Of a stretch of DNA of 62,408 nt, positions 1 through 62,408 are shown one piece after another. Location: assembly GCA_005808665.1 (NCBI GenBank), contig SYLG01000019.1, forward strand, positions 1-62,408, read 5' to 3'. Source of the stretch: Planctomycetia bacterium. GTDB taxonomy: Bacteria; Planctomycetota; Planctomycetia; Gemmatales; Gemmataceae. The position numbers and the translations under genes were made by a program. Under the pieces are notes generated by a model. The model searched no databases and was not told the DNA's origin. It was given only the letters and a program-made list of their open reading frames with translations. Numbering within the stretch: position 1 is the stretch's first letter; every line of letters begins with the position of its first letter.

Positions 1-621
1 CACATGATCCACTTTAAATCCTTTCAGGTTGGGGTTGGATTTGATTTGCCAGGGGTCATATTTTGGTCCCAAAAAACCGCCATGCTGCCCCGGCCAAATC
101 AAGGGGCCTTCCCCTAAAAAAGTGGGAAGGGTCACGCCAGCAGGAATTCCTTCAGGGGGCAGGGCAAGGTAAGCGGTCCCTGCCCCATAACAGGGCCAAT
201 CATCCCGGGAAAGCGGCTTGTCAAAACGAACTCCGGGTTGAAGGGACCCGGTTAAAATGTGGTGGGTTGCTGCGGTATGATTATTGTCTTTGTGGGCAAA
301 GCTTCTTACCAAGGTTAGCTTGTTGGCACGGGCAGCCAAAAGAGGTAAATGTTCGCTTAAAAGGACTCCAGGAATGGGTGTTTTTGATACACCAAATTCT
401 CCTCGGATTTCCGTAGGTGCCTGGGGCTTTGGATCAAGGGTATCAATGTGGCTGGGGGCACCAGTCTGAAAAACCAAAATCACGGCTTTGGGTTTTTGGA
501 AAGTCGGAATTGCCTGAACAGGGGATTGCAACCAGCCCTCAAGCCCTAAGCCCAAAAAACCGGAACAACCCAATTGAAGCATGGACCGACGGCTGGTTGG
601 AACGGCTGGGAAATATTCCAT
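1..621 (-). CDS. DUF1501 family secreted protein (partial, C-terminus beyond left edge)
   Basis: The reading frame is open from the ATG at 621 to the window edge (207 codons) with no stop. The N-terminus carries a twin-arginine-type leader (TSRRSMLQLG at about residues 9-18, then a hydrophobic stretch). The DUF1501 hallmark follows: a beta strand, TGAPSHIDTLDPKP, and then EIRGEFG. A good Shine-Dalgarno (AAAAGGG, 6-nt spacer) precedes the ATG. DUF1501 proteins resemble the sulfatase/alkaline phosphatase fold; their substrate is unknown. The gene is divergent from tdh across about 207 bp. A DUF1549/DUF1553 partner, if present, would normally lie upstream, but tdh is there instead, so this copy is either unpaired or has its partner downstream, outside the window. 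Confidence 0.88.
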   Translation of the reverse strand, partial: MEYFPAVPTSRRSMLQLGCSGFLGLGLEGWLQSPVQAIPTFQKPKAVILVFQTGAPSHIDTLDPKPQAPTEIRGEFGVSKTPIPGVLLSEHLPLLAARANKLTLVRSFAHKDNNHTAATHHILTGSLQPGVRFDKPLSRDDWPCYGAGTAYLALPPEGIPAGVTLPTFLGEGPLIWPGQHGGFLGPKYDPWQIKSNPNLKGFKVDHV

Positions 622-828
622 GGCAAACCCTTTTCACGGGGAAGAAACAAACCAATTTTGAACTCATCGGCCAGTAGTGGTGGGTCATGGTAGTATAGCC
701 TGAAAAGTGGGGGAAAGAAAGCCCCTTCTCAACCCTAAACTTCATCCATTATTCCAAATCGATCACTTTAAACGCCGTTTCCTTTCAACATGATAAAATT
801 GCTGGGAGAAGTGAAGGAGCTTGAAACC

Positions 829-1869
829 ATGGCTACCATGAAGGCGTTAGTCAAAAGCAAGGCGGCAAGGGGCCTCTGGTTGGAAGATGTTCCGGTCCCA
901 ACCATTGGAATCAATGATGTCCTGATTGAAATCCTCCGAACAGGCATTTGTGGAACGGACCTTCACATTTACGATTGGGACGCATGGGCTCAAAAAACCA
1001 TTCCGGTTCCCATGGTGGTTGGGCATGAGTTTGTAGGGCGGATTGTGGAACTTGGGTCCAATGTTCATGATTTTCGCTGCGGAGACTTTGTCAGCGGAGA
1101 GGGTCATGTCGTTTGTGGGAGGTGCCGGAATTGCCTTGCTGGGAGGCGTCACCTTTGCAAGGATACCAAGGGGGTGGGGGTTAACCGGTCCGGTGCTTTT
1201 GCAGAATACCTTTCCCTGCCCATGACCAATGTGTGGCACCATGAAGGGGAGATGTCCCGCGATATCCAGGCGATTTTTGATCCGTTGGGAAATGCAGTCC
1301 ATACCGCCTTGCAATTTCCGGTGTTGGGTGAGGATGTTTTGATTACCGGAGCCGGACCCATTGGAGTCATGGCGGTAAAAGTGGTTAAACACGCAGGGGC
1401 CAGAAATGTGGTGATCACCGATGTGAACCCCTATCGCCTGGAATTGGCCAAAAAAATGGGTGCAACTTTGGCTGTGGATGTCAGGAACAGGGATTTGGCA
1501 TCGGTACAAAAAGAATTAGGGATGAAAGAAGGGTTTGATGTCGGTCTTGAAATGTCGGGAAATCCCATTGCCTTCCGGGATATGCTGGCCAACATGTGCC
1601 ATGGAGGTAAAATTGCCATCCTTGGAATTCCTAACCAGGAGCTAGCAATAGATTGGAATATTGTAATATTTAATATGCTTACTCTAAAAGGGATATATGG
1701 CCGTGAAATGTACGAAACCTGGTACCAAATGAGCGTTCTGGTCGGATCGGGATTGGATATTTCTCCTGTCATTACCCATCGGTTTCCTTATTGCGAATTT
1801 GAAAAAGGTTTTGCTGCCATGCATTCAGGACAATCCGGAAAAGTAATCCTTACATGGAAGGAGGGTTAG
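829..1869 (+). CDS. tdh: L-threonine 3-dehydrogenase
   Basis: NAD-dependent zinc medium-chain dehydrogenase that oxidises L-threonine to 2-amino-3-ketobutyrate in the cytoplasm. From the start used here (346 aa; E. coli Tdh is 341) the catalytic zinc ligands are C41 and H66-E67 (GHEF). The structural zinc cysteines are C96, C99, C102 and C110. The Rossmann glycine motif is GAGPIG, and the C-terminal GQSGKVIL is typical of Tdh. Near-identity to the E. coli family pattern over the whole length makes the call firm. An ATG at 790 is in frame but has no Shine-Dalgarno; the ATG at 829 follows AAGGAG (814-819) by 9 nt. ATG 838 would match the E. coli N-terminus. It forms an operon with kbl, 2 nt downstream. 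Confidence 0.97.
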
Positions 1870-1871
1870 TC

Positions 1872-3059
1872 ATGGCCCCTGATCGATTTCGGGAACACCT
1901 TTCCCAACAGGTCCAAGGCATTAAAACATCTGGTTTATTCAAGGCGGAACGGGTGTTAAGTACCCCCCAAAAAACACAGGTTTCGGTTGGGAGTAGCCCG
2001 GATGTTTTGAACCTTTGTGCCAATAATTATCTTGGTTTAGCCAACCATCCTGAGGTGCGGAAAGCTGCCAGGGAGGCACTTGATCGTTGGGGCTATGGAA
2101 TGGCAAGTACCCGTTTTATTTGTGGGACCCAGGAGGTCCATAAACAACTGGAAAAGGCCTTGTCATCGTTTCTTGGAAAAGAGGAAACAATACTTTATTC
2201 TTCGTGTTGGGATGCCAATGGTGGACTGTTTGAAACCATACTGGGGCCAGAGGATGCCGTGATATCTGATGAATTGAATCATGCCTCAATTATTGATGGA
2301 ATAAGGCTTTGTAAAGCGGATCGATTACGGTATAAGAACAATTCCATGGAGGATTTGGAATTAAAATTAAAGGCAACAATAGCCGCCAGGTATCGCCTGA
2401 TTGCTACAGATGGTGTTTTTTCGATGGATGGAACTATTGCCAACTTACCAGCGATTTGTGATTTAGCGGATAAATATGATGCTTTGGTTATGGTGGACGA
2501 TTCCCATGCAACAGGTTTTTTGGGTAAACAGGGCCGGGGAAGTCATGAATACCATCATTGCATGGACCGAATCGACATCCTAACCGGAACATTGGGTAAA
2601 GCCCTAGGCGGGGGTACCGGAGGATATACCGCAGGTTGTACTGAACTTATTCAACTGCTTAGGCAAAGATCCAGGCCCTATTTGTTTTCGAATTCATTGC
2701 CTCCGCCCATCGTTGCGGCAAGTTTGGAGTCTCTAAAAATCCTTAGGGAATCCACCCAATTACGGGATACGCTTGAAACCAACACAGCGTTTTTTCGAAC
2801 CGAAATGTCAAACGCCGGGTTTAACATCATTCCGGGAGTGCATCCCATTGTCCCGGTAATGCTAGGGGATGCGGTTTTGGCAGGACGGATGGCGAATAAA
2901 CTGCTGGAAAAAGGGCTTTATGTGATTGGTTTTTTCTACCCTGTTGTACCTTTGGACAAAGCTCGCATTCGGACCCAAGTGTCTGCTGCCCATTCCAGGG
3001 AGGAATTGAGTTTTGCGGTAAACGCCTTTCAGGCAACCAAAAATGAATTGGGGGTTTGA
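1872..3059 (+). CDS. kbl: Glycine C-acetyltransferase (2-amino-3-ketobutyrate CoA ligase)
   Basis: PLP-dependent alpha-oxoamine synthase that splits 2-amino-3-ketobutyrate with CoA into glycine and acetyl-CoA, completing the Tdh route of threonine breakdown. It is 395 aa (E. coli Kbl 398). The PLP lysine is K243 in [16 protein letters not shown]; the upstream DDSHATGF holds the conserved Asp and His that contact the cofactor. The frame also opens at an ATG at 1854 inside tdh. The ATG at 1872 is preferred because AAGGAGG (1858-1864) precedes it by 7 nt and it begins 2 nt after the tdh stop. Translation is therefore probably coupled to tdh. Confidence 0.97.
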
Positions 3060-3060
3060 C

Positions 3061-5496
3061 ATGAGGAATACCCAATTAGGGCCTAATAGGTTTGTTGCAT
3101 TTGGATTCTGTTTCTGGATTTTTTTATTACCTGAATCCCAGGGAAAAGACATCGATTTCGTCCATCAGGTTGCCCCCATTTTGAAAGAGTATTGTGGTAA
3201 ATGCCATCTGGGAGAAAAGAAAAAGGGGGGCTTGTCCTTTAACACTCGCGCCCTGATGTTTATTGGCGGAGAATCCGGGCCTGTAATCCATCCGGAAAAA
3301 CCTGAGGATGGTGATTTTTTCAAACGAATGCTTTCGGATGAAAAAATGTTAAGGATGCCTCCGGAGGGGCCAAGAGTTCCCCCTGAAATGGTGAAAATCC
3401 TCAAGGATTGGATTCGGGAAGGGGCAAAATGGGAAAGCGGTTATTCCCTGGGTGGGGTGCATTATGAACCTCCCTTGAAGCTGAAAAAAATTGCGTTGTC
3501 AAAGTTTAAGGAAGGATCGCAAAATCCAATTGATTCACTTCAATTCCAGGGTGGTAATGGCATTTCCATTCGATCTGCCCCTGACGAGGTTTTCCTCAGG
3601 CGGGTTTACTTGGACTTGATTGGTTTATTACCAACCCTCCAGGAGCAGGAAGATTTTTTGGCGAGTGTGGATCCTCAAAAGAGAATTACCCTTGTTAAAA
3701 ACCTGTTAGCCAGGAATGGTGACTATGCTGAGCATTGGTTGAGTTTTTGGAATGACCTTTTGCGAAACGATTACACCGGGACCGGGTTTATTACCGGTGG
3801 CAGAAGGCAAATCACCAAGTGGCTTTACGATGCCTTGGCGAACAATATGCCCTACGACCAATTTGCCAGGGACCTGGTTGCTCCACCAACGCCGGAAAGT
3901 GCTGGATTTTCCGAGGGTATTCGTTGGCGGGGTGAAGTTAGTGCCGGGCAAACTGTAGAAATCCAGTTTGCCCAAAGCGTTGGCCAGGCGTTTTTGGGAA
4001 TTAACCTCAAATGTGCCAGTTGTCATGATAGTTTTATTGACAGGTGGAAACTCGAGGAAGCCTATGGCATGGCAGCCATTTTTTCCGAGACACCGCTTGA
4101 AATTCACAGGTGTGACAAGCCGATAGGCAAAAAGGCCACTGCCTCCTGGCTGTTTCCCGAATTGGGAAATGTGGATCCCAAAGCTCCCAAAAAACTACGA
4201 TTGGAACAGTTAGCCAAATTGTTAACCCAACCCGACAATGGCCGTTTTTCCAGAACAATTGTCAATCGGTTTTGGCAACGACTAATGGGCAAAGGAATTG
4301 TTCATCCAGTGGATGGAATGCAAAGTGAACCGTCTCATCCCGACCTTTTGGATTTTTTGGCAGGCGATTTGGCGGCAAATAAATACGACCTTAAACGGAC
4401 CTTGTTTTTAATCGCCACAAGTCGTGCTTACCAAGCCGAAATTGTTGGCCATCCAATGGAAGCCATTTTGGGAAAAAATCAAATCCTTGGGCCCATGGAG
4501 AAAAGGTTGACTGCGGAACAGTTTTTGGATGGAATTTGGCAGATTACCGGAACGGCACCCCAAATTGGTGATGCGGTTATCAATCGGTGGAACCCTAAAA
4601 AAACCAACAACCCTAATGGGGTTGAGAGCAAAGCCAAGTGGGTATGGTCTGTGGCAGACAGTTCTCAATCACCGGCTGGTGAAACGGTAGTTTTTCGAAA
4701 GGATTGGAATATCAACAAACCTGTTTACGATGGTCATGCGGTAATTACCTGTGATAATCGTTACACACTTTTCATTAACCAAAAAAAGATTCACACGGGA
4801 AATAATTGGGAAAAACCAGATGTTGTTTCTCTGAAAAATGACCTTCAAATCGGAAGAAATGAGGTTTTGATTATTGCCCAAAATGGCGGATCCGGGCCAA
4901 ACCTTGCGGGTTTGTGGTTGGACGCCAGGGTGTCCTCTCCTCAAGGTGAGTGGGTTTCGCTGGAAACCAATGAATCCTGGAAATGGACCAAAGCCTTGCC
5001 GGATAAAAACGGAAAATTTCTGGATCCCCCAAAGGATTGGAATGCTGCTTTTATTGTTAAACAGGCGGCGGTTTGGGATAGTAGACTTAAAGGGGAATTG
5101 AACACCTTGGCAAACCAGGGGATCATTGGAAAAAGGCCTATTCGGGCCTCGCTTGTAAAACGGGATTTTTTTATGGCCAATCTAGGCCGACCGAATCGTG
5201 ATCAAATTGTTTCGGTTCGCCCAGAAGAATTAAACACGCTGGAAGCGATTGATTTGTCAAATGGACAAATCCTTGCTTCTCTGCTGGAAATTGGGGCCAA
5301 AGGCATCCTTGCCAAGAAGTATCAATCTTCGGAGGAATTAATACGGGAGCTTTTCCAATTGGCCCTGGTAAGGAAACCAACCAGCGAAGAGCTCCACCTT
5401 TTGAGCGAGGGTTTAGGTAACAAACCTGAGGTTCAAAGCATTCAGGATGTCCTTTGGGCAATAATTATGCTTCCGGAATATCAATTTATCCGGTAG
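3061..5496 (+). CDS. Secreted planctomycete cytochrome-like protein, PSCyt1-DUF1549-DUF1553 with inserted beta-sandwich
   Basis: 811 aa with a signal peptide (hydrophobic residues about 9-24). A PSCyt1 c-type cytochrome-like domain follows, with CGKCH (C45, C48, H49) and the LRMPPEGP motif. DUF1549 follows (about 155-345), with LRRVYLDLIGLLPT and a second CxxCH (C318, C321, H322). DUF1553 (about 395-470 and the C-terminus) has FSRTIVNRFWQRLMGKGIV. Unlike its paralogues here, residues about 525-650 look like a galactose-binding-like sandwich (repeated VFRKDW, YTLFINQKKI and NEVLIIAQNGG strands). Function is unknown; covalent heme and export are inferred. An ATG at 3043 is in frame inside kbl; the ATG at 3061, right after the kbl stop, gives a cleaner leader. 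The DUF1501 partner lies 29 nt downstream. Confidence 0.9.
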   Translation: MRNTQLGPNRFVAFGFCFWIFLLPESQGKDIDFVHQVAPILKEYCGKCHLGEKKKGGLSFNTRALMFIGGESGPVIHPEKPEDGDFFKRMLSDEKMLRMPPEGPRVPPEMVKILKDWIREGAKWESGYSLGGVHYEPPLKLKKIALSKFKEGSQNPIDSLQFQGGNGISIRSAPDEVFLRRVYLDLIGLLPTLQEQEDFLASVDPQKRITLVKNLLARNGDYAEHWLSFWNDLLRNDYTGTGFITGGRRQITKWLYDALANNMPYDQFARDLVAPPTPESAGFSEGIRWRGEVSAGQTVEIQFAQSVGQAFLGINLKCASCHDSFIDRWKLEEAYGMAAIFSETPLEIHRCDKPIGKKATASWLFPELGNVDPKAPKKLRLEQLAKLLTQPDNGRFSRTIVNRFWQRLMGKGIVHPVDGMQSEPSHPDLLDFLAGDLAANKYDLKRTLFLIATSRAYQAEIVGHPMEAILGKNQILGPMEKRLTAEQFLDGIWQITGTAPQIGDAVINRWNPKKTNNPNGVESKAKWVWSVADSSQSPAGETVVFRKDWNINKPVYDGHAVITCDNRYTLFINQKKIHTGNNWEKPDVVSLKNDLQIGRNEVLIIAQNGGSGPNLAGLWLDARVSSPQGEWVSLETNESWKWTKALPDKNGKFLDPPKDWNAAFIVKQAAVWDSRLKGELNTLANQGIIGKRPIRASLVKRDFFMANLGRPNRDQIVSVRPEELNTLEAIDLSNGQILASLLEIGAKGILAKKYQSSEELIRELFQLALVRKPTSEELHLLSEGLGNKPEVQSIQDVLWAIIMLPEYQFIR

Positions 5497-5525
5497 CATG
5501 AAGAGGATTTTGGAGGGTTGGAAAA

Positions 5526-6965
5526 ATGAAACAAGGTCCGTTGGGGCGACGCAATTTTTTAAAATCCATAGCTATGGCAAATGCTGCTGCATGGATGGCA
5601 GGCGAACCAAAACTTATGGCGTCCAACCCTGAAGGGGGCAAATTGATTCACCCTCCAGCCAAAGCAGATAGTATTATTATCCTTTGGATGGCGGGAGGAA
5701 TGGCGGCACCGGATACTTTTGATCCCAAAAAATACATACCCTTTAAAGCCGGAATCCCGGTTGCCCAAGTGGAAAGCACTTTTCCAGCCATTGACACGGT
5801 GGTTGACAATATCAAAATCACCCAGGGAATGGAAAATATTGCCAAGGTAATGGATCGGGGAACATTGATTCGTTCCCATGTTCTTCCGGATCTGGGTAGT
5901 ATTTTACATTCAAGGCACCAGTATCATTGGCACACCGGGTATGTCCCCCCGCAAACCGTTGCCTGCCCCCATATTGGGGCTTGGGTTTCAAGAGTCCTTG
6001 GGCCCAGGAATTCCGTCATTCCAGCATTCATCAATATCGGCCAACGCCTGGAAGGTGTTGGGGAACAGGAAGAGTTGAAGGCTTTTACAACAGCAGGGTT
6101 TTTAGGAGGCGAATATGGCCCAATGAATCTGCCCTTTCCGGAGGAAGCGGCGCAATCTGTACGGCCACCAAAGGGTATGCAACCATCAAGGTTTGAGAAT
6201 CGTAATTCGCTCTATCGTCGATTGGTGGACAAGGCACCCAATCGGGAATGGTTAAGCGATTTTCAACAAAAATCAATGATGCGGTCCATGGATAACGCTT
6301 ATCGGCTGTTGTCTGCAAAAGAACGGACCGCTTTTGATATTTCATTGGAACCTAAAGAAAGTCTGGAACAATATGATACCGGCCGGTTCGGCCGCGGTTG
6401 TTTATTGGCAAGGCGTTTGGTGGAAGCTGGGGCCAGGTTCATTGAAGTGACCACCGAATATGTTCCTTTTTTCAATTGGGACACCCACGCCAACGGGCAT
6501 ACCACCCTTGCCAACATGAAACAACAAATTGATCGTCCGGTTGCCAGGTTAATTTTGGACCTGGAAAGTCGTGGACTATTAGACCGGACCTTGGTGGTTT
6601 TGGCCAGCGAGTTTAGCAGGGACATGATCATGGAGGGAAAGCCTGGATCCAATGCGGCGGATCAAGCCACCGAAAAGGTGGATGTGCTTAAGGAACTGAA
6701 ACATTACGGGCAGCATCGGCATTTCACAGGAGGTTCCTGTGTGATGTTATGGGGAGGGGGAGTAAAAAAAGGCCATTTATACGGAGCAACCGCATCCCAA
6801 AGGCCCTTTGTTGCCATAAAGGATGCCCTATCCGTAACCGATTTGCACGCCACCTTGTTTACCGGATTGGGTATCAGCCCAAAGACCGCATTCGAGGTTG
6901 AAAAACGCCCCTTTTATGCCACCGAGGATGGCAAAGGCGATCCGGCAATGGGGGTATTTGCCTAG
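5526..6965 (+). CDS. DUF1501 family TAT-exported protein
   Basis: 479 aa. The twin-arginine leader has GRRNFLKSIAMANAAAW at about residues 8-24. The DUF1501 core follows: IIILWMAGGMAAPDTFDPKKY replaces the usual GGPSHxDtFDPKP, so the usual H-x-D element is altered here (GGMAAPDTFD). The C-terminal half has FGRGCLLARRLVEAGARFIEV, NWDTH and VVLASEFSRD, where most paralogues have EFGRTP. The family resembles sulfatases and alkaline phosphatases, but no activity is known. It is translated from a strong site (GGAGGG 8 nt before ATG) and is the last gene of the tdh-kbl-DUF1549 series. The loss of His in the first motif may mean a changed or lost metal site. Confidence 0.9.
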   Translation: MKQGPLGRRNFLKSIAMANAAAWMAGEPKLMASNPEGGKLIHPPAKADSIIILWMAGGMAAPDTFDPKKYIPFKAGIPVAQVESTFPAIDTVVDNIKITQGMENIAKVMDRGTLIRSHVLPDLGSILHSRHQYHWHTGYVPPQTVACPHIGAWVSRVLGPRNSVIPAFINIGQRLEGVGEQEELKAFTTAGFLGGEYGPMNLPFPEEAAQSVRPPKGMQPSRFENRNSLYRRLVDKAPNREWLSDFQQKSMMRSMDNAYRLLSAKERTAFDISLEPKESLEQYDTGRFGRGCLLARRLVEAGARFIEVTTEYVPFFNWDTHANGHTTLANMKQQIDRPVARLILDLESRGLLDRTLVVLASEFSRDMIMEGKPGSNAADQATEKVDVLKELKHYGQHRHFTGGSCVMLWGGGVKKGHLYGATASQRPFVAIKDALSVTDLHATLFTGLGISPKTAFEVEKRPFYATEDGKGDPAMGVFA

Positions 6966-6992
6966 TTCTTGGAGAGTCGAAAACTGATGAAG

Positions 6993-8039
6993 TTATCTTG
7001 GCCGGAAAAGGCTACCCCGGAATAGTCCCCCACCTTGATAGTTTTTAATGATTTCAACAACCTGCCATTCTTGGCGTTTAGTGTCGAATCGGGCCCATAC
7101 AAGACAACGGAAAATAGTTAAAACGGTATTGGGATCCTTGAGAGCCAAATGGGTTCCCCCAGGGTAGTAAGTTCGGGATCCTTCGAAATCATGAACCAAA
7201 CAACCCTCATAGTGATTCATTCCACCGTATCCACCTACCCTACCATTGCGGGTATTTCGTTCATCAACCAAATAAAACTCCAATTCACCTCTATTGGTGG
7301 ATTTAATGAGTTTGGCAGCGTCCACCCCATCAAACCTGGCCCTGGTTGGATTATCCGGGGAGGCATAAATGGCTACGGTGCTAAATTGGCCGGGTAAACC
7401 CAGAACATCATAAACATGCTTGAGAAAGTAAGAATTGCTGATGCAACTTGCCCCACCCCGGGTCCATGTTGTGGGTACCTTCCAGGCATCCATTTGGTCA
7501 AAATGAATGAGTGGATTGTAATGCTGATTTACATTTTTGCTAATTTCATGTACTAGATCAACAGTTGATAGGATTTTTTCATTAGATTCATAAGCCTTAT
7601 CTACCAAATTAATAGCTAATTTTAACTTTGTACTATTAGGTTCTTCTTTTGGTGTACCTGAAATAAAATAGATATCAATATTAATATCATGATCGGAGCG
7701 GTTTTTGTTATTAGATTCTTTTTTATTATCATTAAACGATTCTATTCCTAGCGATGGAGAGTATTCTTTGAGTATTATAGTTTTTAATCCGATTTTTTTC
7801 GGTGTAGGAATGACAATTTTAGCGGAAGCATTTCCTTCGCTGTCGGAAGTAACCTCCTGGTCTTTTTTATCTCCATCGACAACAATCCATTTTTGATTCG
7901 GCCCGGATTGTTTTAGGCGGACTGTTATTTCCAAATCCTTGCCAACCATTCCGATCACACAATCGGCTGGGTGAACCTTGCCGCCCGGGACCTCAATTTC
8001 AATTCCAAACCCAAAAACCAAAAGCAAACTTGCTAACAT
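6993..8039 (-). CDS. Secreted protein of unknown function, possible transglutaminase-like cysteine fold
   Basis: 348 aa from the ATG at 8039 with a short signal peptide (MLASLLLVFGFGIEIE). Residues about 15-100 look like a beta-rich domain. Residues about 100-125 are Asn/Lys/Asp-rich and low in complexity. In the C-terminal half, TTWTRGGASC (Cys about 199) is followed by a helix and DVLGLPGQFSTV; then come MNHYEG (His about 276) and HDFEGSRTYYPGG. That Cys-His-Asp order and spacing recalls the transglutaminase-like superfamily, but this is an inference from pattern only. A TTG at 8054 is in frame; ATG 8039 gives the better leader. It is convergent with the DUF1501 gene to its left (27 nt apart), and its local base composition is more AT-rich than that of its neighbours. 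Confidence 0.75.
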   Translation of the reverse strand: MLASLLLVFGFGIEIEVPGGKVHPADCVIGMVGKDLEITVRLKQSGPNQKWIVVDGDKKDQEVTSDSEGNASAKIVIPTPKKIGLKTIILKEYSPSLGIESFNDNKKESNNKNRSDHDINIDIYFISGTPKEEPNSTKLKLAINLVDKAYESNEKILSTVDLVHEISKNVNQHYNPLIHFDQMDAWKVPTTWTRGGASCISNSYFLKHVYDVLGLPGQFSTVAIYASPDNPTRARFDGVDAAKLIKSTNRGELEFYLVDERNTRNGRVGGYGGMNHYEGCLVHDFEGSRTYYPGGTHLALKDPNTVLTIFRCLVWARFDTKRQEWQVVEIIKNYQGGGLFRGSLFRPR

Positions 8040-8057
8040 TTGGCACCCACCCAATTC

Positions 8058-8076
8058 AGGACCCCATTTGGGTCCT
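8058..8076. repeat. Inverted repeat in the leader of the 6993-8039 gene
   Basis: Perfect 7-bp arms AGGACCC and GGGTCCT enclose the 5-nt loop CATTT. It lies about 19-37 nt upstream of ATG 8039 and would form a hairpin in that gene's 5' untranslated RNA. There is no T-run after it in either direction, so it is not an intrinsic terminator. A leader structure or operator is possible. Confidence 0.4.
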
Positions 8077-8340
8077 ATCCAGAATTCAAGTACTCATTCT
8101 AGGTGTTCGGTTATCAATTTCCGATTCAGTATTAGTCCAAGGTGTAGATTCCCAAAAAATATGGCATGGAAACGGCAAAATAAGACCAATCAGGTTACCT
8201 TTTTCACCCCTCCTTTTTGGCCTTGGGAAAAATAGGAAGATTGGGCGAAATCTTGTTTCCAAAAGCTAAAGGAATCGAAATAGCTATCGATTAGGAATTG
8301 AATTAAAGCCCAATTGCCGGATGAAATCCATTTCAAATCC
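8077..8340. other. Intergenic region without a gene
   Basis: With the inverted repeat just before it, this makes about 300 bp between the end of the GFO/IDH gene and the start of the secreted protein gene, both leftward. Open frames on either strand here are short, lack Shine-Dalgarno sequences and do not resemble known families. It presumably holds the promoter of the 6993-8039 gene. I see no clear terminator for the upstream operon. Confidence 0.5.
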
Positions 8341-10026
8341 TTAGGATTTGAAAATCTGACTGTCAAACCTTCCTTTTTGGTCTGCATCTGGGACCTGAAT
8401 GGCTACTGGATCAAACCATTTTTCATCAAACTCGATTCTGGATCGTTTTTTCATGCTTAAATTGGAGGTAAGCGCAATGATTGCATCCGCCATAGCAACC
8501 GTACCATGGCATCTGGGAAGTTTTAAGCCATTGGCATAACCATCCTTACCCCAATTGCGGATACAGAAGGCAAAATCTTCCATTTCTTCGCGATAACCCC
8601 GGCTGACTGGGGCTCCCGTTGTTCCCGCAGGTCCCTGTGTGGCCGCACTAGCAGACGCCGCCGCCGGGCCCCAGGTTGAAGAAGCTTCCAGAGCGGGTTT
8701 TCCTTTTTCGGCTCCGGAAACGGAAACGACCGTAGCTTTTGGGGCCCCGGCTTTGCTGTTAGGGTTTTTTTCGTTGTAAAGCATTAGGCTAGTTTCACTT
8801 TCAACCACCATGGTTCCCCGTGATCCCGTAACACATTCCCCATAGGGTTCGAACTGGTTGGTGCTTATTGACGAATAGGTGACCACAACAACATCGTCTT
8901 TGTCTTTGAGGAGTTGTTTGCCATCACGGATAACAGTTTTACCGGTATCGTCTTTCTGGAAATAATTGTTTCCAGGGAATTCAAAAGTAACGAACACATG
9001 GTCGTCACTATCCCGGTCATTCCTATTCTTGCCATAAAAAGATTTTGTACCAACCCCAGTCACGGATAATGGGTGAACCTTGCCTAAAAATATGCTGCAG
9101 GCGTCGAGTTGATGGCTTCCTAATTCGGCCATTAATCCGCCCCCTGTTGCGTTGTATAGCCTCCAACGGATAAGTTCTTCCACAGATTCATAGCCATAAG
9201 CCTGAAGTTTTTTGGGATCATTCAGGGCATTGTATTCTTCCTGGGTAATGGGGTTAAACCAACCATCCCGATAAATGGGCTGGGGAATCTCCTTGGCCAA
9301 AGCCCCGTTTGCCATGGCATCCCATTCAAAGGGCCAAGTATTGTTACGGTGCCATTGGGCACGAATGTGGCGAATATCTCCCAGGATTCCCGATTTCAAA
9401 ACCTCTGAAGCATGGGCGTAAAGCATGGAATAATGGCGTTGATGCCCAATGGAGAGGATTCGGTTGGTTTTATGGGCCACCTCGATCATTTTTTTGCATT
9501 GGCGAATGTTCCATGCCATTAATTTTTCACAAAGGACATGTTTCCCAGCCTCCATGGCCTTGATTGCGACCGGGGCATGGAGGTGGAGAGGAAGGGCAAT
9601 CACAACTGCTTCAATGCTTGGGTCGGCCAGGATTTCTTCATAGCTATGAGTGATTTTGATTTTGTTGGCTTCCAATTCCCCGTAGACTTTTTTGAACCCT
9701 TTCCGGAGGGGAACTTTGGGATCCCCATTGAGGATTCGCTTTTGGTTGGATGGCCTTATGTCTGCTACAGCCACAAACCTGAGAAAATCCGGATTGTGTT
9801 CGCCAACGAGTATTCCACCTTCATCACCTGCCCCAATTAAAGCGGTACGAACAGGTTTGTCACCAAAACCTGTATATCCAAAATAGGAGGCGGCACTTAC
9901 GGCCGCCCCTCCTCCCGCTCCGATCGCAAGGCTTTTCATAAAGCCGCGGCGGCTTAATTCACTCAATACATTGGCGGCATTGGCTCGCCCCAAGTCCTTC
10001 TGGTCCGCGGTCAAATCTAGTGCCAT
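8341..10026 (-). CDS. TAT-exported GFO/IDH/MocA-family oxidoreductase
   Basis: 561 aa. The twin-arginine leader is SRRGFMKSLAIGAGGGAAVSAA at about residues 25-46. A Rossmann fold follows (VRTALIGAGDEGG, about 59-71). CEKLMAWN stands where the family has EKP, keeping the lysine. The C-terminal beta domain includes GGGLMAELGSHQLDACSIFLG. These exported NAD(P)-binding dehydrogenases are common in planctomycetes and are presumed to act on sugars or glycan-derived compounds in the periplasm; the substrate is unknown here. An Ala/Pro/Thr-rich stretch (about 430-480) interrupts the C-terminal domain and looks like a disordered insertion. It is the last gene of the DUF4912-apbE-doxX group, 40 nt after the DoxX gene. 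Confidence 0.92.
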   Translation of the reverse strand: MALDLTADQKDLGRANAANVLSELSRRGFMKSLAIGAGGGAAVSAASYFGYTGFGDKPVRTALIGAGDEGGILVGEHNPDFLRFVAVADIRPSNQKRILNGDPKVPLRKGFKKVYGELEANKIKITHSYEEILADPSIEAVVIALPLHLHAPVAIKAMEAGKHVLCEKLMAWNIRQCKKMIEVAHKTNRILSIGHQRHYSMLYAHASEVLKSGILGDIRHIRAQWHRNNTWPFEWDAMANGALAKEIPQPIYRDGWFNPITQEEYNALNDPKKLQAYGYESVEELIRWRLYNATGGGLMAELGSHQLDACSIFLGKVHPLSVTGVGTKSFYGKNRNDRDSDDHVFVTFEFPGNNYFQKDDTGKTVIRDGKQLLKDKDDVVVVTYSSISTNQFEPYGECVTGSRGTMVVESETSLMLYNEKNPNSKAGAPKATVVSVSGAEKGKPALEASSTWGPAAASASAATQGPAGTTGAPVSRGYREEMEDFAFCIRNWGKDGYANGLKLPRCHGTVAMADAIIALTSNLSMKKRSRIEFDEKWFDPVAIQVPDADQKGRFDSQIFKS

Positions 10027-10066
10027 TTCAATCCCCTAAAAAAAATTCCCTTAGTTACACCCAACT

Positions 10067-11104
10067 TTAGGTGTGGTTTGATTTGGTTTGATTGGCCCGG
10101 AACCAACCAAACATCGCATCCACTCCAAACCAATACCCTGTGGGAAGGCTTGCCAAAACCAATAGGGCTACGCATTCGACCACATTCTTGTTCACAAAAA
10201 TGTAATTTCCTTCATTCATGGGAGGGGCAGGCAACCAGGGAAACGATGGTTGCAATAGATAGGTGAAAAAAAGGAAAAGGGCCGCGCCAAAGCATGCTGA
10301 CTTTGTTAGGCATCCGGCAAGCATTCCCATTCCGGCCAACAAAAGTGCATAGGCGGTGACCATATCAGAGATATACAAAAAATCGTTTTTGGGTCCTATT
10401 GGTCCCTTTGCCAATTTTTGTTCTTCATTGGGTAGGCTATCCAGTTTGGTTTTTAAGGTCGATGTATTGGCATTGTATTCGGCAAGCAGTTCAGCCCGCA
10501 TCATGGCAGCGGCAGCTTTAAATTGCATTACCATGGCCTTTTCCACATCCTTGCCAATGGACCAATTAATTTTTAACGCCTCATCGACCTTGGCTTTGGC
10601 TTGCCTGAATTCTTCCACCCGCTCGGAAACACTAATTGTTTTCTCCACCGAACCGGTTGGAAAGTTGGTTTTGAATTCATGGGGAACCAGAATCCATTTT
10701 ACAAGGGAAGCTTCCAGTTCATCACGCAGGCCCAGAGCGGCCTCAATTTGGGATTTGGAGAACTTGTAATGGGTTTCATACCGACCAATGAGTGCATTCC
10801 ACTCTTCACGGACTTTGGAGGGAGCTTTAATGCCAAGTGGTAAATTGACCCCTTTCACGCCCGCGGGAATTTCACTAAAAGAAAGGATGATATCATCCGG
10901 GTTGGTAAGCAGGCCACGGAGGAAAGGTCCCAAGGGGCCAGTCGCCTCACGAAAGTAACCCTCACTGGAAAAAGGCCTGGATATTTCGCTTGGCCCTATC
11001 CATCGGGATTTCACCTTGAGAAATCCTTCAACGAAAAAGTGCCAACCAATGACCAGTCGCAATACAACCAAAAGCACGATAGCTGTGGTGGAGATCCGGT
11101 TCAT
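10067..11104 (-). CDS. DoxX-like membrane protein with long helical insertion
   Basis: 345 aa. One N-terminal transmembrane helix (about 7-27, VVLRLVIGWHFFVEGFLKVKS) matches the first helix of the DoxX/TQO small-subunit family. Three more hydrophobic helices sit at about 247-325, including AYALLLAGMGMLAGCLTKSA and the NKNVVECVALLVLASL helix. Between them lies a roughly 210-residue mainly helical, charged region not found in short DoxX proteins. DoxX-fold proteins belong to the electron-transfer or quinone-linked membrane proteins; the actual role here is unknown. It lies 26 nt after the apbE-like gene and 40 nt before the exported oxidoreductase, suggesting a link to redox traffic across the membrane. 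Confidence 0.8.
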   Translation of the reverse strand: MNRISTTAIVLLVVLRLVIGWHFFVEGFLKVKSRWIGPSEISRPFSSEGYFREATGPLGPFLRGLLTNPDDIILSFSEIPAGVKGVNLPLGIKAPSKVREEWNALIGRYETHYKFSKSQIEAALGLRDELEASLVKWILVPHEFKTNFPTGSVEKTISVSERVEEFRQAKAKVDEALKINWSIGKDVEKAMVMQFKAAAAMMRAELLAEYNANTSTLKTKLDSLPNEEQKLAKGPIGPKNDFLYISDMVTAYALLLAGMGMLAGCLTKSACFGAALFLFFTYLLQPSFPWLPAPPMNEGNYIFVNKNVVECVALLVLASLPTGYWFGVDAMFGWFRANQTKSNHT

Positions 11105-11130
11105 CGGAGAAAAGCCTTCCCAATATTTGC

Positions 11131-12180
11131 CTATTCAATTGGAACCAAAATATCTTTCATTGCACCCAGAACGATAGGTCTTTCCCCTTTTGTTTTCTCT
11201 AATAATAGAAAACCTAACGAGGGGTTATCCATGGTCAGTTTTTCTGCCAATTCCATTCCGGATACAAAAACGGCAGTGGACAGGGCATCCGCTGTGGCCG
11301 AATCCGGTGCAAAAACCGTAGCAGAATCCAAACCGTTTGATGGATATCCAGACCTTGGATCCAGAACATGACCATAGGTCTTTCCAGCCACCTCGAATTT
11401 CTTGTAGGTGGTGGCGGATGTTCCAAGGGCACCATCCTTTAAACGAAGTTTGGCCATGGATTCCCCGGACAAGGGATGATTCACCTGTACCACCCAACCC
11501 AATTCCTCAGAGGGAGAGTCTCCTTTAGAATATATGCTGCTTCGGCCGCTGTGAAGCAAAAAGGAGGCATTTGGCAGTCTTGAAGATAACCATTTTGCCG
11601 CATAATCGATTGCAAAACCTTTGCCGATAGCTCCAAAATTCCAGTTGGCCTCACTTCCATGGTGTTTGATTTGGCGCTGGGTTGGATGGTATTCGATCCT
11701 TTGCATTCCGGCATTGTTAAGTATGGAATCAATTTCCGTTTGGATAGGCACACGAAATGGCCCCCGTAAAAACCCCCATGCCTGGATCAGGGAACCCATG
11801 GTGGGATCGAAGGCCCCGGTGGTTTGGAGCCAAAGTTTTTTGGAGTGGGTGCACAATTGCCATAGTGGCTCACTTAAGGTTTGCCAATTTCCAAGTGGAC
11901 CGTCCCGATTGATTCGGCAAACCTCGGAAGTTGGTTGGTAGGCACTTAACAAACCTTCCAGGTGATCAATGAGGTCAAAACTTTTGTTGGCCAAATTGTG
12001 AATATCAGGCAAACCAAACGGAAAAGTCCATTCAAAAACAGTTCCCATTGCTTTTCGGGAAAAACGGATAAGTTGTGATTCTTGTAACCTGGGTTTTGGG
12101 AGTTGTTTTTCCAACAATTCCTTAGCAGGCTCCATCCCTTTGGAAATCTTTCCTGGATGGAAAAAATCTCGCCGATCCAT
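11131..12180 (-). CDS. apbE: FAD:protein FMN transferase (ApbE family)
   Basis: 349 aa. ApbE enzymes use FAD and Mg2+ to attach FMN covalently to a Ser/Thr of target proteins. The family signatures are visible: RKAMGTVFEW near the N-terminus, LLSAYQPTSEVCRINRDG, TTGAFDPTMGSLIQAWGF, NFGAIGKGFAIDYAAKWL (metal and FAD site) and HVLDPRSGYP. The C-terminal SATVFAPDSATADALSTAVFVSG is also typical. The N-terminus (MDRRDFFHPGK) has paired arginines but no hydrophobic core or lipobox, so export is not supported. It starts 15 nt after the DUF4912 gene ends and lies 26 nt before the DoxX gene, within an apparent operon. I did not find an obvious FMN-acceptor motif in the neighbouring proteins. Confidence 0.92.
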   Translation of the reverse strand: MDRRDFFHPGKISKGMEPAKELLEKQLPKPRLQESQLIRFSRKAMGTVFEWTFPFGLPDIHNLANKSFDLIDHLEGLLSAYQPTSEVCRINRDGPLGNWQTLSEPLWQLCTHSKKLWLQTTGAFDPTMGSLIQAWGFLRGPFRVPIQTEIDSILNNAGMQRIEYHPTQRQIKHHGSEANWNFGAIGKGFAIDYAAKWLSSRLPNASFLLHSGRSSIYSKGDSPSEELGWVVQVNHPLSGESMAKLRLKDGALGTSATTYKKFEVAGKTYGHVLDPRSGYPSNGLDSATVFAPDSATADALSTAVFVSGMELAEKLTMDNPSLGFLLLEKTKGERPIVLGAMKDILVPIE

Positions 12181-12194
12181 TTGTCCAACTTCCG

Positions 12195-13472
12195 CTATTC
12201 CTCACCAATTACCATTTCCCGATCGTTTGGATCGATGTAACGAGTGTGCCTTTCCAACGCCAATATAACCGTTTTTTCTTCCCGTCCATCCGCCGAAACG
12301 GCGGTAGCTGGCAGAATCATTCTTCCATCATCCAATTTCATTTTGACAAAAAATGTTCCTTCGGGTTTCAGCCGAACCGGTTCCCCCTTTACCAAAACGC
12401 GAGCATTTGGGGCGGTTGTTCCTGTTACATGGACCTCCGCTTCCATGTTCAGCAAAAGCTTGCTGTTTTTCGTTCCGGCAGGGGCTCCGGAGGTAGGTGC
12501 CGAGGCTATGGACCTTTTCATTTGCTCCTGGAGGAAACCCATAACTTCACCGCTCAGGGCAACCGATCCCAAACTGGCAACCAATGCCGTGGCATTGTCC
12601 ATGGTCATGCCACCTTGTTCCTGATTGGGTCGGACCTGACCAGCATGGGGTGTTACCAAGGCTGATGAGGTTTGGCCAAGGGAGTAATATTTACCATCCC
12701 TGGATTTATAACCCAAATCGGCTTGTAGTTTTTTCCCGGGACCGCCTGATTCCAAAAACCAGGTGGTTGTTCCCAAAGGCAATGGAACCTCTTTTACCAG
12801 ATGCCCTGCGCTTCTTCCATGGTCGGTACGAGACAAATCGAAAAGGCGAAGGACAAATTGAGCCCCAGCCCAATCAATTCCCAAAGCAATTTCAGCTTGT
12901 TGGTGGGTTTGAATGTTGAAATTCCAAACGCACTTGAGCCAATTTATGTCAAGTATAACCAAACTAACGCGGTCCGCCTCCAATTTGGAATGATCGCCTT
13001 TGGGGGTTGATCCCTGATTTGTGGAAGGATTAGGTAAAACAGCAATTGGCGGAGGTGGAGCTGTTTTTGTTGCAACTTTTGCACTCAATTTAGCGGTTAC
13101 CTGGGTTGGCGTAGTCACCGGTTTTGCGATAACGGGGGCCATTTTTGAAGGTGACAATTGGCCTTTTGCCACGGAGACTTTTTTATCCGGTTGAATGGTT
13201 GTTTTTGGATTGATGGTCAATTTTGGGGAATCCTGAGCCAAAGGTGCTTTGATTTTTTTGGGGTCAACGGCCTTTGCCGGAACCGCCTTGGAAGCATTGG
13301 GTTTGGAAACCGGGGATTTGGGAGTTGCAGCTACCTGTTTTTTTTTAATTTGCAAAATCAAGGTCGCCTTTGGCAGGGAAATTGCCCCAGAGATTCCCAA
13401 TTTTTTTGCCATTGAATCCAATTCCGATCGGGATAGTTTTTCGAGACCGTTAAGGGGAGACCCATGTGGCAT
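12195..13472 (-). CDS. DUF4912 domain protein with SAP/Rho-N-like N-terminus
   Basis: 425 aa with no signal peptide. Residues about 8-45 (LEKLSRSELDSMAKKLGISG) resemble a Rho-N/SAP-type small helical module. Residues about 46-165 are Lys/Pro/Ala/Thr-rich and disordered. Residues about 168-290 match DUF4912: WNFNIQTHQQAEIALGIDWAGAQFVLRLFDLS, then LPLGTTTWFLESG and ADLGYKSRDGKYYSLGQTSSALVTP. The C-terminus has an MEAEVHVTGTTAPNARVLVKGEPVRL segment, like an Ig-fold or PASTA-like strand set. DUF4912 is often next to N-terminal Rho-N modules; its function is unknown. It is the first gene of the group reading into apbE (14-nt gap). Confidence 0.85.
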   Translation of the reverse strand: MPHGSPLNGLEKLSRSELDSMAKKLGISGAISLPKATLILQIKKKQVAATPKSPVSKPNASKAVPAKAVDPKKIKAPLAQDSPKLTINPKTTIQPDKKVSVAKGQLSPSKMAPVIAKPVTTPTQVTAKLSAKVATKTAPPPPIAVLPNPSTNQGSTPKGDHSKLEADRVSLVILDINWLKCVWNFNIQTHQQAEIALGIDWAGAQFVLRLFDLSRTDHGRSAGHLVKEVPLPLGTTTWFLESGGPGKKLQADLGYKSRDGKYYSLGQTSSALVTPHAGQVRPNQEQGGMTMDNATALVASLGSVALSGEVMGFLQEQMKRSIASAPTSGAPAGTKNSKLLLNMEAEVHVTGTTAPNARVLVKGEPVRLKPEGTFFVKMKLDDGRMILPATAVSADGREEKTVILALERHTRYIDPNDREMVIGEE

Positions 13473-13578
13473 TGTTTTTTCCTTCGAAAATTGGGGCGAG
13501 TTTCGATTGTATTACCCTACGAACCGAGGGGAAAATCGGCAAGAAGGCAAGTTTGTATATCCTTTGAGTTGTTTATAT

Positions 13579-16500
13579 CTAATTTGTAATATTAAGATTT
13601 CCATTCATGATCATCCAATGCCCAGGGAAACTACAGACAAAAGGATAACGACCGGCAATTTTGGGTGCCTCAAAATAGACCGTAAACTTTTCACCAGGAG
13701 AAACCACGTCGGTGTAACAAATCACCTGGGATCCTTCAGGAATGTAATGGCGCAAGTAGGAATCCGGATCGGAAATCTGCCGATTGACTTTATCCCCAAA
13801 AGGCTCCAAGGATCCTTGGGGCAATAAAACCCAATTATGGGGAACCGCATCCGGATTTTCAAATTCCAATGCCAATATTTCCCCTGCTTTTGCGGTTAAA
13901 ATAGAGGGGCTGAAACTCAAATTGGTTCCGGCGCGCATCACAATTTTTCGGGCATTTGGTTTTGGCTGTTTCCAGGCATTGTTCACCGTTTTTCCCGCCA
14001 TTTTTAGATCTTGTTCAATGGGATGAGGCATGACTGGGCGTTTCGTTTGTACATAATTCATAATTTCTGTGAAATCCTCTGCCAGGTTGTGAACGGTTAA
14101 AAAAACATCTTTGGCCTCGTTTTGCCAGGGTTTCAATCGGATTTGAAGTTGGTTGACCCGGCCAATGGATGGGATTTCAACAAATAAGGTCATGCCTCCA
14201 GGTAAAACATGGATTTTTTTTATGGGAAGGACATCGTGCCCTTTGGTTAGGGGAGACGATGGGGAATACTCCGCGGAGCCATAAGCTGGGCTGTAACGAT
14301 AATTCCAGGCGAGGGCGACGGCCCCCTTTTGGATTTCTTCTGCGTTTTGACTTATGGGTTCCGTAAAGCGAAACCAAACACCGTTGGCGTGAGCTCGAAC
14401 CTGACAAGGAAGGTTAAGGGGTCCGGTGGTTCGCCTAACCCGGGCTAAGGTGCCGTCTTTGGTGGCATAAGTTCCCCACCCCTGCATCCCAACCACATAT
14501 AAATGGCCATCGTGTGGGTTAAACCGTCCTCGATGAACTCCAGATTCAAAATCACCATTCAATTGGACAAAAGCCCCCTGAGGTTGCCCATGGACCTCAT
14601 CCTCAAGGAGTAAAAATTGGGAACAGGCTCCGTAGGAAAAATGCATCTTAAGGCCTTGTAGCCCTCCCCATTTATTCGATGTGATTTCGGTTTGTCCTCC
14701 TGAGGAATTGTCCAATCCACGAGGCAAGTAAACCAGGGGCAGATCAGGAGCTTTTCCTCCCTTTGGACCCCCGTAACCATAATATCCCCCTTTTTTTATC
14801 TTGCAAATCATGCTCGTTGGAGTCCATTCTCCTTCGGAACAAGGGACTGTTATGCCACCCTTGCTATCGAGTCCAATACCGTCCGGATTTCGAAATCCTT
14901 TGGCAAGAACCTCCATGGAGCGGCCATTGGCCGAAATCCGCATGATCCCAAGGTTACTGGAAGCCGTCAAAAAACTGCCATCTTTATCCTGTTCCAAACC
15001 ACAAAGGTAATCGTGCCCGCCCGTGCTGGTTGGCCAACAGTTTGCAAAACATTCATGATAATCGTATTCACCATCCCCATTTAGGTCGTGGAGTTTGGTA
15101 ATCTGGTCACGACCCAAAACATAGGGAATTCCCCCAACGACACGAAGTCCAAGGGCTTGGTGGATTCCAGTGCCCACCTTGCGCCAGGTCGATTTTCCCA
15201 AATTCGCCCCAGATTCACCGATTCGCCAAATTTCACCCTGCATGGTGCATAAAAGAACATCCCCGTTGGGAAGAAAATCCAGGTCACCGGGAAATATTGG
15301 GGATTTCCAAGGGTTTTGGATTGGGATGGTAAAGGTATCCACCGCAAAAGGAGAGCCTTTCCCAAGGATAAAGGGGGATTCCATTTGCTGGGGCATTCGC
15401 GCCTTTCCGCCCTTTATTGCAAGTGTTTGGGAATGTTGTTCCATGGGAGCCGTTTCCCGAACAATGTTGTCACCAACAATTTTGCAAGAATCCAACCAGA
15501 TTTGGCCCGCAACCTCAATTCGAAAAACTACCGAATCATCAAAACGATAAAACCCTTTATACTGTGCAAAAGGAGACCATTTCCATGGGTTTGGACTCGG
15601 CACTTCTTGTCCTTTGGGAATGATCCCATCCATAAATCCATGCCGTGTATCCGAAAAGCGAACAAAACCATCTTTCCATGCGGCCTCAAATTGCAAGGTT
15701 TCCGGGTTATAAACCACGGTTTGTCGTCTCGATCCACCCAAATATATGGCCACCGCTTTGGCAATGGTTTTGTTCCCGACTCGACAAACCCCGCTTAAAA
15801 GGCCGCCAAGGTCCGTTTGATTCCATTGACCATTTCGCCAGGTATCCTCATTTTGGTTTCCCCAGTGGCCATGAATTCCCTGATCCAATCCCGGAAAAGG
15901 GGAAACAAGATCGGGTTTCTTTTCCAATCCAGCCAGCAATGCCGATTGTTTTTGGTAAAACTCATAAAGCCGTTCCCGATTGGGGAATTTCCCGGAATTT
16001 GGCCAAAGGAGGGAATCCAACGGACCAGGTGGGAATACTGTCTCAAGCCTTTTCAATTCGTGGCCATGGACCCGCATCCATTCTTTTTGAAAACGGTCAC
16101 TACCTAGCGTTAAAAGGAAGGCAATGAGGTCAATTTTCTCAATTTCTGTTAGGGAATCCATTAGGTTGGAAGGCATCAATGACCCAACCAACTTTTTTTC
16201 TTCTATATCAGGGGATAAAATTTCAACCACGGCTTGGGTGGTCGCATCCCTGAGTTTGATTTTAAGTGATGTTTCCTCGATTATATATCCGTTCAGGACC
16301 TTTCCCGAAGATGTGGTGACCATCCAGGCCCGAAATTCCGGTTTGACCTCTTTTTGTGGCCAAAACAACGACTCCACCACCTGGATGGGGGATAGACATT
16401 GATTCAGTTTGTCCAGTTCTGGCCCAACCTGACCTCCCAGGTTTCCGAGCTTGTGGCAGGAAACGCAAGCGAGTTTTGCGGTTGAAAAAAGGGCTGCCCC

Positions 16501-18063
16501 CCGTGTTGGATTGCCACTAGTCCTACTTGCATCCAAATAAGATTGAGCTGTTTTCAAATCTTTTTTGGGATCGTTTGGTCCTGAGGGAGCACCCGAAGCA
16601 TCAAGTAAATCGATCAATTGTCCCCGATCCGATTTCCAAAAACCCAAAGTTTCCGCATCCCGAACAGGGAGCGCAATTCCGTGTCCATCGGTTCGATGAA
16701 TTCCTTTGCGAATTCGACACCATGCAAGTTTTCCCAAGGCAGGAAAGGAACGATCGTTAAGGCCTCCAATTGCCAATGGACCTGGATCAGCTTGGCTGTT
16801 TATCCGCTTCAAGGCAACCGAACCAACAACTTTTCCATCGACCCGAATTTCAGCCAAATTGTCACGCAAAAGGAAATCCACTCGATGAAGGTTGTTATCC
16901 GTAGGTGCAAAATTGGTTTCAACATGGTCTGGGGCCATTCCTGGTAAATAGACAGCGAGCTTGCCGGCCCCAGGTTTTTGAAAAATCTCCCAATGGTAGG
17001 CTGAACTTTTGGGATCACAAGCAATCAATACCTGAAATTGGTCCGATTGGGTCATGGTACCCCGCCATTCCACGGTTATGGGAGGATTGCGATATTCGGT
17101 TTTACCAGGAAATAGTGCCACAATATTTTGATTGTTTAAGCTATTTGTTCCTTTGGCATTTGCCTTGGGCAATGGGGTTAAAGGGGCGGGTGGTTTTCCT
17201 TTTCCACCATTCAATAGCCATTCCAAACCGTTCAGATTGTCCAGCAATGTTTCTTTGGCATCAAATTGGGTGTGGCCAAGGATTCCAATGGGACCTTTGT
17301 AGCCGGACTTTCGAATAAGGGTCATAACCTTTCGGTCTTCAGAGCCTTGACCCAAAGGTAAAATTTTGCAACCAATTTGATCTCCCTTTGGTTCCATACC
17401 GTTCAGGTTCAAGCATAAAAGATGGTTTTTCATTTTTGTCAGGACCTCTTCAAGGCGTGGCAAATGATTGTGTCCGTGGTGAAGGTTGTAAACGATTCCA
17501 ACCGATGGAGAACCGATTTTATCCACTATTTGAAGCATATTTTCCGGTTCGCCAAACCATCCACCATGATTATAAAGCCCGACCTTTAATCCAAGGCGTT
17601 TTGCCTCCCCAAGAATTGGTTCCACATGCCTCACAACCTGCAATACTTTTTCCTCTTGGGTTTTACCCGCCGGATCACCCAAGCTTACCCAAAGTTCACA
17701 ATCGAGTTTGCGCCTTTCAATGAGGCTTAAAATGGCTTTGGCTTCATCATTTAAAGTAGACGGGAACCAAAACGCTTTCAGGTGGATTCCCGCCTTGTTC
17801 AGTTCATCCACTTCCTGGTCAAAGGTGGGAATATGCTCTGGGCGCCAATCGTAGGCAAATTCTTTGATACCCAATTCCTTCAGTAAGGTTGCCCTCTCTT
17901 TGGGATTTCGTTTTTTGGCATCGAAGGGAACTATGCACCACGCCACGAGTTTTTGCCGGGAAAAAGAATCGGGTTTTTGACCAGGGGTTTCTGTCCCAAA
18001 ACATGGGGAAAGGATCAATAATCCAAGCAAAAATGAAAGCGAAACAGAGCCAAAGGTGGGCAT
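13579..18063 (-). CDS. Giant secreted modular redox protein: TIM barrel, LamG-like, cytochrome c, DUF6797-like, beta-propeller, cupredoxin
   Basis: 1494 aa. The signal peptide is residues 1-23. Residues about 35-290 resemble the xylose-isomerase-like TIM barrel of sugar phosphate isomerases (VGLYNHGGWFGEPENM, YNLHHGHNHL). Residues about 310-460 form a concanavalin/LamG-like sandwich. Residues about 515-650 are the planctomycete heme-binding domain with CVSCH (about 533-537). Residues about 690-880 look like DUF6797. Residues about 915-1270 form a PQQ-dehydrogenase-like propeller (FPGDLDFLPNGDVLLCTMQGEIWRI, GFRNPDGIGLDSKG). The C-terminal 120 residues are a type-1 copper domain with PHNW, then C...H...M in FVCSFPGHWMIM. 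Electron flow from propeller to heme and copper is inferred; the substrate is unknown. The gene stands alone, divergent from putA. Confidence 0.9.
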   Translation of the reverse strand: MPTFGSVSLSFLLGLLILSPCFGTETPGQKPDSFSRQKLVAWCIVPFDAKKRNPKERATLLKELGIKEFAYDWRPEHIPTFDQEVDELNKAGIHLKAFWFPSTLNDEAKAILSLIERRKLDCELWVSLGDPAGKTQEEKVLQVVRHVEPILGEAKRLGLKVGLYNHGGWFGEPENMLQIVDKIGSPSVGIVYNLHHGHNHLPRLEEVLTKMKNHLLCLNLNGMEPKGDQIGCKILPLGQGSEDRKVMTLIRKSGYKGPIGILGHTQFDAKETLLDNLNGLEWLLNGGKGKPPAPLTPLPKANAKGTNSLNNQNIVALFPGKTEYRNPPITVEWRGTMTQSDQFQVLIACDPKSSAYHWEIFQKPGAGKLAVYLPGMAPDHVETNFAPTDNNLHRVDFLLRDNLAEIRVDGKVVGSVALKRINSQADPGPLAIGGLNDRSFPALGKLAWCRIRKGIHRTDGHGIALPVRDAETLGFWKSDRGQLIDLLDASGAPSGPNDPKKDLKTAQSYLDASRTSGNPTRGAALFSTAKLACVSCHKLGNLGGQVGPELDKLNQCLSPIQVVESLFWPQKEVKPEFRAWMVTTSSGKVLNGYIIEETSLKIKLRDATTQAVVEILSPDIEEKKLVGSLMPSNLMDSLTEIEKIDLIAFLLTLGSDRFQKEWMRVHGHELKRLETVFPPGPLDSLLWPNSGKFPNRERLYEFYQKQSALLAGLEKKPDLVSPFPGLDQGIHGHWGNQNEDTWRNGQWNQTDLGGLLSGVCRVGNKTIAKAVAIYLGGSRRQTVVYNPETLQFEAAWKDGFVRFSDTRHGFMDGIIPKGQEVPSPNPWKWSPFAQYKGFYRFDDSVVFRIEVAGQIWLDSCKIVGDNIVRETAPMEQHSQTLAIKGGKARMPQQMESPFILGKGSPFAVDTFTIPIQNPWKSPIFPGDLDFLPNGDVLLCTMQGEIWRIGESGANLGKSTWRKVGTGIHQALGLRVVGGIPYVLGRDQITKLHDLNGDGEYDYHECFANCWPTSTGGHDYLCGLEQDKDGSFLTASSNLGIMRISANGRSMEVLAKGFRNPDGIGLDSKGGITVPCSEGEWTPTSMICKIKKGGYYGYGGPKGGKAPDLPLVYLPRGLDNSSGGQTEITSNKWGGLQGLKMHFSYGACSQFLLLEDEVHGQPQGAFVQLNGDFESGVHRGRFNPHDGHLYVVGMQGWGTYATKDGTLARVRRTTGPLNLPCQVRAHANGVWFRFTEPISQNAEEIQKGAVALAWNYRYSPAYGSAEYSPSSPLTKGHDVLPIKKIHVLPGGMTLFVEIPSIGRVNQLQIRLKPWQNEAKDVFLTVHNLAEDFTEIMNYVQTKRPVMPHPIEQDLKMAGKTVNNAWKQPKPNARKIVMRAGTNLSFSPSILTAKAGEILALEFENPDAVPHNWVLLPQGSLEPFGDKVNRQISDPDSYLRHYIPEGSQVICYTDVVSPGEKFTVYFEAPKIAGRYPFVCSFPGHWMIMNGNLNITN

Positions 18064-18199
18064 GGAAAGGCCTCAAGTGGTTAAGGTTAATCCAATCGAA
18101 AATTGCTGGTAGGTCTGGACAATTTAGTTATTTTCCATGGAAAAATGACATTCTTCAAGTCTAAAATTTCAACGGCCAAACAAAGGGTCAACGCACTTT

Positions 18200-21199
18200 G
18201 TGGGAGTTGTTGCCTTGTCAAACCCATTGGAAGAGAGAACACAGTACTGGGGAATGGAATTGTTTGCCCGGTTAAAGGAACCGTTTGTATTTCCGTTAGG
18301 GCCGACTTGGTGGGAAAACCGGGTGATGGCTCTCACCATGGCCGATCCCGATCTCAAGGTTCAACTTTTTCGATTTGTTGATGTCCTTCCCATGTTGAAA
18401 TGTCCCAAGGATATTCGGAACCATTTGGTGGAGTACCTAGGGGAGGCAAAGAATTGGAACTGGTTGGGAAATATTGCACAGTTACTACCTACCAAGGGAT
18501 TTTTGGGGCATCTTGCCCAAAGAAACATCGTCTGGGCGGCTTCCCGAATGGCAAGGAAATTCATCGTAGGCACCACGAGGAAGGAAACCATTGACCAAGT
18601 TCAAAAACTCCGCCACCTGGGTTTTGCGCACACCCTGGATCTACTCGGGGAATCCACCTTGACCCATTCGGAAGCGGAAATCTCGGCTTTCGAATATAGT
18701 CAACTGATTCGTGACTTGGCACAAGCCTTCAAGGGTTCCCGTTCTGATCAACTGCTGGATTTTGAGGGACAGATTCCCATTCCCATAGCCAATGTTTCGA
18801 TCAAGGTTTCGGCACTCACCCCTACCTTTGATCCCACCGATCCGGTTGGAACGATTGGATCGGTACTTCCTCCCCTTAGAAATATCCTTCGTGAAGCGCG
18901 GGACCAAAATGTTTTTGTTAATTTTGATATGGAGCAATTTTCATCCAAGGATTTGCTTATCCACTTGGTTTGTCAATTGTTGTCCGAACCAGAATTTCGA
19001 ACTGCACCCTTCTGTGGCATTGCCATTCAGGCGTACCTGAAAAGTTCAAGGGAAGACTTGGTCAAGCTGCGAGATTGGGCAGCCAAAAACAATCGCCCCA
19101 TTACGATTCGGTTGGTAAAAGGGGCCTATTGGGATTTTGAATCCATCCATGCCATGCAGAACAATTGGCCTATTCCGGTTTGGACCAAAAAGGAACATTC
19201 CGATTGGCATTATGAACAACTTTCGGCGTTTATTATTGAAAACAGGCAATGGTTAAAACCCGCTTTTGCCAGCCACAATATTCGGTCCTTGGCAAATGCC
19301 ATAGCATTGGGAGAGCAACATAAACTCGATCCTTGTGAACTTGAGTTTCAATCCCTTTATGGGATGGGTCAGCCTGTACAAAATGCCATAAAATCCATTG
19401 GTTACAGGGTTCGTGTCTATGCTCCCTATGGAGAATTAATTCCTGGAATGGCGTATTTGGTTCGAAGGCTATTGGAAAATACAGCCAACGACTCTTTTTT
19501 GAGCCAAAGTAGTAAAAAAGGCAGGGATTTAAGCAAACTCCTCTATCCACCTCAGAAACCCAAGGATGATTTGGCAATGAATTTGCAATCAAAAACCATT
19601 CAAAATACATTCCATAATAAAAGGCTTATTCCAGAGGCAAGCCTTGATTTTACCCAAGAAAAACATCGTATTGAAATGGGTGAAGCCTTGGATTTGGTTC
19701 GTAACCGTTTTGGCAAGGCGTTTCCGGCCAAAATTGCCGGTAATGATGTTTGGACACAATCGGAAATTGTCTCCCTAAACCCTTCCCAAAAATCAGAGGT
19801 TGTCGGTAAAGTTGCATGTTGTGGAATCAATGAGGCAAACCTGGCGATTGATACATGCAGGGCTTTTCAAACCAAATGGGAATCCACGCCTGTTTGCACA
19901 CGAACGGAAGCATTGCAGAAAACAGCGGATATTATCCTTGCCCGTAGGAAAGAACTGTGTGCATGGATCGTTTTTGAAGTGGGAAAATCATGGCAGGAAG
20001 CCGATGCGGATGTGATTGAATCGGTTGATTTTTGTAGGTATTATAGCCAACAAATGGAAGAACTAGCCACCCCTTTGGTAAGAGACATCCCGGGGGAGTT
20101 TAACCAGACAATCAGAATGGCGAAAGGTGTTAGCGTCATTCTGGCACCTTGGAATTTCCCTTTGGCAATCCTGTGCGGGATGACCTCAGCAAGCCTTGCT
20201 GCGGGTTGTACAACAATAATGAAACCAGCTGAACAATCAAGCGTGATTGCCTCTATTCTCCATGGTATTTTTTTGGAGGCTGGCATCCCACCTGAGGCAT
20301 TGGCGTTTGTTCCAGGCAAAGGAGAATGTATCGGACCATTCCTTGTTTCCCATCCCGAGGTAGCCCTCATTGCATTCACAGGGTCCCTGGAAGTGGGGGC
20401 GAAAATTTATGAACAGGCATCCAAATTAAGCCACGGGCAAAAACAATTCAAACGGGTTTTGGCTGAAATGGGAGGCAAAAATGCCATTATTGTTGATGAG
20501 GATGCGGATTTGGATGATGCGATTCGGGGTGTATTGGCAAGTGCCTTTGGTTTTCAAGGACAAAAATGTTCCGCCTGTTCCCGAGTAATTATTCCCCAAT
20601 CACTCCATGACTCGTTTGTGGATAGACTATTTGAAGCTACCAAAACCCTTACCATCGGGCCTTCTGAAAGTCCGACATTTGCCCTAGGCCCCGTTATTGA
20701 TCAGGAGGCATTCGATCGCCTGGAATCCATCATTCAAAGGGGAGCTTCCCTTGGGGGGCGGTGCCTTTCGGGCAAAGTGGGAAACCATTTACCCAACGGG
20801 TATTTTATCCACCCAGCCATATTCACCGGTCTTGGGGAAACGGATCCCATCCTGACGGAGGAGGTGTTTGGACCCGTATTGGCTGTACAATCCTGGAAGA
20901 CCTTCCCTGAGGCAATTCAATTGGCGAATAATACCCCCTTTGCGCTCACCGCCGGATTGTATTCCCGAAGTCCAGGTCGCATTACCCAAGCCAAATCTTC
21001 CCTAAAGGCTGGTAATGTTTACATTAATCGAAAAATTACAGGAGCTACCGTAGACCGCCAACCATTTGGCGGTTTCGGGTTTTCTGGAATAGGGGCCAAA
21101 GCAGGTGGACCGGATTATTTGGTTCAGTTTTTAATCGCCAAAACCTCAACCGAAAACACAATGCGCCGTGGATTTAGTCCGGAAACGGTTGGGGTATAA
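18200..21199 (+). CDS. putA: Bifunctional proline dehydrogenase / L-glutamate gamma-semialdehyde dehydrogenase
   Basis: About 999 aa. It oxidises proline to P5C with FAD, then to glutamate with NAD+. The PRODH half (about 75-440) has SIKVSALTPTFDP, IRLVKGAYWDFE, ASHNIRSLANAIAL and VRVYAPYGELIPGMAYLVRRLLEN. The P5CDH half (about 530-985) has LAPWNFPLAILCGM, FTGSLEVGAKI, catalytic E756 in AEMGGKN and C790 in GQKCSA. There is no ribbon-helix-helix DNA-binding domain, so this is the minimal, non-regulatory PutA class. The longest frame begins with GTG at 18200; TTG at 18215 has a better Shine-Dalgarno (GGGAG, 8-nt spacer). ATG 18254 would cut into the conserved NPLEERTQ segment. It is divergent from the giant redox protein. 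Confidence 0.95.
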   Translation: MGVVALSNPLEERTQYWGMELFARLKEPFVFPLGPTWWENRVMALTMADPDLKVQLFRFVDVLPMLKCPKDIRNHLVEYLGEAKNWNWLGNIAQLLPTKGFLGHLAQRNIVWAASRMARKFIVGTTRKETIDQVQKLRHLGFAHTLDLLGESTLTHSEAEISAFEYSQLIRDLAQAFKGSRSDQLLDFEGQIPIPIANVSIKVSALTPTFDPTDPVGTIGSVLPPLRNILREARDQNVFVNFDMEQFSSKDLLIHLVCQLLSEPEFRTAPFCGIAIQAYLKSSREDLVKLRDWAAKNNRPITIRLVKGAYWDFESIHAMQNNWPIPVWTKKEHSDWHYEQLSAFIIENRQWLKPAFASHNIRSLANAIALGEQHKLDPCELEFQSLYGMGQPVQNAIKSIGYRVRVYAPYGELIPGMAYLVRRLLENTANDSFLSQSSKKGRDLSKLLYPPQKPKDDLAMNLQSKTIQNTFHNKRLIPEASLDFTQEKHRIEMGEALDLVRNRFGKAFPAKIAGNDVWTQSEIVSLNPSQKSEVVGKVACCGINEANLAIDTCRAFQTKWESTPVCTRTEALQKTADIILARRKELCAWIVFEVGKSWQEADADVIESVDFCRYYSQQMEELATPLVRDIPGEFNQTIRMAKGVSVILAPWNFPLAILCGMTSASLAAGCTTIMKPAEQSSVIASILHGIFLEAGIPPEALAFVPGKGECIGPFLVSHPEVALIAFTGSLEVGAKIYEQASKLSHGQKQFKRVLAEMGGKNAIIVDEDADLDDAIRGVLASAFGFQGQKCSACSRVIIPQSLHDSFVDRLFEATKTLTIGPSESPTFALGPVIDQEAFDRLESIIQRGASLGGRCLSGKVGNHLPNGYFIHPAIFTGLGETDPILTEEVFGPVLAVQSWKTFPEAIQLANNTPFALTAGLYSRSPGRITQAKSSLKAGNVYINRKITGATVDRQPFGGFGFSGIGAKAGGPDYLVQFLIAKTSTENTMRRGFSPETVGV

Positions 21200-21257
21200 G
21201 TACTCCAACCAACCGTGCAACCCAATCCCATTGACGACCCTAAAACAGATAATTGAC

Positions 21258-22451
21258 TTATTTATCTTCGATTTGAGCCAAGGCGGCAAATGGAGTCCCT
21301 TCCACATATTCAAGGAAAGCCCCGCCCCCGGTGGAAACATGGGACATTTTTTCGTCCAAGCCAAATGCCTCCACAGCTTCGGCCGTTTCACCACCCCCCA
21401 CAACAGTGGTTGCTTGGGATTTGGCCATAGCCAAGGCAATCTTTAGGGTGCCCTGACTATAGGGTTTATCCTCAAATTTCCCCATGGGGCCATTCCATAC
21501 AATTGTTTTTGCTTCAGCAATTATGGTTTGGTATCTTGCAATGGTTTTGGGACCAATATCAACGCCTATCCAACCCTCAGGGATATCGCCCTCGATCACT
21601 TTTGAGGTATGCGGAGCATCCAAAGCAGAAACGACCAGATGGTCCTCGGGAAGTTCAACCTTTCCTTTTCCAAGTGAGAGGAGTTCCCTGGCCACTTCCA
21701 GCTTATCTGCCTCACATCGGGAAGCGCCGATTCCAACCCCTTGAGCCTTCAAAAAGGTGTAGGTCATTGCCCCGCCAACCAGGATTTTGTCTACCTGATT
21801 TAGTAAAGCCTTAATGAACCCTATCTTGTCAGAAACTTTCCCCCCCCCAAGAAGAGCCACAAAGGGCCTTCCAGGATGGGAAAGGAGGGTGTTAAGAATA
21901 TCCAATTCCTTGGCAACAAGTGTTCCAACAACTCTTGGCTTATCTTTCATGGCCTCCGGGACGGCAACCATGGAAGCGTCTTTTCGGTGGCAAGTGCCAA
22001 AAGCATCGTTTACATAAACATCTCCCAGTGCGGCAATTTTCCCAGCATAAACGGGACAACCGCCCTGTTCTCCCTTGTCAAAACGGAGGTTTTCCAACAA
22101 AAGGACCTCGCCTGGCCTTAGGTTGGAAGCAAGATTGGCAGCATGCTGTCCGGCCGAATCATTGGCTTTTTGCACCTTGATTCCGAGTAATTCGCCAAGC
22201 CTTTTGGCAATCCGGTCCATGGTGAATGGCTGATCTTTAAGGGGATCCCCTTTTGGACGACCGAAATGGCTCATTGCAATTACGGCACAACCTGCTTTCA
22301 AAAGATTTTGGATAGTAGACAATGCTCCCCGGAGGCGACGATCATTGCTGATTTCACCCTGGGAAGTGTGGGGAACATTGAAGTCTACCCGCACAAGAAC
22401 CTTCCTCCCTTTTAGGTCGACTGGGAGATCGGCTAGCGTTTTTTTTGCCAT
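21258..22451 (-). CDS. pgk: Phosphoglycerate kinase
   Basis: 397 aa, the usual bacterial length. The enzyme transfers phosphate between 1,3-bisphosphoglycerate and ADP in glycolysis. Signatures: KVLVRVDFNVP at the N-terminus, SHFGRPKG, LLLENLRFDKGE, NDAFGTCHRKDASM, PFVALLGGGKVSDKIG, VGGAMTYTFLKAQG, WNGPMGKFE and the C-terminal VVGGGETAEAVE and STGGGAFLEYVEG nucleotide-site loops. It lies 27 nt downstream of gap on the same strand, giving a gap-pgk operon. It converges with putA (58-bp gap). Confidence 0.98.
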   Translation of the reverse strand: MAKKTLADLPVDLKGRKVLVRVDFNVPHTSQGEISNDRRLRGALSTIQNLLKAGCAVIAMSHFGRPKGDPLKDQPFTMDRIAKRLGELLGIKVQKANDSAGQHAANLASNLRPGEVLLLENLRFDKGEQGGCPVYAGKIAALGDVYVNDAFGTCHRKDASMVAVPEAMKDKPRVVGTLVAKELDILNTLLSHPGRPFVALLGGGKVSDKIGFIKALLNQVDKILVGGAMTYTFLKAQGVGIGASRCEADKLEVARELLSLGKGKVELPEDHLVVSALDAPHTSKVIEGDIPEGWIGVDIGPKTIARYQTIIAEAKTIVWNGPMGKFEDKPYSQGTLKIALAMAKSQATTVVGGGETAEAVEAFGLDEKMSHVSTGGGAFLEYVEGTPFAALAQIEDK

Positions 22452-22478
22452 GAGAAAGGAAGCCTAATTGAGGTTGAA

Positions 22479-24696
<2,218 letters not shown>

Positions 24697-24727
24697 TTTC
24701 GCTTAAACCTATCTTTTCAATATAACG

Positions 24728-24760
24728 AAAAAGGTCCTATAGAATATTAGGACCTTTTTT
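24728..24760. terminator. Bidirectional intrinsic terminator between mdh and the convergent gene
   Basis: A perfect 12-bp stem (AAAAAGGTCCTA / TAGGACCTTTTT) has an 8-nt loop TAGAATAT, with an A-run on the left arm and a T-run on the right, so it can terminate transcription in both directions. It starts 31 nt after the mdh stop. The last T residues overlap the stop codon of the leftward gene at 24759, so that gene's terminator stem begins inside its own stop codon. Confidence 0.9.
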
Positions 24761-25619
24761 ATTCATCCATCCTGGTTTCACGATATTCAGAAATTAAACG
24801 GTAGATATTGTTTTCGTTATCGCCATTTTTAATAGTACGATCCAATTTGGAAACTATCAATTTGGGTGGCATTCCAGGTTGATCCAGGACAACTTCTGTA
24901 TTAGGAAAATATTGAAGTAGTCCAATTTTCGCCTCGAAGATTTTTGGTTCCCTGGTCCATGAGCCCTCGGTTTTTATAGTCCTTGTCGTTGTCGACGCCG
25001 CTATGCATTCCGATTGAACAAGGGCTCGCCAACCATTGGAATCATTGGAAGGAACCGGTGGATCACCGGCAATTACAACCGGCCTTTCCCATTTGGTTCC
25101 CAAGGAAATGGGGACCTTTCCAAAAATCAACGCCATTGGTGGATCCGTTTCAAAGCGTTTTGGAGATCCAAATCGATTTTCACGAACCTCATTCACCTTA
25201 CCGGTTTTATCCACGATTAACAAAGCAACTGGTTCGCCAACAAACTTTGCCATTTGGTCACGAAGCTGAACAGTTGAATTTTCCGGTTTGGCGGAATCAA
25301 ATGTAATCAATTCCCCATCCGGTTTCTTGGTAACCGATCGTAAAGCCAACAATTTAAGCTGAATTTGGGCGGTTCCATCCGTTTCCACTGCCAATATTTT
25401 CCATTCCTTGATAAGGCTCAATTCTGTTTTAACCTCGGAAATGTTGGAGCCCTGTTTATCGGAAGCGGTTGTTTTATGTTCAACTTTATAACGGAACGAT
25501 TGACCTTTTTGCCAAGAAAATATTCCAAATGTACCTTGAGCCCGGAGAGTGGAATTCAAGGGCCCTGATTGAAAAGTACAAGTTCCCAGGAAAAATAGGA
25601 TCGCATAAAATGGCTTCAT
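24759..25619 (-). CDS. Secreted protein of unknown function (DUF6263-like beta protein)
   Basis: 286 aa from ATG 25619. A hydrophobic leader (FYAILFFLGTCTFQS) ends near a Cys that could be a lipidation or disulfide site. The mature part alternates short beta strands: GQSFRYKVEHKTTASD, GTAQIQLKLLALRSV, ALLIVDKTGKVNEV and PISLGTKWERPVVI. This resembles the planctomycete DUF6263-type proteins that share a YKV...DG...I pattern; no function is known. It lies 123 nt downstream of the ECF sigma factor on the same strand, so it may be its target or regulator. A TTG at 25625 is the in-frame alternative start. Confidence 0.72.
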   Translation of the reverse strand: MKPFYAILFFLGTCTFQSGPLNSTLRAQGTFGIFSWQKGQSFRYKVEHKTTASDKQGSNISEVKTELSLIKEWKILAVETDGTAQIQLKLLALRSVTKKPDGELITFDSAKPENSTVQLRDQMAKFVGEPVALLIVDKTGKVNEVRENRFGSPKRFETDPPMALIFGKVPISLGTKWERPVVIAGDPPVPSNDSNGWRALVQSECIAASTTTRTIKTEGSWTREPKIFEAKIGLLQYFPNTEVVLDQPGMPPKLIVSKLDRTIKNGDNENNIYRLISEYRETRMDE

Positions 25620-25742
25620 TTCCAATTGACCTTATTGAGGTTATTTCTCATGTCTGACTATAAAAAACAAGGGACCATTCCCGATAAAAGCTTATGGACC
25701 CTATTGAAGGAAATACTTGTCGAATGGCAAGTGGGTAGTAAA

Positions 25743-26297
25743 TTACAAAGCTTGGCTAGGGTGCCTCATTGGCCGCCTTGGAATATTCAAATGGCCTTTG
25801 TCAATCGACCGATAAAGCCGATTCCGAATCCGTAAAAAACAAGCGGCAAGGCAATTGGTGGATCGCTCCATTAATATTGCCAATTCTGGCAGGGATTTAC
25901 CATAATAATAGCGTTGTTCAAAGAGCCACCTTTGCCTAATAGTCAGTTTTTTCAATGCAGGATCAAGGAACTCAACGGGGTCAAAAAGATACTTTTCCTT
26001 GAGTGAAACGCGTTCTGAATGGAGGGAATTACCCATTAACCAAGCTCGTTCCCTGGCCCTTTTTCTTCGAAAACAGCGGATTTTCCGGGTAGCAAATCCT
26101 AACGCCCAAGGGAGAAAACTACGATTGTTGTCAAAATGGTTTTTATTTTGCAAAAGGGCTAAATTGATCTCCTGAACCATTTCCGAAACATCATCCCGAT
26201 TGGAAATCCTATGGTGAACGAAACGGTAAAGGGATCCCTGAATCGTTCGTAACCTGGTTTCAAAATTTTCAACTCGATTGGTTATCGGTTCCATCAT
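25743..26297 (-). CDS. ECF RNA polymerase sigma factor, Rhodopirellula/Verrucomicrobium type
   Basis: 184 aa. Sigma-2 region (about 15-85): RLRTIQGSLYRFVHHRISNRDDVSEMVQEINLALL, then SFLPWALGFATRKIRCFRRKRARE. Sigma-4 region (about 120-180): LDPALKKLTIRQRWLFEQRYYYGKSLPELAILMERS, a helix-turn-helix. Size and motifs match the short sigma family expanded in planctomycetes and Verrucomicrobia. The frame opens up to a TTG at 26477, but ATG 26297 has a perfect AAGGGG 7 nt upstream and a normal family N-terminus. No anti-sigma (FecR or zinc-anti-sigma) gene is adjacent. The neighbours are a secreted unknown downstream and a divergent DUF1552 gene. Confidence 0.88.
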   Translation of the reverse strand: MMEPITNRVENFETRLRTIQGSLYRFVHHRISNRDDVSEMVQEINLALLQNKNHFDNNRSFLPWALGFATRKIRCFRRKRARERAWLMGNSLHSERVSLKEKYLFDPVEFLDPALKKLTIRQRWLFEQRYYYGKSLPELAILMERSTNCLAACFLRIRNRLYRSIDKGHLNIPRRPMRHPSQAL

Positions 26298-26755
26298 GGG
26301 ATTACCCCTTATCACGATCATGGCCAATCTCCTTGGCGAAATGGAATTACGAATGACAAAAAGCCTTTGAAATGAAAGGTTTGGGTTGAGCCATTCCGAA
26401 TTGGCCTGATGATCATTCAAACGAAATGAAAGTTCATTTTGTTCGATCCTGGGGGAAAAAAAATCCAAATCCCCCAATGGTTAGGTATGGCAGGGTAGAA
26501 TAAAACAAAAGTTGGTTATCAGAGGTACAAGAGGAAGGCGACAGAACCAAATCCTTGATCGTTTCCGATTAGAAAAATACGAAGTTTTGGAATGGAAATG
26601 GACCAATAAAATACCGTACAATGAGGGAACAATCCATTGAACATAGTAGCCAGCCTGATCCCCATCCTTTTTGAAAAGTATTCCGTTTTATGGGGACTGG
26701 AATGGTTAAAATGCCCTAACGGCTGTTATGGCCTTAAGGCTAAAGGAATTCGGTC
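26298..26755. other. Divergent intergenic region between sigma factor and DUF1552 genes
   Basis: 458 bp without a convincing gene. It includes the upstream extension of the sigma-factor frame, which I treat as untranslated. A 10-bp palindrome GCCTTAAGGC lies at 26731-26740, just ahead of the DUF1552 Shine-Dalgarno (AAAGGA, 26742-26747). No clear -35/-10 pair stands out. Autoregulation by the divergent sigma factor would act here. Confidence 0.45.
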
Positions 26756-28063
26756 ATGATGATCCATGATTTTTCGCGCAGGACCTTCCTTAGGGGAGTT
26801 GGAGTTAGCGTTGCCCTCCCTTGGATGGAATCCAGATGCGTTTGGGGCGATGGGGACCAAGCCCAGTCCAAACAGGGGTCTCAAGCGCCCATTCGGTTTG
26901 CTGCCTTATTTTCGGGAAATGGTTTTCATAGCAGGGAATGGTGGGCAAGGGGAACCGGCAAAACCTTGGAGTTAGGTAAAGTCCTGGCTCCACTCGAGCC
27001 ACACAAAGAAAAATTGACCTTTATCAGGGGCCTTTACAATGAACAAGCCCTGAAAGGAAACATACATAGTTCACAAACAGGGAACCTTTTGAGTGGTGCT
27101 CCCCTGGCTTCTGGGGGTGACATACGCTCGGGAACGAGCATTGATCAGGTTTTAGCCCAAAAATTGGGTACCTCGACAAAAGTTCCAAGCTTGGTGCTGG
27201 GTTGTGAAGCCGCCAATCCTTCTGTTCACAAAAATTACTCCATGCTTTATAGCTCACATATATCATGGAGTTCCCCTACCTCACCAACCCCCCTTGAACT
27301 TTACCCTGCTTTGGCATTTGATTCTCTTTTCAAGGATGAAATTAACAAAGGTGACAAAAGTGTTTTGGATGCCGTGTTGGCAGACGCCACAGATTTTCGT
27401 CGCAAAGTAAGCAATTCCGACCAAAGGAAATTGGATGAATATCTGAATTCTGTACGGGAAGTGGAAAAACGAATCGAAGGTGCAGGCAAAGCCGGGGAAA
27501 TCCAAGGGTGGCGGCCAACCCTTGCAATGCCAAACATTGCCCGACCTGCGGATGGCATTCCCCAAAACATTGCCGACCATATGCGCCTAATGTGTGATAT
27601 TCTTGTGTTGGGTTTTCAAACCGATACCACCCGGTTTGCCACACTTAAACTCAACAACGATCATTCCTCCCTGAGATTTCCCCATTTGGGTGTGGATTAC
27701 ATGATTCACCACCTTCTTTCACACTCGGACTCGGCCGATTGGCTTAAGGTTAATCAGTTCTTTTTGCAACAGGTTGGATACCTTGCCACCAAACTTGCCG
27801 GGATTCAGGAAGGTGAACGAACAGCATTGGACAATTCGGTCATTCTCTTTTGTTCCAGTATGCTTACAGGCAACCACGAAGCCAACCAACTGCCGGTAAT
27901 TCTGGTAGGAGGAGCGGGAGGCAAACTCAAAGGTGGTAGGTCGCTGGATTACCTTGGGAAGCCTGACCGCAAAATGTGTAGTCTTTACCTTTCGCTAATG
28001 GATAAATATGGAATCCATGCTTCTGAATTTGGGGATTCAAAAACCCGCCTTGTTGAGATTTAA
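26756..28063 (+). CDS. DUF1552 family TAT-exported protein
   Basis: 435 aa. The twin-arginine leader is FSRRTFLRGVGVSVALPWME (about residues 6-25). The DUF1552 core follows: RFAALFSGNGFHSREWWARGTG, LTFIRGLYNEQALKGNIHSSQTGNLLSGAP, SGTSIDQVLAQKLG, IADHMRLMCDILVLGFQTDTTRFATLKLNND and a C-terminal SSMLTGNHEANQLPVILVGGAGG. The family is related in layout to DUF1501 and has no known activity. A good Shine-Dalgarno AAAGGA precedes the ATG by 8 nt. DUF1552 genes usually follow a DUF1592/DUF1588 partner; none is present here, so this copy is an orphan. It faces away from the ECF sigma factor. Confidence 0.92.
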   Translation: MMIHDFSRRTFLRGVGVSVALPWMESRCVWGDGDQAQSKQGSQAPIRFAALFSGNGFHSREWWARGTGKTLELGKVLAPLEPHKEKLTFIRGLYNEQALKGNIHSSQTGNLLSGAPLASGGDIRSGTSIDQVLAQKLGTSTKVPSLVLGCEAANPSVHKNYSMLYSSHISWSSPTSPTPLELYPALAFDSLFKDEINKGDKSVLDAVLADATDFRRKVSNSDQRKLDEYLNSVREVEKRIEGAGKAGEIQGWRPTLAMPNIARPADGIPQNIADHMRLMCDILVLGFQTDTTRFATLKLNNDHSSLRFPHLGVDYMIHHLLSHSDSADWLKVNQFFLQQVGYLATKLAGIQEGERTALDNSVILFCSSMLTGNHEANQLPVILVGGAGGKLKGGRSLDYLGKPDRKMCSLYLSLMDKYGIHASEFGDSKTRLVEI

Positions 28064-28084
28064 CCGGTCCTTTTTCAGGGGCGA

Positions 28085-29191
28085 TTAGGAAATTCGATGG
28101 GTCGGGATTGGCCTTCCTGGTCGAAAACTTTGCAGCGAGGTAATCTTGGCCTGGGCATCCAAGGCGTTCATCGTTGATTCAATCTGGTCACGGACACATT
28201 GTTCCAAAGTCACCGGATCAGTTCCGACACGAGCATTAATCACCACATTTGCAAAGGGCACCGAGACACCAGAAGGCAATGAAAGCTCTGGTCCTGTTTC
28301 ATTGCTTACCAAATTGGCGACGGCATAAAACCCTTCATAAAGGCCAATTGTTTTGAGGTGAGCGGCTTCGAACCCTTGAACCAAGAACCGGGCGCCTAGC
28401 CCCTGAATAATATGAACCAATAAGGTATCCAATAAAAACGGGGAACCGGAACGAACCTCTACCTGGCAATTCAACCAACCTAGTTCTGCTTCACCTTCGG
28501 CATAAATATCATAATCCAGTTCCAAAGAGGTGTTACGAAAAGAAGTGGAACGATCTGAATTAGGATTAATATACAAAGAATGTAATGCATCAAATCCAAA
28601 TCCTGTTTTGGCAGAAATTTTTAAAATAGGTTTATTTGGAAACTTTTCGTAAATTAGGTTTTCTAAATTGTAAATATCAGATGGTGATAATTCATCTATT
28701 CGATTAAGCAAAATAAAGTCTGCTTCTTCAATTTGTTTTTTGAATATGTATTCTGCTTTAGGGGTAAATCCACAACCGGTTTTGCCCTCCAGTATTTTTT
28801 TGCCATGGGAAGGTTTGAGTATGACTCCATAGGGGGCAATATCCAAAGGCATTCCATAAACCATTTCCAACGGCTTAAGTACGGTAGCAACGAGGTCGGT
28901 GCAGCTTCCCACTGGTTCGGCCAAAATCAAATCAGGTAATGAATGGGAGGTCAATGATTCCATGGTTTGGGTTAATTCGTTGAAGTTGCAGCAAAAACAG
29001 GCTCCAGCCACCTCTCCCACTGAAAATCCTTGAGATCTCAAGGAAAAGGTATCTACCAGGTCGGAAGCCTGATCATTGGTTACAATAGCAACCCGTTTGC
29101 CCTGTTTGATGAATTGTTTGGCCAATCGACTAATCGTGGATGTCTTCCCAGCCCCAAGAAAACCACCGATCATTATATATTTTGGATTCAT
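28085..29191 (-). CDS. CobW/COG0523-family GTPase, probable metallochaperone
   Basis: 368 aa. G3E GTPase: Walker A GGFLGAGKTS at residues 9-18, the metal-binding CxCC motif GACFCC at C65, C67 and C68, LAEPVGSCTD as switch/Walker B region, and NRIDELS at the NKxD position. COG0523 proteins deliver metals, often zinc, to client proteins. The usual His-rich C-terminal tail is absent. The C-terminal half (about 215-368) is longer and more divergent than in the CobW_C type, so the client may differ. AGAGG precedes the ATG by about 8 nt. An AT-rich palindrome overlaps its probable promoter. Confidence 0.88.
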   Translation of the reverse strand: MNPKYIMIGGFLGAGKTSTISRLAKQFIKQGKRVAIVTNDQASDLVDTFSLRSQGFSVGEVAGACFCCNFNELTQTMESLTSHSLPDLILAEPVGSCTDLVATVLKPLEMVYGMPLDIAPYGVILKPSHGKKILEGKTGCGFTPKAEYIFKKQIEEADFILLNRIDELSPSDIYNLENLIYEKFPNKPILKISAKTGFGFDALHSLYINPNSDRSTSFRNTSLELDYDIYAEGEAELGWLNCQVEVRSGSPFLLDTLLVHIIQGLGARFLVQGFEAAHLKTIGLYEGFYAVANLVSNETGPELSLPSGVSVPFANVVINARVGTDPVTLEQCVRDQIESTMNALDAQAKITSLQSFRPGRPIPTHRIS

Positions 29192-29224
29192 TCATTAGCC
29201 TCTGTAGTTAAATTAATTTATTAG

Positions 29225-29261
29225 TTATTATAACTTTGATAATCATTGATTTTATATCAAA
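29225..29261 (-). promoter_or_regulatory. Probable promoter and operator of the CobW-type gene
   Basis: On the minus strand a TATAAT hexamer at 29232-29227 could be the -10 box, 35 nt ahead of the ATG. Directly upstream is an inverted repeat, TTTGATA-N13-TATCAAA (29235-29261), covering the -35 position, for which no good hexamer is visible. That arrangement fits a repressor operator. COG0523 genes are often under the zinc regulator Zur; the identity of any regulator here is a guess. Confidence 0.4.
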
Positions 29262-29291
29262 TTAACATTTATTAAACTATAGTATCAAAAA

Positions 29292-30911
29292 TCACTTTTT
29301 AATATTTCCTGTTTTATTAATTTCAGGAATTGATTGAATCCAAAAAAAAGGTTGATCCGGTCCATTTCCAGATTTGGCCATTATCCTTCGATTAGGCATA
29401 TTTGATCCTTTTACGCAGGCGGTTAATTGAAATGCTCCCTGGGTTGCAGCGGGACCTGCGGAAAATGTCAAAGAAATGGATAGACCATCTTTTTTTTGTG
29501 TTTGTTCCTGTTTGCAATTAAAACCAATTGGCAACCCTGAGGCAAAAATTTCAATTGGTTCTGAAAAACCGTTTTTTTTTGTCACATTAACCATAAGTAC
29601 AGTCTGTTTTTTATCAGTAATTAAAATAGAATCAGATTTACTATTAATTTCAAAATTAGGTTGTAAATCTGTTATTTCTAATATGCATATATGCCTTGGT
29701 GAAATGTGGTCGAATAAATCATAGACCTCAAATTTATATATTTCATCGGTTGATAAAGTTAATGTACCATATGTATCTTGATGTAGGTCATTCGGTTCAA
29801 AAACATGAACAATTTTTCCTTTCGAATCTCTAACTCGAATAATCGGAGTCATTAAGAATCCCAACGAATGGCTTTTTGCCTTAATATCAATTCCTTTCCC
29901 TTTAACCATTTTTAAAAACATAGTATTGGGTGCCTTGATGGTGGCGGAATCAAGGGAAATGGTTGACGGTACCGTTAAAGCAATATTGCTTTTAGAGTTA
30001 TGAAGATGGGACTCACCTTCAGAGCGAATTGCCGTAATGGTATTGGGCCACAAAGGATGGAATAACGTATCCTTTTGATTTAAACTAGCTTTCACATAAA
30101 CAGTATCGCAGTTTTTATTCAAATTCCAACCGCGAATGGTTACCAGACCTGAATGCTTTGCCGGAATCGCAATTGGGAAAGGTACTAACGCAAATGGGCC
30201 ATTTGTAATGGTTAGCCGATATAGGTAACTGTTATCCCCCGCAAATCTAATGGTGGAGTTAGGTTCGGCTGGAAATGCAAAAAGTCTAATAATGTAGATT
30301 CCCTCTTTTGGGGCTTTGAATACCAATTCGGGATCGAGGTTTTTTTCATCGTGGTTCTGTCCCAGGACAAACCCATCGGAAGATACAATTTGAAGGACAG
30401 AATCCATGGGGGAATTGAGGATTTGATTGGCACAAAGGGATGCAACCAGGGTTTCACCTTTTTGCAGTGGATAGGAAAAACAATCAATATCCCCAGATTT
30501 TGCCAACCTCCCGGTAATTACGGAAGGCTCAATGAGTTTCTGTGCGGTTTGGGTTTTATCGTTGGTTTCGGTTTCCTGGATTTCATTGATGTTACCCACA
30601 AAGAAAGGCTTAGCCTCACTAAATCCTTTGGAATCGTACCCCCGAATCCAAAGCCATTCGGGGTGAACTGATGCGGGAACTTCAACCGAAATGCTCCCTT
30701 TTGTGGATAAAGGGATAATTTTGATAATTGGGTTACTACACCAAAAGGAGATGGGCCAAACATCAAATTTTCCGGTCAAGTTTACATCGACCTTGGTTCC
30801 AATTTTCACTCCTGAGGGTAAAATGCCGGTGATTGTGCAGGCACATTGACCATACCCACCGATTAGGGTCAATAATGTCAAGGTTAGAATGGGTTTGGAG
30901 CAACTTGACAT
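29292..30911 (-). CDS. Secreted PPC-domain protein
   Basis: 539 aa with a signal peptide (LTLLTLIGGYGQCAC). A short Ig/IPT-like strand set (about 25-100, ITGILPSGVKIGTKVDVNLTG) is followed by a bacterial pre-peptidase C-terminal (PPC) domain at about 108-240: EIQETETNDKTQTAQ, VITGRLAKSGDIDCFSYPLQKGETLV and GIYIIRLFAFPA. The rest is beta-rich (Ig-like) with no known catalytic motif. Such proteins are thought to bind surfaces or polymers, by analogy to peptidase-attached PPC domains. Its ATG overlaps the DUF1501 stop (TAATG, 1-nt overlap), so translation is coupled and it belongs to the same three-gene unit. Confidence 0.85.
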   Translation of the reverse strand: MSSCSKPILTLTLLTLIGGYGQCACTITGILPSGVKIGTKVDVNLTGKFDVWPISFWCSNPIIKIIPLSTKGSISVEVPASVHPEWLWIRGYDSKGFSEAKPFFVGNINEIQETETNDKTQTAQKLIEPSVITGRLAKSGDIDCFSYPLQKGETLVASLCANQILNSPMDSVLQIVSSDGFVLGQNHDEKNLDPELVFKAPKEGIYIIRLFAFPAEPNSTIRFAGDNSYLYRLTITNGPFALVPFPIAIPAKHSGLVTIRGWNLNKNCDTVYVKASLNQKDTLFHPLWPNTITAIRSEGESHLHNSKSNIALTVPSTISLDSATIKAPNTMFLKMVKGKGIDIKAKSHSLGFLMTPIIRVRDSKGKIVHVFEPNDLHQDTYGTLTLSTDEIYKFEVYDLFDHISPRHICILEITDLQPNFEINSKSDSILITDKKQTVLMVNVTKKNGFSEPIEIFASGLPIGFNCKQEQTQKKDGLSISLTFSAGPAATQGAFQLTACVKGSNMPNRRIMAKSGNGPDQPFFWIQSIPEINKTGNIKK

Positions 30912-32224
30912 TATCCCATCAATTCGCGAATGGGGGTTGGGTCACTTACAATATGGGATGGTCGCCCAGTGGAAGAAAATAATACCTTATCAGGATTGAT
31001 ACCCATTTTGGTGTAAATGGTGGAAGCAAAATTTTCGGGAGAAAGTACCCGTTCTACGGCGGCAAATCCCTTTTTATCAGTCGAACCAATGATTTGACCT
31101 CCCGGAGTATTTCCCCCCGCAAATAACACGGACATGGCATTGGCCCAGTGATCCCGACCTGCATCCTTGTTGATTTGTGGGGTGCGCCCAAATTCCCCCA
31201 AGGCTATTACCATCGTTGAATCCAGCATTCCCCTTTGGTCCAAATCGTTGATAAGAGTCGCTAATGTTTGGTCCCATTTGGGGAGTTTTTTTCCCAAGGT
31301 TTCAAAAAGTTTGGTATGGTGATCCCAACCACCATCATAAATGGTAACAAAGGGGACCCCTGCCTCCACCAATCTCCTGGCCAGGAGTGCTCTATTACCA
31401 AAAGAACCTCGATACAATTCTCTTACCGCAATGGGTTCCCTGGATAAATCAAACGCCGCCTGAGCCGCTTTTGAAGCCATAAGGTCGGTAGCTTGTTTGT
31501 AATGTTCATCCAGAGCCAAAACGGGATCGCCAGCGGCTTTGTTCAATATCCGTTGAAAATTATCCACATCCCTGCGAATGGATTCCCGTTCTGAAAACCT
31601 TCCCTGGGTGAGGCCTTGGGGCAAGGCCACATCCCTAATCCGGAAACCGGGATTGCTCGGATCTCCATCCACCACAAATGGGGCATACTTGTCGCCTAGA
31701 AAATTTGGCCCACCTGACCGTGACATACTAGGCATGGTGAAATAAGGGGGCAAACCTTGTGGCGCTCCTTTTTCATGAGCAATTACGGAACCAAGACTGG
31801 GATGAAAGCTGACAAATGCTCCGCAACCTACCGGTATTCTAGGGGGAGCACCTGTCATCATGTAATGATTGCCTGCCCCGTGATTACCTTGATCATGACG
31901 AATAGAGCGAATAACCGTTAACTTGGAAAAGGATCCTGCTAACTGCTTCATGTGTTCGGAGAAATAAACTCCTGGAACCGCCGTTGCTGCCGTTTTGAAT
32001 TCACCCCGGTATTCTGCGGGAGCATTGGGTTTGGGGTCAAAGGTTTCATAATGGGTAGGCCCCCCATCCATCCAAATCAGGATACAGGCCTTGGCTTGCA
32101 TCGGAAGTTGTGAATCCTCCCGAGCCTTGAGTGAGGTTGCCAAACCTCCCCCAAGCAATGTAGAAAGGCCTAGTTGCAAATAATTGCGCCGATTGGGTCC
32201 TGAACATTTTTTAGACTTTTGCAT
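30911..32224 (-). CDS. DUF1501 family protein
   Basis: 437 aa. The leader PNRRNYLQLGLSTLLGGGLATSL (about 10-32) is twin-arginine-like. Core motifs are all present: ACILIWMDGGPTHYETFDPKPNAPAEYRGEF, IRSIRHDQGNHGAGNHYMMTGAPP, LLARRLVEAGVPFVTIYDGGWDHH and VIALGEFGRTP. This matches the complete DUF1501 pattern, unlike the altered copy at 5526-6965. Function is unknown (sulfatase/phosphatase-like fold). GAGG lies about 9 nt before the ATG. It sits 34 nt after the DUF1549/DUF1553 gene and is translationally coupled to the PPC gene. Confidence 0.93.
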   Translation of the reverse strand: MQKSKKCSGPNRRNYLQLGLSTLLGGGLATSLKAREDSQLPMQAKACILIWMDGGPTHYETFDPKPNAPAEYRGEFKTAATAVPGVYFSEHMKQLAGSFSKLTVIRSIRHDQGNHGAGNHYMMTGAPPRIPVGCGAFVSFHPSLGSVIAHEKGAPQGLPPYFTMPSMSRSGGPNFLGDKYAPFVVDGDPSNPGFRIRDVALPQGLTQGRFSERESIRRDVDNFQRILNKAAGDPVLALDEHYKQATDLMASKAAQAAFDLSREPIAVRELYRGSFGNRALLARRLVEAGVPFVTIYDGGWDHHTKLFETLGKKLPKWDQTLATLINDLDQRGMLDSTMVIALGEFGRTPQINKDAGRDHWANAMSVLFAGGNTPGGQIIGSTDKKGFAAVERVLSPENFASTIYTKMGINPDKVLFSSTGRPSHIVSDPTPIRELMG

Positions 32225-32258
32225 GAGTAATACCTCTTTGATCCATGCAGGATTTGCC

Positions 32259-34442
32259 TTAATCCTTGAAAACGAATTCAGGTGAATTCAAAAGGGCCCA
32301 AAGTAGATCTTCAACAGATTCTCTCTTTTTGGATTTGGCATTTGCCAGCCTAAGTTCTTCCCGAACCAATTCGGTATTATTGGGTGGACGGCTAAAGCAA
32401 TGGAGGTAGAGTTCGGTAACGATTTCCGTATTGGATTTGCCGCTATTTGATAATTGTGCCGCCCTGCACTCGTTAGCAGTTATTTTCCGCTGAATTTCCG
32501 GGCTATTCATTAGGTGGAGAGCTTGCACAACACTTGTCTCAGTCATCCTTTCACAGGGAGGATCCTGGTTGGGATCAGGACGGCCAAAACTATCCAAAAA
32601 ATGGGATTGGAATCGAAATGTCCAGGCCTCGACAGCTCTTGATCCTGGCGGCATCGCATCAAAATCCTCGGGAATACCTGTTACATCACAAACCGCATCA
32701 AGGAGCACCTCAGCACGAAGTCTTTGGCGATAATGGCGGGAATAATTTCGACCATCGGACGCATTGGAATCATTGGGGATGGAAGAAAGTCCATAGGCAT
32801 GGCTCGTTGCGATGAGTCGGATTAGTTTTTTTAAGTCATAGCCATTTTGCCGAAAACTGGTGGCAAGTGTATCCAATAGGGGTCCATTGGAGGCAGGGTT
32901 GGTGGCACGAAGATCATCCACCGGTTCCACAATCCCCCTTCCCATAAGATCCATCCAAACACGGTTCACAATGACCCTGGTAAAAAAAGGATTGTCAGTG
33001 GAGGTAATCCAATGAGCCAGGGTTTCTCGCGGATCCGAATTTTCCACATTTGTTTCTGTTTTGCCAAACAGGGGTTTTGGTTTCATTTCCTTGCCATGGA
33101 CAGGATGTTTAACTTGTCCGGTTTTGGCGGTAAAGAGCGTTTCCTCACCGCCTGAAATGGGGGCCGAAATACCTTGACCACGATGACCCAACCTGGAAAA
33201 ATAGGCTGCAAACGAATAGAAATCGTCCTGGCTCCAAACCTCGAAAGGATGGTGATGACATTTGGCACAATCCAAGCGAATTCCAAGAAATAGCTGACTC
33301 ACCATGGTGGTCGCCTCCTCCGGTTCTCTTCGATCCCGAAATAAAACCGTAGCTCCATCCCTAAAGCTGCTACCTTTTGAAATAAGTAATTCACGAACAA
33401 ACTGGTCATAAGGTTTGTTTTGTCGAAAACATTCCCGAATCCAACCATCAAAATTGAATACTGCCTTGATTCCTACCCTATAGGGATTGGGCCTCAATAG
33501 GTCGGTCCATTTATTTGCCCAAAAATCCGCGTATTCAGGCCGAAGCAAAAGCAAATCGACCAATCGAACCCTCTTGTCAGGTGCCTTATCCTTTAAAAAA
33601 GTGTTGGTTTCCAAGGGGGTGGGTAACCTACCAATGATGTCCAGGTAAACCCTTCGAAGGAAGGTGGAATCGCTGGAAAGGGAGGACGGGGCCAAATTGA
33701 GTTGTTTCAATTTTTCCCAAATGGGACCATCCAACGGATTGGCTCTTGGAAGGGCCTCATAGACGACAGGATTAACGGGAACAGGGTTGGGGATGAGACA
33801 ATGACAAACCGCAAATCTTTCTTGATAGCGGGCCATTATTGCTGCCTCACCCGGAAGAATTCCCGCCTTCAGATTGCCATTGGGGTCAACCGAAACCATG
33901 CCACTTTCATTGGATTGAAACATGGTTAAATGAGTAACATCTTCTTTAGTATTATCTTTGTAATGGGCGGTAACCTGTAATGATTTTTTTTGACCGGGAT
34001 TTAATATTAGGTGGCTGGAATCAAGGGTAATGTGATCTATTGTTGGTACATTTGCAGGAGTCCTCGGACAACCATCTAACACCCATTTTCTCAATTTTCG
34101 AAAATTGGGATCGTCCAGGGGAAGTTTTTTGCCACCGCCATGTGATACCTGACCGGATGCCTTTTTCAAAAGCAAACTAGCATCGGGAGAGGTAAGGAAA
34201 ATTCGGCGACCTCTACCTTCTTGGGTAATTGCCTCATGGTCCGCCGTATGGTCGTAACCCAACAGGGATAAGGAAAAACCATTTTGCCCCCTTGCTTTTC
34301 CATGGCATGAACCCGAGTTGCATCCATATTTTGCCAAAATGGGTTGAATATCCCGTTCGAAAGTCACAACGGATTGGGAAAATGCCCAACCGCTTCCCCA
34401 AACCAGGAACATCAAAGTCAAAAGCAAACGCAGGTTTGGCAT
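32259..34442 (-). CDS. Secreted PSCyt1-like/BIG2/DUF1549/DUF1553 protein
   Basis: 727 aa with a signal peptide (LLLTLMFLVWGSGWAFSQ). An N-terminal heme-like motif CNSGSCHGK (about 41-49) is followed by a BIG2-type Ig domain (about 135-215: HLILNPGQKKSLQVTAHYKDNTKEDVTH). DUF1549 (about 240-420) has FLRRVYLDIIGRLPTPLETN and the second motif CAKCHHHPFE. DUF1553 (about 465-710) has FFTRVIVNRVWMDLMGRGIVEPVDDLR. The first motif has the longer spacing CxxxxCH rather than CxxCH, so heme attachment there is uncertain. It is the first gene of a three-gene unit with the DUF1501 and PPC proteins. Confidence 0.92.
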   Translation of the reverse strand: MPNLRLLLTLMFLVWGSGWAFSQSVVTFERDIQPILAKYGCNSGSCHGKARGQNGFSLSLLGYDHTADHEAITQEGRGRRIFLTSPDASLLLKKASGQVSHGGGKKLPLDDPNFRKLRKWVLDGCPRTPANVPTIDHITLDSSHLILNPGQKKSLQVTAHYKDNTKEDVTHLTMFQSNESGMVSVDPNGNLKAGILPGEAAIMARYQERFAVCHCLIPNPVPVNPVVYEALPRANPLDGPIWEKLKQLNLAPSSLSSDSTFLRRVYLDIIGRLPTPLETNTFLKDKAPDKRVRLVDLLLLRPEYADFWANKWTDLLRPNPYRVGIKAVFNFDGWIRECFRQNKPYDQFVRELLISKGSSFRDGATVLFRDRREPEEATTMVSQLFLGIRLDCAKCHHHPFEVWSQDDFYSFAAYFSRLGHRGQGISAPISGGEETLFTAKTGQVKHPVHGKEMKPKPLFGKTETNVENSDPRETLAHWITSTDNPFFTRVIVNRVWMDLMGRGIVEPVDDLRATNPASNGPLLDTLATSFRQNGYDLKKLIRLIATSHAYGLSSIPNDSNASDGRNYSRHYRQRLRAEVLLDAVCDVTGIPEDFDAMPPGSRAVEAWTFRFQSHFLDSFGRPDPNQDPPCERMTETSVVQALHLMNSPEIQRKITANECRAAQLSNSGKSNTEIVTELYLHCFSRPPNNTELVREELRLANAKSKKRESVEDLLWALLNSPEFVFKD

Positions 34443-34569
34443 GGAAAATAGGCCACAGTGGCGGCGGCAGGCAAAGGCTGATTCTAAGGGTGAGATAAAG
34501 TATTATAACCTATTCCGGGTTCAGGATCATCCCCAAATGCATTGGTTAGTTGAAAGATTTGGAATTTAA

Positions 34570-34866
34570 ATGAGAAAGGTCATTGTGGCATCTTCTCCTA
34601 AATCCTGGACGGTTTACATTCTTCGTTGCCGCGAAGCAAGTTTGTACACAGGGATCACCACAGACCTTGAACGGAGGGTAGAGCAACACAAAAAAGGATT
34701 GGCTTCCCGGTACACCAGGGCCCGTCTGCCCGTAATCCTTGTTTTTCAACAACATGGATTTGATCATTCATCCGCATTGAAGCGTGAAAGGGAAATAAAA
34801 AAATGGAGTCGAAGGGAAAAACTCAACCTGATAAAAAAAGCCCGGCAGGAATCCGGGCCCGGGTAA
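34570..34866 (+). CDS. GIY-YIG nuclease family protein (YhbQ/UPF0213-like)
   Basis: 98 aa. The GIY-YIG core is visible: WTVYILRCREASLYTGITTDLERRVEQHKKG (about 13-43), with the first Tyr in VYIL and the second as YTGIT. KYTRARLPV is represented by RYTRARLPVILVF; the C-terminal Lys/Arg-rich ALKREREIKKWSRREKLNLI is also typical. Small stand-alone members of this family are common in bacteria, and their role in DNA metabolism is poorly known. The start has only a weak GGA upstream. Its last codons overlap the terminator of the convergent ThuA gene. Confidence 0.9.
   Translation: MRKVIVASSPKSWTVYILRCREASLYTGITTDLERRVEQHKKGLASRYTRARLPVILVFQQHGFDHSSALKREREIKKWSRREKLNLIKKARQESGPG
34833..34858 (-). 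terminator. Intrinsic terminator of the ThuA gene, embedded in the GIY-YIG coding end
   Basis: Read leftward: GCCCGG, loop ATTCCTG, CCGGGC, then a run of seven T. It lies 30 nt after the ThuA stop codon (34888). The stem and T-run encode the last residues (KKARQESG) of the GIY-YIG protein on the other strand, whose stop is at 34864-34866. The two genes thus share sequence at their convergent ends. Confidence 0.8.
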
Positions 34867-34887
34867 TCATAAAGAATAGGGTGCTAC

Positions 34888-35664
34888 TTATTTTGTGGAA
34901 GGGGAGACCTTCCCGGTTGCCGCAAATTCCACACCCCGAATTAAAAGGGTTTGGTATTCGGGGCTGCTTTTCATTGCCTCGGGATCGTGCCCCAGGACAT
35001 TCTCTACAACCCGACCTTTTCCGTATTTGGCAACCCAAACAACAGCTTCATTTTTGTCGGTGTTTTTCGGATCGATTTTCTTGTCCGACCAGGCTGTAAC
35101 CAAAATTTCACTTGACGGAAACATTACCGAATTCTGGTAAAGCTCATCACGGCCATGTTTGAATTCAGTGATACCAAGGGTGATCGGGTGTTCCTTGCGA
35201 ACAGTAACGGTGAATTCGTGCATTTTTCCGTGGTTACCCTGTTTGCGCCAACCACCGGCAATCGCAACCTCGAATTCCTTATTTAGTTTGGAATCGGCAG
35301 TAAATGCCGCCGAGGACCAATGGTGTACATAAAGCCCTTTGCCTGCCTTCACCGCTCCAAGGAATGCCTCCTTATTGGCATCCTTCCAAACACTATCGGG
35401 ATTGTTTTTGGCACCCTGAGGAGTGTCCCGATAGTTCAAAACCAAGCCATCATATTTGGCAAGATTCTCCTCAGTGAGATCTTTGCCCGGGGTTTCCGTG
35501 AGGTCTACTTCCATACCTGCTGCCGTTAAAACCTTTTTGATCAGTGGGGCGGTTTCTTTCCACTTATGGAATTCGTCGCCGGTTATAATGAGGATCCTGG
35601 GACCAGCGGCCAGGGTGAATCCGGTTAATGCAAAAAAAGATACCAATCCGAGTGTAAAGCGCAT
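34888..35664 (-). CDS. Secreted ThuA-domain protein
   Basis: 258 aa. Signal peptide (MRFTLGLVSFFALTGFTLAA). A ThuA-like glutamine-amidotransferase-type fold follows: RILIITGDEFHKWKETAPLIKKVL, YDGLVLNYRDT, FLGAVKAGKGLYVHHWSSAAF, EHPITLGITEFKHGRDELYQNSV and VVWVAKYGKGRVVENVLGHD. ThuA proteins are linked to trehalose and other sugar use and are often secreted in planctomycetes, but no catalytic role is established. It is monocistronic, ends at the terminator at 34833-34858, and is divergent from mtnB. Confidence 0.92.
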   Translation of the reverse strand: MRFTLGLVSFFALTGFTLAAGPRILIITGDEFHKWKETAPLIKKVLTAAGMEVDLTETPGKDLTEENLAKYDGLVLNYRDTPQGAKNNPDSVWKDANKEAFLGAVKAGKGLYVHHWSSAAFTADSKLNKEFEVAIAGGWRKQGNHGKMHEFTVTVRKEHPITLGITEFKHGRDELYQNSVMFPSSEILVTAWSDKKIDPKNTDKNEAVVWVAKYGKGRVVENVLGHDPEAMKSSPEYQTLLIRGVEFAATGKVSPSTK

Positions 35665-35764
35665 GGGTTATTCCTTGCTTGGTAGGTGCTTCGTAAGGGG
35701 AAATATTTTTCTAGGCATTTCCTTCAAGGGTACAACCCGTTGCCCTCCAACCTCTTTCCCTGAT

Positions 35765-35791
35765 CCCTAGGATGAAAGTTTGCATCCTGGG
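35765..35791 (+). promoter_or_regulatory. Leader hairpin upstream of mtnB
   Basis: CCC-T-AGGATG, loop AAAGTTTG, CATCCT-GGG: nine base pairs with one bulged T. It ends 15 nt before ATG 35807. Its 3' arm includes GGG, part of the only purine-rich ribosome site (GGGA) before that ATG, so it could mask translation. It does not match any SAM riboswitch fold I know. A TTG at 35780 inside the loop is the in-frame alternative start. Confidence 0.35.
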
Positions 35792-35806
35792 AAAAATGAA
35801 ACGATC

Positions 35807-36430
35807 ATGAATCACCAAGATCAACGCCATTCCTTAGCCAATATTGGCAAGGAATTCCATGCCAACAAATGGTCACTTGGTACCAGCAGTAACTATTCGA
35901 TGGTGGTATGCCGGAATCCCCTGCAACTGCTCCTTACGGCAAGTGGCAAGGACAAAGGGGCCCTGAAGCAATCCGATTTTGTGGTGATTGATGAAAATGT
36001 AAATGTCTTGGAAGGGGCTCCCGGAAAGCCCTCCGCCGAAACGGGTCTCCACCTTCTTTTAGCGCAACTTTCCGGTACAGGGGCGGTGCTCCATACGCAT
36101 TCGGTTTGGGGAACTGTCCTTTCTGATTTGTTTGCCCAATCGGGAGGATTTTTCATTGAGGGCTATGAAATGTTAAAAGGCTTGGAGGGTATCAAAACCC
36201 ATGAAACCAAAAAATGGATTGACATTTTCCCAAACAATCAGGATATCGGGGCTTTGGCAAAAATGGTTAAAACAAGGCTTGGCGACGCCAACAATCCTAC
36301 CACCCATGGTTTCCTTATTCAAAACCATGGCCTTTACACTTGGGGTGCAACGCTTTTTGAAGCTCGTCGCCACATAGAAATTTTTGAGTTTCTATTCGAG
36401 TGTGTTGGATTACGAAGAATGATGGCTTGA
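35807..36430 (+). CDS. mtnB: Methylthioribulose-1-phosphate dehydratase
   Basis: 207 aa from ATG 35807, within the family range of about 200-210. Class II aldolase fold; it dehydrates methylthioribulose-1-phosphate in the methionine salvage pathway. SLGTSSNYSMV is the phosphate-binding start, LTASGKDKG and PSAETGLHLLLAQ follow, and zinc ligands are in AVLHTHSVWG and IQNHGLYTWG. The frame extends to a TTG at 35780 that lies in a leader hairpin. It is the first gene of mtnB-mtnD-mtnC. MtnA, MtnK and MtnN are not in this window. Confidence 0.94.
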   Translation: MNHQDQRHSLANIGKEFHANKWSLGTSSNYSMVVCRNPLQLLLTASGKDKGALKQSDFVVIDENVNVLEGAPGKPSAETGLHLLLAQLSGTGAVLHTHSVWGTVLSDLFAQSGGFFIEGYEMLKGLEGIKTHETKKWIDIFPNNQDIGALAKMVKTRLGDANNPTTHGFLIQNHGLYTWGATLFEARRHIEIFEFLFECVGLRRMMA

Positions 36431-36455
36431 TACTGAAGTTCTTGGAGGGAAACAA

Positions 36456-37040
36456 ATGGCTATTATTACCATCAATAATGAAAATCGAATTATTGAAGAG
36501 GCCGGGGAGGTCCGGAATTTCCTGGCACCCCATGGAATTTGGTTTGAACGATGGCCACTGGGAGAGCGGGTCGACCCCAACGCTCCCCCGGAAGAAATCC
36601 TTTTAGCGTATGATTGTGAAATAAAAGCCTTAATGGCCAAGGGGGGCTTTGTGGTGGCTGATGTGGTGAACATTACCACGGAAACGCCAAATTTGGAAAC
36701 ACTCCTTGATCGATTTCGGGCGGAACATACGCATTCAGAGGACGAAGTCAGATTCATTTTGCGTGGGAATGGGTTATTTCATGTACATCCTGAAAAAGGA
36801 CCCGTTTTTGCCATTCAAGTTACGGCAGGTGATATGATAAATGTTCCCAAAGGGACCAAACATTGGTTTGATTTGTGCAAAGACAGGACAATCAGGGCAA
36901 TACGCCTTTTTCAGGAAACAGCTGGTTGGACGCCACTATATGTCGATAATTCCATTAGCGAAGAATATGTTCCCCTCTGTTTAGGGCCTCAACAGGTGGC
37001 TGGTTTGGCCAGGACCCCTGGGGTTGGAATCAAAATATGA
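36456..37040 (+). CDS. mtnD: Acireductone dioxygenase
   Basis: 194 aa cupin that splits acireductone with O2, giving formate and 2-keto-4-methylthiobutyrate with Fe2+. The metal ligands are H91, H93, E97 (HTHSEDE) and H136 (GTKHWFD), all present. FHVHPEKGPVFAIQVTAGDMINVPKG is the cupin second motif. GGAGGG lies 6 nt before the ATG. It overlaps the next gene by 4 nt (ATGA). Confidence 0.97.
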   Translation: MAIITINNENRIIEEAGEVRNFLAPHGIWFERWPLGERVDPNAPPEEILLAYDCEIKALMAKGGFVVADVVNITTETPNLETLLDRFRAEHTHSEDEVRFILRGNGLFHVHPEKGPVFAIQVTAGDMINVPKGTKHWFDLCKDRTIRAIRLFQETAGWTPLYVDNSISEEYVPLCLGPQQVAGLARTPGVGIKI

Positions 37041-37771
37041 TTCTCCTGGATCATAACTTGAAGGTTCTCCTATTTGATATTGAAGGAACCACTTCATCCA
37101 TTGAATTTGTTCACGATGTTCTTTTCCCCTATGCAAGACAACAGGCACATGGTTTTTTAACAAAACATTGGGCCAATCCAGAAATCTTTCAATTAGCTCA
37201 AAAAATTATCAACGAAGCCCACGAAGTGTTAAAGGAGGTTTTTTCCCAATTTGAAAGGGCTACTCCAGATTTGGCCTATCAGGCAGTTTGTCAACTCATG
37301 GATAGGGATGCCAAAGTGACCGGGTTAAAACAGCTCCAAGGGTTGATATGGCAAGAGGGATATGCAGTAAAGCGAATTCACTCTCATTTGTATGCAGAGG
37401 TTCCCGAAGCTTTGATGCGATTTAAGAGACATGGTTTTCGCTTGTTTACCTACTCATCTGGGTCAATCCAGGCACAAAAACTTTATTTTCAGCATACTAC
37501 CTACGGTGATTTATTAGCTTTATTTGAAGGGCATTTTGATACGACTAGCGGAAACAAAGGTGATCGTAAAAGCTATATCAGGATTAGTGATAACATTGGC
37601 GTGAATCCTACCGAAATTTGCTTTTTTACGGATGCATTCAAGGAAATCGTTGCTGCCCGACAAGCCTCCTTGCAAACCGTTTGGGTCGTGCGCCCGGGGA
37701 ATGTTTTGACGGAAACCCCTGAAGGTCATGGTATTTCCAATTTTGACGAATTGTCATTTGATTTCAGGTAG
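37037..37771 (+). CDS. mtnC: Acireductone synthase (enolase-phosphatase)
   Basis: 244 aa HAD-type phosphatase that enolises and dephosphorylates diketo-methylthiopentyl-phosphate to acireductone, the substrate of MtnD. The nucleophile motif is LLFDIEGTTSSI (D14, E16, replacing the usual second Asp); the second is LFTYSSGSIQAQKLYFQHT; and the metal site is CFFTDAFKEIVAA. Start ATG overlaps the mtnD stop (ATGA), so translation is coupled. The order B-D-C is a functional half of the salvage pathway. Confidence 0.96.
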   Translation: MILLDHNLKVLLFDIEGTTSSIEFVHDVLFPYARQQAHGFLTKHWANPEIFQLAQKIINEAHEVLKEVFSQFERATPDLAYQAVCQLMDRDAKVTGLKQLQGLIWQEGYAVKRIHSHLYAEVPEALMRFKRHGFRLFTYSSGSIQAQKLYFQHTTYGDLLALFEGHFDTTSGNKGDRKSYIRISDNIGVNPTEICFFTDAFKEIVAARQASLQTVWVVRPGNVLTETPEGHGISNFDELSFDFR

Positions 37772-37806
37772 CAAAACACTTTATTTCATCCATTACCTCC
37801 GATTTT

Positions 37807-39042
37807 TCATTGCTTGGTCATACCTATTCCCCGTTGGATTTCCATTTCCAGTTCTCGTAGTACGGAACTTGTTGGTCCCCTATCCGGGGGGTTACGCCAA
37901 ATGATATTCCCGGTTTCATCAAGGAGGATAAGAGTGGGAAAGGCGGTTACCTGGAATTGGGTCCGTACCGGACAATCCTCACTTCCTATTTGTCCTAAAA
38001 GGGTAGTGTAATTAAGACCATAGCGACCCCGGACGGACCGTACTTTTGCCGATCGTTCCGGAATAGGTCCTTTCTCATAGGCAATTCCAACTATTTCTAA
38101 CCCATATGATTTGTAAGTCCTTTGCAAATTAACCAAATAGGGGAGTGTAGTTAGGCAAGGACCGCAAGTTGAAAACCAAAAATCCAACAATATTAATCGA
38201 CCTTTATTATGTTTTCTGAATTCCCAAGCATTTCCATCAAGGTCTACCAGGGCAAAATTCTCCAATTTTTTCCCGATCAGTTGGCAGGAGGGTATGGGGG
38301 CATCGGGAATGTTGTCTTTGTTGAATAACCCTGGAACCCCACCAGTGATTTCTGGTTTTACCGGGGGAATGGCCAAAGTTGGCATCGAGGATGGCATAAG
38401 GCCTAGATCTTTGGCAATACGCTCGGGTTTTACGGTACTGGTTGAGGTACCTGTGGCTTCAGAAGCATTCGGTGCCAAAGAAATTGGTGAAGCCCCTGAA
38501 CTGGGAGAAGTATTGGTAGGGGCCTGATCCTCGTGGATTTCAATCACAACTTGGCTACTCGGTGCTGCAACAACTGATGTTCCGACATAAAGAAGGGATC
38601 GATCCCGAACCCTGGCAGTTAACTGATAGGTTTTCCCGGGTTTTAACCCTTGGATTGAGAAATTTCCCAAAGCATCAGCACTTACTTCAAATTTGGAAAG
38701 ATTGCGTTGGGAAAGATTTTCTTCCTGTAAATCCACGATTTGAACAAAAGCATTGTTGGGTCGACGCTGTTGGCGATCAACAACGGTTCCTGTTATGGTC
38801 CCGTTATTCAAAACGGAATTGGGGGAAATCGCAGGTATTCCCGATGGAGAATTTACAGCAGGAGTAAATGAATTTGTAACACCCGTAACAGGAGGCCATT
38901 GAGGAGGTTTTGGATGGGAAGTGGTGGTTGCTGGAGAGAGTGACTTGGCCGGTTCCGGATTTTTTGGCATACCATTGCAACCAAGGACAACCAAGCCCAA
39001 GGCAAAAGGAATGATCAGGAAAAACACATTCCTAAATCCCAC
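37807..39042 (-). CDS. Thioredoxin-fold lipoprotein with carboxypeptidase-regulatory-like domain
   Basis: 411 aa from GTG 39042, preceded by GAGGA 7 nt upstream. That start gives a lipoprotein leader MGFRNVFFLIIPFALGLVVL followed by GC, a good lipobox. A Pro/Ser/Thr-rich linker follows (about 25-80). A carboxypeptidase-regulatory-like/SpaA-type beta domain runs about 85-160 (GTITGTVVDRQQRRPNNAFVQI). A second linker follows, then a TlpA/redoxin domain (about 270-405) with the active site STCGPCLTTLPYL. A tethered periplasmic thiol reductant or oxidant is inferred; the partner is unknown. The longer frame starts with GTG 39072 and would spoil the leader. It converges with mtnC (35-bp gap). Confidence 0.85.
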   Translation of the reverse strand: MGFRNVFFLIIPFALGLVVLGCNGMPKNPEPAKSLSPATTTSHPKPPQWPPVTGVTNSFTPAVNSPSGIPAISPNSVLNNGTITGTVVDRQQRRPNNAFVQIVDLQEENLSQRNLSKFEVSADALGNFSIQGLKPGKTYQLTARVRDRSLLYVGTSVVAAPSSQVVIEIHEDQAPTNTSPSSGASPISLAPNASEATGTSTSTVKPERIAKDLGLMPSSMPTLAIPPVKPEITGGVPGLFNKDNIPDAPIPSCQLIGKKLENFALVDLDGNAWEFRKHNKGRLILLDFWFSTCGPCLTTLPYLVNLQRTYKSYGLEIVGIAYEKGPIPERSAKVRSVRGRYGLNYTTLLGQIGSEDCPVRTQFQVTAFPTLILLDETGNIIWRNPPDRGPTSSVLRELEMEIQRGIGMTKQ

Positions 39043-39070
39043 AATGAATTCCTCATAACCAAACCAAATC

Positions 39071-39097
39071 ACTTTTTCCCATTTTGGGGGAAAAAGT
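39071..39097. repeat. Perfect 10-bp inverted repeat upstream of the thioredoxin lipoprotein gene
   Basis: Arms ACTTTTTCCC and GGGAAAAAGT flank the 7-nt loop ATTTTGG. It lies 29-55 nt upstream of GTG 39042 and about 160 bp downstream of the LarA-like gene's end. The T-tracts are inside the stem, so classical termination is unlikely in either direction. A leader hairpin or operator is more likely. Confidence 0.45.
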
Positions 39098-39259
39098 TAC
39101 CCAATTGTGGCTTTGAAACCATTGCACGAAATCCTTGTCAGGTCAACGAAGGACTTTAAGCAAAACCGCCAAAAAATCACGCCTTGCAAGGTGTGCGCCA
39201 TGGTTTTTGGTATTTTCGGCACAATCTGACCATTTAGTTAGCCAGAGTTGGGATTTGGT

Positions 39260-40555
39260 TTAATGCTTGGCCCGTTTTGAACAATGAGCATGAGGAAAAA
39301 GGTATTTTTGATCAATATTATTCTCAGGATCAAAACCTAAATCAACGAAATTACCATGTAATTTCACCTCGGGCCGAGTTTTGATGTTTTCCCAAAGGGC
39401 TTTGGAAATCCAAAGGTTTTCCAGTTCGAGTGAATTTGGTATTATTGCCATTCGGATTTCGTTCCACCGTGGCCTCCAACAGGATTCCAAACTGGCTTGG
39501 ATACATTCTTTGTCATTCGGAAAGCTCAATGGCAATTTGGAACGCCATAAGAATCGAGCCGTCAGATTGTTCATCCGAAATGGAATCGGATCAATTCCGG
39601 CGATTAAGCGGTCGGTGGTTAAGTCGGAAATACCCACACCAGTGGCATTCCCATGACTTTCAGGGGCCAGGTCCAAGGCACATATTCGGGTTATGCAGGG
39701 CTTGAACTCCTCAGTAACCGTTTCCATTAAAAGCCGTCCTACCACATTGGGATCAATACCTGCCCCGGAATAGTTTTTTCCAACCTCTCCAACAATCAAC
39801 AGGTCACATTGGTCAAAGGGCAACCGGGCCATCCAGGCTCTGGCAAGATCGAGAATTTCAGGTTCCCTTTGGAGCAAATCCTTTTTGTCAACAATTTCAA
39901 CAAGGGCAGTATTTTCCTTGGCGTTTTCAACAATGGCAAGGCCAGCTTCAAACGGCGATTTTTCCAAAATAACCTCTACGGTTTTTGGCATCATATCCCT
40001 TAAGCCTGCAATTCCCCAAACATGGTGTTGGGAAGCTCCCTCCCGTTTGCCCAGCCCAATCACAAGCATTTTAACAATTCCGCTTTCGTACTTACCTCGA
40101 AAATCCGTATGGGGTTTTATGCGGGAAACGGTTATCACATGGTCTGCCCGAAAAGCATTTTTGTCCCAATAAACTGGTTCCCCCCAACTATTGGTACCAA
40201 TGACCTCCACTTCCATATCGGTTTTGACGGGAATCCCTAATTCCTTTTCACTAATCCCATATTCCGCTAACAGTTCCCGCTGACCATTTGCGTTAGCCCC
40301 GCCATGACTTCCCATGGAGGCAACCACAAAGGGAATGGCACCTTTTTTTTGAACAAACGCAATGGTAGCCTTGACTATTAAACCGATATTTGCAATTCCC
40401 CGGCTTCCTACTCCAATGGCCACGGTTTTACCCGGTTGAAGCCTTTTGGCAAAATCGGAACCGTTCCAAGCATCCAAAACTGCCAGATACGGATCCACCA
40501 CCTCGGGCTGTTTGTGGGTTTGGGAAATATGCGCAATTTGGGGAATCTTGTTCAT
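39260..40555 (-). CDS. LarA-like (DUF2088) lactate racemase-family protein
   Basis: 431 aa. The N-terminal LarA-like domain (about 40-205) is complete: VAIGVGSRGIANIGLIVKATIAFVQKKG, VASMGSHGGANANGQRELLAEYG, DHVITVSRIKPHTDFRGKYESGIVKML and LGKREGASQHH. LarA enzymes racemise lactate with a nickel-pincer nucleotide cofactor bound to Lys and His residues. Members of this subfamily in many bacteria are uncharacterised and may act on other 2-hydroxy acids. No larB, larC or larE cofactor genes lie in the window. It has its own promoter region (divergent from the AsmA-like gene, 146 bp). Confidence 0.85.
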   Translation of the reverse strand: MNKIPQIAHISQTHKQPEVVDPYLAVLDAWNGSDFAKRLQPGKTVAIGVGSRGIANIGLIVKATIAFVQKKGAIPFVVASMGSHGGANANGQRELLAEYGISEKELGIPVKTDMEVEVIGTNSWGEPVYWDKNAFRADHVITVSRIKPHTDFRGKYESGIVKMLVIGLGKREGASQHHVWGIAGLRDMMPKTVEVILEKSPFEAGLAIVENAKENTALVEIVDKKDLLQREPEILDLARAWMARLPFDQCDLLIVGEVGKNYSGAGIDPNVVGRLLMETVTEEFKPCITRICALDLAPESHGNATGVGISDLTTDRLIAGIDPIPFRMNNLTARFLWRSKLPLSFPNDKECIQASLESCWRPRWNEIRMAIIPNSLELENLWISKALWENIKTRPEVKLHGNFVDLGFDPENNIDQKYLFPHAHCSKRAKH

Positions 40556-40701
40556 TATAATCCACTTCCTTTTCTTGTAGTTTTCTTAGTAAATGCACTC
40601 CCTACTAACACCCCCCGTTTCTCTTGGGTTGGGTTGACAACGAGCAACCTTTAGTGGTATGGCAATAAACTTGGGTTCTAAAGTTCGTTGATTGGTTATT
40701 T

Positions 40702-43700
40702 ATGCCAAAAAACACCAATCCCGTTTTCAGAAAATGGATCATTCGGGGAATTTCTCTTGCCGGATTAGTGGGATTGTTTCTCCTTTTGGGAGGGTTCCTA
40801 ACCTGGACCAATCCAACCCTGATTCAAAACCTGTTAATAGACCGAATCCGCAATTCGCTTAATGATACAAAGGTTCATATAGATGGGGTTCAGGTAAACC
40901 TTTGGGGGGGGATTACAGCAAATGGCTTACGGTTAGGGCGCGGTAACAGTTTTGATTCCGTGGATTTTTTGAATATCCCAAGGGCCCAGATTGTCCACGA
41001 CAAAGAAGCCATTCTGGAAGGGCGTTTAGCCATTCGAAAAATTGAGTTATTCCAACCAAGCCTGAGGATCATTCGCAATCCCAATGGTTCCCTGAATGTG
41101 GATGGAATGATACGCCAAACTCCCGAGGTTACCGGCGGATTGCCCTCCTGGTTGGTCCATCAGGGACAAGTGGTGTTTGAAGATCGGTTGAAATCGGCCG
41201 AGGGATCAAGGCTTCCAAATCTGGAAATCCGCGATTTAAAATTGGCAGGGATGCAAGATTCCAGCCAAAAAGTCCGATTCGAGATGTCCGGTCACGGGGA
41301 TTGGTTAGGCCCCATGACATTGTTTGGCCAGAAATTGGGCAAACAATTCCCCATGGTGATGGACCTTATGCTGGACAATATCGGAATAAAAGCAGGTTTA
41401 TTACCTGTAGTAGCCCAAATGGATCCAGTTGTTGCCTCCTGGATCCGGCAATTGTCCGGAACACTTCAAATAAAGGCTCGGGGGGAAATTCCACCCGGTG
41501 CCAACTCGGCAATCCCTGTACCCAGATCGGTTCAAATAGGTTTGAGGAATGGTTCGTGGGGGTTACCAGTAGGGGATGTCCGTATCGAAAAATTGGAAGG
41601 GGAAATGGAGGCCGGCTTTGAAGGAATTGAAAAAGTAGAGCTTCGCGGAAAATGGAATGGGTCAAACATCCTTGCCCGAATTGAAAAATGGAACATCCCA
41701 TGGAATCCGAAGTTACCCAAATGGACCTCCCAGGAGTTTCCGGATGAAGTCAAAATTGAGGTGAAAGGGATCCGAATCAATCAAGAATTGCTACAATCCT
41801 TTGGTCCTGGTCTTACTGCACTGCATCGAAGTTTTCAACCTGAGGGGATGGCAGATATCCATATTGTGGTGAGAAAAGGGACAATTCCACAAATTTCCAA
41901 TGCAACGGAGATAGCGCAGGGGTTGGTCCCTGAACTGGATATTGAAATAATACCATTAGGGATGAAATTTGTTCCGGAGGTTTTCCCCTATCAAATACAG
42001 GATGTCAAGGGGAAAATCACCTGCAAAATGCGCCAGGGAATGCTTCAAGTAGTGGAAGTGGTGGTCCAGGGTAAAACCGCTGATGATGGCGATATTCGGT
42101 TGATAGCTCATGGAACGGGTCGTGATGGTTGGGAATCTTTGAATGTCAAAGTGGATGTAAAAAATTGTCCCGTTGATGGGGAACTTCGACAGGCATTAAA
42201 CATTAAGCAGCGCGAGACATTTGACCAATTTCAACCGTCGGGGAGAATCGACCTGAACATCCTTGTCGATAGGATTCCAGGTTTGGAAAAACTCAGGACG
42301 GAAATTGAAGTTCGGGTCAGGGATGCAAAGGTGGTATACCGAGCCTTCCCATATCCATTGGAAAAGGTTTCAGGGGTTTTGAAACTTAAAGGTGGCAATT
42401 GGTTTTGTGAGGGATTTAAGGGTAATAATAATGGGGCCGTAGTCTATTTGGACGGACGATCGTGGCAATTTGGCGAAATCTCCATGGGGAGTCCCACTAC
42501 TTTAAGAATCCTGCTCCGTGCCGAAAACCTCCCTGCAGATAAACGACTTAGAACCGCCTTGGATGTACCCCAACTCCAAAAAAATGGAAATCTTGCCTCA
42601 ATTTGGGACGAAGTTGGTCCGGAGGGAGTACTCCGCATTGATGCTGATGTGGTAGACCGCCCAGAAACCGGAAATGGATTGGAAATCAATTTAAAAATTC
42701 ATGAAGGCCAATTTCGGCCAAAACAAATGCCCTATTTATTTGAGGGTGTGAGTGGATCGTGCCAGATTCAGGCTGGCCGTGCAATCATCGAAAATTTGAA
42801 AGCACATCATGGTCCCTCCAATTGGCAAATGCAAAAGGCCACCGCACTTTTTAGTGAAAAAAGTGGGCTCAATTTAAAACTTTTTCAGGTTAAAGCGGAT
42901 CCGTTGGTTTTGGATCAGGCTACAATTCGGGTTTTGCCCCCACCCTTACGAAGGGGGTTAACAGGTGTAACTTTGGAGGGAACCATTGGGGTTAACCTGG
43001 ATTTGGCCATGGATTTCCCTGCGGATTCCAAACGATTGGTAGTAAGCGACTGGGATGGCCAAGTGTTTTTGCGGGACGCCAATATTCATGCTGGAATAAG
43101 TTTTAAGCACCTCCGTGGTGCAATCCATTCTCGCGGAAGGCACAATGGCCAAACCTGGAATGGGGTATCGGGTCGAATGTTAATGGACGGATTATCAGTA
43201 TTTAACCAAAAACTGGAACATGTATCCGGGCGTTTTGAAATACCCGTTGATGAGCCAAACAGTCTCCGATTTGCCGACCTTCAGGGGAAGCTATACGGGG
43301 GTCAAGTGGGTGGGGAAGCTCGTATCGATTTTTTGGCAACCACCCGGTATGATCTCCTCTTCAAAGCAACCCAGGTTAAACTTGAAGAGTTTGCCCGGGC
43401 AAACCTGGAGGATGCCAATTCTATCCAGGGATTGGCCGCTGCAACATTACACCTTGGTGGAATTGGAACTGATTTTCAGGGTTTGAGGGGATATGGTAGT
43501 ATTGATGTTCCTCAGGGGAAACTCTACAAATTGCCTGTTTTCCTTGACCTTATTAAAACATTTGGATTTCGGATTCCGGATGGGACGGCTTTTGAGCAGG
43601 CACATGCCTTGTTTAGCGTTGATGGTGCCCTATTGAGATTTCAGCAATTGGACCTTTTTGGCAATGCCATTAGCTTGCGTGGTAAGGGAATAATCCCCAT

Positions 43701-43947
43701 GGATGGTCGGAACATGTCTTTGGAATTTCGAACCGATTGGGCAAGAGCCGCCCAGTTTTTGCCAACCGGTTTTGATAGTGTTCCAAATGCCATTAGCGAG
43801 CAGATGTTTTTGGTTAAAGTCCAAGGCAATTTGAAGAATCCAAAAATCGAGCGGGAAATATTGCCGGGACTGACTCAACCGTTTCGCAAAGTGTTCCGCC
43901 AGGGATGGTTCGGAAATCCCGGTTCCCGGTTCCAAGGAGATCAATGA
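40702..43947 (+). CDS. AsmA-like envelope protein
   Basis: 1081 aa. One N-terminal transmembrane helix (GISLAGLVGLFLLLGGFLTW, about 17-36) is followed by a long periplasmic beta-rich region. The N-terminal part has LLIDRIRNSLNDTKVHIDGVQVNLWGGITANGL, and the C-terminal 250 residues have the AsmA_C-like pattern (GRFEIPVDEPNSLRFADLQGKLYGGQVGGEARIDF, YGSIDVPQGKLYKLPVFLDLIKTFGF). Repeating-groove proteins of this group (AsmA, YhdP, TamB) are thought to carry phospholipid between inner and outer membranes. The stop overlaps the start of an LptF/LptG-like gene (ATGA), so the two are co-translated. No strong Shine-Dalgarno is seen at its own start. Confidence 0.85.
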   Translation: MPKNTNPVFRKWIIRGISLAGLVGLFLLLGGFLTWTNPTLIQNLLIDRIRNSLNDTKVHIDGVQVNLWGGITANGLRLGRGNSFDSVDFLNIPRAQIVHDKEAILEGRLAIRKIELFQPSLRIIRNPNGSLNVDGMIRQTPEVTGGLPSWLVHQGQVVFEDRLKSAEGSRLPNLEIRDLKLAGMQDSSQKVRFEMSGHGDWLGPMTLFGQKLGKQFPMVMDLMLDNIGIKAGLLPVVAQMDPVVASWIRQLSGTLQIKARGEIPPGANSAIPVPRSVQIGLRNGSWGLPVGDVRIEKLEGEMEAGFEGIEKVELRGKWNGSNILARIEKWNIPWNPKLPKWTSQEFPDEVKIEVKGIRINQELLQSFGPGLTALHRSFQPEGMADIHIVVRKGTIPQISNATEIAQGLVPELDIEIIPLGMKFVPEVFPYQIQDVKGKITCKMRQGMLQVVEVVVQGKTADDGDIRLIAHGTGRDGWESLNVKVDVKNCPVDGELRQALNIKQRETFDQFQPSGRIDLNILVDRIPGLEKLRTEIEVRVRDAKVVYRAFPYPLEKVSGVLKLKGGNWFCEGFKGNNNGAVVYLDGRSWQFGEISMGSPTTLRILLRAENLPADKRLRTALDVPQLQKNGNLASIWDEVGPEGVLRIDADVVDRPETGNGLEINLKIHEGQFRPKQMPYLFEGVSGSCQIQAGRAIIENLKAHHGPSNWQMQKATALFSEKSGLNLKLFQVKADPLVLDQATIRVLPPPLRRGLTGVTLEGTIGVNLDLAMDFPADSKRLVVSDWDGQVFLRDANIHAGISFKHLRGAIHSRGRHNGQTWNGVSGRMLMDGLSVFNQKLEHVSGRFEIPVDEPNSLRFADLQGKLYGGQVGGEARIDFLATTRYDLLFKATQVKLEEFARANLEDANSIQGLAAATLHLGGIGTDFQGLRGYGSIDVPQGKLYKLPVFLDLIKTFGFRIPDGTAFEQAHALFSVDGALLRFQQLDLFGNAISLRGKGIIPMDGRNMSLEFRTDWARAAQFLPTGFDSVPNAISEQMFLVKVQGNLKNPKIEREILPGLTQPFRKVFRQGWFGNPGSRFQGDQ

Positions 43948-45140
43948 AAATGGGGACCCTATTATTCCGGATGGTATTGGTGGAGCTTGTAAGGGTTTTT
44001 ATTGTTGCTTTGATTGCAATAACCATGATCCTCTTGTTGGCTGGGATTGTGACGGAGGCAGGCCAACATGGCTTGGCTCCCCGCCAGATTCTGGCCGCCA
44101 TCCCCTTGTTGATTCCTAGTACCTTGCCCTACACTATTCCAGCTACCACGCTTTTTGCAGTATGTGTCGTTTATGGAAGACTTAGTCAAGACAATGAAAT
44201 CCTGGCCATCCGGGCTGCAGGAATTAATGTATTTGAAGTAATCAAACCTGGCTTGGTTCTTGGTTGTGCCATGAGCCTGATGACCATGGTACTCTATTTT
44301 CAAATTATTCCTGTAACCCATGCCATGCTTCGGGCCCTGGTATTCCATGATGCGGAAGAATTGCTTTATTCAATGTTGGGAAAACAGGGAACATTGAGCC
44401 ATGCCAATCTTCCCTATGCAATGATTGTGAAGGGGGTTCAGGGCCGAAAATTGATTCACCCCACCTTTAAAAGGCGGGATGCCAAAGGGGATATTGATCT
44501 CGTCGCCCAGGCACGGGAAGCGGATTTGAGGGTTAATTTGGCCAAAGGGCAATTACTAATTCATATGCGCCATGGCACAGCCAGTTTTCAGGATGGGTCC
44601 AGAGGGTATTTCGAAGACCGGGTTTGGGAAGTACCGTTACCCAGCAATTTAAGCAGCGAAACCAGCAAACGGGCCAGGGATTTAACCTGGCAGGAAATCC
44701 TGCAAAAAAAGGAGGAGTGGATACAATCCTCAAAGAAAACAGCACAGGAGATGGTTGAATTCACCCATAAGCAGGGGGAAGTTGCGGATAAAGCCCAAGC
44801 GGATGCCCACCTTAAAAACCTGGTTCAGCGTGAAAAATACGAAATTCAACAAGCACTTTTTATGGATGTCGAATTATTAATGCGACCAGCATTGAGTTTG
44901 GGTTGTATGGGATTTATACTTGTGGGAGCTCCCATTGGGATTTGGCTTAGCAAAAGTGATTATTTAAGCGCTTTTATTACCTGTTTTTTGCCTATAGTCC
45001 TTGTTTATTATCCCTTAATGCTTTGCGGTACAGGGATGGCGAAGGAAGGAAAACTGGATCCGCTGATGCTGGTCTGGGGGGCCGACATCGTGTTGGCATT
45101 GGTAGGCAGTTGTTTCCTTTTGAAACTATGTCGAACTTGA
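43944..45140 (+). CDS. LptF/LptG-family permease
   Basis: 398 aa. It has two N-terminal transmembrane helices (VRVFIVALIAITMILLLAG and IPATTLFAVCVVYG), a third after the conserved LSQDNEILAIRAAGIN, a periplasmic beta-jellyroll part (about 150-290), and three C-terminal helices. In LPS export, LptF and LptG form the LptB2FG transporter core. Only one permease is here. AAGGAG precedes the ATG at 43944 by 4 nt, and the ATGA overlap with the AsmA-like gene supports coupling. The longest frame begins at ATG 43905 inside the previous gene. Its nearest neighbour suggests a link to bridge-type lipid transport rather than classical Lpt, but this is inferred. Confidence 0.88.
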   Translation: MKMGTLLFRMVLVELVRVFIVALIAITMILLLAGIVTEAGQHGLAPRQILAAIPLLIPSTLPYTIPATTLFAVCVVYGRLSQDNEILAIRAAGINVFEVIKPGLVLGCAMSLMTMVLYFQIIPVTHAMLRALVFHDAEELLYSMLGKQGTLSHANLPYAMIVKGVQGRKLIHPTFKRRDAKGDIDLVAQAREADLRVNLAKGQLLIHMRHGTASFQDGSRGYFEDRVWEVPLPSNLSSETSKRARDLTWQEILQKKEEWIQSSKKTAQEMVEFTHKQGEVADKAQADAHLKNLVQREKYEIQQALFMDVELLMRPALSLGCMGFILVGAPIGIWLSKSDYLSAFITCFLPIVLVYYPLMLCGTGMAKEGKLDPLMLVWGADIVLALVGSCFLLKLCRT

Positions 45141-45240
45141 CTCACGGATTACCATTCCTGGATTAAATCCATGTCCTAAACCAGGACCAGAGATAGGAGG
45201 GGAAGTTAATTGCCGTTCATCTGTTAGGAATTGGTTACCT

Positions 45241-46317
45241 TTAAGGTGCCAGAAAAACCGAACCTGTATCGTGTTCGTCAAAGATCTTGCCTACAATTTC
45301 TTCCAACACATCTTCCAAGGTGATAATTCCCAAGGTCATCCCATTAGTATCCCTGACAATGGCCATATGCCTTCGGTTTTTCCGGAAAAACTTTAATGCA
45401 TTCATGGCTTGTTCACCTGGATCAATAAAAATCGCTGGATACAAGGCATCTTCAAGAATTACCAATTCGTCCATAGTTAATATAAACAAAAGATCTTTAA
45501 CATTGACAATGCCAACCACATTATTCATGTTTCCATCGTATACCGGTAATCGGGTGTGGACTCTTTCCCGTAATTCCTCCAATACGGAATGAGGCGATGT
45601 GTGTACCTCCAAAGCATTAACCTTATTAACAGGAATCATGCAATCAGCAACCGTTTTTGCACTTAAACGAAATACATTTTCCAAAACATCCGCTTGCTCA
45701 GGTATGATTACCCCAGCCTCTTCCGTGTCCTCCACGATTTTTAAAAGTTCTTCCACCGAATGGGCGTGGGCGTGAATACCGGGATGGCTAAAGCCCGCCC
45801 TCCGCAGAAGGAAATTTCCGGTTGCGTTCATGAAATAGACGAGGGGTTTTGAAAAAAGGAGAAAATAATGGACAGGACCGGCAAGTGTAAGGAGGACCCG
45901 GTCTGGGGATTGAAGGGCAATGGTTTTGGGAACCAGCTCCCCGAAAATCAAATGCATGAAGGAAACCGCGACCACCGCCACGGTACTACAGAGGGAATGG
46001 AGGGCGATGTAACTTATCCAGCCATTAAACCATGGCTCCATACCTCGCAAAAGGAAGGAGGCCAAGGTTACTTCTCCAACTGTCCCAAGGGTAATGCTGG
46101 CAAAAGTAATACCCAACTGGGTAGCCGCCACCGCCTGATCCATTTTTATCTGGATTCCAAAGGCGCGTTTGGCCCTCAAATCGCCTTTCTCAGAAAGAGA
46201 TTCCATCCTTGTTTTGCGCGAAGCAACCAAGGCAAATTCCGCGGCCACAAAAAACCCATTCAGGGCAATGAGGCCTGGAATCATAACCACCAAAGAAAAG
46301 AGCTCCCAAGCCGTCAT
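45241..46317 (-). CDS. CNNM/CorC-type membrane protein with CBS pair
   Basis: 358 aa. CNNM transmembrane domain (about 1-195): LIALNGFFVAAEFALVASRKTRME, AATQLGITFASITLGTVGE and LIFGELVPKTIALQSPDRV. A CBS pair runs about 205-345: VLENVFRLSAKTVADCMIP, LPVYDGNMNNVVGIVNVKDLL and TNGMTLGIITLEDVLEEIVGKIFDEHD. It stops at the end of the CBS pair and lacks the C-terminal CorC_HlyC (transport-associated) domain. The family is associated with Mg2+/Co2+ transport or efflux. It is divergent from the small genes on its right. Confidence 0.92.
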   Translation of the reverse strand: MTAWELFSLVVMIPGLIALNGFFVAAEFALVASRKTRMESLSEKGDLRAKRAFGIQIKMDQAVAATQLGITFASITLGTVGEVTLASFLLRGMEPWFNGWISYIALHSLCSTVAVVAVSFMHLIFGELVPKTIALQSPDRVLLTLAGPVHYFLLFSKPLVYFMNATGNFLLRRAGFSHPGIHAHAHSVEELLKIVEDTEEAGVIIPEQADVLENVFRLSAKTVADCMIPVNKVNALEVHTSPHSVLEELRERVHTRLPVYDGNMNNVVGIVNVKDLLFILTMDELVILEDALYPAIFIDPGEQAMNALKFFRKNRRHMAIVRDTNGMTLGIITLEDVLEEIVGKIFDEHDTGSVFLAP

Positions 46318-46443
46318 CTAAACATCCATTCCCGGCATGGGAATCCATTCTTGGTTCCAAATCGTGCCACTCCCACTTCACCTATTCTATATCAATTTGC
46401 CTCCACCGAAGCGGTTGAAAAAAGCTGTTTTTTTCCAGGGGGA

Positions 46444-46689
46444 TTGTTTCATGATAGGCAAAATATAGTAGGACAGCTGCAAGCATGTTGGTTCAGCGAG
46501 ATTCAATTCGAGGTTGCCGGTAAGCAGTTTTGGAGAACCTGGGATGGGTCGTGGAATCAAAGGGCAAATTGGGTTGGTTTCCTGCCAGATGAACAAAGCC
46601 GGGTCCAAAGTGGTAGGGGAGAAACATATTTTGCCATCCTCAGACGATTGACTTGGAACATGCTCGAAACCAATTATCCGCCAAATTAG
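46444..46689 (+). CDS. Possible small unknown protein
   Basis: About 81 aa if translated from TTG 46444; no ATG or GTG is in frame and no good Shine-Dalgarno is visible. The sequence is rich in Trp, Phe and Tyr (EVAGKQFWRTWDGSWNQ, YFAILRRLTWNMLE) and looks like a small folded domain rather than random sequence. It shares the frame of a longer open run that is antisense to the CNNM gene further left, which lowers the evidential weight of openness alone. I recognise no family. Confidence 0.35.
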   Translation: MFHDRQNIVGQLQACWFSEIQFEVAGKQFWRTWDGSWNQRANWVGFLPDEQSRVQSGRGETYFAILRRLTWNMLETNYPPN

Positions 46690-46845
46690 GGATTAAGGAC
46701 ATGCGGTTAAAAGCTGGATGGGTTTTGGAGTATTGGGAATCAGTTCCAAAAGGTTAAGGACTTTTGGTGCGCCCGGCCTGCGGAAAACCCCTAGGATTCG
46801 TAGGTATAAAGAAATTATGTTCAATATGGTGGTAGGGCGAAGGTT

Positions 46846-47391
46846 ATGGAAAATGGTTTTGCGGAAGGGCACTGGGCCTTTTATGGGTTGGCATTGGCAA
46901 TTGGGCTTATTGTCTCTGGCTGGTTAACGCACCGGAGAAAGCCAAAATGGATTGGATTTTTACTATCGGCAATTCTGTTTGGGTTGGTTTTTGGTTTTTC
47001 GTATTATTTGGAATCCCCCAAAGAGCAAATGACGAAAGTAATTCAATTCATGGCAAAAGCCGCTACCAATGGGAATTTTACCCAATTCCAGGAGGGCCTT
47101 TCCCCCCAATTTCAGCATCCAAGTCTAGGGTCAGGCCAAAATTTGGTGGCGTACCTCAAACATTGGAGGGAAAGAATCACCCAAACCCGAGTCGTTGTTT
47201 GGGATTTTATTTTGACCAAAGACAGCCAAGCCAGTCATTTGAATTTTATGTTAAAGGCTGAGTCGCAAATGGAACGCCCGTATTTAGTCCGGGTTAGGGC
47301 TACCATGGAAAAAAAAGGTAACCTATGGGTCATGAAAGGATTCAAACTATTTAATCCCATCAATGAAAGGGAGGAAATCACTCTTCCTTAA
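46846..47391 (+). CDS. Small membrane protein with a possible NTF2/lipocalin-like periplasmic domain
   Basis: 181 aa. Two transmembrane helices at about 10-27 (WAFYGLALAIGLIVSGWL) and 36-54 (GFLLSAILFGLVFGFSYYL) are separated by a short Arg/Lys loop. A soluble domain of about 125 residues follows with helix then beta strands (MTKVIQFMAKAATNGNFTQFQEGLSPQF, TRVVVWDFILTKDSQASHLNF). That order recalls NTF2-like (SnoaL/DUF4440) proteins. Unknown function; AGGG and GAAGG lie ahead of the ATG. It ends 15 nt from a leftward mini-lipoprotein gene. Confidence 0.7.
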   Translation: MENGFAEGHWAFYGLALAIGLIVSGWLTHRRKPKWIGFLLSAILFGLVFGFSYYLESPKEQMTKVIQFMAKAATNGNFTQFQEGLSPQFQHPSLGSGQNLVAYLKHWRERITQTRVVVWDFILTKDSQASHLNFMLKAESQMERPYLVRVRATMEKKGNLWVMKGFKLFNPINEREEITLP

Positions 47392-47405
47392 CGGAATTAC
47401 CACAG

Positions 47406-47597
47406 TTACTGCCTTGAGCAAGGATCGCATCCAACAATTTCAACAGAACTTCCCATGGACATTTTGGTTATTTCACAACTCGGGGAGGTAGGTAACATTC
47501 CATATTTACACATTAGTCGAGCTTGGCGGCGACAAGCGCACCCTTCCAAAGCCAATAGGGTGATGATTGCCATTGCAAACCACAAAACGCGACTCAT
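47406..47597 (-). CDS. Cysteine-rich mini-lipoprotein
   Basis: 63 aa from ATG 47597, preceded by GGGGGA (6-nt spacer). Leader MSRVLWFAMAIITLLALEGC is a lipobox (LEGC). The mature part (about 43 aa) has six cysteines counting the lipid Cys, with C-x-C at the start and C-x2-C near the end (GCDPC). No family recognised. The longer frame begins at 47633. It pairs on the same strand with a second mini-lipoprotein further right. Confidence 0.65.
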   Translation of the reverse strand: MSRVLWFAMAIITLLALEGCACRRQARLMCKYGMLPTSPSCEITKMSMGSSVEIVGCDPCSRQ

Positions 47598-47779
47598 GAT
47601 GCATCCCCCAGATTGGATTGGACAAAGACCCAATCCAATTGAAGCATGTCTCCTCGTTACCGGGATTGCAAATTCCTCGATGAATTTTTTTCAATAAACA
47701 GGCAACCAGTCCAAAAATATGCCGGATACAAGGGTATTGCGGGCAGTCAGGCCCTTTATGTCCAACCCTTGGAGTTTGC

Positions 47780-48004
47780 TCAAGGGCAAGGGTTGGAAAA
47801 GGCAGGCGGGCATACTGGACTGGATTGCATGGGCATACAAACGGGCATCATTCCCGGAGGACATTGCTGGGCCTGATGCGCATTAGGCTGCTGTTGTGTA
47901 TTTGTGGGATGATTTCTATGAAACAATCCACCATTTCTGCAACCTGTTGCGGATCCCGTCAGTGCAAGTATTCCCGCAAATAGCATAAACTTTTTCGTAT
48001 TCAT
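47780..48004 (-). CDS. Cysteine/proline-rich mini-lipoprotein
   Basis: 74 aa from ATG 48004; GGGAG lies 7 nt upstream. Leader MNTKKFMLFAGILALTGSAT is followed by GC, a good lipobox. The mature tail is Asn/Gln/His-rich (NHPTNTQQQPNAHQAQQ), then four cysteines spaced by Pro/Met: CPPGMMPVCMPMQSSPVCPPAFSNPC. The CPP/MP repeats could bind a soft metal such as copper; this is only suggestive. It lies downstream of ftsH on the same strand, 266 bp away. I recognise no family. Confidence 0.65.
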   Translation of the reverse strand: MNTKKFMLFAGILALTGSATGCRNGGLFHRNHPTNTQQQPNAHQAQQCPPGMMPVCMPMQSSPVCPPAFSNPCP

Positions 48005-48270
48005 TACCATTCTCCCAGTTCAACCTCATGTTGATTAGAAAATCCATCCATCCTGGGGATTTCCGTAGCAATTCAGTAACGGAAACCAGTAGAGTCGAAA
48101 TTAATGTTTCATGCAAATCAATTCTTGAAAGATCTTGAGGGTTCTGGGACATGGATGCAGATTGTAAGGGTAATGCGCAAGAGGCCGTCAGAAAGTCATC
48201 CCCTTGGTCCTTTTTAAAACCGGGTAATGGAATTTTAAAAGCGGACCGAACCCTTTATGCGGTAAATTCG

Positions 48271-50316
48271 TTAAATCGGTGATTCCGTCGCACTGCCTGC
48301 CGGCTCGGAATTTTTCTCATCGATTGGTTTATTTTCTGGATCTGGAACTTTTTGAACAGGAAGTATGGCAGTAGCTAATCCAGCATGAAATAGGAGGGTT
48401 TCCATTTCCTCCCCACTCAATTCTTCCTTAAGTAAAAGTTCATCCACCAGGACTTCCAAAAATTTCACATTTTCCTTAAGCAGTTCAAATGCTTTCTCGT
48501 CCGCTTCAAGAAGTATCCGCTTAATTTCCTCGTCAATCAAATTTGCCATGCCCTCGGAGTAATCCCTGGCCTCTGAAAGTTCCCTACCCAAAAAAACATG
48601 CTCTTCACCCATTTTGAAGGCCATTGGACCAATACGGGGACTCATACCCCAATGGGCAACCATTTGACGGGCTATACTTGTTCCCCGTTTGATATCCGAT
48701 TCTGCCCCGGAATAAGACTGCCCGTATATGACCCTATCCGCAGCACGACCCCCCAATAATCTAATGAGGTATCGTTTAAAATAATCCTCACCGTGATGGT
48801 GCTTATCCTCGTCAGGGGCCGTCCAGGTTACCCCAAGGGCTTGTCCTCTTGGAATAATCGAAACTTTTTGCGGCCTTTCCGAACCGGGCATCAACCATGT
48901 TACCAACGCATGGCCGGCTTCGTGATAGGCGGTGCGACGCTTATCCTCAGTCGTAAGGATTTCTTCTCTTTTGGGCCCAATCAAAACACGATCTATGGCA
49001 ACCTCAAAATCTGCCCGGCCAATTTTTGTTTTGTTTAAACGGGTAGCCACAATTGCGGCTTCGTTGGCCAAATTTTTCAGATCGGCCCCGGTCATTCCAA
49101 TAAGGAGCCGTGCCAAAACTTCCAGGTTGACATCATCGGCCAAGGGTTTGGTTCGAGTATGTACCTTAAGGATTTCAACCCGTCCCTTTACAGTGGGTCG
49201 ATCCACGGTGACATGCCGATCAAACCGACCTGGCCGCAAAAGGGCAGAATCCAGGACATCCGGGCGATTTGTGGCCGCAACAACGATAACCGTTTCAGAA
49301 GGTTGAAACCCATCCATTTCGCTCAGAATCTGATTAAGGGTCTGTTCGCGTTCATCGGATCCACCACCCAGTCCTGCACCTCGCATCCGTCCAACCGCGT
49401 CAATTTCATCAATAAAAAGGATACATGGTGCATTTTCTTTGGCGGTTTTGAACATATCCCGAACGCGACTTGCCCCCACCCCAACAAACATTTGAATGAA
49501 TTCTGACCCATTGATACTGAAAAAGGGAACTCCCGCTTCCCCTGCAACCGCTTTTGCCAAAAGCGTTTTTCCGGTTCCGGGAGGGCCAACCAGCAAAACC
49601 CCTTTGGGAATCATTGCCCCCAAGGCCTGAAATTTCTCTGGGGATTTCAAAAACTCGACAATTTCTGTAAGTTCTGCTTTGGCATTTTCTGTTCCGGCAA
49701 CATCCTCAAAAGTAATCCGGGATTTATTTTTTTCGTATCGTTTTGCCGGACTTTTGATGTAATTGGACAAAAATCCGCCCCCCATGGGGTCGCGAAATTT
49801 GGGGAGAATGAGGAAAAAGAAGACCAAAAACAAAAGGATGGGAAGGAAAAACATCAACAGGGTTCCCAACCCGGCATAGGGATCCTCCTGTTGTTCCCAA
49901 TCCACTTTGCCCGACTGAACCAGGGAATTCAATCGATCAATGGTTTTGGTGTCTTCAATACGCGCTCGGGTAACAAGGAAGGTATTTTTTTTGCTTAGTA
50001 GGGTTTTGAGCTCGACATCTTCCAAGGGAGCCCCTTCGACAAGATCAATGCGAATCCTGTCGACACCCACAAAAATGATTTTTTTAATATTCAGGCTATC
50101 CTTGGGATGGAATAGCAACCTGACAAAGGATCCATAATGGATAGGATTTGATGCGGAATATTGGCTTGAAACCAATAGGAGTCCCAAAACCATGGTGATC
50201 AAAATTAGCCAACCCCAGTTTCCCCCAGATGCGTTGTTGGCTGCCGCTTTTGCGGATTTTTTTTTGGCAGGTTTAATGGGGGGAGGTGTGGCCGGGTTTT
50301 TTGGGGATTGGGCCAT
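48271..50316 (-). CDS. ftsH: ATP-dependent zinc metalloprotease FtsH
   Basis: 681 aa from ATG 50316. A Lys/Ala/Pro-rich cytoplasmic N-tail (about 1-30) precedes one TM helix, a periplasmic domain and a second TM (about 155-170). AAA domain: Walker A GPPGTGKT (about 244-251), Walker [34 protein letters not shown]. Protease site HEAGH (465-469). FtsH is a membrane-anchored hexamer that degrades membrane and regulatory proteins. The C-terminal tail is acidic. TTG 50331 is the longer option. The N-terminal Lys/Ala stretch is longer than usual. Confidence 0.97.
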
Positions 50317-50447
50317 AATATGGGATTCCAATAAAAAGTTATGGCCACCCGGGCTCCTACCCTGATGGCCTTTCCTTGAATTTTAGGTTTATGGCAAGAA
50401 AATGCCATGGCCAGTTTATCCAATTGGCCAACCCTGGGAGGTGGCGT

Positions 50448-53400
50448 TTATTCCTGGTTGGAAGGGGAAGCCGTTTCCGGTTCAGCATCTTGCTTGGGTA
50501 CACTTAAAAACGCTGCCAATTCCGCAAAAGTCCCCATATTTTTTCCCGTTTTTAGAGTTTCAAGATTTACATTTTGTCCCTTAACCGGTTCTTTTTTTGC
50601 TTTGGGAACCATTTGGCCCTGATTGGTTTTATCCGACTCCGGTCCAACCGGGTTGACTTCAAGATTGGGATCCTTTGCCTTGGGTTTTCCTTTTCCCAAT
50701 TGCTGTTTCATCGAGGTTCCCCGGGGAGGCAAATCAGCCAATCCTCGCGGAAGGGATTTGACTGGTCCTCGTTGGTCGCGTGGCGGCGCTTGCCCAGGTC
50801 CCCTTCCCCTGGGTGGACCCCGGTCAGGACCCCGGTTGGTTCCCATGGGCCGATTTCCCGGTTCCGAATGGCCACCTTCTCGCCTTGGCGGCCTCGATCC
50901 CTGGTCTTGACGATCCCGAGGGCCCTCTTGGCGGGGTCCATCTGACCTATGACCTCCAGGCCGCCTACCCCTACCCTGCCCTGCCCCTTGTGAACCATGA
51001 GGATCCCTATTCCCCCCTGGTCGGATCATGGTTAGGGAAACCCTTCCTTTTTCCTTGTCTAGCCCGCGTATCCAAACCCGAACCACTTCCCCCACATGGA
51101 GCATTTCGTGGGGGCTGCGAACAAATCGGTTTGCCATTTCGCTTATATGAACCAATCCACCGTCCTTTAAACCAACATCAACAAAGCAACCAAAATCAAC
51201 CACATTAAGGACCGTGCCCCGAACCTCCTGACCGACCTCAAGGGATTCCATGGAAAGCACGCCGTGACGAAGGAGCGGTGGCGTAAAATTCTGGCGAACA
51301 TCATCGCCCCCATGAATTAGTTCACCTAAAACCTGTCGAACCGTGGCATTATTTACACCGGGCATCGAAGAGGGTGCTTTGGCCTCAATCCCAGGGCCCT
51401 CAACCTCGATTTTCATTCGCAAGGCTTGGTGGGCGGAAACCGACCTTAATGCATTGGAGTCAGTCTGAAGTTCGCCAAGAATCCATTCTGCCAGTGGATA
51501 TTTCTCAGGGTGGATCCAAGTCGAATCCAACGGGTTGTCACCATCCGCAATCCGAAGAAACCCAACCGCCTGAAGGTATCTGTCCTCCGTCATGCCTGGG
51601 ACAAGGCGAAGTTGCTGGCGATTAGTAAACCGTCCAATGTTTTTTCGATATTCGACCAAGTCCCGAGCCACCGCCGAATTCAAACTAGGAATATACCTAA
51701 GTGCGGCCACCGAGGCTTTATTGGGGTCAAGACCCACTTGGGCAACCGAAGATTCCAAAACTCCCTCCAAAGCATCCCGAAGGTTTTTCCCCTGGGCTTC
51801 GGTGGCATGAATTCCACTCACCAAATACTGGGGATCAACTTTTACCATTTCGGCAAGGCTATCAACAAACCTCCTGCCAATGTTGATGGCAGCCCTTAAT
51901 GGTGCATCATGATTGGGTAATTCCTCCCGGCCTAGTGTGCTTCCACCGTATGCGGCAGCACCAACCTCCGCAATGGTTGTGAAAGCCAAAGAGGCAAGAG
52001 CTGGGGGCAAGTGATCCAAAGAGGGACATTGGAATGGGGTAGTTTTCCGGTCCTTTCGGGTACCATGTTTTTGCGGTTTGGTGCTGGCTACAAAAGTAAC
52101 ACCTTCAACAGGCTTTTCATCCTGAGGAGGCGAATCAATTGGTTCCGGATTACCGACCGCAGTCTGGTGATCAGTAAGTTCATTAATGGTGATGACTTGG
52201 TCAGGGCTGGATGGGACCTCTGTTGCCGGTTCTTCAGGGGCAGTCGTTTTTTCAATGCTATCCTGAATTTGGGACTCATGAGGGGTTTCGACTAGGGGGA
52301 CCTCGGCATAAACAGACGATCCCGCCTCATTTTCTGTCGGTGTTTGTTCAACCCTAGTTGAATCCGCATTATCCCCATTGACTTCCAGGGCGGGTTCTGG
52401 TGGTTTGATTTTTCCCTGACGCCTATCCTCCAATTCTTGAAGGAGTTCGGCAACAACCGTTTCAACATGACGAAAGCCGGCTCCGTTGCCAATAACCACC
52501 ACTTCGATTTGGTGTCGCCTGATCCACTCCTCGAGTTTATGTTTTGGTTCTGCTTTGCGCGATTGGGGTGGATGAGCATTAAACAATCCTTCCTCAACCA
52601 AGTCGCCATTTTCATCCAGGATGGCAACCTTGCATCCCCCCCGACCAGAAGGGTCAATTGCCAAAAGTCTAAGGCCTGGGGAGGGAGGAGTCATTAACCT
52701 CAACCGAAGGGTTCGACAACAAATGCCATTGGCATAATCATCAGACCTGGCACCTAACTCCCGGCGAGTTTCCCTTTCCAGGGAGGGCCCCATAAACTCG
52801 TGGATTACCCGTTCCGCTATCCTTTCCAAAAAAGATCGATGGGGATGTTTCGACATAATTTCCGGCGAGGGCAGACCCAATTTAAACTTGGGTGAAGAAA
52901 GTTTGGAGTACGGATCCTCCTCAAAGATAGGGTTTGGGACTACCGTTGGATTATCGGTAATCTCAGGGATTGCAGAAGAACCGGATTCGTGTTCGACCTC
53001 ACCTTTAGATACTTCTGTCAGATGATCCGGTAAGGCAACCGGGAGTATTTCCGCTGGAATGATTGGGATGTTGTTGTCATTTTCTGAATCTCCAAGGGTT
53101 TCTATGGATGGAGAATCAACGGGAACTTCCTTCGTTTCGCAAAGACCCGTTTCAAGATTACCATTAGGTTCAATTTCTTGATTTGGTTCCCCACCCATGT
53201 TTATCGCGGGCAAAATTTCCGGGGATATTTCTTTGGGTTTCGGAGCAGGAAGGGGTTTCCAATTGCTTAGAAAATCAGCAAACCCTGTACTTTGACCCGA
53301 CTCTGGTAAAGGCAAACGGTCCAAAACTAACCTGGTGGCGGCCGGACGATTCCAATCAATCAATACCTCAAGGGCGTTTGATTTTTCCCCTCTCCTAATG

Positions 53401-54128
53401 GTGAAAATTTTGTGGGCGGCTACCTGACGGAGTGGTTCTGAAAAACGAAAAAACTCCCGGTAGTCTTGAGCATTGGCATCACTGGTCCGGGAGTTTTTTG
53501 CTGTTTTCAAATAGCCTGATTCATTGAGGACGATCCGAACCGTCGCCCTCAAGTCCGCCAAGTCGGCAAGCATTTCCGCCAAAATAGCCGAAACCCCATC
53601 GAGGATTCGATCCGTGTTTTCCAATCCCCTTACGGGGTCAATAAGAAGGGTGGCAGTTTCAAGGAGATTGCCCACAGAGGGATCGCCACTCCATACAGCC
53701 TCAGCCAAAACCCCAAGAATTTTGTCTTTAACCTGGGAGGATGCAACCCGTCGTTTGGGTTTGAAGGGAAGGAAAAGGTCTTCAAGTCGCCTCATGGAAT
53801 CGGCGGCAAAAAGGTTGAGTCTCAGTTCTTCGGTTAAATATCCTTGGGTTTCTATGGCCCTCAATATGGTATTTCGGCGATCAGAGAGCATTCGTCCCTG
53901 TTTCATTTTGGACACAATGGCTCGCATTGCCGGTTCGGCCAATCCCCCTGAAACCTCACTTCGGTAGCGGGCCAGGAAAACGGGGTTCCACCCGGCGTTT
54001 AGTTGGGATACCGCTGCATCCACTTGGGCTTTGCGCAATTGCAGATCTTGGGCAATCCGGGCGTGGTCCAATGGATTTCGAATGGAATCAGGTTGGTTTT
54101 CGGGGGTTAAATCATTTGCTAAGGTCAT
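50448..54128 (-). CDS. tex: Tex-family RNA-binding protein with large acidic insertions
   Basis: 1226 aa, against about 770 for E. coli Tex. N-terminal Tex helices (about 15-290: NPVFLARYRSEVSGGLAEPAMRAI, FLPFKPKRR) are followed by an acidic, Pro/Glu-rich insert (about 305-430). The YqgF/RuvC-like domain is about 480-570 (LLAIDPSGRGGCKVAILDENGDL). A second acidic insert (about 570-700) precedes the helix-hairpin-helix part (SVAALRYIPSLNSAVARDLVEYR; GDNPLDSTWIHPEKYPLAEWIL). An S1 domain follows (about 960-1035) and a long Arg/Gly/Pro-rich tail (about 1040-1226). Tex acts on RNA and transcription. ATG 54128 is used; TTG 54155 is the longer option. Confidence 0.93.
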   Translation of the reverse strand: MTLANDLTPENQPDSIRNPLDHARIAQDLQLRKAQVDAAVSQLNAGWNPVFLARYRSEVSGGLAEPAMRAIVSKMKQGRMLSDRRNTILRAIETQGYLTEELRLNLFAADSMRRLEDLFLPFKPKRRVASSQVKDKILGVLAEAVWSGDPSVGNLLETATLLIDPVRGLENTDRILDGVSAILAEMLADLADLRATVRIVLNESGYLKTAKNSRTSDANAQDYREFFRFSEPLRQVAAHKIFTIRRGEKSNALEVLIDWNRPAATRLVLDRLPLPESGQSTGFADFLSNWKPLPAPKPKEISPEILPAINMGGEPNQEIEPNGNLETGLCETKEVPVDSPSIETLGDSENDNNIPIIPAEILPVALPDHLTEVSKGEVEHESGSSAIPEITDNPTVVPNPIFEEDPYSKLSSPKFKLGLPSPEIMSKHPHRSFLERIAERVIHEFMGPSLERETRRELGARSDDYANGICCRTLRLRLMTPPSPGLRLLAIDPSGRGGCKVAILDENGDLVEEGLFNAHPPQSRKAEPKHKLEEWIRRHQIEVVVIGNGAGFRHVETVVAELLQELEDRRQGKIKPPEPALEVNGDNADSTRVEQTPTENEAGSSVYAEVPLVETPHESQIQDSIEKTTAPEEPATEVPSSPDQVITINELTDHQTAVGNPEPIDSPPQDEKPVEGVTFVASTKPQKHGTRKDRKTTPFQCPSLDHLPPALASLAFTTIAEVGAAAYGGSTLGREELPNHDAPLRAAINIGRRFVDSLAEMVKVDPQYLVSGIHATEAQGKNLRDALEGVLESSVAQVGLDPNKASVAALRYIPSLNSAVARDLVEYRKNIGRFTNRQQLRLVPGMTEDRYLQAVGFLRIADGDNPLDSTWIHPEKYPLAEWILGELQTDSNALRSVSAHQALRMKIEVEGPGIEAKAPSSMPGVNNATVRQVLGELIHGGDDVRQNFTPPLLRHGVLSMESLEVGQEVRGTVLNVVDFGCFVDVGLKDGGLVHISEMANRFVRSPHEMLHVGEVVRVWIRGLDKEKGRVSLTMIRPGGNRDPHGSQGAGQGRGRRPGGHRSDGPRQEGPRDRQDQGSRPPRREGGHSEPGNRPMGTNRGPDRGPPRGRGPGQAPPRDQRGPVKSLPRGLADLPPRGTSMKQQLGKGKPKAKDPNLEVNPVGPESDKTNQGQMVPKAKKEPVKGQNVNLETLKTGKNMGTFAELAAFLSVPKQDAEPETASPSNQE

Positions 54129-54145
54129 GGATTTTAATTCCTGCT

Positions 54146-54164
54146 GATTTTCCAAAGGAAAATC
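54146..54164. repeat. Perfect inverted repeat in the tex leader
   Basis: GATTTTCC-AAA-GGAAAATC: 8-bp arms and a 3-nt loop, 18-36 nt upstream of tex ATG 54128. On the mRNA it would form a hairpin upstream of AGGA. As DNA it is a dyad that could be an operator. The alternative TTG start of tex lies inside it. Confidence 0.45.
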
Positions 54165-54423
54165 CGTTGTGAGGGAGGTCCTTTAAGGCTCTCCTAAAGG
54201 GGACGGTCAAGGGGAGGCATTTTCCCAGATTGGTCCCAAAATCAGTGACGGGGTTTCGTGTAAGAGTATTAAGGTCCGAAAGATTTTGACGCTCCAGGGA
54301 GAGGTTGGCCCTCCAAACAAGCGGCAATTTCATAGCCCTTAATGCACCCAACATCGTTTAGTCTAAGTTTTTTCTAAATAAGAGGGAGGAAGTCGTCAAG
54401 AAAGATCCAAAGTGGTTTGATGG
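54165..54423. other. Intergenic region between tex and the DinB gene
   Basis: Part of 354 bp between the divergent starts (with the tex inverted repeat and the terminator-like hairpin on either side). I see no gene; the frames present lack Shine-Dalgarno sequences and family resemblance. The purine-rich AGAGGGAGGAAG at about 54381-54392 is not followed by a start codon in range. The tex promoter must be in here. Confidence 0.45.
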
Positions 54424-54446
54424 GTAAAAAAAGGGCACCTGCCCTT
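54424..54446 (-). terminator. Weak leftward terminator-like hairpin upstream of dinB
   Basis: Read on the minus strand: AAGGGC, loop AGGT, GCCCTT, then a run of T. It would stop leftward transcripts coming antisense through dinB from the lipid-kinase gene before they enter tex. The last two pairs share bases with the -35 box of the dinB promoter (54445-54450). The stem is only 6 bp. Confidence 0.3.
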
Positions 54447-54473
54447 GACTATACATCTGTTACCATGTATACA
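54445..54473 (+). promoter_or_regulatory. dinB promoter, predicted leaderless
   Basis: TTGACT (54445-54450), a 17-bp spacer and TATACA (54468-54473) are close to the sigma-70 consensus. The transcription start would fall at about 54480-54481, only 2-3 nt before ATG 54483, so the mRNA is predicted to be leaderless. There is no Shine-Dalgarno upstream of the ATG, in agreement. The palindrome ATGTATACAT (54465-54474) overlaps the -10 box. Confidence 0.6.
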
Positions 54474-54474
54474 T

Positions 54475-54490
54475 ATGTTCATATGAACAT
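54475..54490. promoter_or_regulatory. Candidate LexA (SOS) operator over the dinB start
   Basis: ATGTTCATATGAACAT is a perfect 16-bp palindrome with the core TGTTC-ATAT-GAACA. I recall a LexA motif TGTTC-N4-GAACA reported for Verrucomicrobia, a PVC relative; this matches exactly (from memory, not looked up). Its position over the transcription and translation start of a DinB-type polymerase gene fits SOS repression. Confidence 0.5.
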
Positions 54491-55739
54491 TTTGCACCTG
54501 GACATTGATGCCTTTTTTGCCTCGGTCGAACAGCGTGATGATCCCTCCCTTCGAGGACGACCTGTGGCGGTTGGAACAGGTGTCGTTGCCAGTTGCAGTT
54601 ATGAGGCCAGATGTTTTGGCGTGCGTACGGCAATGCGTCTTTCCGAGGCTCGAAAGCGGTGCCCTGGCCTTCTCATTCTCCCTGGGGATTATCGCCGTTA
54701 TGAACAAGCCGGACGCCATGTTCTGGCCATTTGCAAAGATGTTGTCGAACGGGTTGAAGTTTCTGCCTTGGATGATCTTTACCTTCTTCTGCCGGTTGAA
54801 AAAAACGATGCGATTCGCTTGGGAGAATCCCTGCGGGAACAGATAGGTGAAGAAGTGAAATTAAGTGTTTCCCTTGGAATTGGCATCAATAAATTGGTTG
54901 CTTCGGTTGCCACCCAGGAGGCGAAAAACCGGCGATTGGAGACCTTCGGCGGCAATTTGCGGTCGTGGATGGATCAGAATCGTCCCCTGCCACCCTCACC
55001 GGTGGTTGGGGTAGATCCTGGCCGGGAAAGAGAATATCTCGCCCCTTGGCCCGTGGATATTCTTCCGGGTATTGGTTTTTCCACCCTCCGCAAGCTTGAA
55101 CCCCTTCGCCTTGCCACCGTGGATGATTTGGCCCAAATTCCCCGAGCCCTCCTTTGTGGCCTTTTGGGAAAACAGGGTGACCGGCTTATACGCTTTGCCC
55201 AAGGAATTGACGATCGACCGGTGGAATCCGCCAAAAACCAAACGAGAATTGGAAGGCGTGCCAGTTTTGATCCTCCCGTTTCCAATCGCGAATTTCTCAT
55301 GGCACTTACCAGTCATTTGGTTGATCGAGCCACAAGTTGGTTGAGGTGGAAGGGACACCATACCCGCGGCTTGAAATTATTTATGCGCTATGGTGACCAG
55401 CAGACTGGAGAGGGACATGCCTCTTTACCGCAATGGACGGATGATGAATCGCTTTTACGCAAAACGGCCCAGGATCTCCTCAATCGAAACTATAAACGGA
55501 GGTTACCATTGAGACTTTTGGGGATTGAACTTGGGCCACTCCAATTGGCGGTGGTTGAACCCCTTCTCTTTCCTGATCCACTTGCCTCCCGATTTCGGGA
55601 ACTGGTTGCTTGCAAGGATCATATTCGAGCGCGTTTCGGCTTTACCTCATTGCAAAATGCATCTTCCCTTTTGCTAGACAAAACTTTGGCAAAGGACCGG
55701 GAAAATTATCGTTTTCGAACACCCTGCCTAAGCCGCTGA
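54483..55739 (+). CDS. dinB: Y-family DNA polymerase (DinB/Pol IV-like)
   Basis: 418 aa from ATG 54483. Translesion polymerase of the DinB type. Palm motifs: HLDIDAFFASVEQRDDPSLRG (metal residues D7, and D9), VVASCSYEARCFGVRTAMRLSEARKRCPGLLILPGDYRRY, then SALDDLYLL with D97-D98 at the site of the usual Asp-Glu pair. SVSLGIGINKLVASVATQEAKN, the helix-hairpin-helix LPGIGFSTLRKLEPLRLATVDDL and the little finger follow. Earlier in-frame starts (54420, 54465) lack Shine-Dalgarno sequences and would precede the predicted transcription start. An upstream promoter and palindrome suggest SOS control. Confidence 0.92.
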   Translation: MNILHLDIDAFFASVEQRDDPSLRGRPVAVGTGVVASCSYEARCFGVRTAMRLSEARKRCPGLLILPGDYRRYEQAGRHVLAICKDVVERVEVSALDDLYLLLPVEKNDAIRLGESLREQIGEEVKLSVSLGIGINKLVASVATQEAKNRRLETFGGNLRSWMDQNRPLPPSPVVGVDPGREREYLAPWPVDILPGIGFSTLRKLEPLRLATVDDLAQIPRALLCGLLGKQGDRLIRFAQGIDDRPVESAKNQTRIGRRASFDPPVSNREFLMALTSHLVDRATSWLRWKGHHTRGLKLFMRYGDQQTGEGHASLPQWTDDESLLRKTAQDLLNRNYKRRLPLRLLGIELGPLQLAVVEPLLFPDPLASRFRELVACKDHIRARFGFTSLQNASSLLLDKTLAKDRENYRFRTPCLSR

Positions 55740-55758
55740 ACTGATAGAGGACTGATCT

Positions 55759-56715
55759 TCACCCCTCGGAAAAGGAAAAGGATGGCCCAACAATTACTGG
55801 AAGGGCTTTGCTTACCAATCGAATATCAACCCGCTTGATCCCATCCCCAGGAACGGCAATCACTTCCCCATCCGCATGACATGGGATACCCTCGGGGGAT
55901 TCCACCAAAAACTGTGTTCCCTCTTTAAAAAGTAAAGATTTCTTCCTTTGTTGAAATGTTCCCATTACCAAGCTGGGTAATAGCGCAAGGGCCCGGAATC
56001 GGCTCATAGGCCGAACCACCATTACCGAAAATAAACCATCATCCGTTTTGGAATCGGGGCACAAGTCAAAATTGCCTTCCCTTCGGCCGTTTAACACACT
56101 TAGGGCAAGTATTCCCTCAGCCTTGGAAAACTCTTCCATGGGTTGGTAATTAATGGAAACATTCCAACATTGTTGGCGCCAATCCCAAAACAACGATTGA
56201 AGTAATGCGGCAGTATAAAGTGGAATACCTCGTAGCCAACCGATTTTTTGACTCCTAACCGTTACCATGGCATTGAGTCCAAGTCCTACTCCATTGACAA
56301 AAGCCATAGATGGATTTTGGTCCAATTGGATCCAGCCATGGTCCACCCTACCTAGCTTCCACCCAGGTTTTTGCCACCAGCCTTGGGTAAGGTTAAGCGA
56401 ATAGGCAAAATCGTTAGCCGATCCCAGCGGAAGGATTCCAAGGGTTGGAACAACTCCCAATGATTCCTCCAGGAGTCCACGGGCTGCATGGTGAACGGAC
56501 CCGTCACCTCCGGCAATCAAAACCAAATCCACACTATCCCTGCGTGCTTGAGCAGCAAGATTTCGCAGGTCCAAAACATTCTTGCTGTAAACCACATCCA
56601 AGGTATTAGCTACCAATCCAAGTTGGTGTTCAATTGTTTCCGAAGATCGGCCGGTCCTTCCCCGACCTGCCATCGGATTCAGGATAAGTCGAGCCCGGGA
56701 AAATGGTGTGTTCAT
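55759..56715 (-). CDS. Diacylglycerol kinase-family lipid kinase
   Basis: 318 aa from ATG 56715. Catalytic domain: ARLILNPMAGRGRTG, VDLVLIAGGDGSVHHAARGL (GGDG nucleotide motif), LGILPLGSANDFAYSLNL. C-terminal beta domain: FNGVGLGLN-like FVNGVGLGLNAMV, TDDGLFSVMVVRPMSRFRALALLPSLVMG and PCHADGEVI. It resembles YegS/DgkB proteins that phosphorylate diacylglycerol or related lipids at the membrane. No Shine-Dalgarno precedes ATG 56715; a TTG at 56793 gives a longer frame of unrelated sequence. Divergent from truB; its end is 19 bp from the end of the convergent dinB. Confidence 0.9.
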   Translation of the reverse strand: MNTPFSRARLILNPMAGRGRTGRSSETIEHQLGLVANTLDVVYSKNVLDLRNLAAQARRDSVDLVLIAGGDGSVHHAARGLLEESLGVVPTLGILPLGSANDFAYSLNLTQGWWQKPGWKLGRVDHGWIQLDQNPSMAFVNGVGLGLNAMVTVRSQKIGWLRGIPLYTAALLQSLFWDWRQQCWNVSINYQPMEEFSKAEGILALSVLNGRREGNFDLCPDSKTDDGLFSVMVVRPMSRFRALALLPSLVMGTFQQRKKSLLFKEGTQFLVESPEGIPCHADGEVIAVPGDGIKRVDIRLVSKALPVIVGPSFSFSEG

Positions 56716-56814
56716 GGGAGGTAAATCGCAAACTGTATTCGGAATGAGGTTTTTGTTATCATATTCGGAGGACCAAAAAGCAAAAATAAACAACCTAAGG
56801 GTACCGGTACGGAC

Positions 56815-57738
56815 ATGGACGGTTTTTTTTTGATGAACAAGCCTCGGGGCCCAACCTCACGCAAAGCATTGAGTCAGTTTGCAAAATCCCTTCCCAAGGG
56901 CCTTCGCCATGGCCATGCCGGAACTTTGGACCCACTTGCTTCTGGAATGCTCCTCATAGTCACAGGGAAAGCAACCCGATTGATTGAACTTTATCAGGAA
57001 TTTTCCAAAGTTTATGAAGCCACCATCCGATTTGGAGCAACCAGCCAAACCGACGATAGTGAAGGACCCATTACTCCGCACCCTCATGCGGTATTACCAA
57101 CAAGAGAATTGCTCCTTGAAAAACTAAATTGTATGGTTGGGGTCCTTTCCCAGGTTCCCCCCATTTATTCGGCGGTCCGCATCGAGGGCCAGAGGGCCTA
57201 CCGATTGGCGCGATCTGGAAATCCCAAAGTACCCAAACCCAAAAACATCACCATCCATCAAGTAAACCTATTGTCCTACCAATGTCCAATTGCCAAGGTA
57301 CGGTGGGAAGTCTCAAGTGGCACCTATATAAGATCCCTTGCCAGGGATTTAGGAGAATCCCTGGCATGTGGAGCTTTTTTGGAAGATTTGATTCGGACCA
57401 GTATTGGACCTTGGTCAATCAAGGAGGCCTTACACCTGGAGGACTTTCCCAATACGGACCATCCTTCGTGGATTCCCTTGGAAAAATCGTTGGTTCAAAT
57501 TCCGAATCTCATTTTGGGACATGCCCGATGTAAAGAAATACTAGGTGGAAAGGTTGTCCGGTTGAACTCCGATGACGAAGGGGTTCAAACAACAGTTGGA
57601 AATCATCTACTTAAGAGTATTTCCGGACAGGTTCTTGGATTGGTAAAAGTTTCTTGCCTACCCGAACAAGGTGTGGTGGTTACGCCTTGGAAAATGTTCC
57701 TTCATGTGGAACATTTGCAAAGGCAAGGCCAAGCTTAA
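56815..57738 (+). CDS. truB: tRNA pseudouridine(55) synthase
   Basis: 307 aa. TruB converts U55 of the tRNA T-loop to pseudouridine. FFLMNKPRGPTSR, GHAGTLDPLASGMLLI (catalytic D39), YEATIRFGATSQTDDSEG, QVPPIYSAVRIEGQRAYRLARSG and VSSGTYIRSLARDLGESL match the family. A C-terminal segment of about 65 residues (GGKVVRLNSDD) corresponds to a PUA-like end. The usual rbfA-truB-rpsO neighbours are absent. Confidence 0.96.
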   Translation: MDGFFLMNKPRGPTSRKALSQFAKSLPKGLRHGHAGTLDPLASGMLLIVTGKATRLIELYQEFSKVYEATIRFGATSQTDDSEGPITPHPHAVLPTRELLLEKLNCMVGVLSQVPPIYSAVRIEGQRAYRLARSGNPKVPKPKNITIHQVNLLSYQCPIAKVRWEVSSGTYIRSLARDLGESLACGAFLEDLIRTSIGPWSIKEALHLEDFPNTDHPSWIPLEKSLVQIPNLILGHARCKEILGGKVVRLNSDDEGVQTTVGNHLLKSISGQVLGLVKVSCLPEQGVVVTPWKMFLHVEHLQRQGQA

Positions 57739-57844
57739 TGATTTTTTTGTTGCCCAACAAATGCCAAAAATGGGACCAAGCAAAAACCTGGATAATTTGC
57801 TGAACCGACAAGGCAAAAATCCCCAGGAGAGTAGGAGGCCAAAT

Positions 57845-59239
57845 TTACGCTATAACGCCCTGCACTACCTCACCCAATACATCCGTTAAACGATAATCAC
57901 GGCCTGAATGTCTATAAGTCAACCGGGTGTGGTCCATTCCCAAAAGATGAAGAATGGTGGCATGAAAATCATGAACATGGACAGGTTGATCAACCGACCG
58001 GACACCATGCTCATCGGTTCCTCCATAAATGGTTCCTGCCTTGACACCGGCACCGGCTAACCATGAGGAGAAGGCCCAGGGGTGATGCTCACGCCCGGGT
58101 GCATTGGCCGTATTGTTAAAGGGGGTTCGACCAAATTCGGTGGTCCAGACAACCAGGGTATCTTCCAACATTCCCCTTTGGGACAAATCGTCCAACAAAG
58201 CCGCAAGGGGTTTATCAACCTGTTGGGCTAATCGCTCATGATCCTTCATGTCTCCGTGGCTATCCCAGTTGCCAGAACTTCCGGTGTGGATAATTTCAAC
58301 AAACCGGACACCTCGTTCAACAAGCCTTCTTGCCTGGAGGCATTGCCACGCAAAGGAATTTGTTGGCTCCATTCCAAAACCGTAGGCATTTTTGGTTGAC
58401 ATGGTTTCCTGGGAAAGGTTAAAGGCACCTGGAGCTTCCATTTGCATTCCAAATGCTGTTTCAAAACTTTTCATCCGGGCATTCAGTTGCGGGTCGGTTC
58501 CACGAGACATTTCATGGCGCCTATCCCTTCGTAAGAGTAAATTCAATTCTGCCGATTGTTTGTCCCTTGGTAAATGTGGAATAAGGTCTGGAATGGGAGA
58601 GTTCATTGAAGACACGCGCGTACCTTGGTTTGGCCCGGGAAGGAAATCCGAGGCCCAAAGCTGTGTCCCGGCATAAGGATCCTGAGGTGCTAAAACCAAA
58701 AAAGAGGGTAGATTGTTATTCAGGGTTCCGAGGCCATAGCTAACCCAACTTCCAATGCTGGGTCGGGCTTGATTGAACGACCCGGTATGCATTCCCAAGG
58801 TAGCGTTGTAATGATTGGAGTGATCTGTGTGCATGGAACGAATGAGGGCAATCCTATCCATACCCTTTGCCAAGTTCGGAAAAAGGGAGCTTACCGGAAT
58901 CCCTGCCGCATTGGCAATGGAAAATGGAAGAGTGGTTTTCTTGAGAAAAATCTTTTCATACCCTGGTCGATCCTTTATTTCAGGATGGTCAAGTTTAACC
59001 TGTTTCCCATGATCCTTGGTTAAAGCAGGTTTGGGATCAAAAGAATCAATATGGGAAACCCCTCCTGAAAAGAAGATAAAAATAATGTTTTTTGCTTTGG
59101 CGGGAAAATGGGAAACCTGATCCAATTGGTCATTCAAAGGGAAACTATTAGCCTCAAGATGCCTAATAAAACCATAAAATAAAGGAGACCCTACCACCAT
59201 GGATCCAAGAAACGAACGGCGATGGAAATTATTTGCCAT
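57845..59239 (-). CDS. DUF1501 family TAT-exported protein
   Basis: 464 aa. Leader FHRRSFLGSMVVGSPLFYGFI (about 5-25) is twin-arginine-like. Complete DUF1501 pattern: IIFIFFSGGVSHIDSFDPKPAL, RSMHTDHSNHYNATLGMHTGS, LQARRLVERGVRFVEIIHTG, NWDSHGDM, TLVVWTTEFGRTPFNNTANAPGREHHPWAFSSWLAGAGVKAG, HDFHATILHLLG and the C-terminal RHSGRDYRLTDV. Sulfatase/alkaline-phosphatase-like fold, function unknown. It starts 10 nt after the DUF1549/DUF1553 gene ends, making the third such pair. Confidence 0.95.
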   Translation of the reverse strand: MANNFHRRSFLGSMVVGSPLFYGFIRHLEANSFPLNDQLDQVSHFPAKAKNIIFIFFSGGVSHIDSFDPKPALTKDHGKQVKLDHPEIKDRPGYEKIFLKKTTLPFSIANAAGIPVSSLFPNLAKGMDRIALIRSMHTDHSNHYNATLGMHTGSFNQARPSIGSWVSYGLGTLNNNLPSFLVLAPQDPYAGTQLWASDFLPGPNQGTRVSSMNSPIPDLIPHLPRDKQSAELNLLLRRDRRHEMSRGTDPQLNARMKSFETAFGMQMEAPGAFNLSQETMSTKNAYGFGMEPTNSFAWQCLQARRLVERGVRFVEIIHTGSSGNWDSHGDMKDHERLAQQVDKPLAALLDDLSQRGMLEDTLVVWTTEFGRTPFNNTANAPGREHHPWAFSSWLAGAGVKAGTIYGGTDEHGVRSVDQPVHVHDFHATILHLLGMDHTRLTYRHSGRDYRLTDVLGEVVQGVIA

Positions 59240-59249
59240 TTATTAAATC

Positions 59250-62138
59250 CTAATCACGGTAGATGAATTCGTTAGATGCCATCATTATGCGAATAATAGC
59301 AACCCAAGGTTCGGGATCTATTGTTTTGGGAGCATCCTCCAAATCCGCCAAAGTTGCTTTTCGAGCCAATAGCAACCGGCAAAGACGATCCATGCGAACC
59401 TCAAAACCCTCCATGGGAAGTTTACCAATTAAATAATTGGCACGCTCTTTTACGAAAGGGTTATTCAAGTACCAGAGTGCTTGGGGAGGGGCAGTGGTGA
59501 GTTGTCTTGAAGCTGTACTGCTATTGGGATCCGCCCCGTCAAACAAACCAAGAAACGGATGCCTTTGAATTCTCTGAACCATGAGAAAAACACTTCGTTT
59601 CTTGTGTTCATAATTGGCTCGAAACGGGCCATGTTGGGTGAAACCCCAACTGGCCTGGTTGGGAAATGGATGGGACTCCCCATCGCTTTGATCCAATTCA
59701 TTGGAAACCAATAACAGGCTGTCCCGGATTTCTTCGGCCGATAAACGCAGACGGGGAAACCTTGCCAGCCAATGATTGTCCGGATCCATTTCAACCAAAT
59801 CTGTAGGGGCAAATGAGGACCGTTGCCAGGCATTTGAGTTGAGGATGAGTCGGTGAATGGATTTGGTTGAACCACCATTGTCCAGAAAATACTTTGCCAT
59901 GGAATCCAGCAAATGGGGATGGGAGGGAAGATCCCCCCTGAGACCAAAATCATTGGGTGTACGGACAATTCCTTTACCAAAATGCCCTTGCCAAAGGCGG
60001 TTTACATAAACCTTGGCTGTAAGGGGATTTGCCTTATCCGTAACCCATGCTGCCAATTCCATGCGACCAGATTGTTTGGGGTTTAATAATTTTTGGCCTC
60101 CCAAAAGGGTCAGGTTTTGGCGCGAAACGGTATCACCTCGGTCTTTGGGATCACCACGGTTTTGGATTTGTGCATCGTGGGGGGTGCCTTCGGAAACAGC
60201 ATACACCAAAGGGATTTCCCCTTTTAGGTCCTTAATCGTTTTTTGAATGGCTGCAATTTGTTCAACTTTTTTTTCAACCTTTACAAATAGGTCGGCACCC
60301 TTTGGCAAAATGCGAATTTCCCCAATGACGCCATCTGTTCCACCCGGATCCAAATCCGACAACCTGGTTTCTACGGATAACATTCCTGATTCGGTAATTG
60401 GCAAGCCAATACCAACCGGCCCATTTGGGCCTGGATGAACACCCAGGCTGGATTTGGGTTGTTTAACCGTAATGAATGAAATTGTGGAGGGGTTGGTGTT
60501 GGCAAAGACCGAGGGTACATCCCCTTCATATTTCCAAACATGGAGACCTTTCGTATTTAGGGAGTCTTTTTGAAAGGTGTCCATCCTTTTTGAGCTTCCC
60601 GAAAGGTCAAGAGGAATCCAACCGGAGGTTGGTCTCTTATTGTTTTGCAATGCCTCTTTGAGGAAATCCTCGGTTAAATCTTGCACTTTTCGGCCAGAAT
60701 TTCCTACCAGATTGACCTTCATTTCTACTTGGGTAGAGTCTGCCCCATGGTCTTTACCTGCTAAAACACTTAGCAACAAGAGGTCACCCGCCTCCACGGT
60801 TGCATTGGTAATTCCAGGAAATTTGATTTCTCCCCTATTAGGCATAATCCCCTTGGACATAGGGGTTGATTTGGCAAGTAACTCGGTCCAGGTTTTTGAC
60901 TCAGCAACAGATTCTTTTATCAATTGGCCAAGGTCTTGTTCGAGTTTCGTTAGACGGTCTGTGGATTCTTTTGAGGCAAGGGAGGTCAAATCCACAGGGT
61001 CTTTTCGCTTTTCACACCCAGGCATTGGAAACCTTGTACTTTCCAAAATTCCGTAAAGGGAATAATAATCCTTGCTGCTAATCGGGTCGTATTTGTGATC
61101 ATGACACCTTGCACATGCCAATCCAAGCCCTAGGACTGACTTGCCAAGCGTGTCAATGGCATCCTCAATAGTTAGGTAATGATCCGCCAAAACATCATAT
61201 CCAAATCGCCTGGCAATTGCCCAATACCCTGTAGCAATAATTCCCTCATCCATTTCGTGTTGCGAAATGATCCCTTTTTGAGATCGTAGATCCCCTGCAA
61301 TTTGCATTTGCAGAAAAGTATTAAAAGGGAGGTCCTTCCGAAATGCTTCTATGACCCAATTTCGGTATCGCCATGCTTGTGGTACGGGAAAATCAGCCGT
61401 CTCCCCTGCGGTATCCGCATATCGGACAACATCCAACCACATTCGACCCCAACGAACCCCGTAACCAGGATGGGCCAAATAATACTCCATTGCCTCGGTA
61501 AACCAGGTTTCTTTTGCTAAATGATGAAACCGTTCCTGTTCCGCCAATGTGGGAGGCAGTCCAATCAAGTCAAATGCCATTCGCCGAAGTAAAACCTCCC
61601 GGGATGCTTTTGCCAAAGGTTCAAGGCCCTTTCTGGCCAACCCTTGATCAATCCAGTGATCCACCAAATTTTTGCCACCGGGTGGGGGATAGGTTGCCAA
61701 AGGCTCAAATGCCCAGTGATTTTTCCCGTAAAGCAATGGGACCATGCTGGGCCATTTAGCACCTTGACTCACCCACTTTTCCAAGGAGGCCATTTCTTTG
61801 GAATCAAGGCTTTCATCGGGAGGCATGGCCTTGATATTGCTTTCCCGATGGACTGCCATTAATAAACGGGAAGCTTTTGGTGATTGGAGGTCGACCACTA
61901 ATCCATTTTTCCCGCCCTTTGCCAAAGCTTCGCCACTATCAAGCCTTAACCCCCCTGATTGTTTCTTTAATCCATGACAGCGAACACATTTATCCACCAA
62001 AAGGGGACGAATTTTGGTTTCAAATTCCGTATCGTCAGCCAAAGTGGCATTGGGGAATAAGCACACCAGCCCACCCAATGCAATCACTAATTTCCGGGTA
62101 CTGTTAAAATACTGAGAAAATAAGGACCTGTTTTTCAT
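59250..62138 (-). CDS. Secreted planctomycete cytochrome-like protein, PSCyt1-DUF1549-DUF1553
   Basis: 962 aa. Signal peptide (LVIALGGLVCLFPNATLA, about 17-34). PSCyt1 with CVRCHG and IKAMPPDE; DUF1549 (about 155-380) with REVLLRRMAFDLIGLPPTLAEQERF and CARCHDHKYDP; a middle beta domain (about 430-620); DUF1553 (about 690-945) with LTAKVYVNRLWQGHFGKGIVRTPNDFG, RLSAEEIRDSLL and ASNEFIYRD. AGGA lies 6-7 nt before ATG. Heme attachment is likely at CVRCH; substrate unknown. It heads the operon with the DUF1501 gene 57845-59239. Confidence 0.95.
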   Translation of the reverse strand: MKNRSLFSQYFNSTRKLVIALGGLVCLFPNATLADDTEFETKIRPLLVDKCVRCHGLKKQSGGLRLDSGEALAKGGKNGLVVDLQSPKASRLLMAVHRESNIKAMPPDESLDSKEMASLEKWVSQGAKWPSMVPLLYGKNHWAFEPLATYPPPGGKNLVDHWIDQGLARKGLEPLAKASREVLLRRMAFDLIGLPPTLAEQERFHHLAKETWFTEAMEYYLAHPGYGVRWGRMWLDVVRYADTAGETADFPVPQAWRYRNWVIEAFRKDLPFNTFLQMQIAGDLRSQKGIISQHEMDEGIIATGYWAIARRFGYDVLADHYLTIEDAIDTLGKSVLGLGLACARCHDHKYDPISSKDYYSLYGILESTRFPMPGCEKRKDPVDLTSLASKESTDRLTKLEQDLGQLIKESVAESKTWTELLAKSTPMSKGIMPNRGEIKFPGITNATVEAGDLLLLSVLAGKDHGADSTQVEMKVNLVGNSGRKVQDLTEDFLKEALQNNKRPTSGWIPLDLSGSSKRMDTFQKDSLNTKGLHVWKYEGDVPSVFANTNPSTISFITVKQPKSSLGVHPGPNGPVGIGLPITESGMLSVETRLSDLDPGGTDGVIGEIRILPKGADLFVKVEKKVEQIAAIQKTIKDLKGEIPLVYAVSEGTPHDAQIQNRGDPKDRGDTVSRQNLTLLGGQKLLNPKQSGRMELAAWVTDKANPLTAKVYVNRLWQGHFGKGIVRTPNDFGLRGDLPSHPHLLDSMAKYFLDNGGSTKSIHRLILNSNAWQRSSFAPTDLVEMDPDNHWLARFPRLRLSAEEIRDSLLLVSNELDQSDGESHPFPNQASWGFTQHGPFRANYEHKKRSVFLMVQRIQRHPFLGLFDGADPNSSTASRQLTTAPPQALWYLNNPFVKERANYLIGKLPMEGFEVRMDRLCRLLLARKATLADLEDAPKTIDPEPWVAIIRIMMASNEFIYRD

Positions 62139-62337
62139 GCATTTTCCTAGGGGGATCGCCTTGAAACCACGGAACGAAGGAGGTAGGGGTTACCTAACTA
62201 ATTGTACCACTCCAGGGAGATTTATCGCTAGTCCGCTTGCAGGATTGGTGGATTACTGCAAGAATTATAAGTATGCGTTCACGGGATTTTGAGATTTTAG
62301 TTGACACGAATGGGTCTTTCCAGCGATACCAGCTGGC
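62139..62337. other. Intergenic region at right edge
   Basis: About 200 bp with no gene seen. It must hold the promoter of the leftward DUF1549/DUF1553 gene. On the plus strand a perfect -35 hexamer TTGACA (62301-62306) is followed at 18 bp by GATACC, a weak -10, ahead of the ATG at 62338. Confidence 0.4.
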
Positions 62338-62408
62338 ATGCAGTCACCCGACATACTTTTGGAAACGGTACACGATCTCGAGACTTTACTCAGATGTGCC
62401 AGGGAGGA
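62338..62408 (+). CDS. Possible start of a gene leaving the right edge
   Basis: From ATG 62338 the frame is open to the window end: 23 codons beginning MQSPDILLETVHDLETLL, an amphipathic-helix-like stretch. There is no Shine-Dalgarno before it, but TTGACA lies 32-37 nt upstream, the same distance as in the predicted leaderless dinB. Too short to identify. It is divergent from the DUF1549/DUF1553 gene. Confidence 0.3.
   Translation, partial: MQSPDILLETVHDLETLLRCARE

Follow-up and report, generated by a model that had tools for sequence, protein, structure and literature searches.

The DNA analysed here is a stretch of 62,408 nucleotides from a Planctomycetia bacterium, referred to below as the window. 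It carries a gene for an error-prone Y-family DNA polymerase, preceded by a promoter in which several short elements overlap. The features of the locus are the following:

54445 to 54450, forward strand: -35 element TTGACT, read from the sequence; TTGAC[TAG] is kept in 9 of the 9 orthologous promoters compared
54450 to 54463, forward strand: weaker upstream LexA-like box TATAC-ATCT-GTTAC, which runs from the end of the -35 element into the spacer
54468 to 54473, forward strand: -10 element TATACA, read from sequence and conservation; the first five bases double as left half-site of the main predicted operator
54468 to 54481, forward strand: main predicted LexA-type operator TATAC-ATAT-GTTCA (TATACATATGTTCA), from the learned motif and conservation
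54476 to 54489, forward strand: palindrome TGTTC-ATAT-GAACA; the left arm is common with the operator, and coding sequence (ATG AAC ATT, Met-Asn-Ile) provides the right arm
54483 to 55739, forward strand: Y-family DNA polymerase (DinB-like) gene, 418 amino acids plus stop, from Pfam, with the start set by stop codons in a congener (G001)

The encoded protein has both the catalytic and the little-finger domain (IMS, PF00817, 8.1e-38; IMS_C, PF11799, 4.4e-13). Its best NCBIfam Pol IV score is 229.5 bits against a cut-off of 367, and the SxDE catalytic motif is absent, as ALDDLYL aligns with SLDEAYL/SIDEAYL and the catalytic Glu is replaced by Asp. We therefore refer to a Y-family polymerase rather than to DinB proper. 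Judged from its sequence, the polymerase (54483-55736) is a distinct Y-family subgroup. Its nearest named relative is a Planctomycetota metagenome genome, and a scan of genome contigs returned one planctomycete relative at 46% and otherwise mostly ordinary DinBs. Among the aligned orthologs a C-terminal PCL[ST]R tail is invariant, and L-D-D-L-Y is invariant across all eight, apart from the neighbours of its last residue.

What the first-pass annotation had read directly from this promoter was confirmed throughout: TTGACT and TATACA are separated by 17 nt, the two palindromes lie at the positions given, and no Shine-Dalgarno sequence is visible before the ATG at 54483-54485. It was also right to regard this ATG as the only family-consistent one. 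Further in-frame ATGs are present in the window at 54465 and 54420; in the congener G001 an in-frame TAG TAA lies a few codons 5' of the ATG, without another start codon between, which firmly sets the polymerase start at 54483. A consensus promoter scanner called no site at the polymerase promoter because TATACA lacks the final T. Support for the promoter comes from the TTGAC[ATG] and TATAC elements, which are conserved across orthologs. The second palindrome, ATGTATACAT at 54466-54475, spans the -10 element and is not kept even inside the genus, where G001 has TAAACATGTG.

Within the window's genus 9 nt separate the -10 element, which ends at 54473, from the ATG; in genus g22, which has the same layout, the ATG follows 7 nt past the -10. 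Together with the stop codons of G001, these distances support the predicted very short or absent leader, and a leaderless transcript would be the simplest reading. In genera g29, g19 and g36 the leaders of the orthologs are longer; leaderlessness would thus be lineage-specific and not general.

The genome contains a canonical lexA gene (TIGR00498, 199.9 bits versus a cut-off of 110.95; helix-turn-helix domain at C52:22072-22260). Its product has an Ala-Gly in the cleavage-site context MVAAGAPI and is homologous over its full length to LexA proteins of solved structure. To define the motif we applied unsupervised expectation-maximisation to promoters of relatives (13 recA and 19 lexA), with the window's own genus left out. 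The recA promoters alone gave TGaACAtaTGTtcA, the lexA promoters alone TaTACtnnaGTAtA and the pooled set TgTACanntGTAcA. The learned consensus is TGWACA-NN-TGTWCA (TgWACAnnTGTWcA), which is in the Gram-positive/cyanobacterial GAAC-N4-GTTC register. A 16-bp motif learned from recA alone had a shifted register, was unstable and was dropped. The form TGWAC-N4-GTWCA occurs with at most one mismatch in 13 of the 32 lexA/recA promoters of the relatives, and with at most two mismatches in 29 of the 32, versus 4 for the control. In a second order of the class, recA promoters gave TGTAC-N4-GTACA, again unsupervised.

Scored against the learned motif, TATACATATGTTCA at 54468-54481 ranks first of 62,395 window positions, at 17.4-18.8 bits (18.8 with the recA-derived 14-bp motif), and 6 Mb of simulated sequence contained no site scoring as high. 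With a 36-site profile it is the second-best match in the 4.48-Mb genome. Its left half TATAC is a variant of GTAC. The upstream box at 54450-54463 is the second-best match in the window (10.4 bits with the recA-derived 14-bp motif), and its AC-N4-GT core is kept in G001 (TGTACGCCTGTTCT) and G002 (TATACATCTGTTTC). The genome's own lexA promoter carries TATAC-TTTG-GTATA (TATACTTTGGTATA; 12.4 bits) across its -10, and similar boxes are found in most of the 19 lexA promoters of relatives; as the lexA box partly overlaps the -10, it may in part be conserved as a promoter element. The recA box is clear in most of the 13 relatives, while the recA promoter of the window's genus has only a weak site, ATGAC-ATCC-GTACA (ATGACATCCGTACA; 2-3 bits), which is identical in three congeners. 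A box TGAACATATGTATA near the start of an imuA-like gene in G042 (L254) lends support to reading the learned motif as that of LexA.

The strict pattern TRTACNNNNGTWYA matches the genome's own lexA and the polymerase. It is not enriched genome-wide (7 places versus 10 for the control), and we rejected it as a stand-alone regulon marker because it is too degenerate. Applied to 45 genomes under strict filters, the profile gave few matches. The top LexA-like site in the genome is TGTACACATGTACA (G000:C180:16242-16255; L075, L232). This site is conserved in a congener (G002:C99, L251), and the small zinc-ribbon ORF close to it, whose function is unknown, is a candidate for a new SOS gene.

Orthologs of the polymerase occur in eight genera of the order, at 47-93% identity. 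In the promoters that could be read, a -35 TTGAC is followed by 15-19 nt and then the box, which five genera besides the window's own (g22, g29, g19, g36 and g38) have conserved ahead of the orthologous polymerase gene. The boxes are:

own genus: TATACATATGTTCA / TAAACATGTGTTCA
g22: TATACATTTGTTCA / TATACGTTTGTTCA
g29 and g19: TATACATTTGTACA; in one g19 species TATACGCTTGTACA
g36: TGTATAT[CG]TGTTCA (TGTAT-N4-GTTCA)
g38: TGTATATAAGTACA, farther upstream

In g22, g29 and g19 the element takes the form TATAC-N4-GT[TA]CA and immediately follows the -35 spacer. In g25 and g57 the promoter was unread or lacks the box.

The conserved motif match, the presence of the motif at lexA and at the recA of relatives, the canonical LexA and the distance from promoter to ATG make it very probable that the polymerase promoter is a LexA-controlled SOS promoter, with TATAC-ATAT-GTTCA as its predicted operator and a leaderless mRNA as its product. 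SOS-type control by LexA, as the first-pass annotation had proposed, is thus supported by the learned motif, by conservation and by the presence of a lexA gene, whose absence would have refuted the proposal. Its placement of an operator over the promoter stands as well; the identity it gave to that operator probably does not, as the fitting site lies 8 bases upstream of the palindrome it had proposed.

From these features we infer LexA binding, repression, induction and the transcription start as follows. In undamaged cells a LexA dimer would occupy TATAC-ATAT-GTTCA (54468-54481), with its left half inside the -10 hexamer. The weaker box at 54450-54463, which covers -35 and spacer sequence, would probably be bound by LexA as well. 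This occupancy would exclude RNA polymerase. Upon DNA damage, RecA-stimulated self-cleavage of LexA would free the promoter, and transcription would start about 7 nt past the -10, 0-3 nt from the ATG at 54483. The resulting mRNA would be leaderless and translated without a Shine-Dalgarno sequence.

An operator of three half-sites was also considered. Here LexA would mainly bind TATAC-ATAT-GTTCA, the GAACA arm of the palindrome would be an added half-site, and an 8-bp shift would allow the dimer to clamp the start codon. The arrangement TRWAY-N4-GTTCA-N3-GAACA, or a near form of it, is present at the polymerase gene (dinB) of the window, at dinB of G037 and G038, and at recA of G052. Moreover, GAACA with at most one mismatch lies at offset 3 from the predicted boxes in 6 of 84 flanks, versus 0-2 at other offsets. 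This over-representation is mild and is a lead rather than a result: the numbers are small, the sequences are related and the offset was chosen post hoc. In the window's own genus coding constraint accounts for the GAACA arm, and the further tandem box that such a shift would use, at 54484 (TGAACATTTTGCAC), was rejected since its score as a full site is negative (-6.7). We consider this arrangement unlikely. It is equally improbable that LexA uses the composite TRWAY-N4-GTTCA-N3-GAACA as a functional operator, with GTTCA shared between a Gram-positive-type box and a Verrucomicrobia-type palindrome. If it were, the composite would be a living intermediate between two LexA motifs, and at the polymerase gene it would also clamp the leaderless start codon.

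Alternatively, the conserved TATAC...GTTCA could belong to the promoter alone, as a -10 with its discriminator, or a regulator other than LexA could bind it. The left half does overlap the -10 in both dinB and lexA. However, the recA-derived motif has TGAAC and TAAAC left halves besides TATAC and is thus more than a -10, and the motif is common to lexA, recA, the imuA-like gene and the polymerase. To our knowledge, GTTCA/GTACA at a fixed N4 spacing is part of no known sigma-70 element. We regard this explanation as quite unlikely, and LexA as the preferred occupant of the box.

The first-pass annotation had placed LexA on the palindrome TGTTC-ATAT-GAACA over the start codon, on the basis of the LexA motif TGTTC-N4-GAACA that Erill et al. 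reportedly described for Verrucomicrobia in 2016. The match at 54476-54489 is exact. In the window the motif occurs once against 0.08 expected. Perfect 14-nt palindromes of any sequence are no rarity there, numbering 12 against 4.0 expected. Within the 4.48-Mb genome, however, TGTTC-N4-GAACA is not enriched (4 places versus 5 for the reversed control). The other three places are in or adjoining genes unrelated to DNA repair, and none coincides with lexA, with recA or with a further SOS gene; the polymerase itself was the only match among SOS genes genome-wide, an outcome that the first-pass annotation had itself named as refuting its reading. In the 32 promoters of relatives (19 lexA, 13 recA) the motif was absent at up to one mismatch, and at up to two it occurred in 5, versus 4 for a scrambled control. 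Relatives in the window's order have counts near control. With the 14-bp models the palindrome ranks only 17 to 87 in the window.

Among the orthologous promoters, the GAACA arm is present only in the window's own genus, as coding ATG-AAC-AT, and in g36. The palindrome is absent before the g22, g29 and g19 orthologs, yet the box in the other register is intact there. Non-coding copies of the same layout precede the orthologous gene in G037 and G038 (TGTTC-AAA[AT]-GAACA) and recA in G052, but in these cases too sequence in the other register overlaps the palindrome. In the window the palindrome arises because the Met-Asn-Ile codons supply a GAACA 3 nt after the right half of the operator, GTTCA. 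TGTTC-ATAT-GAACA is probably not an independent LexA site, and binding of LexA to it as a Verrucomicrobia-type motif is very unlikely.

The motif also recurs in other genomes. G052, a class-level relative, has TGTTC-N4-GAACA at 10 places versus 2 for the control, among them before recA (L076 / L234) and at an imuA-like gene (L242), and its lexA carries TGTACACTTGTACA. Upstream of its recA, TGAATATGTGTTCATTTGAACA contains both registers, overlapping much as in the window. We rejected the loci in G045 (16 versus 2 for the control) as a LexA signal, as the eight inspected adjoin or lie in genes that are not SOS-like. In G122, TGTTC-ATTA-GAACA / TGTTC-TAAT-GAACA occurs about a dozen times, apparently as a repeat dispersed through the genome and not as a regulon.

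In E. coli, dinB, which encodes DNA polymerase IV, is regulated by LexA. The polymerase described here shares with E. coli DinB the Y-family fold and, as predicted, SOS-type control. It differs in having ALDDLYL in place of SLDEAYL, a predicted leaderless start and a predicted LexA box of another type. The Verrucomicrobia motif has GTTC in common with the predicted operator and an exact match 8 bp downstream of it, but its half-sites are oppositely oriented, and in this genome it is found at no lexA, recA or other SOS gene save the polymerase. A single base change in each half-site separates TGTAC-N4-GTACA from the form of either register.

The cyanobacterial LexA box, RGTACNNNDGTWCB / AGTACWNWTGTACT (PMC3091678), is likewise a 14-bp pseudo-palindrome with an AC-N4-GT core, mixed GTAC/GTTC half-sites and equal spacing. 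It belongs to another phylum and has outer A/G...T where the planctomycete motif has T...A; in the latter the left half also serves as the -10 and is for this reason often TATAC. The Gram-positive box CGAAC-N4-GTTCG of B. subtilis and M. tuberculosis (PMC3323433, PMC3091678) has the same register and spacing, and its right half GTTC is identical in the window. Its outer C/G is T/A here, and the left half is more commonly TATAC or TGTAC than GAAC. On planctomycete LexA, the literature searched states only that it fails to recognise the motif of E. coli (PMC3108266), and we found no paper there defining a planctomycete LexA motif. The polymerase promoter offers a concrete example of a predicted LexA half-site inside a -10 hexamer, combined with a predicted leaderless mRNA. 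The predicted motif TGWACA-NN-TGTWCA, common to lexA, recA, an imuA-like gene and the polymerase, would tie these planctomycetes to the Gram-positive/cyanobacterial LexA type and not to that of the related phylum Verrucomicrobia.
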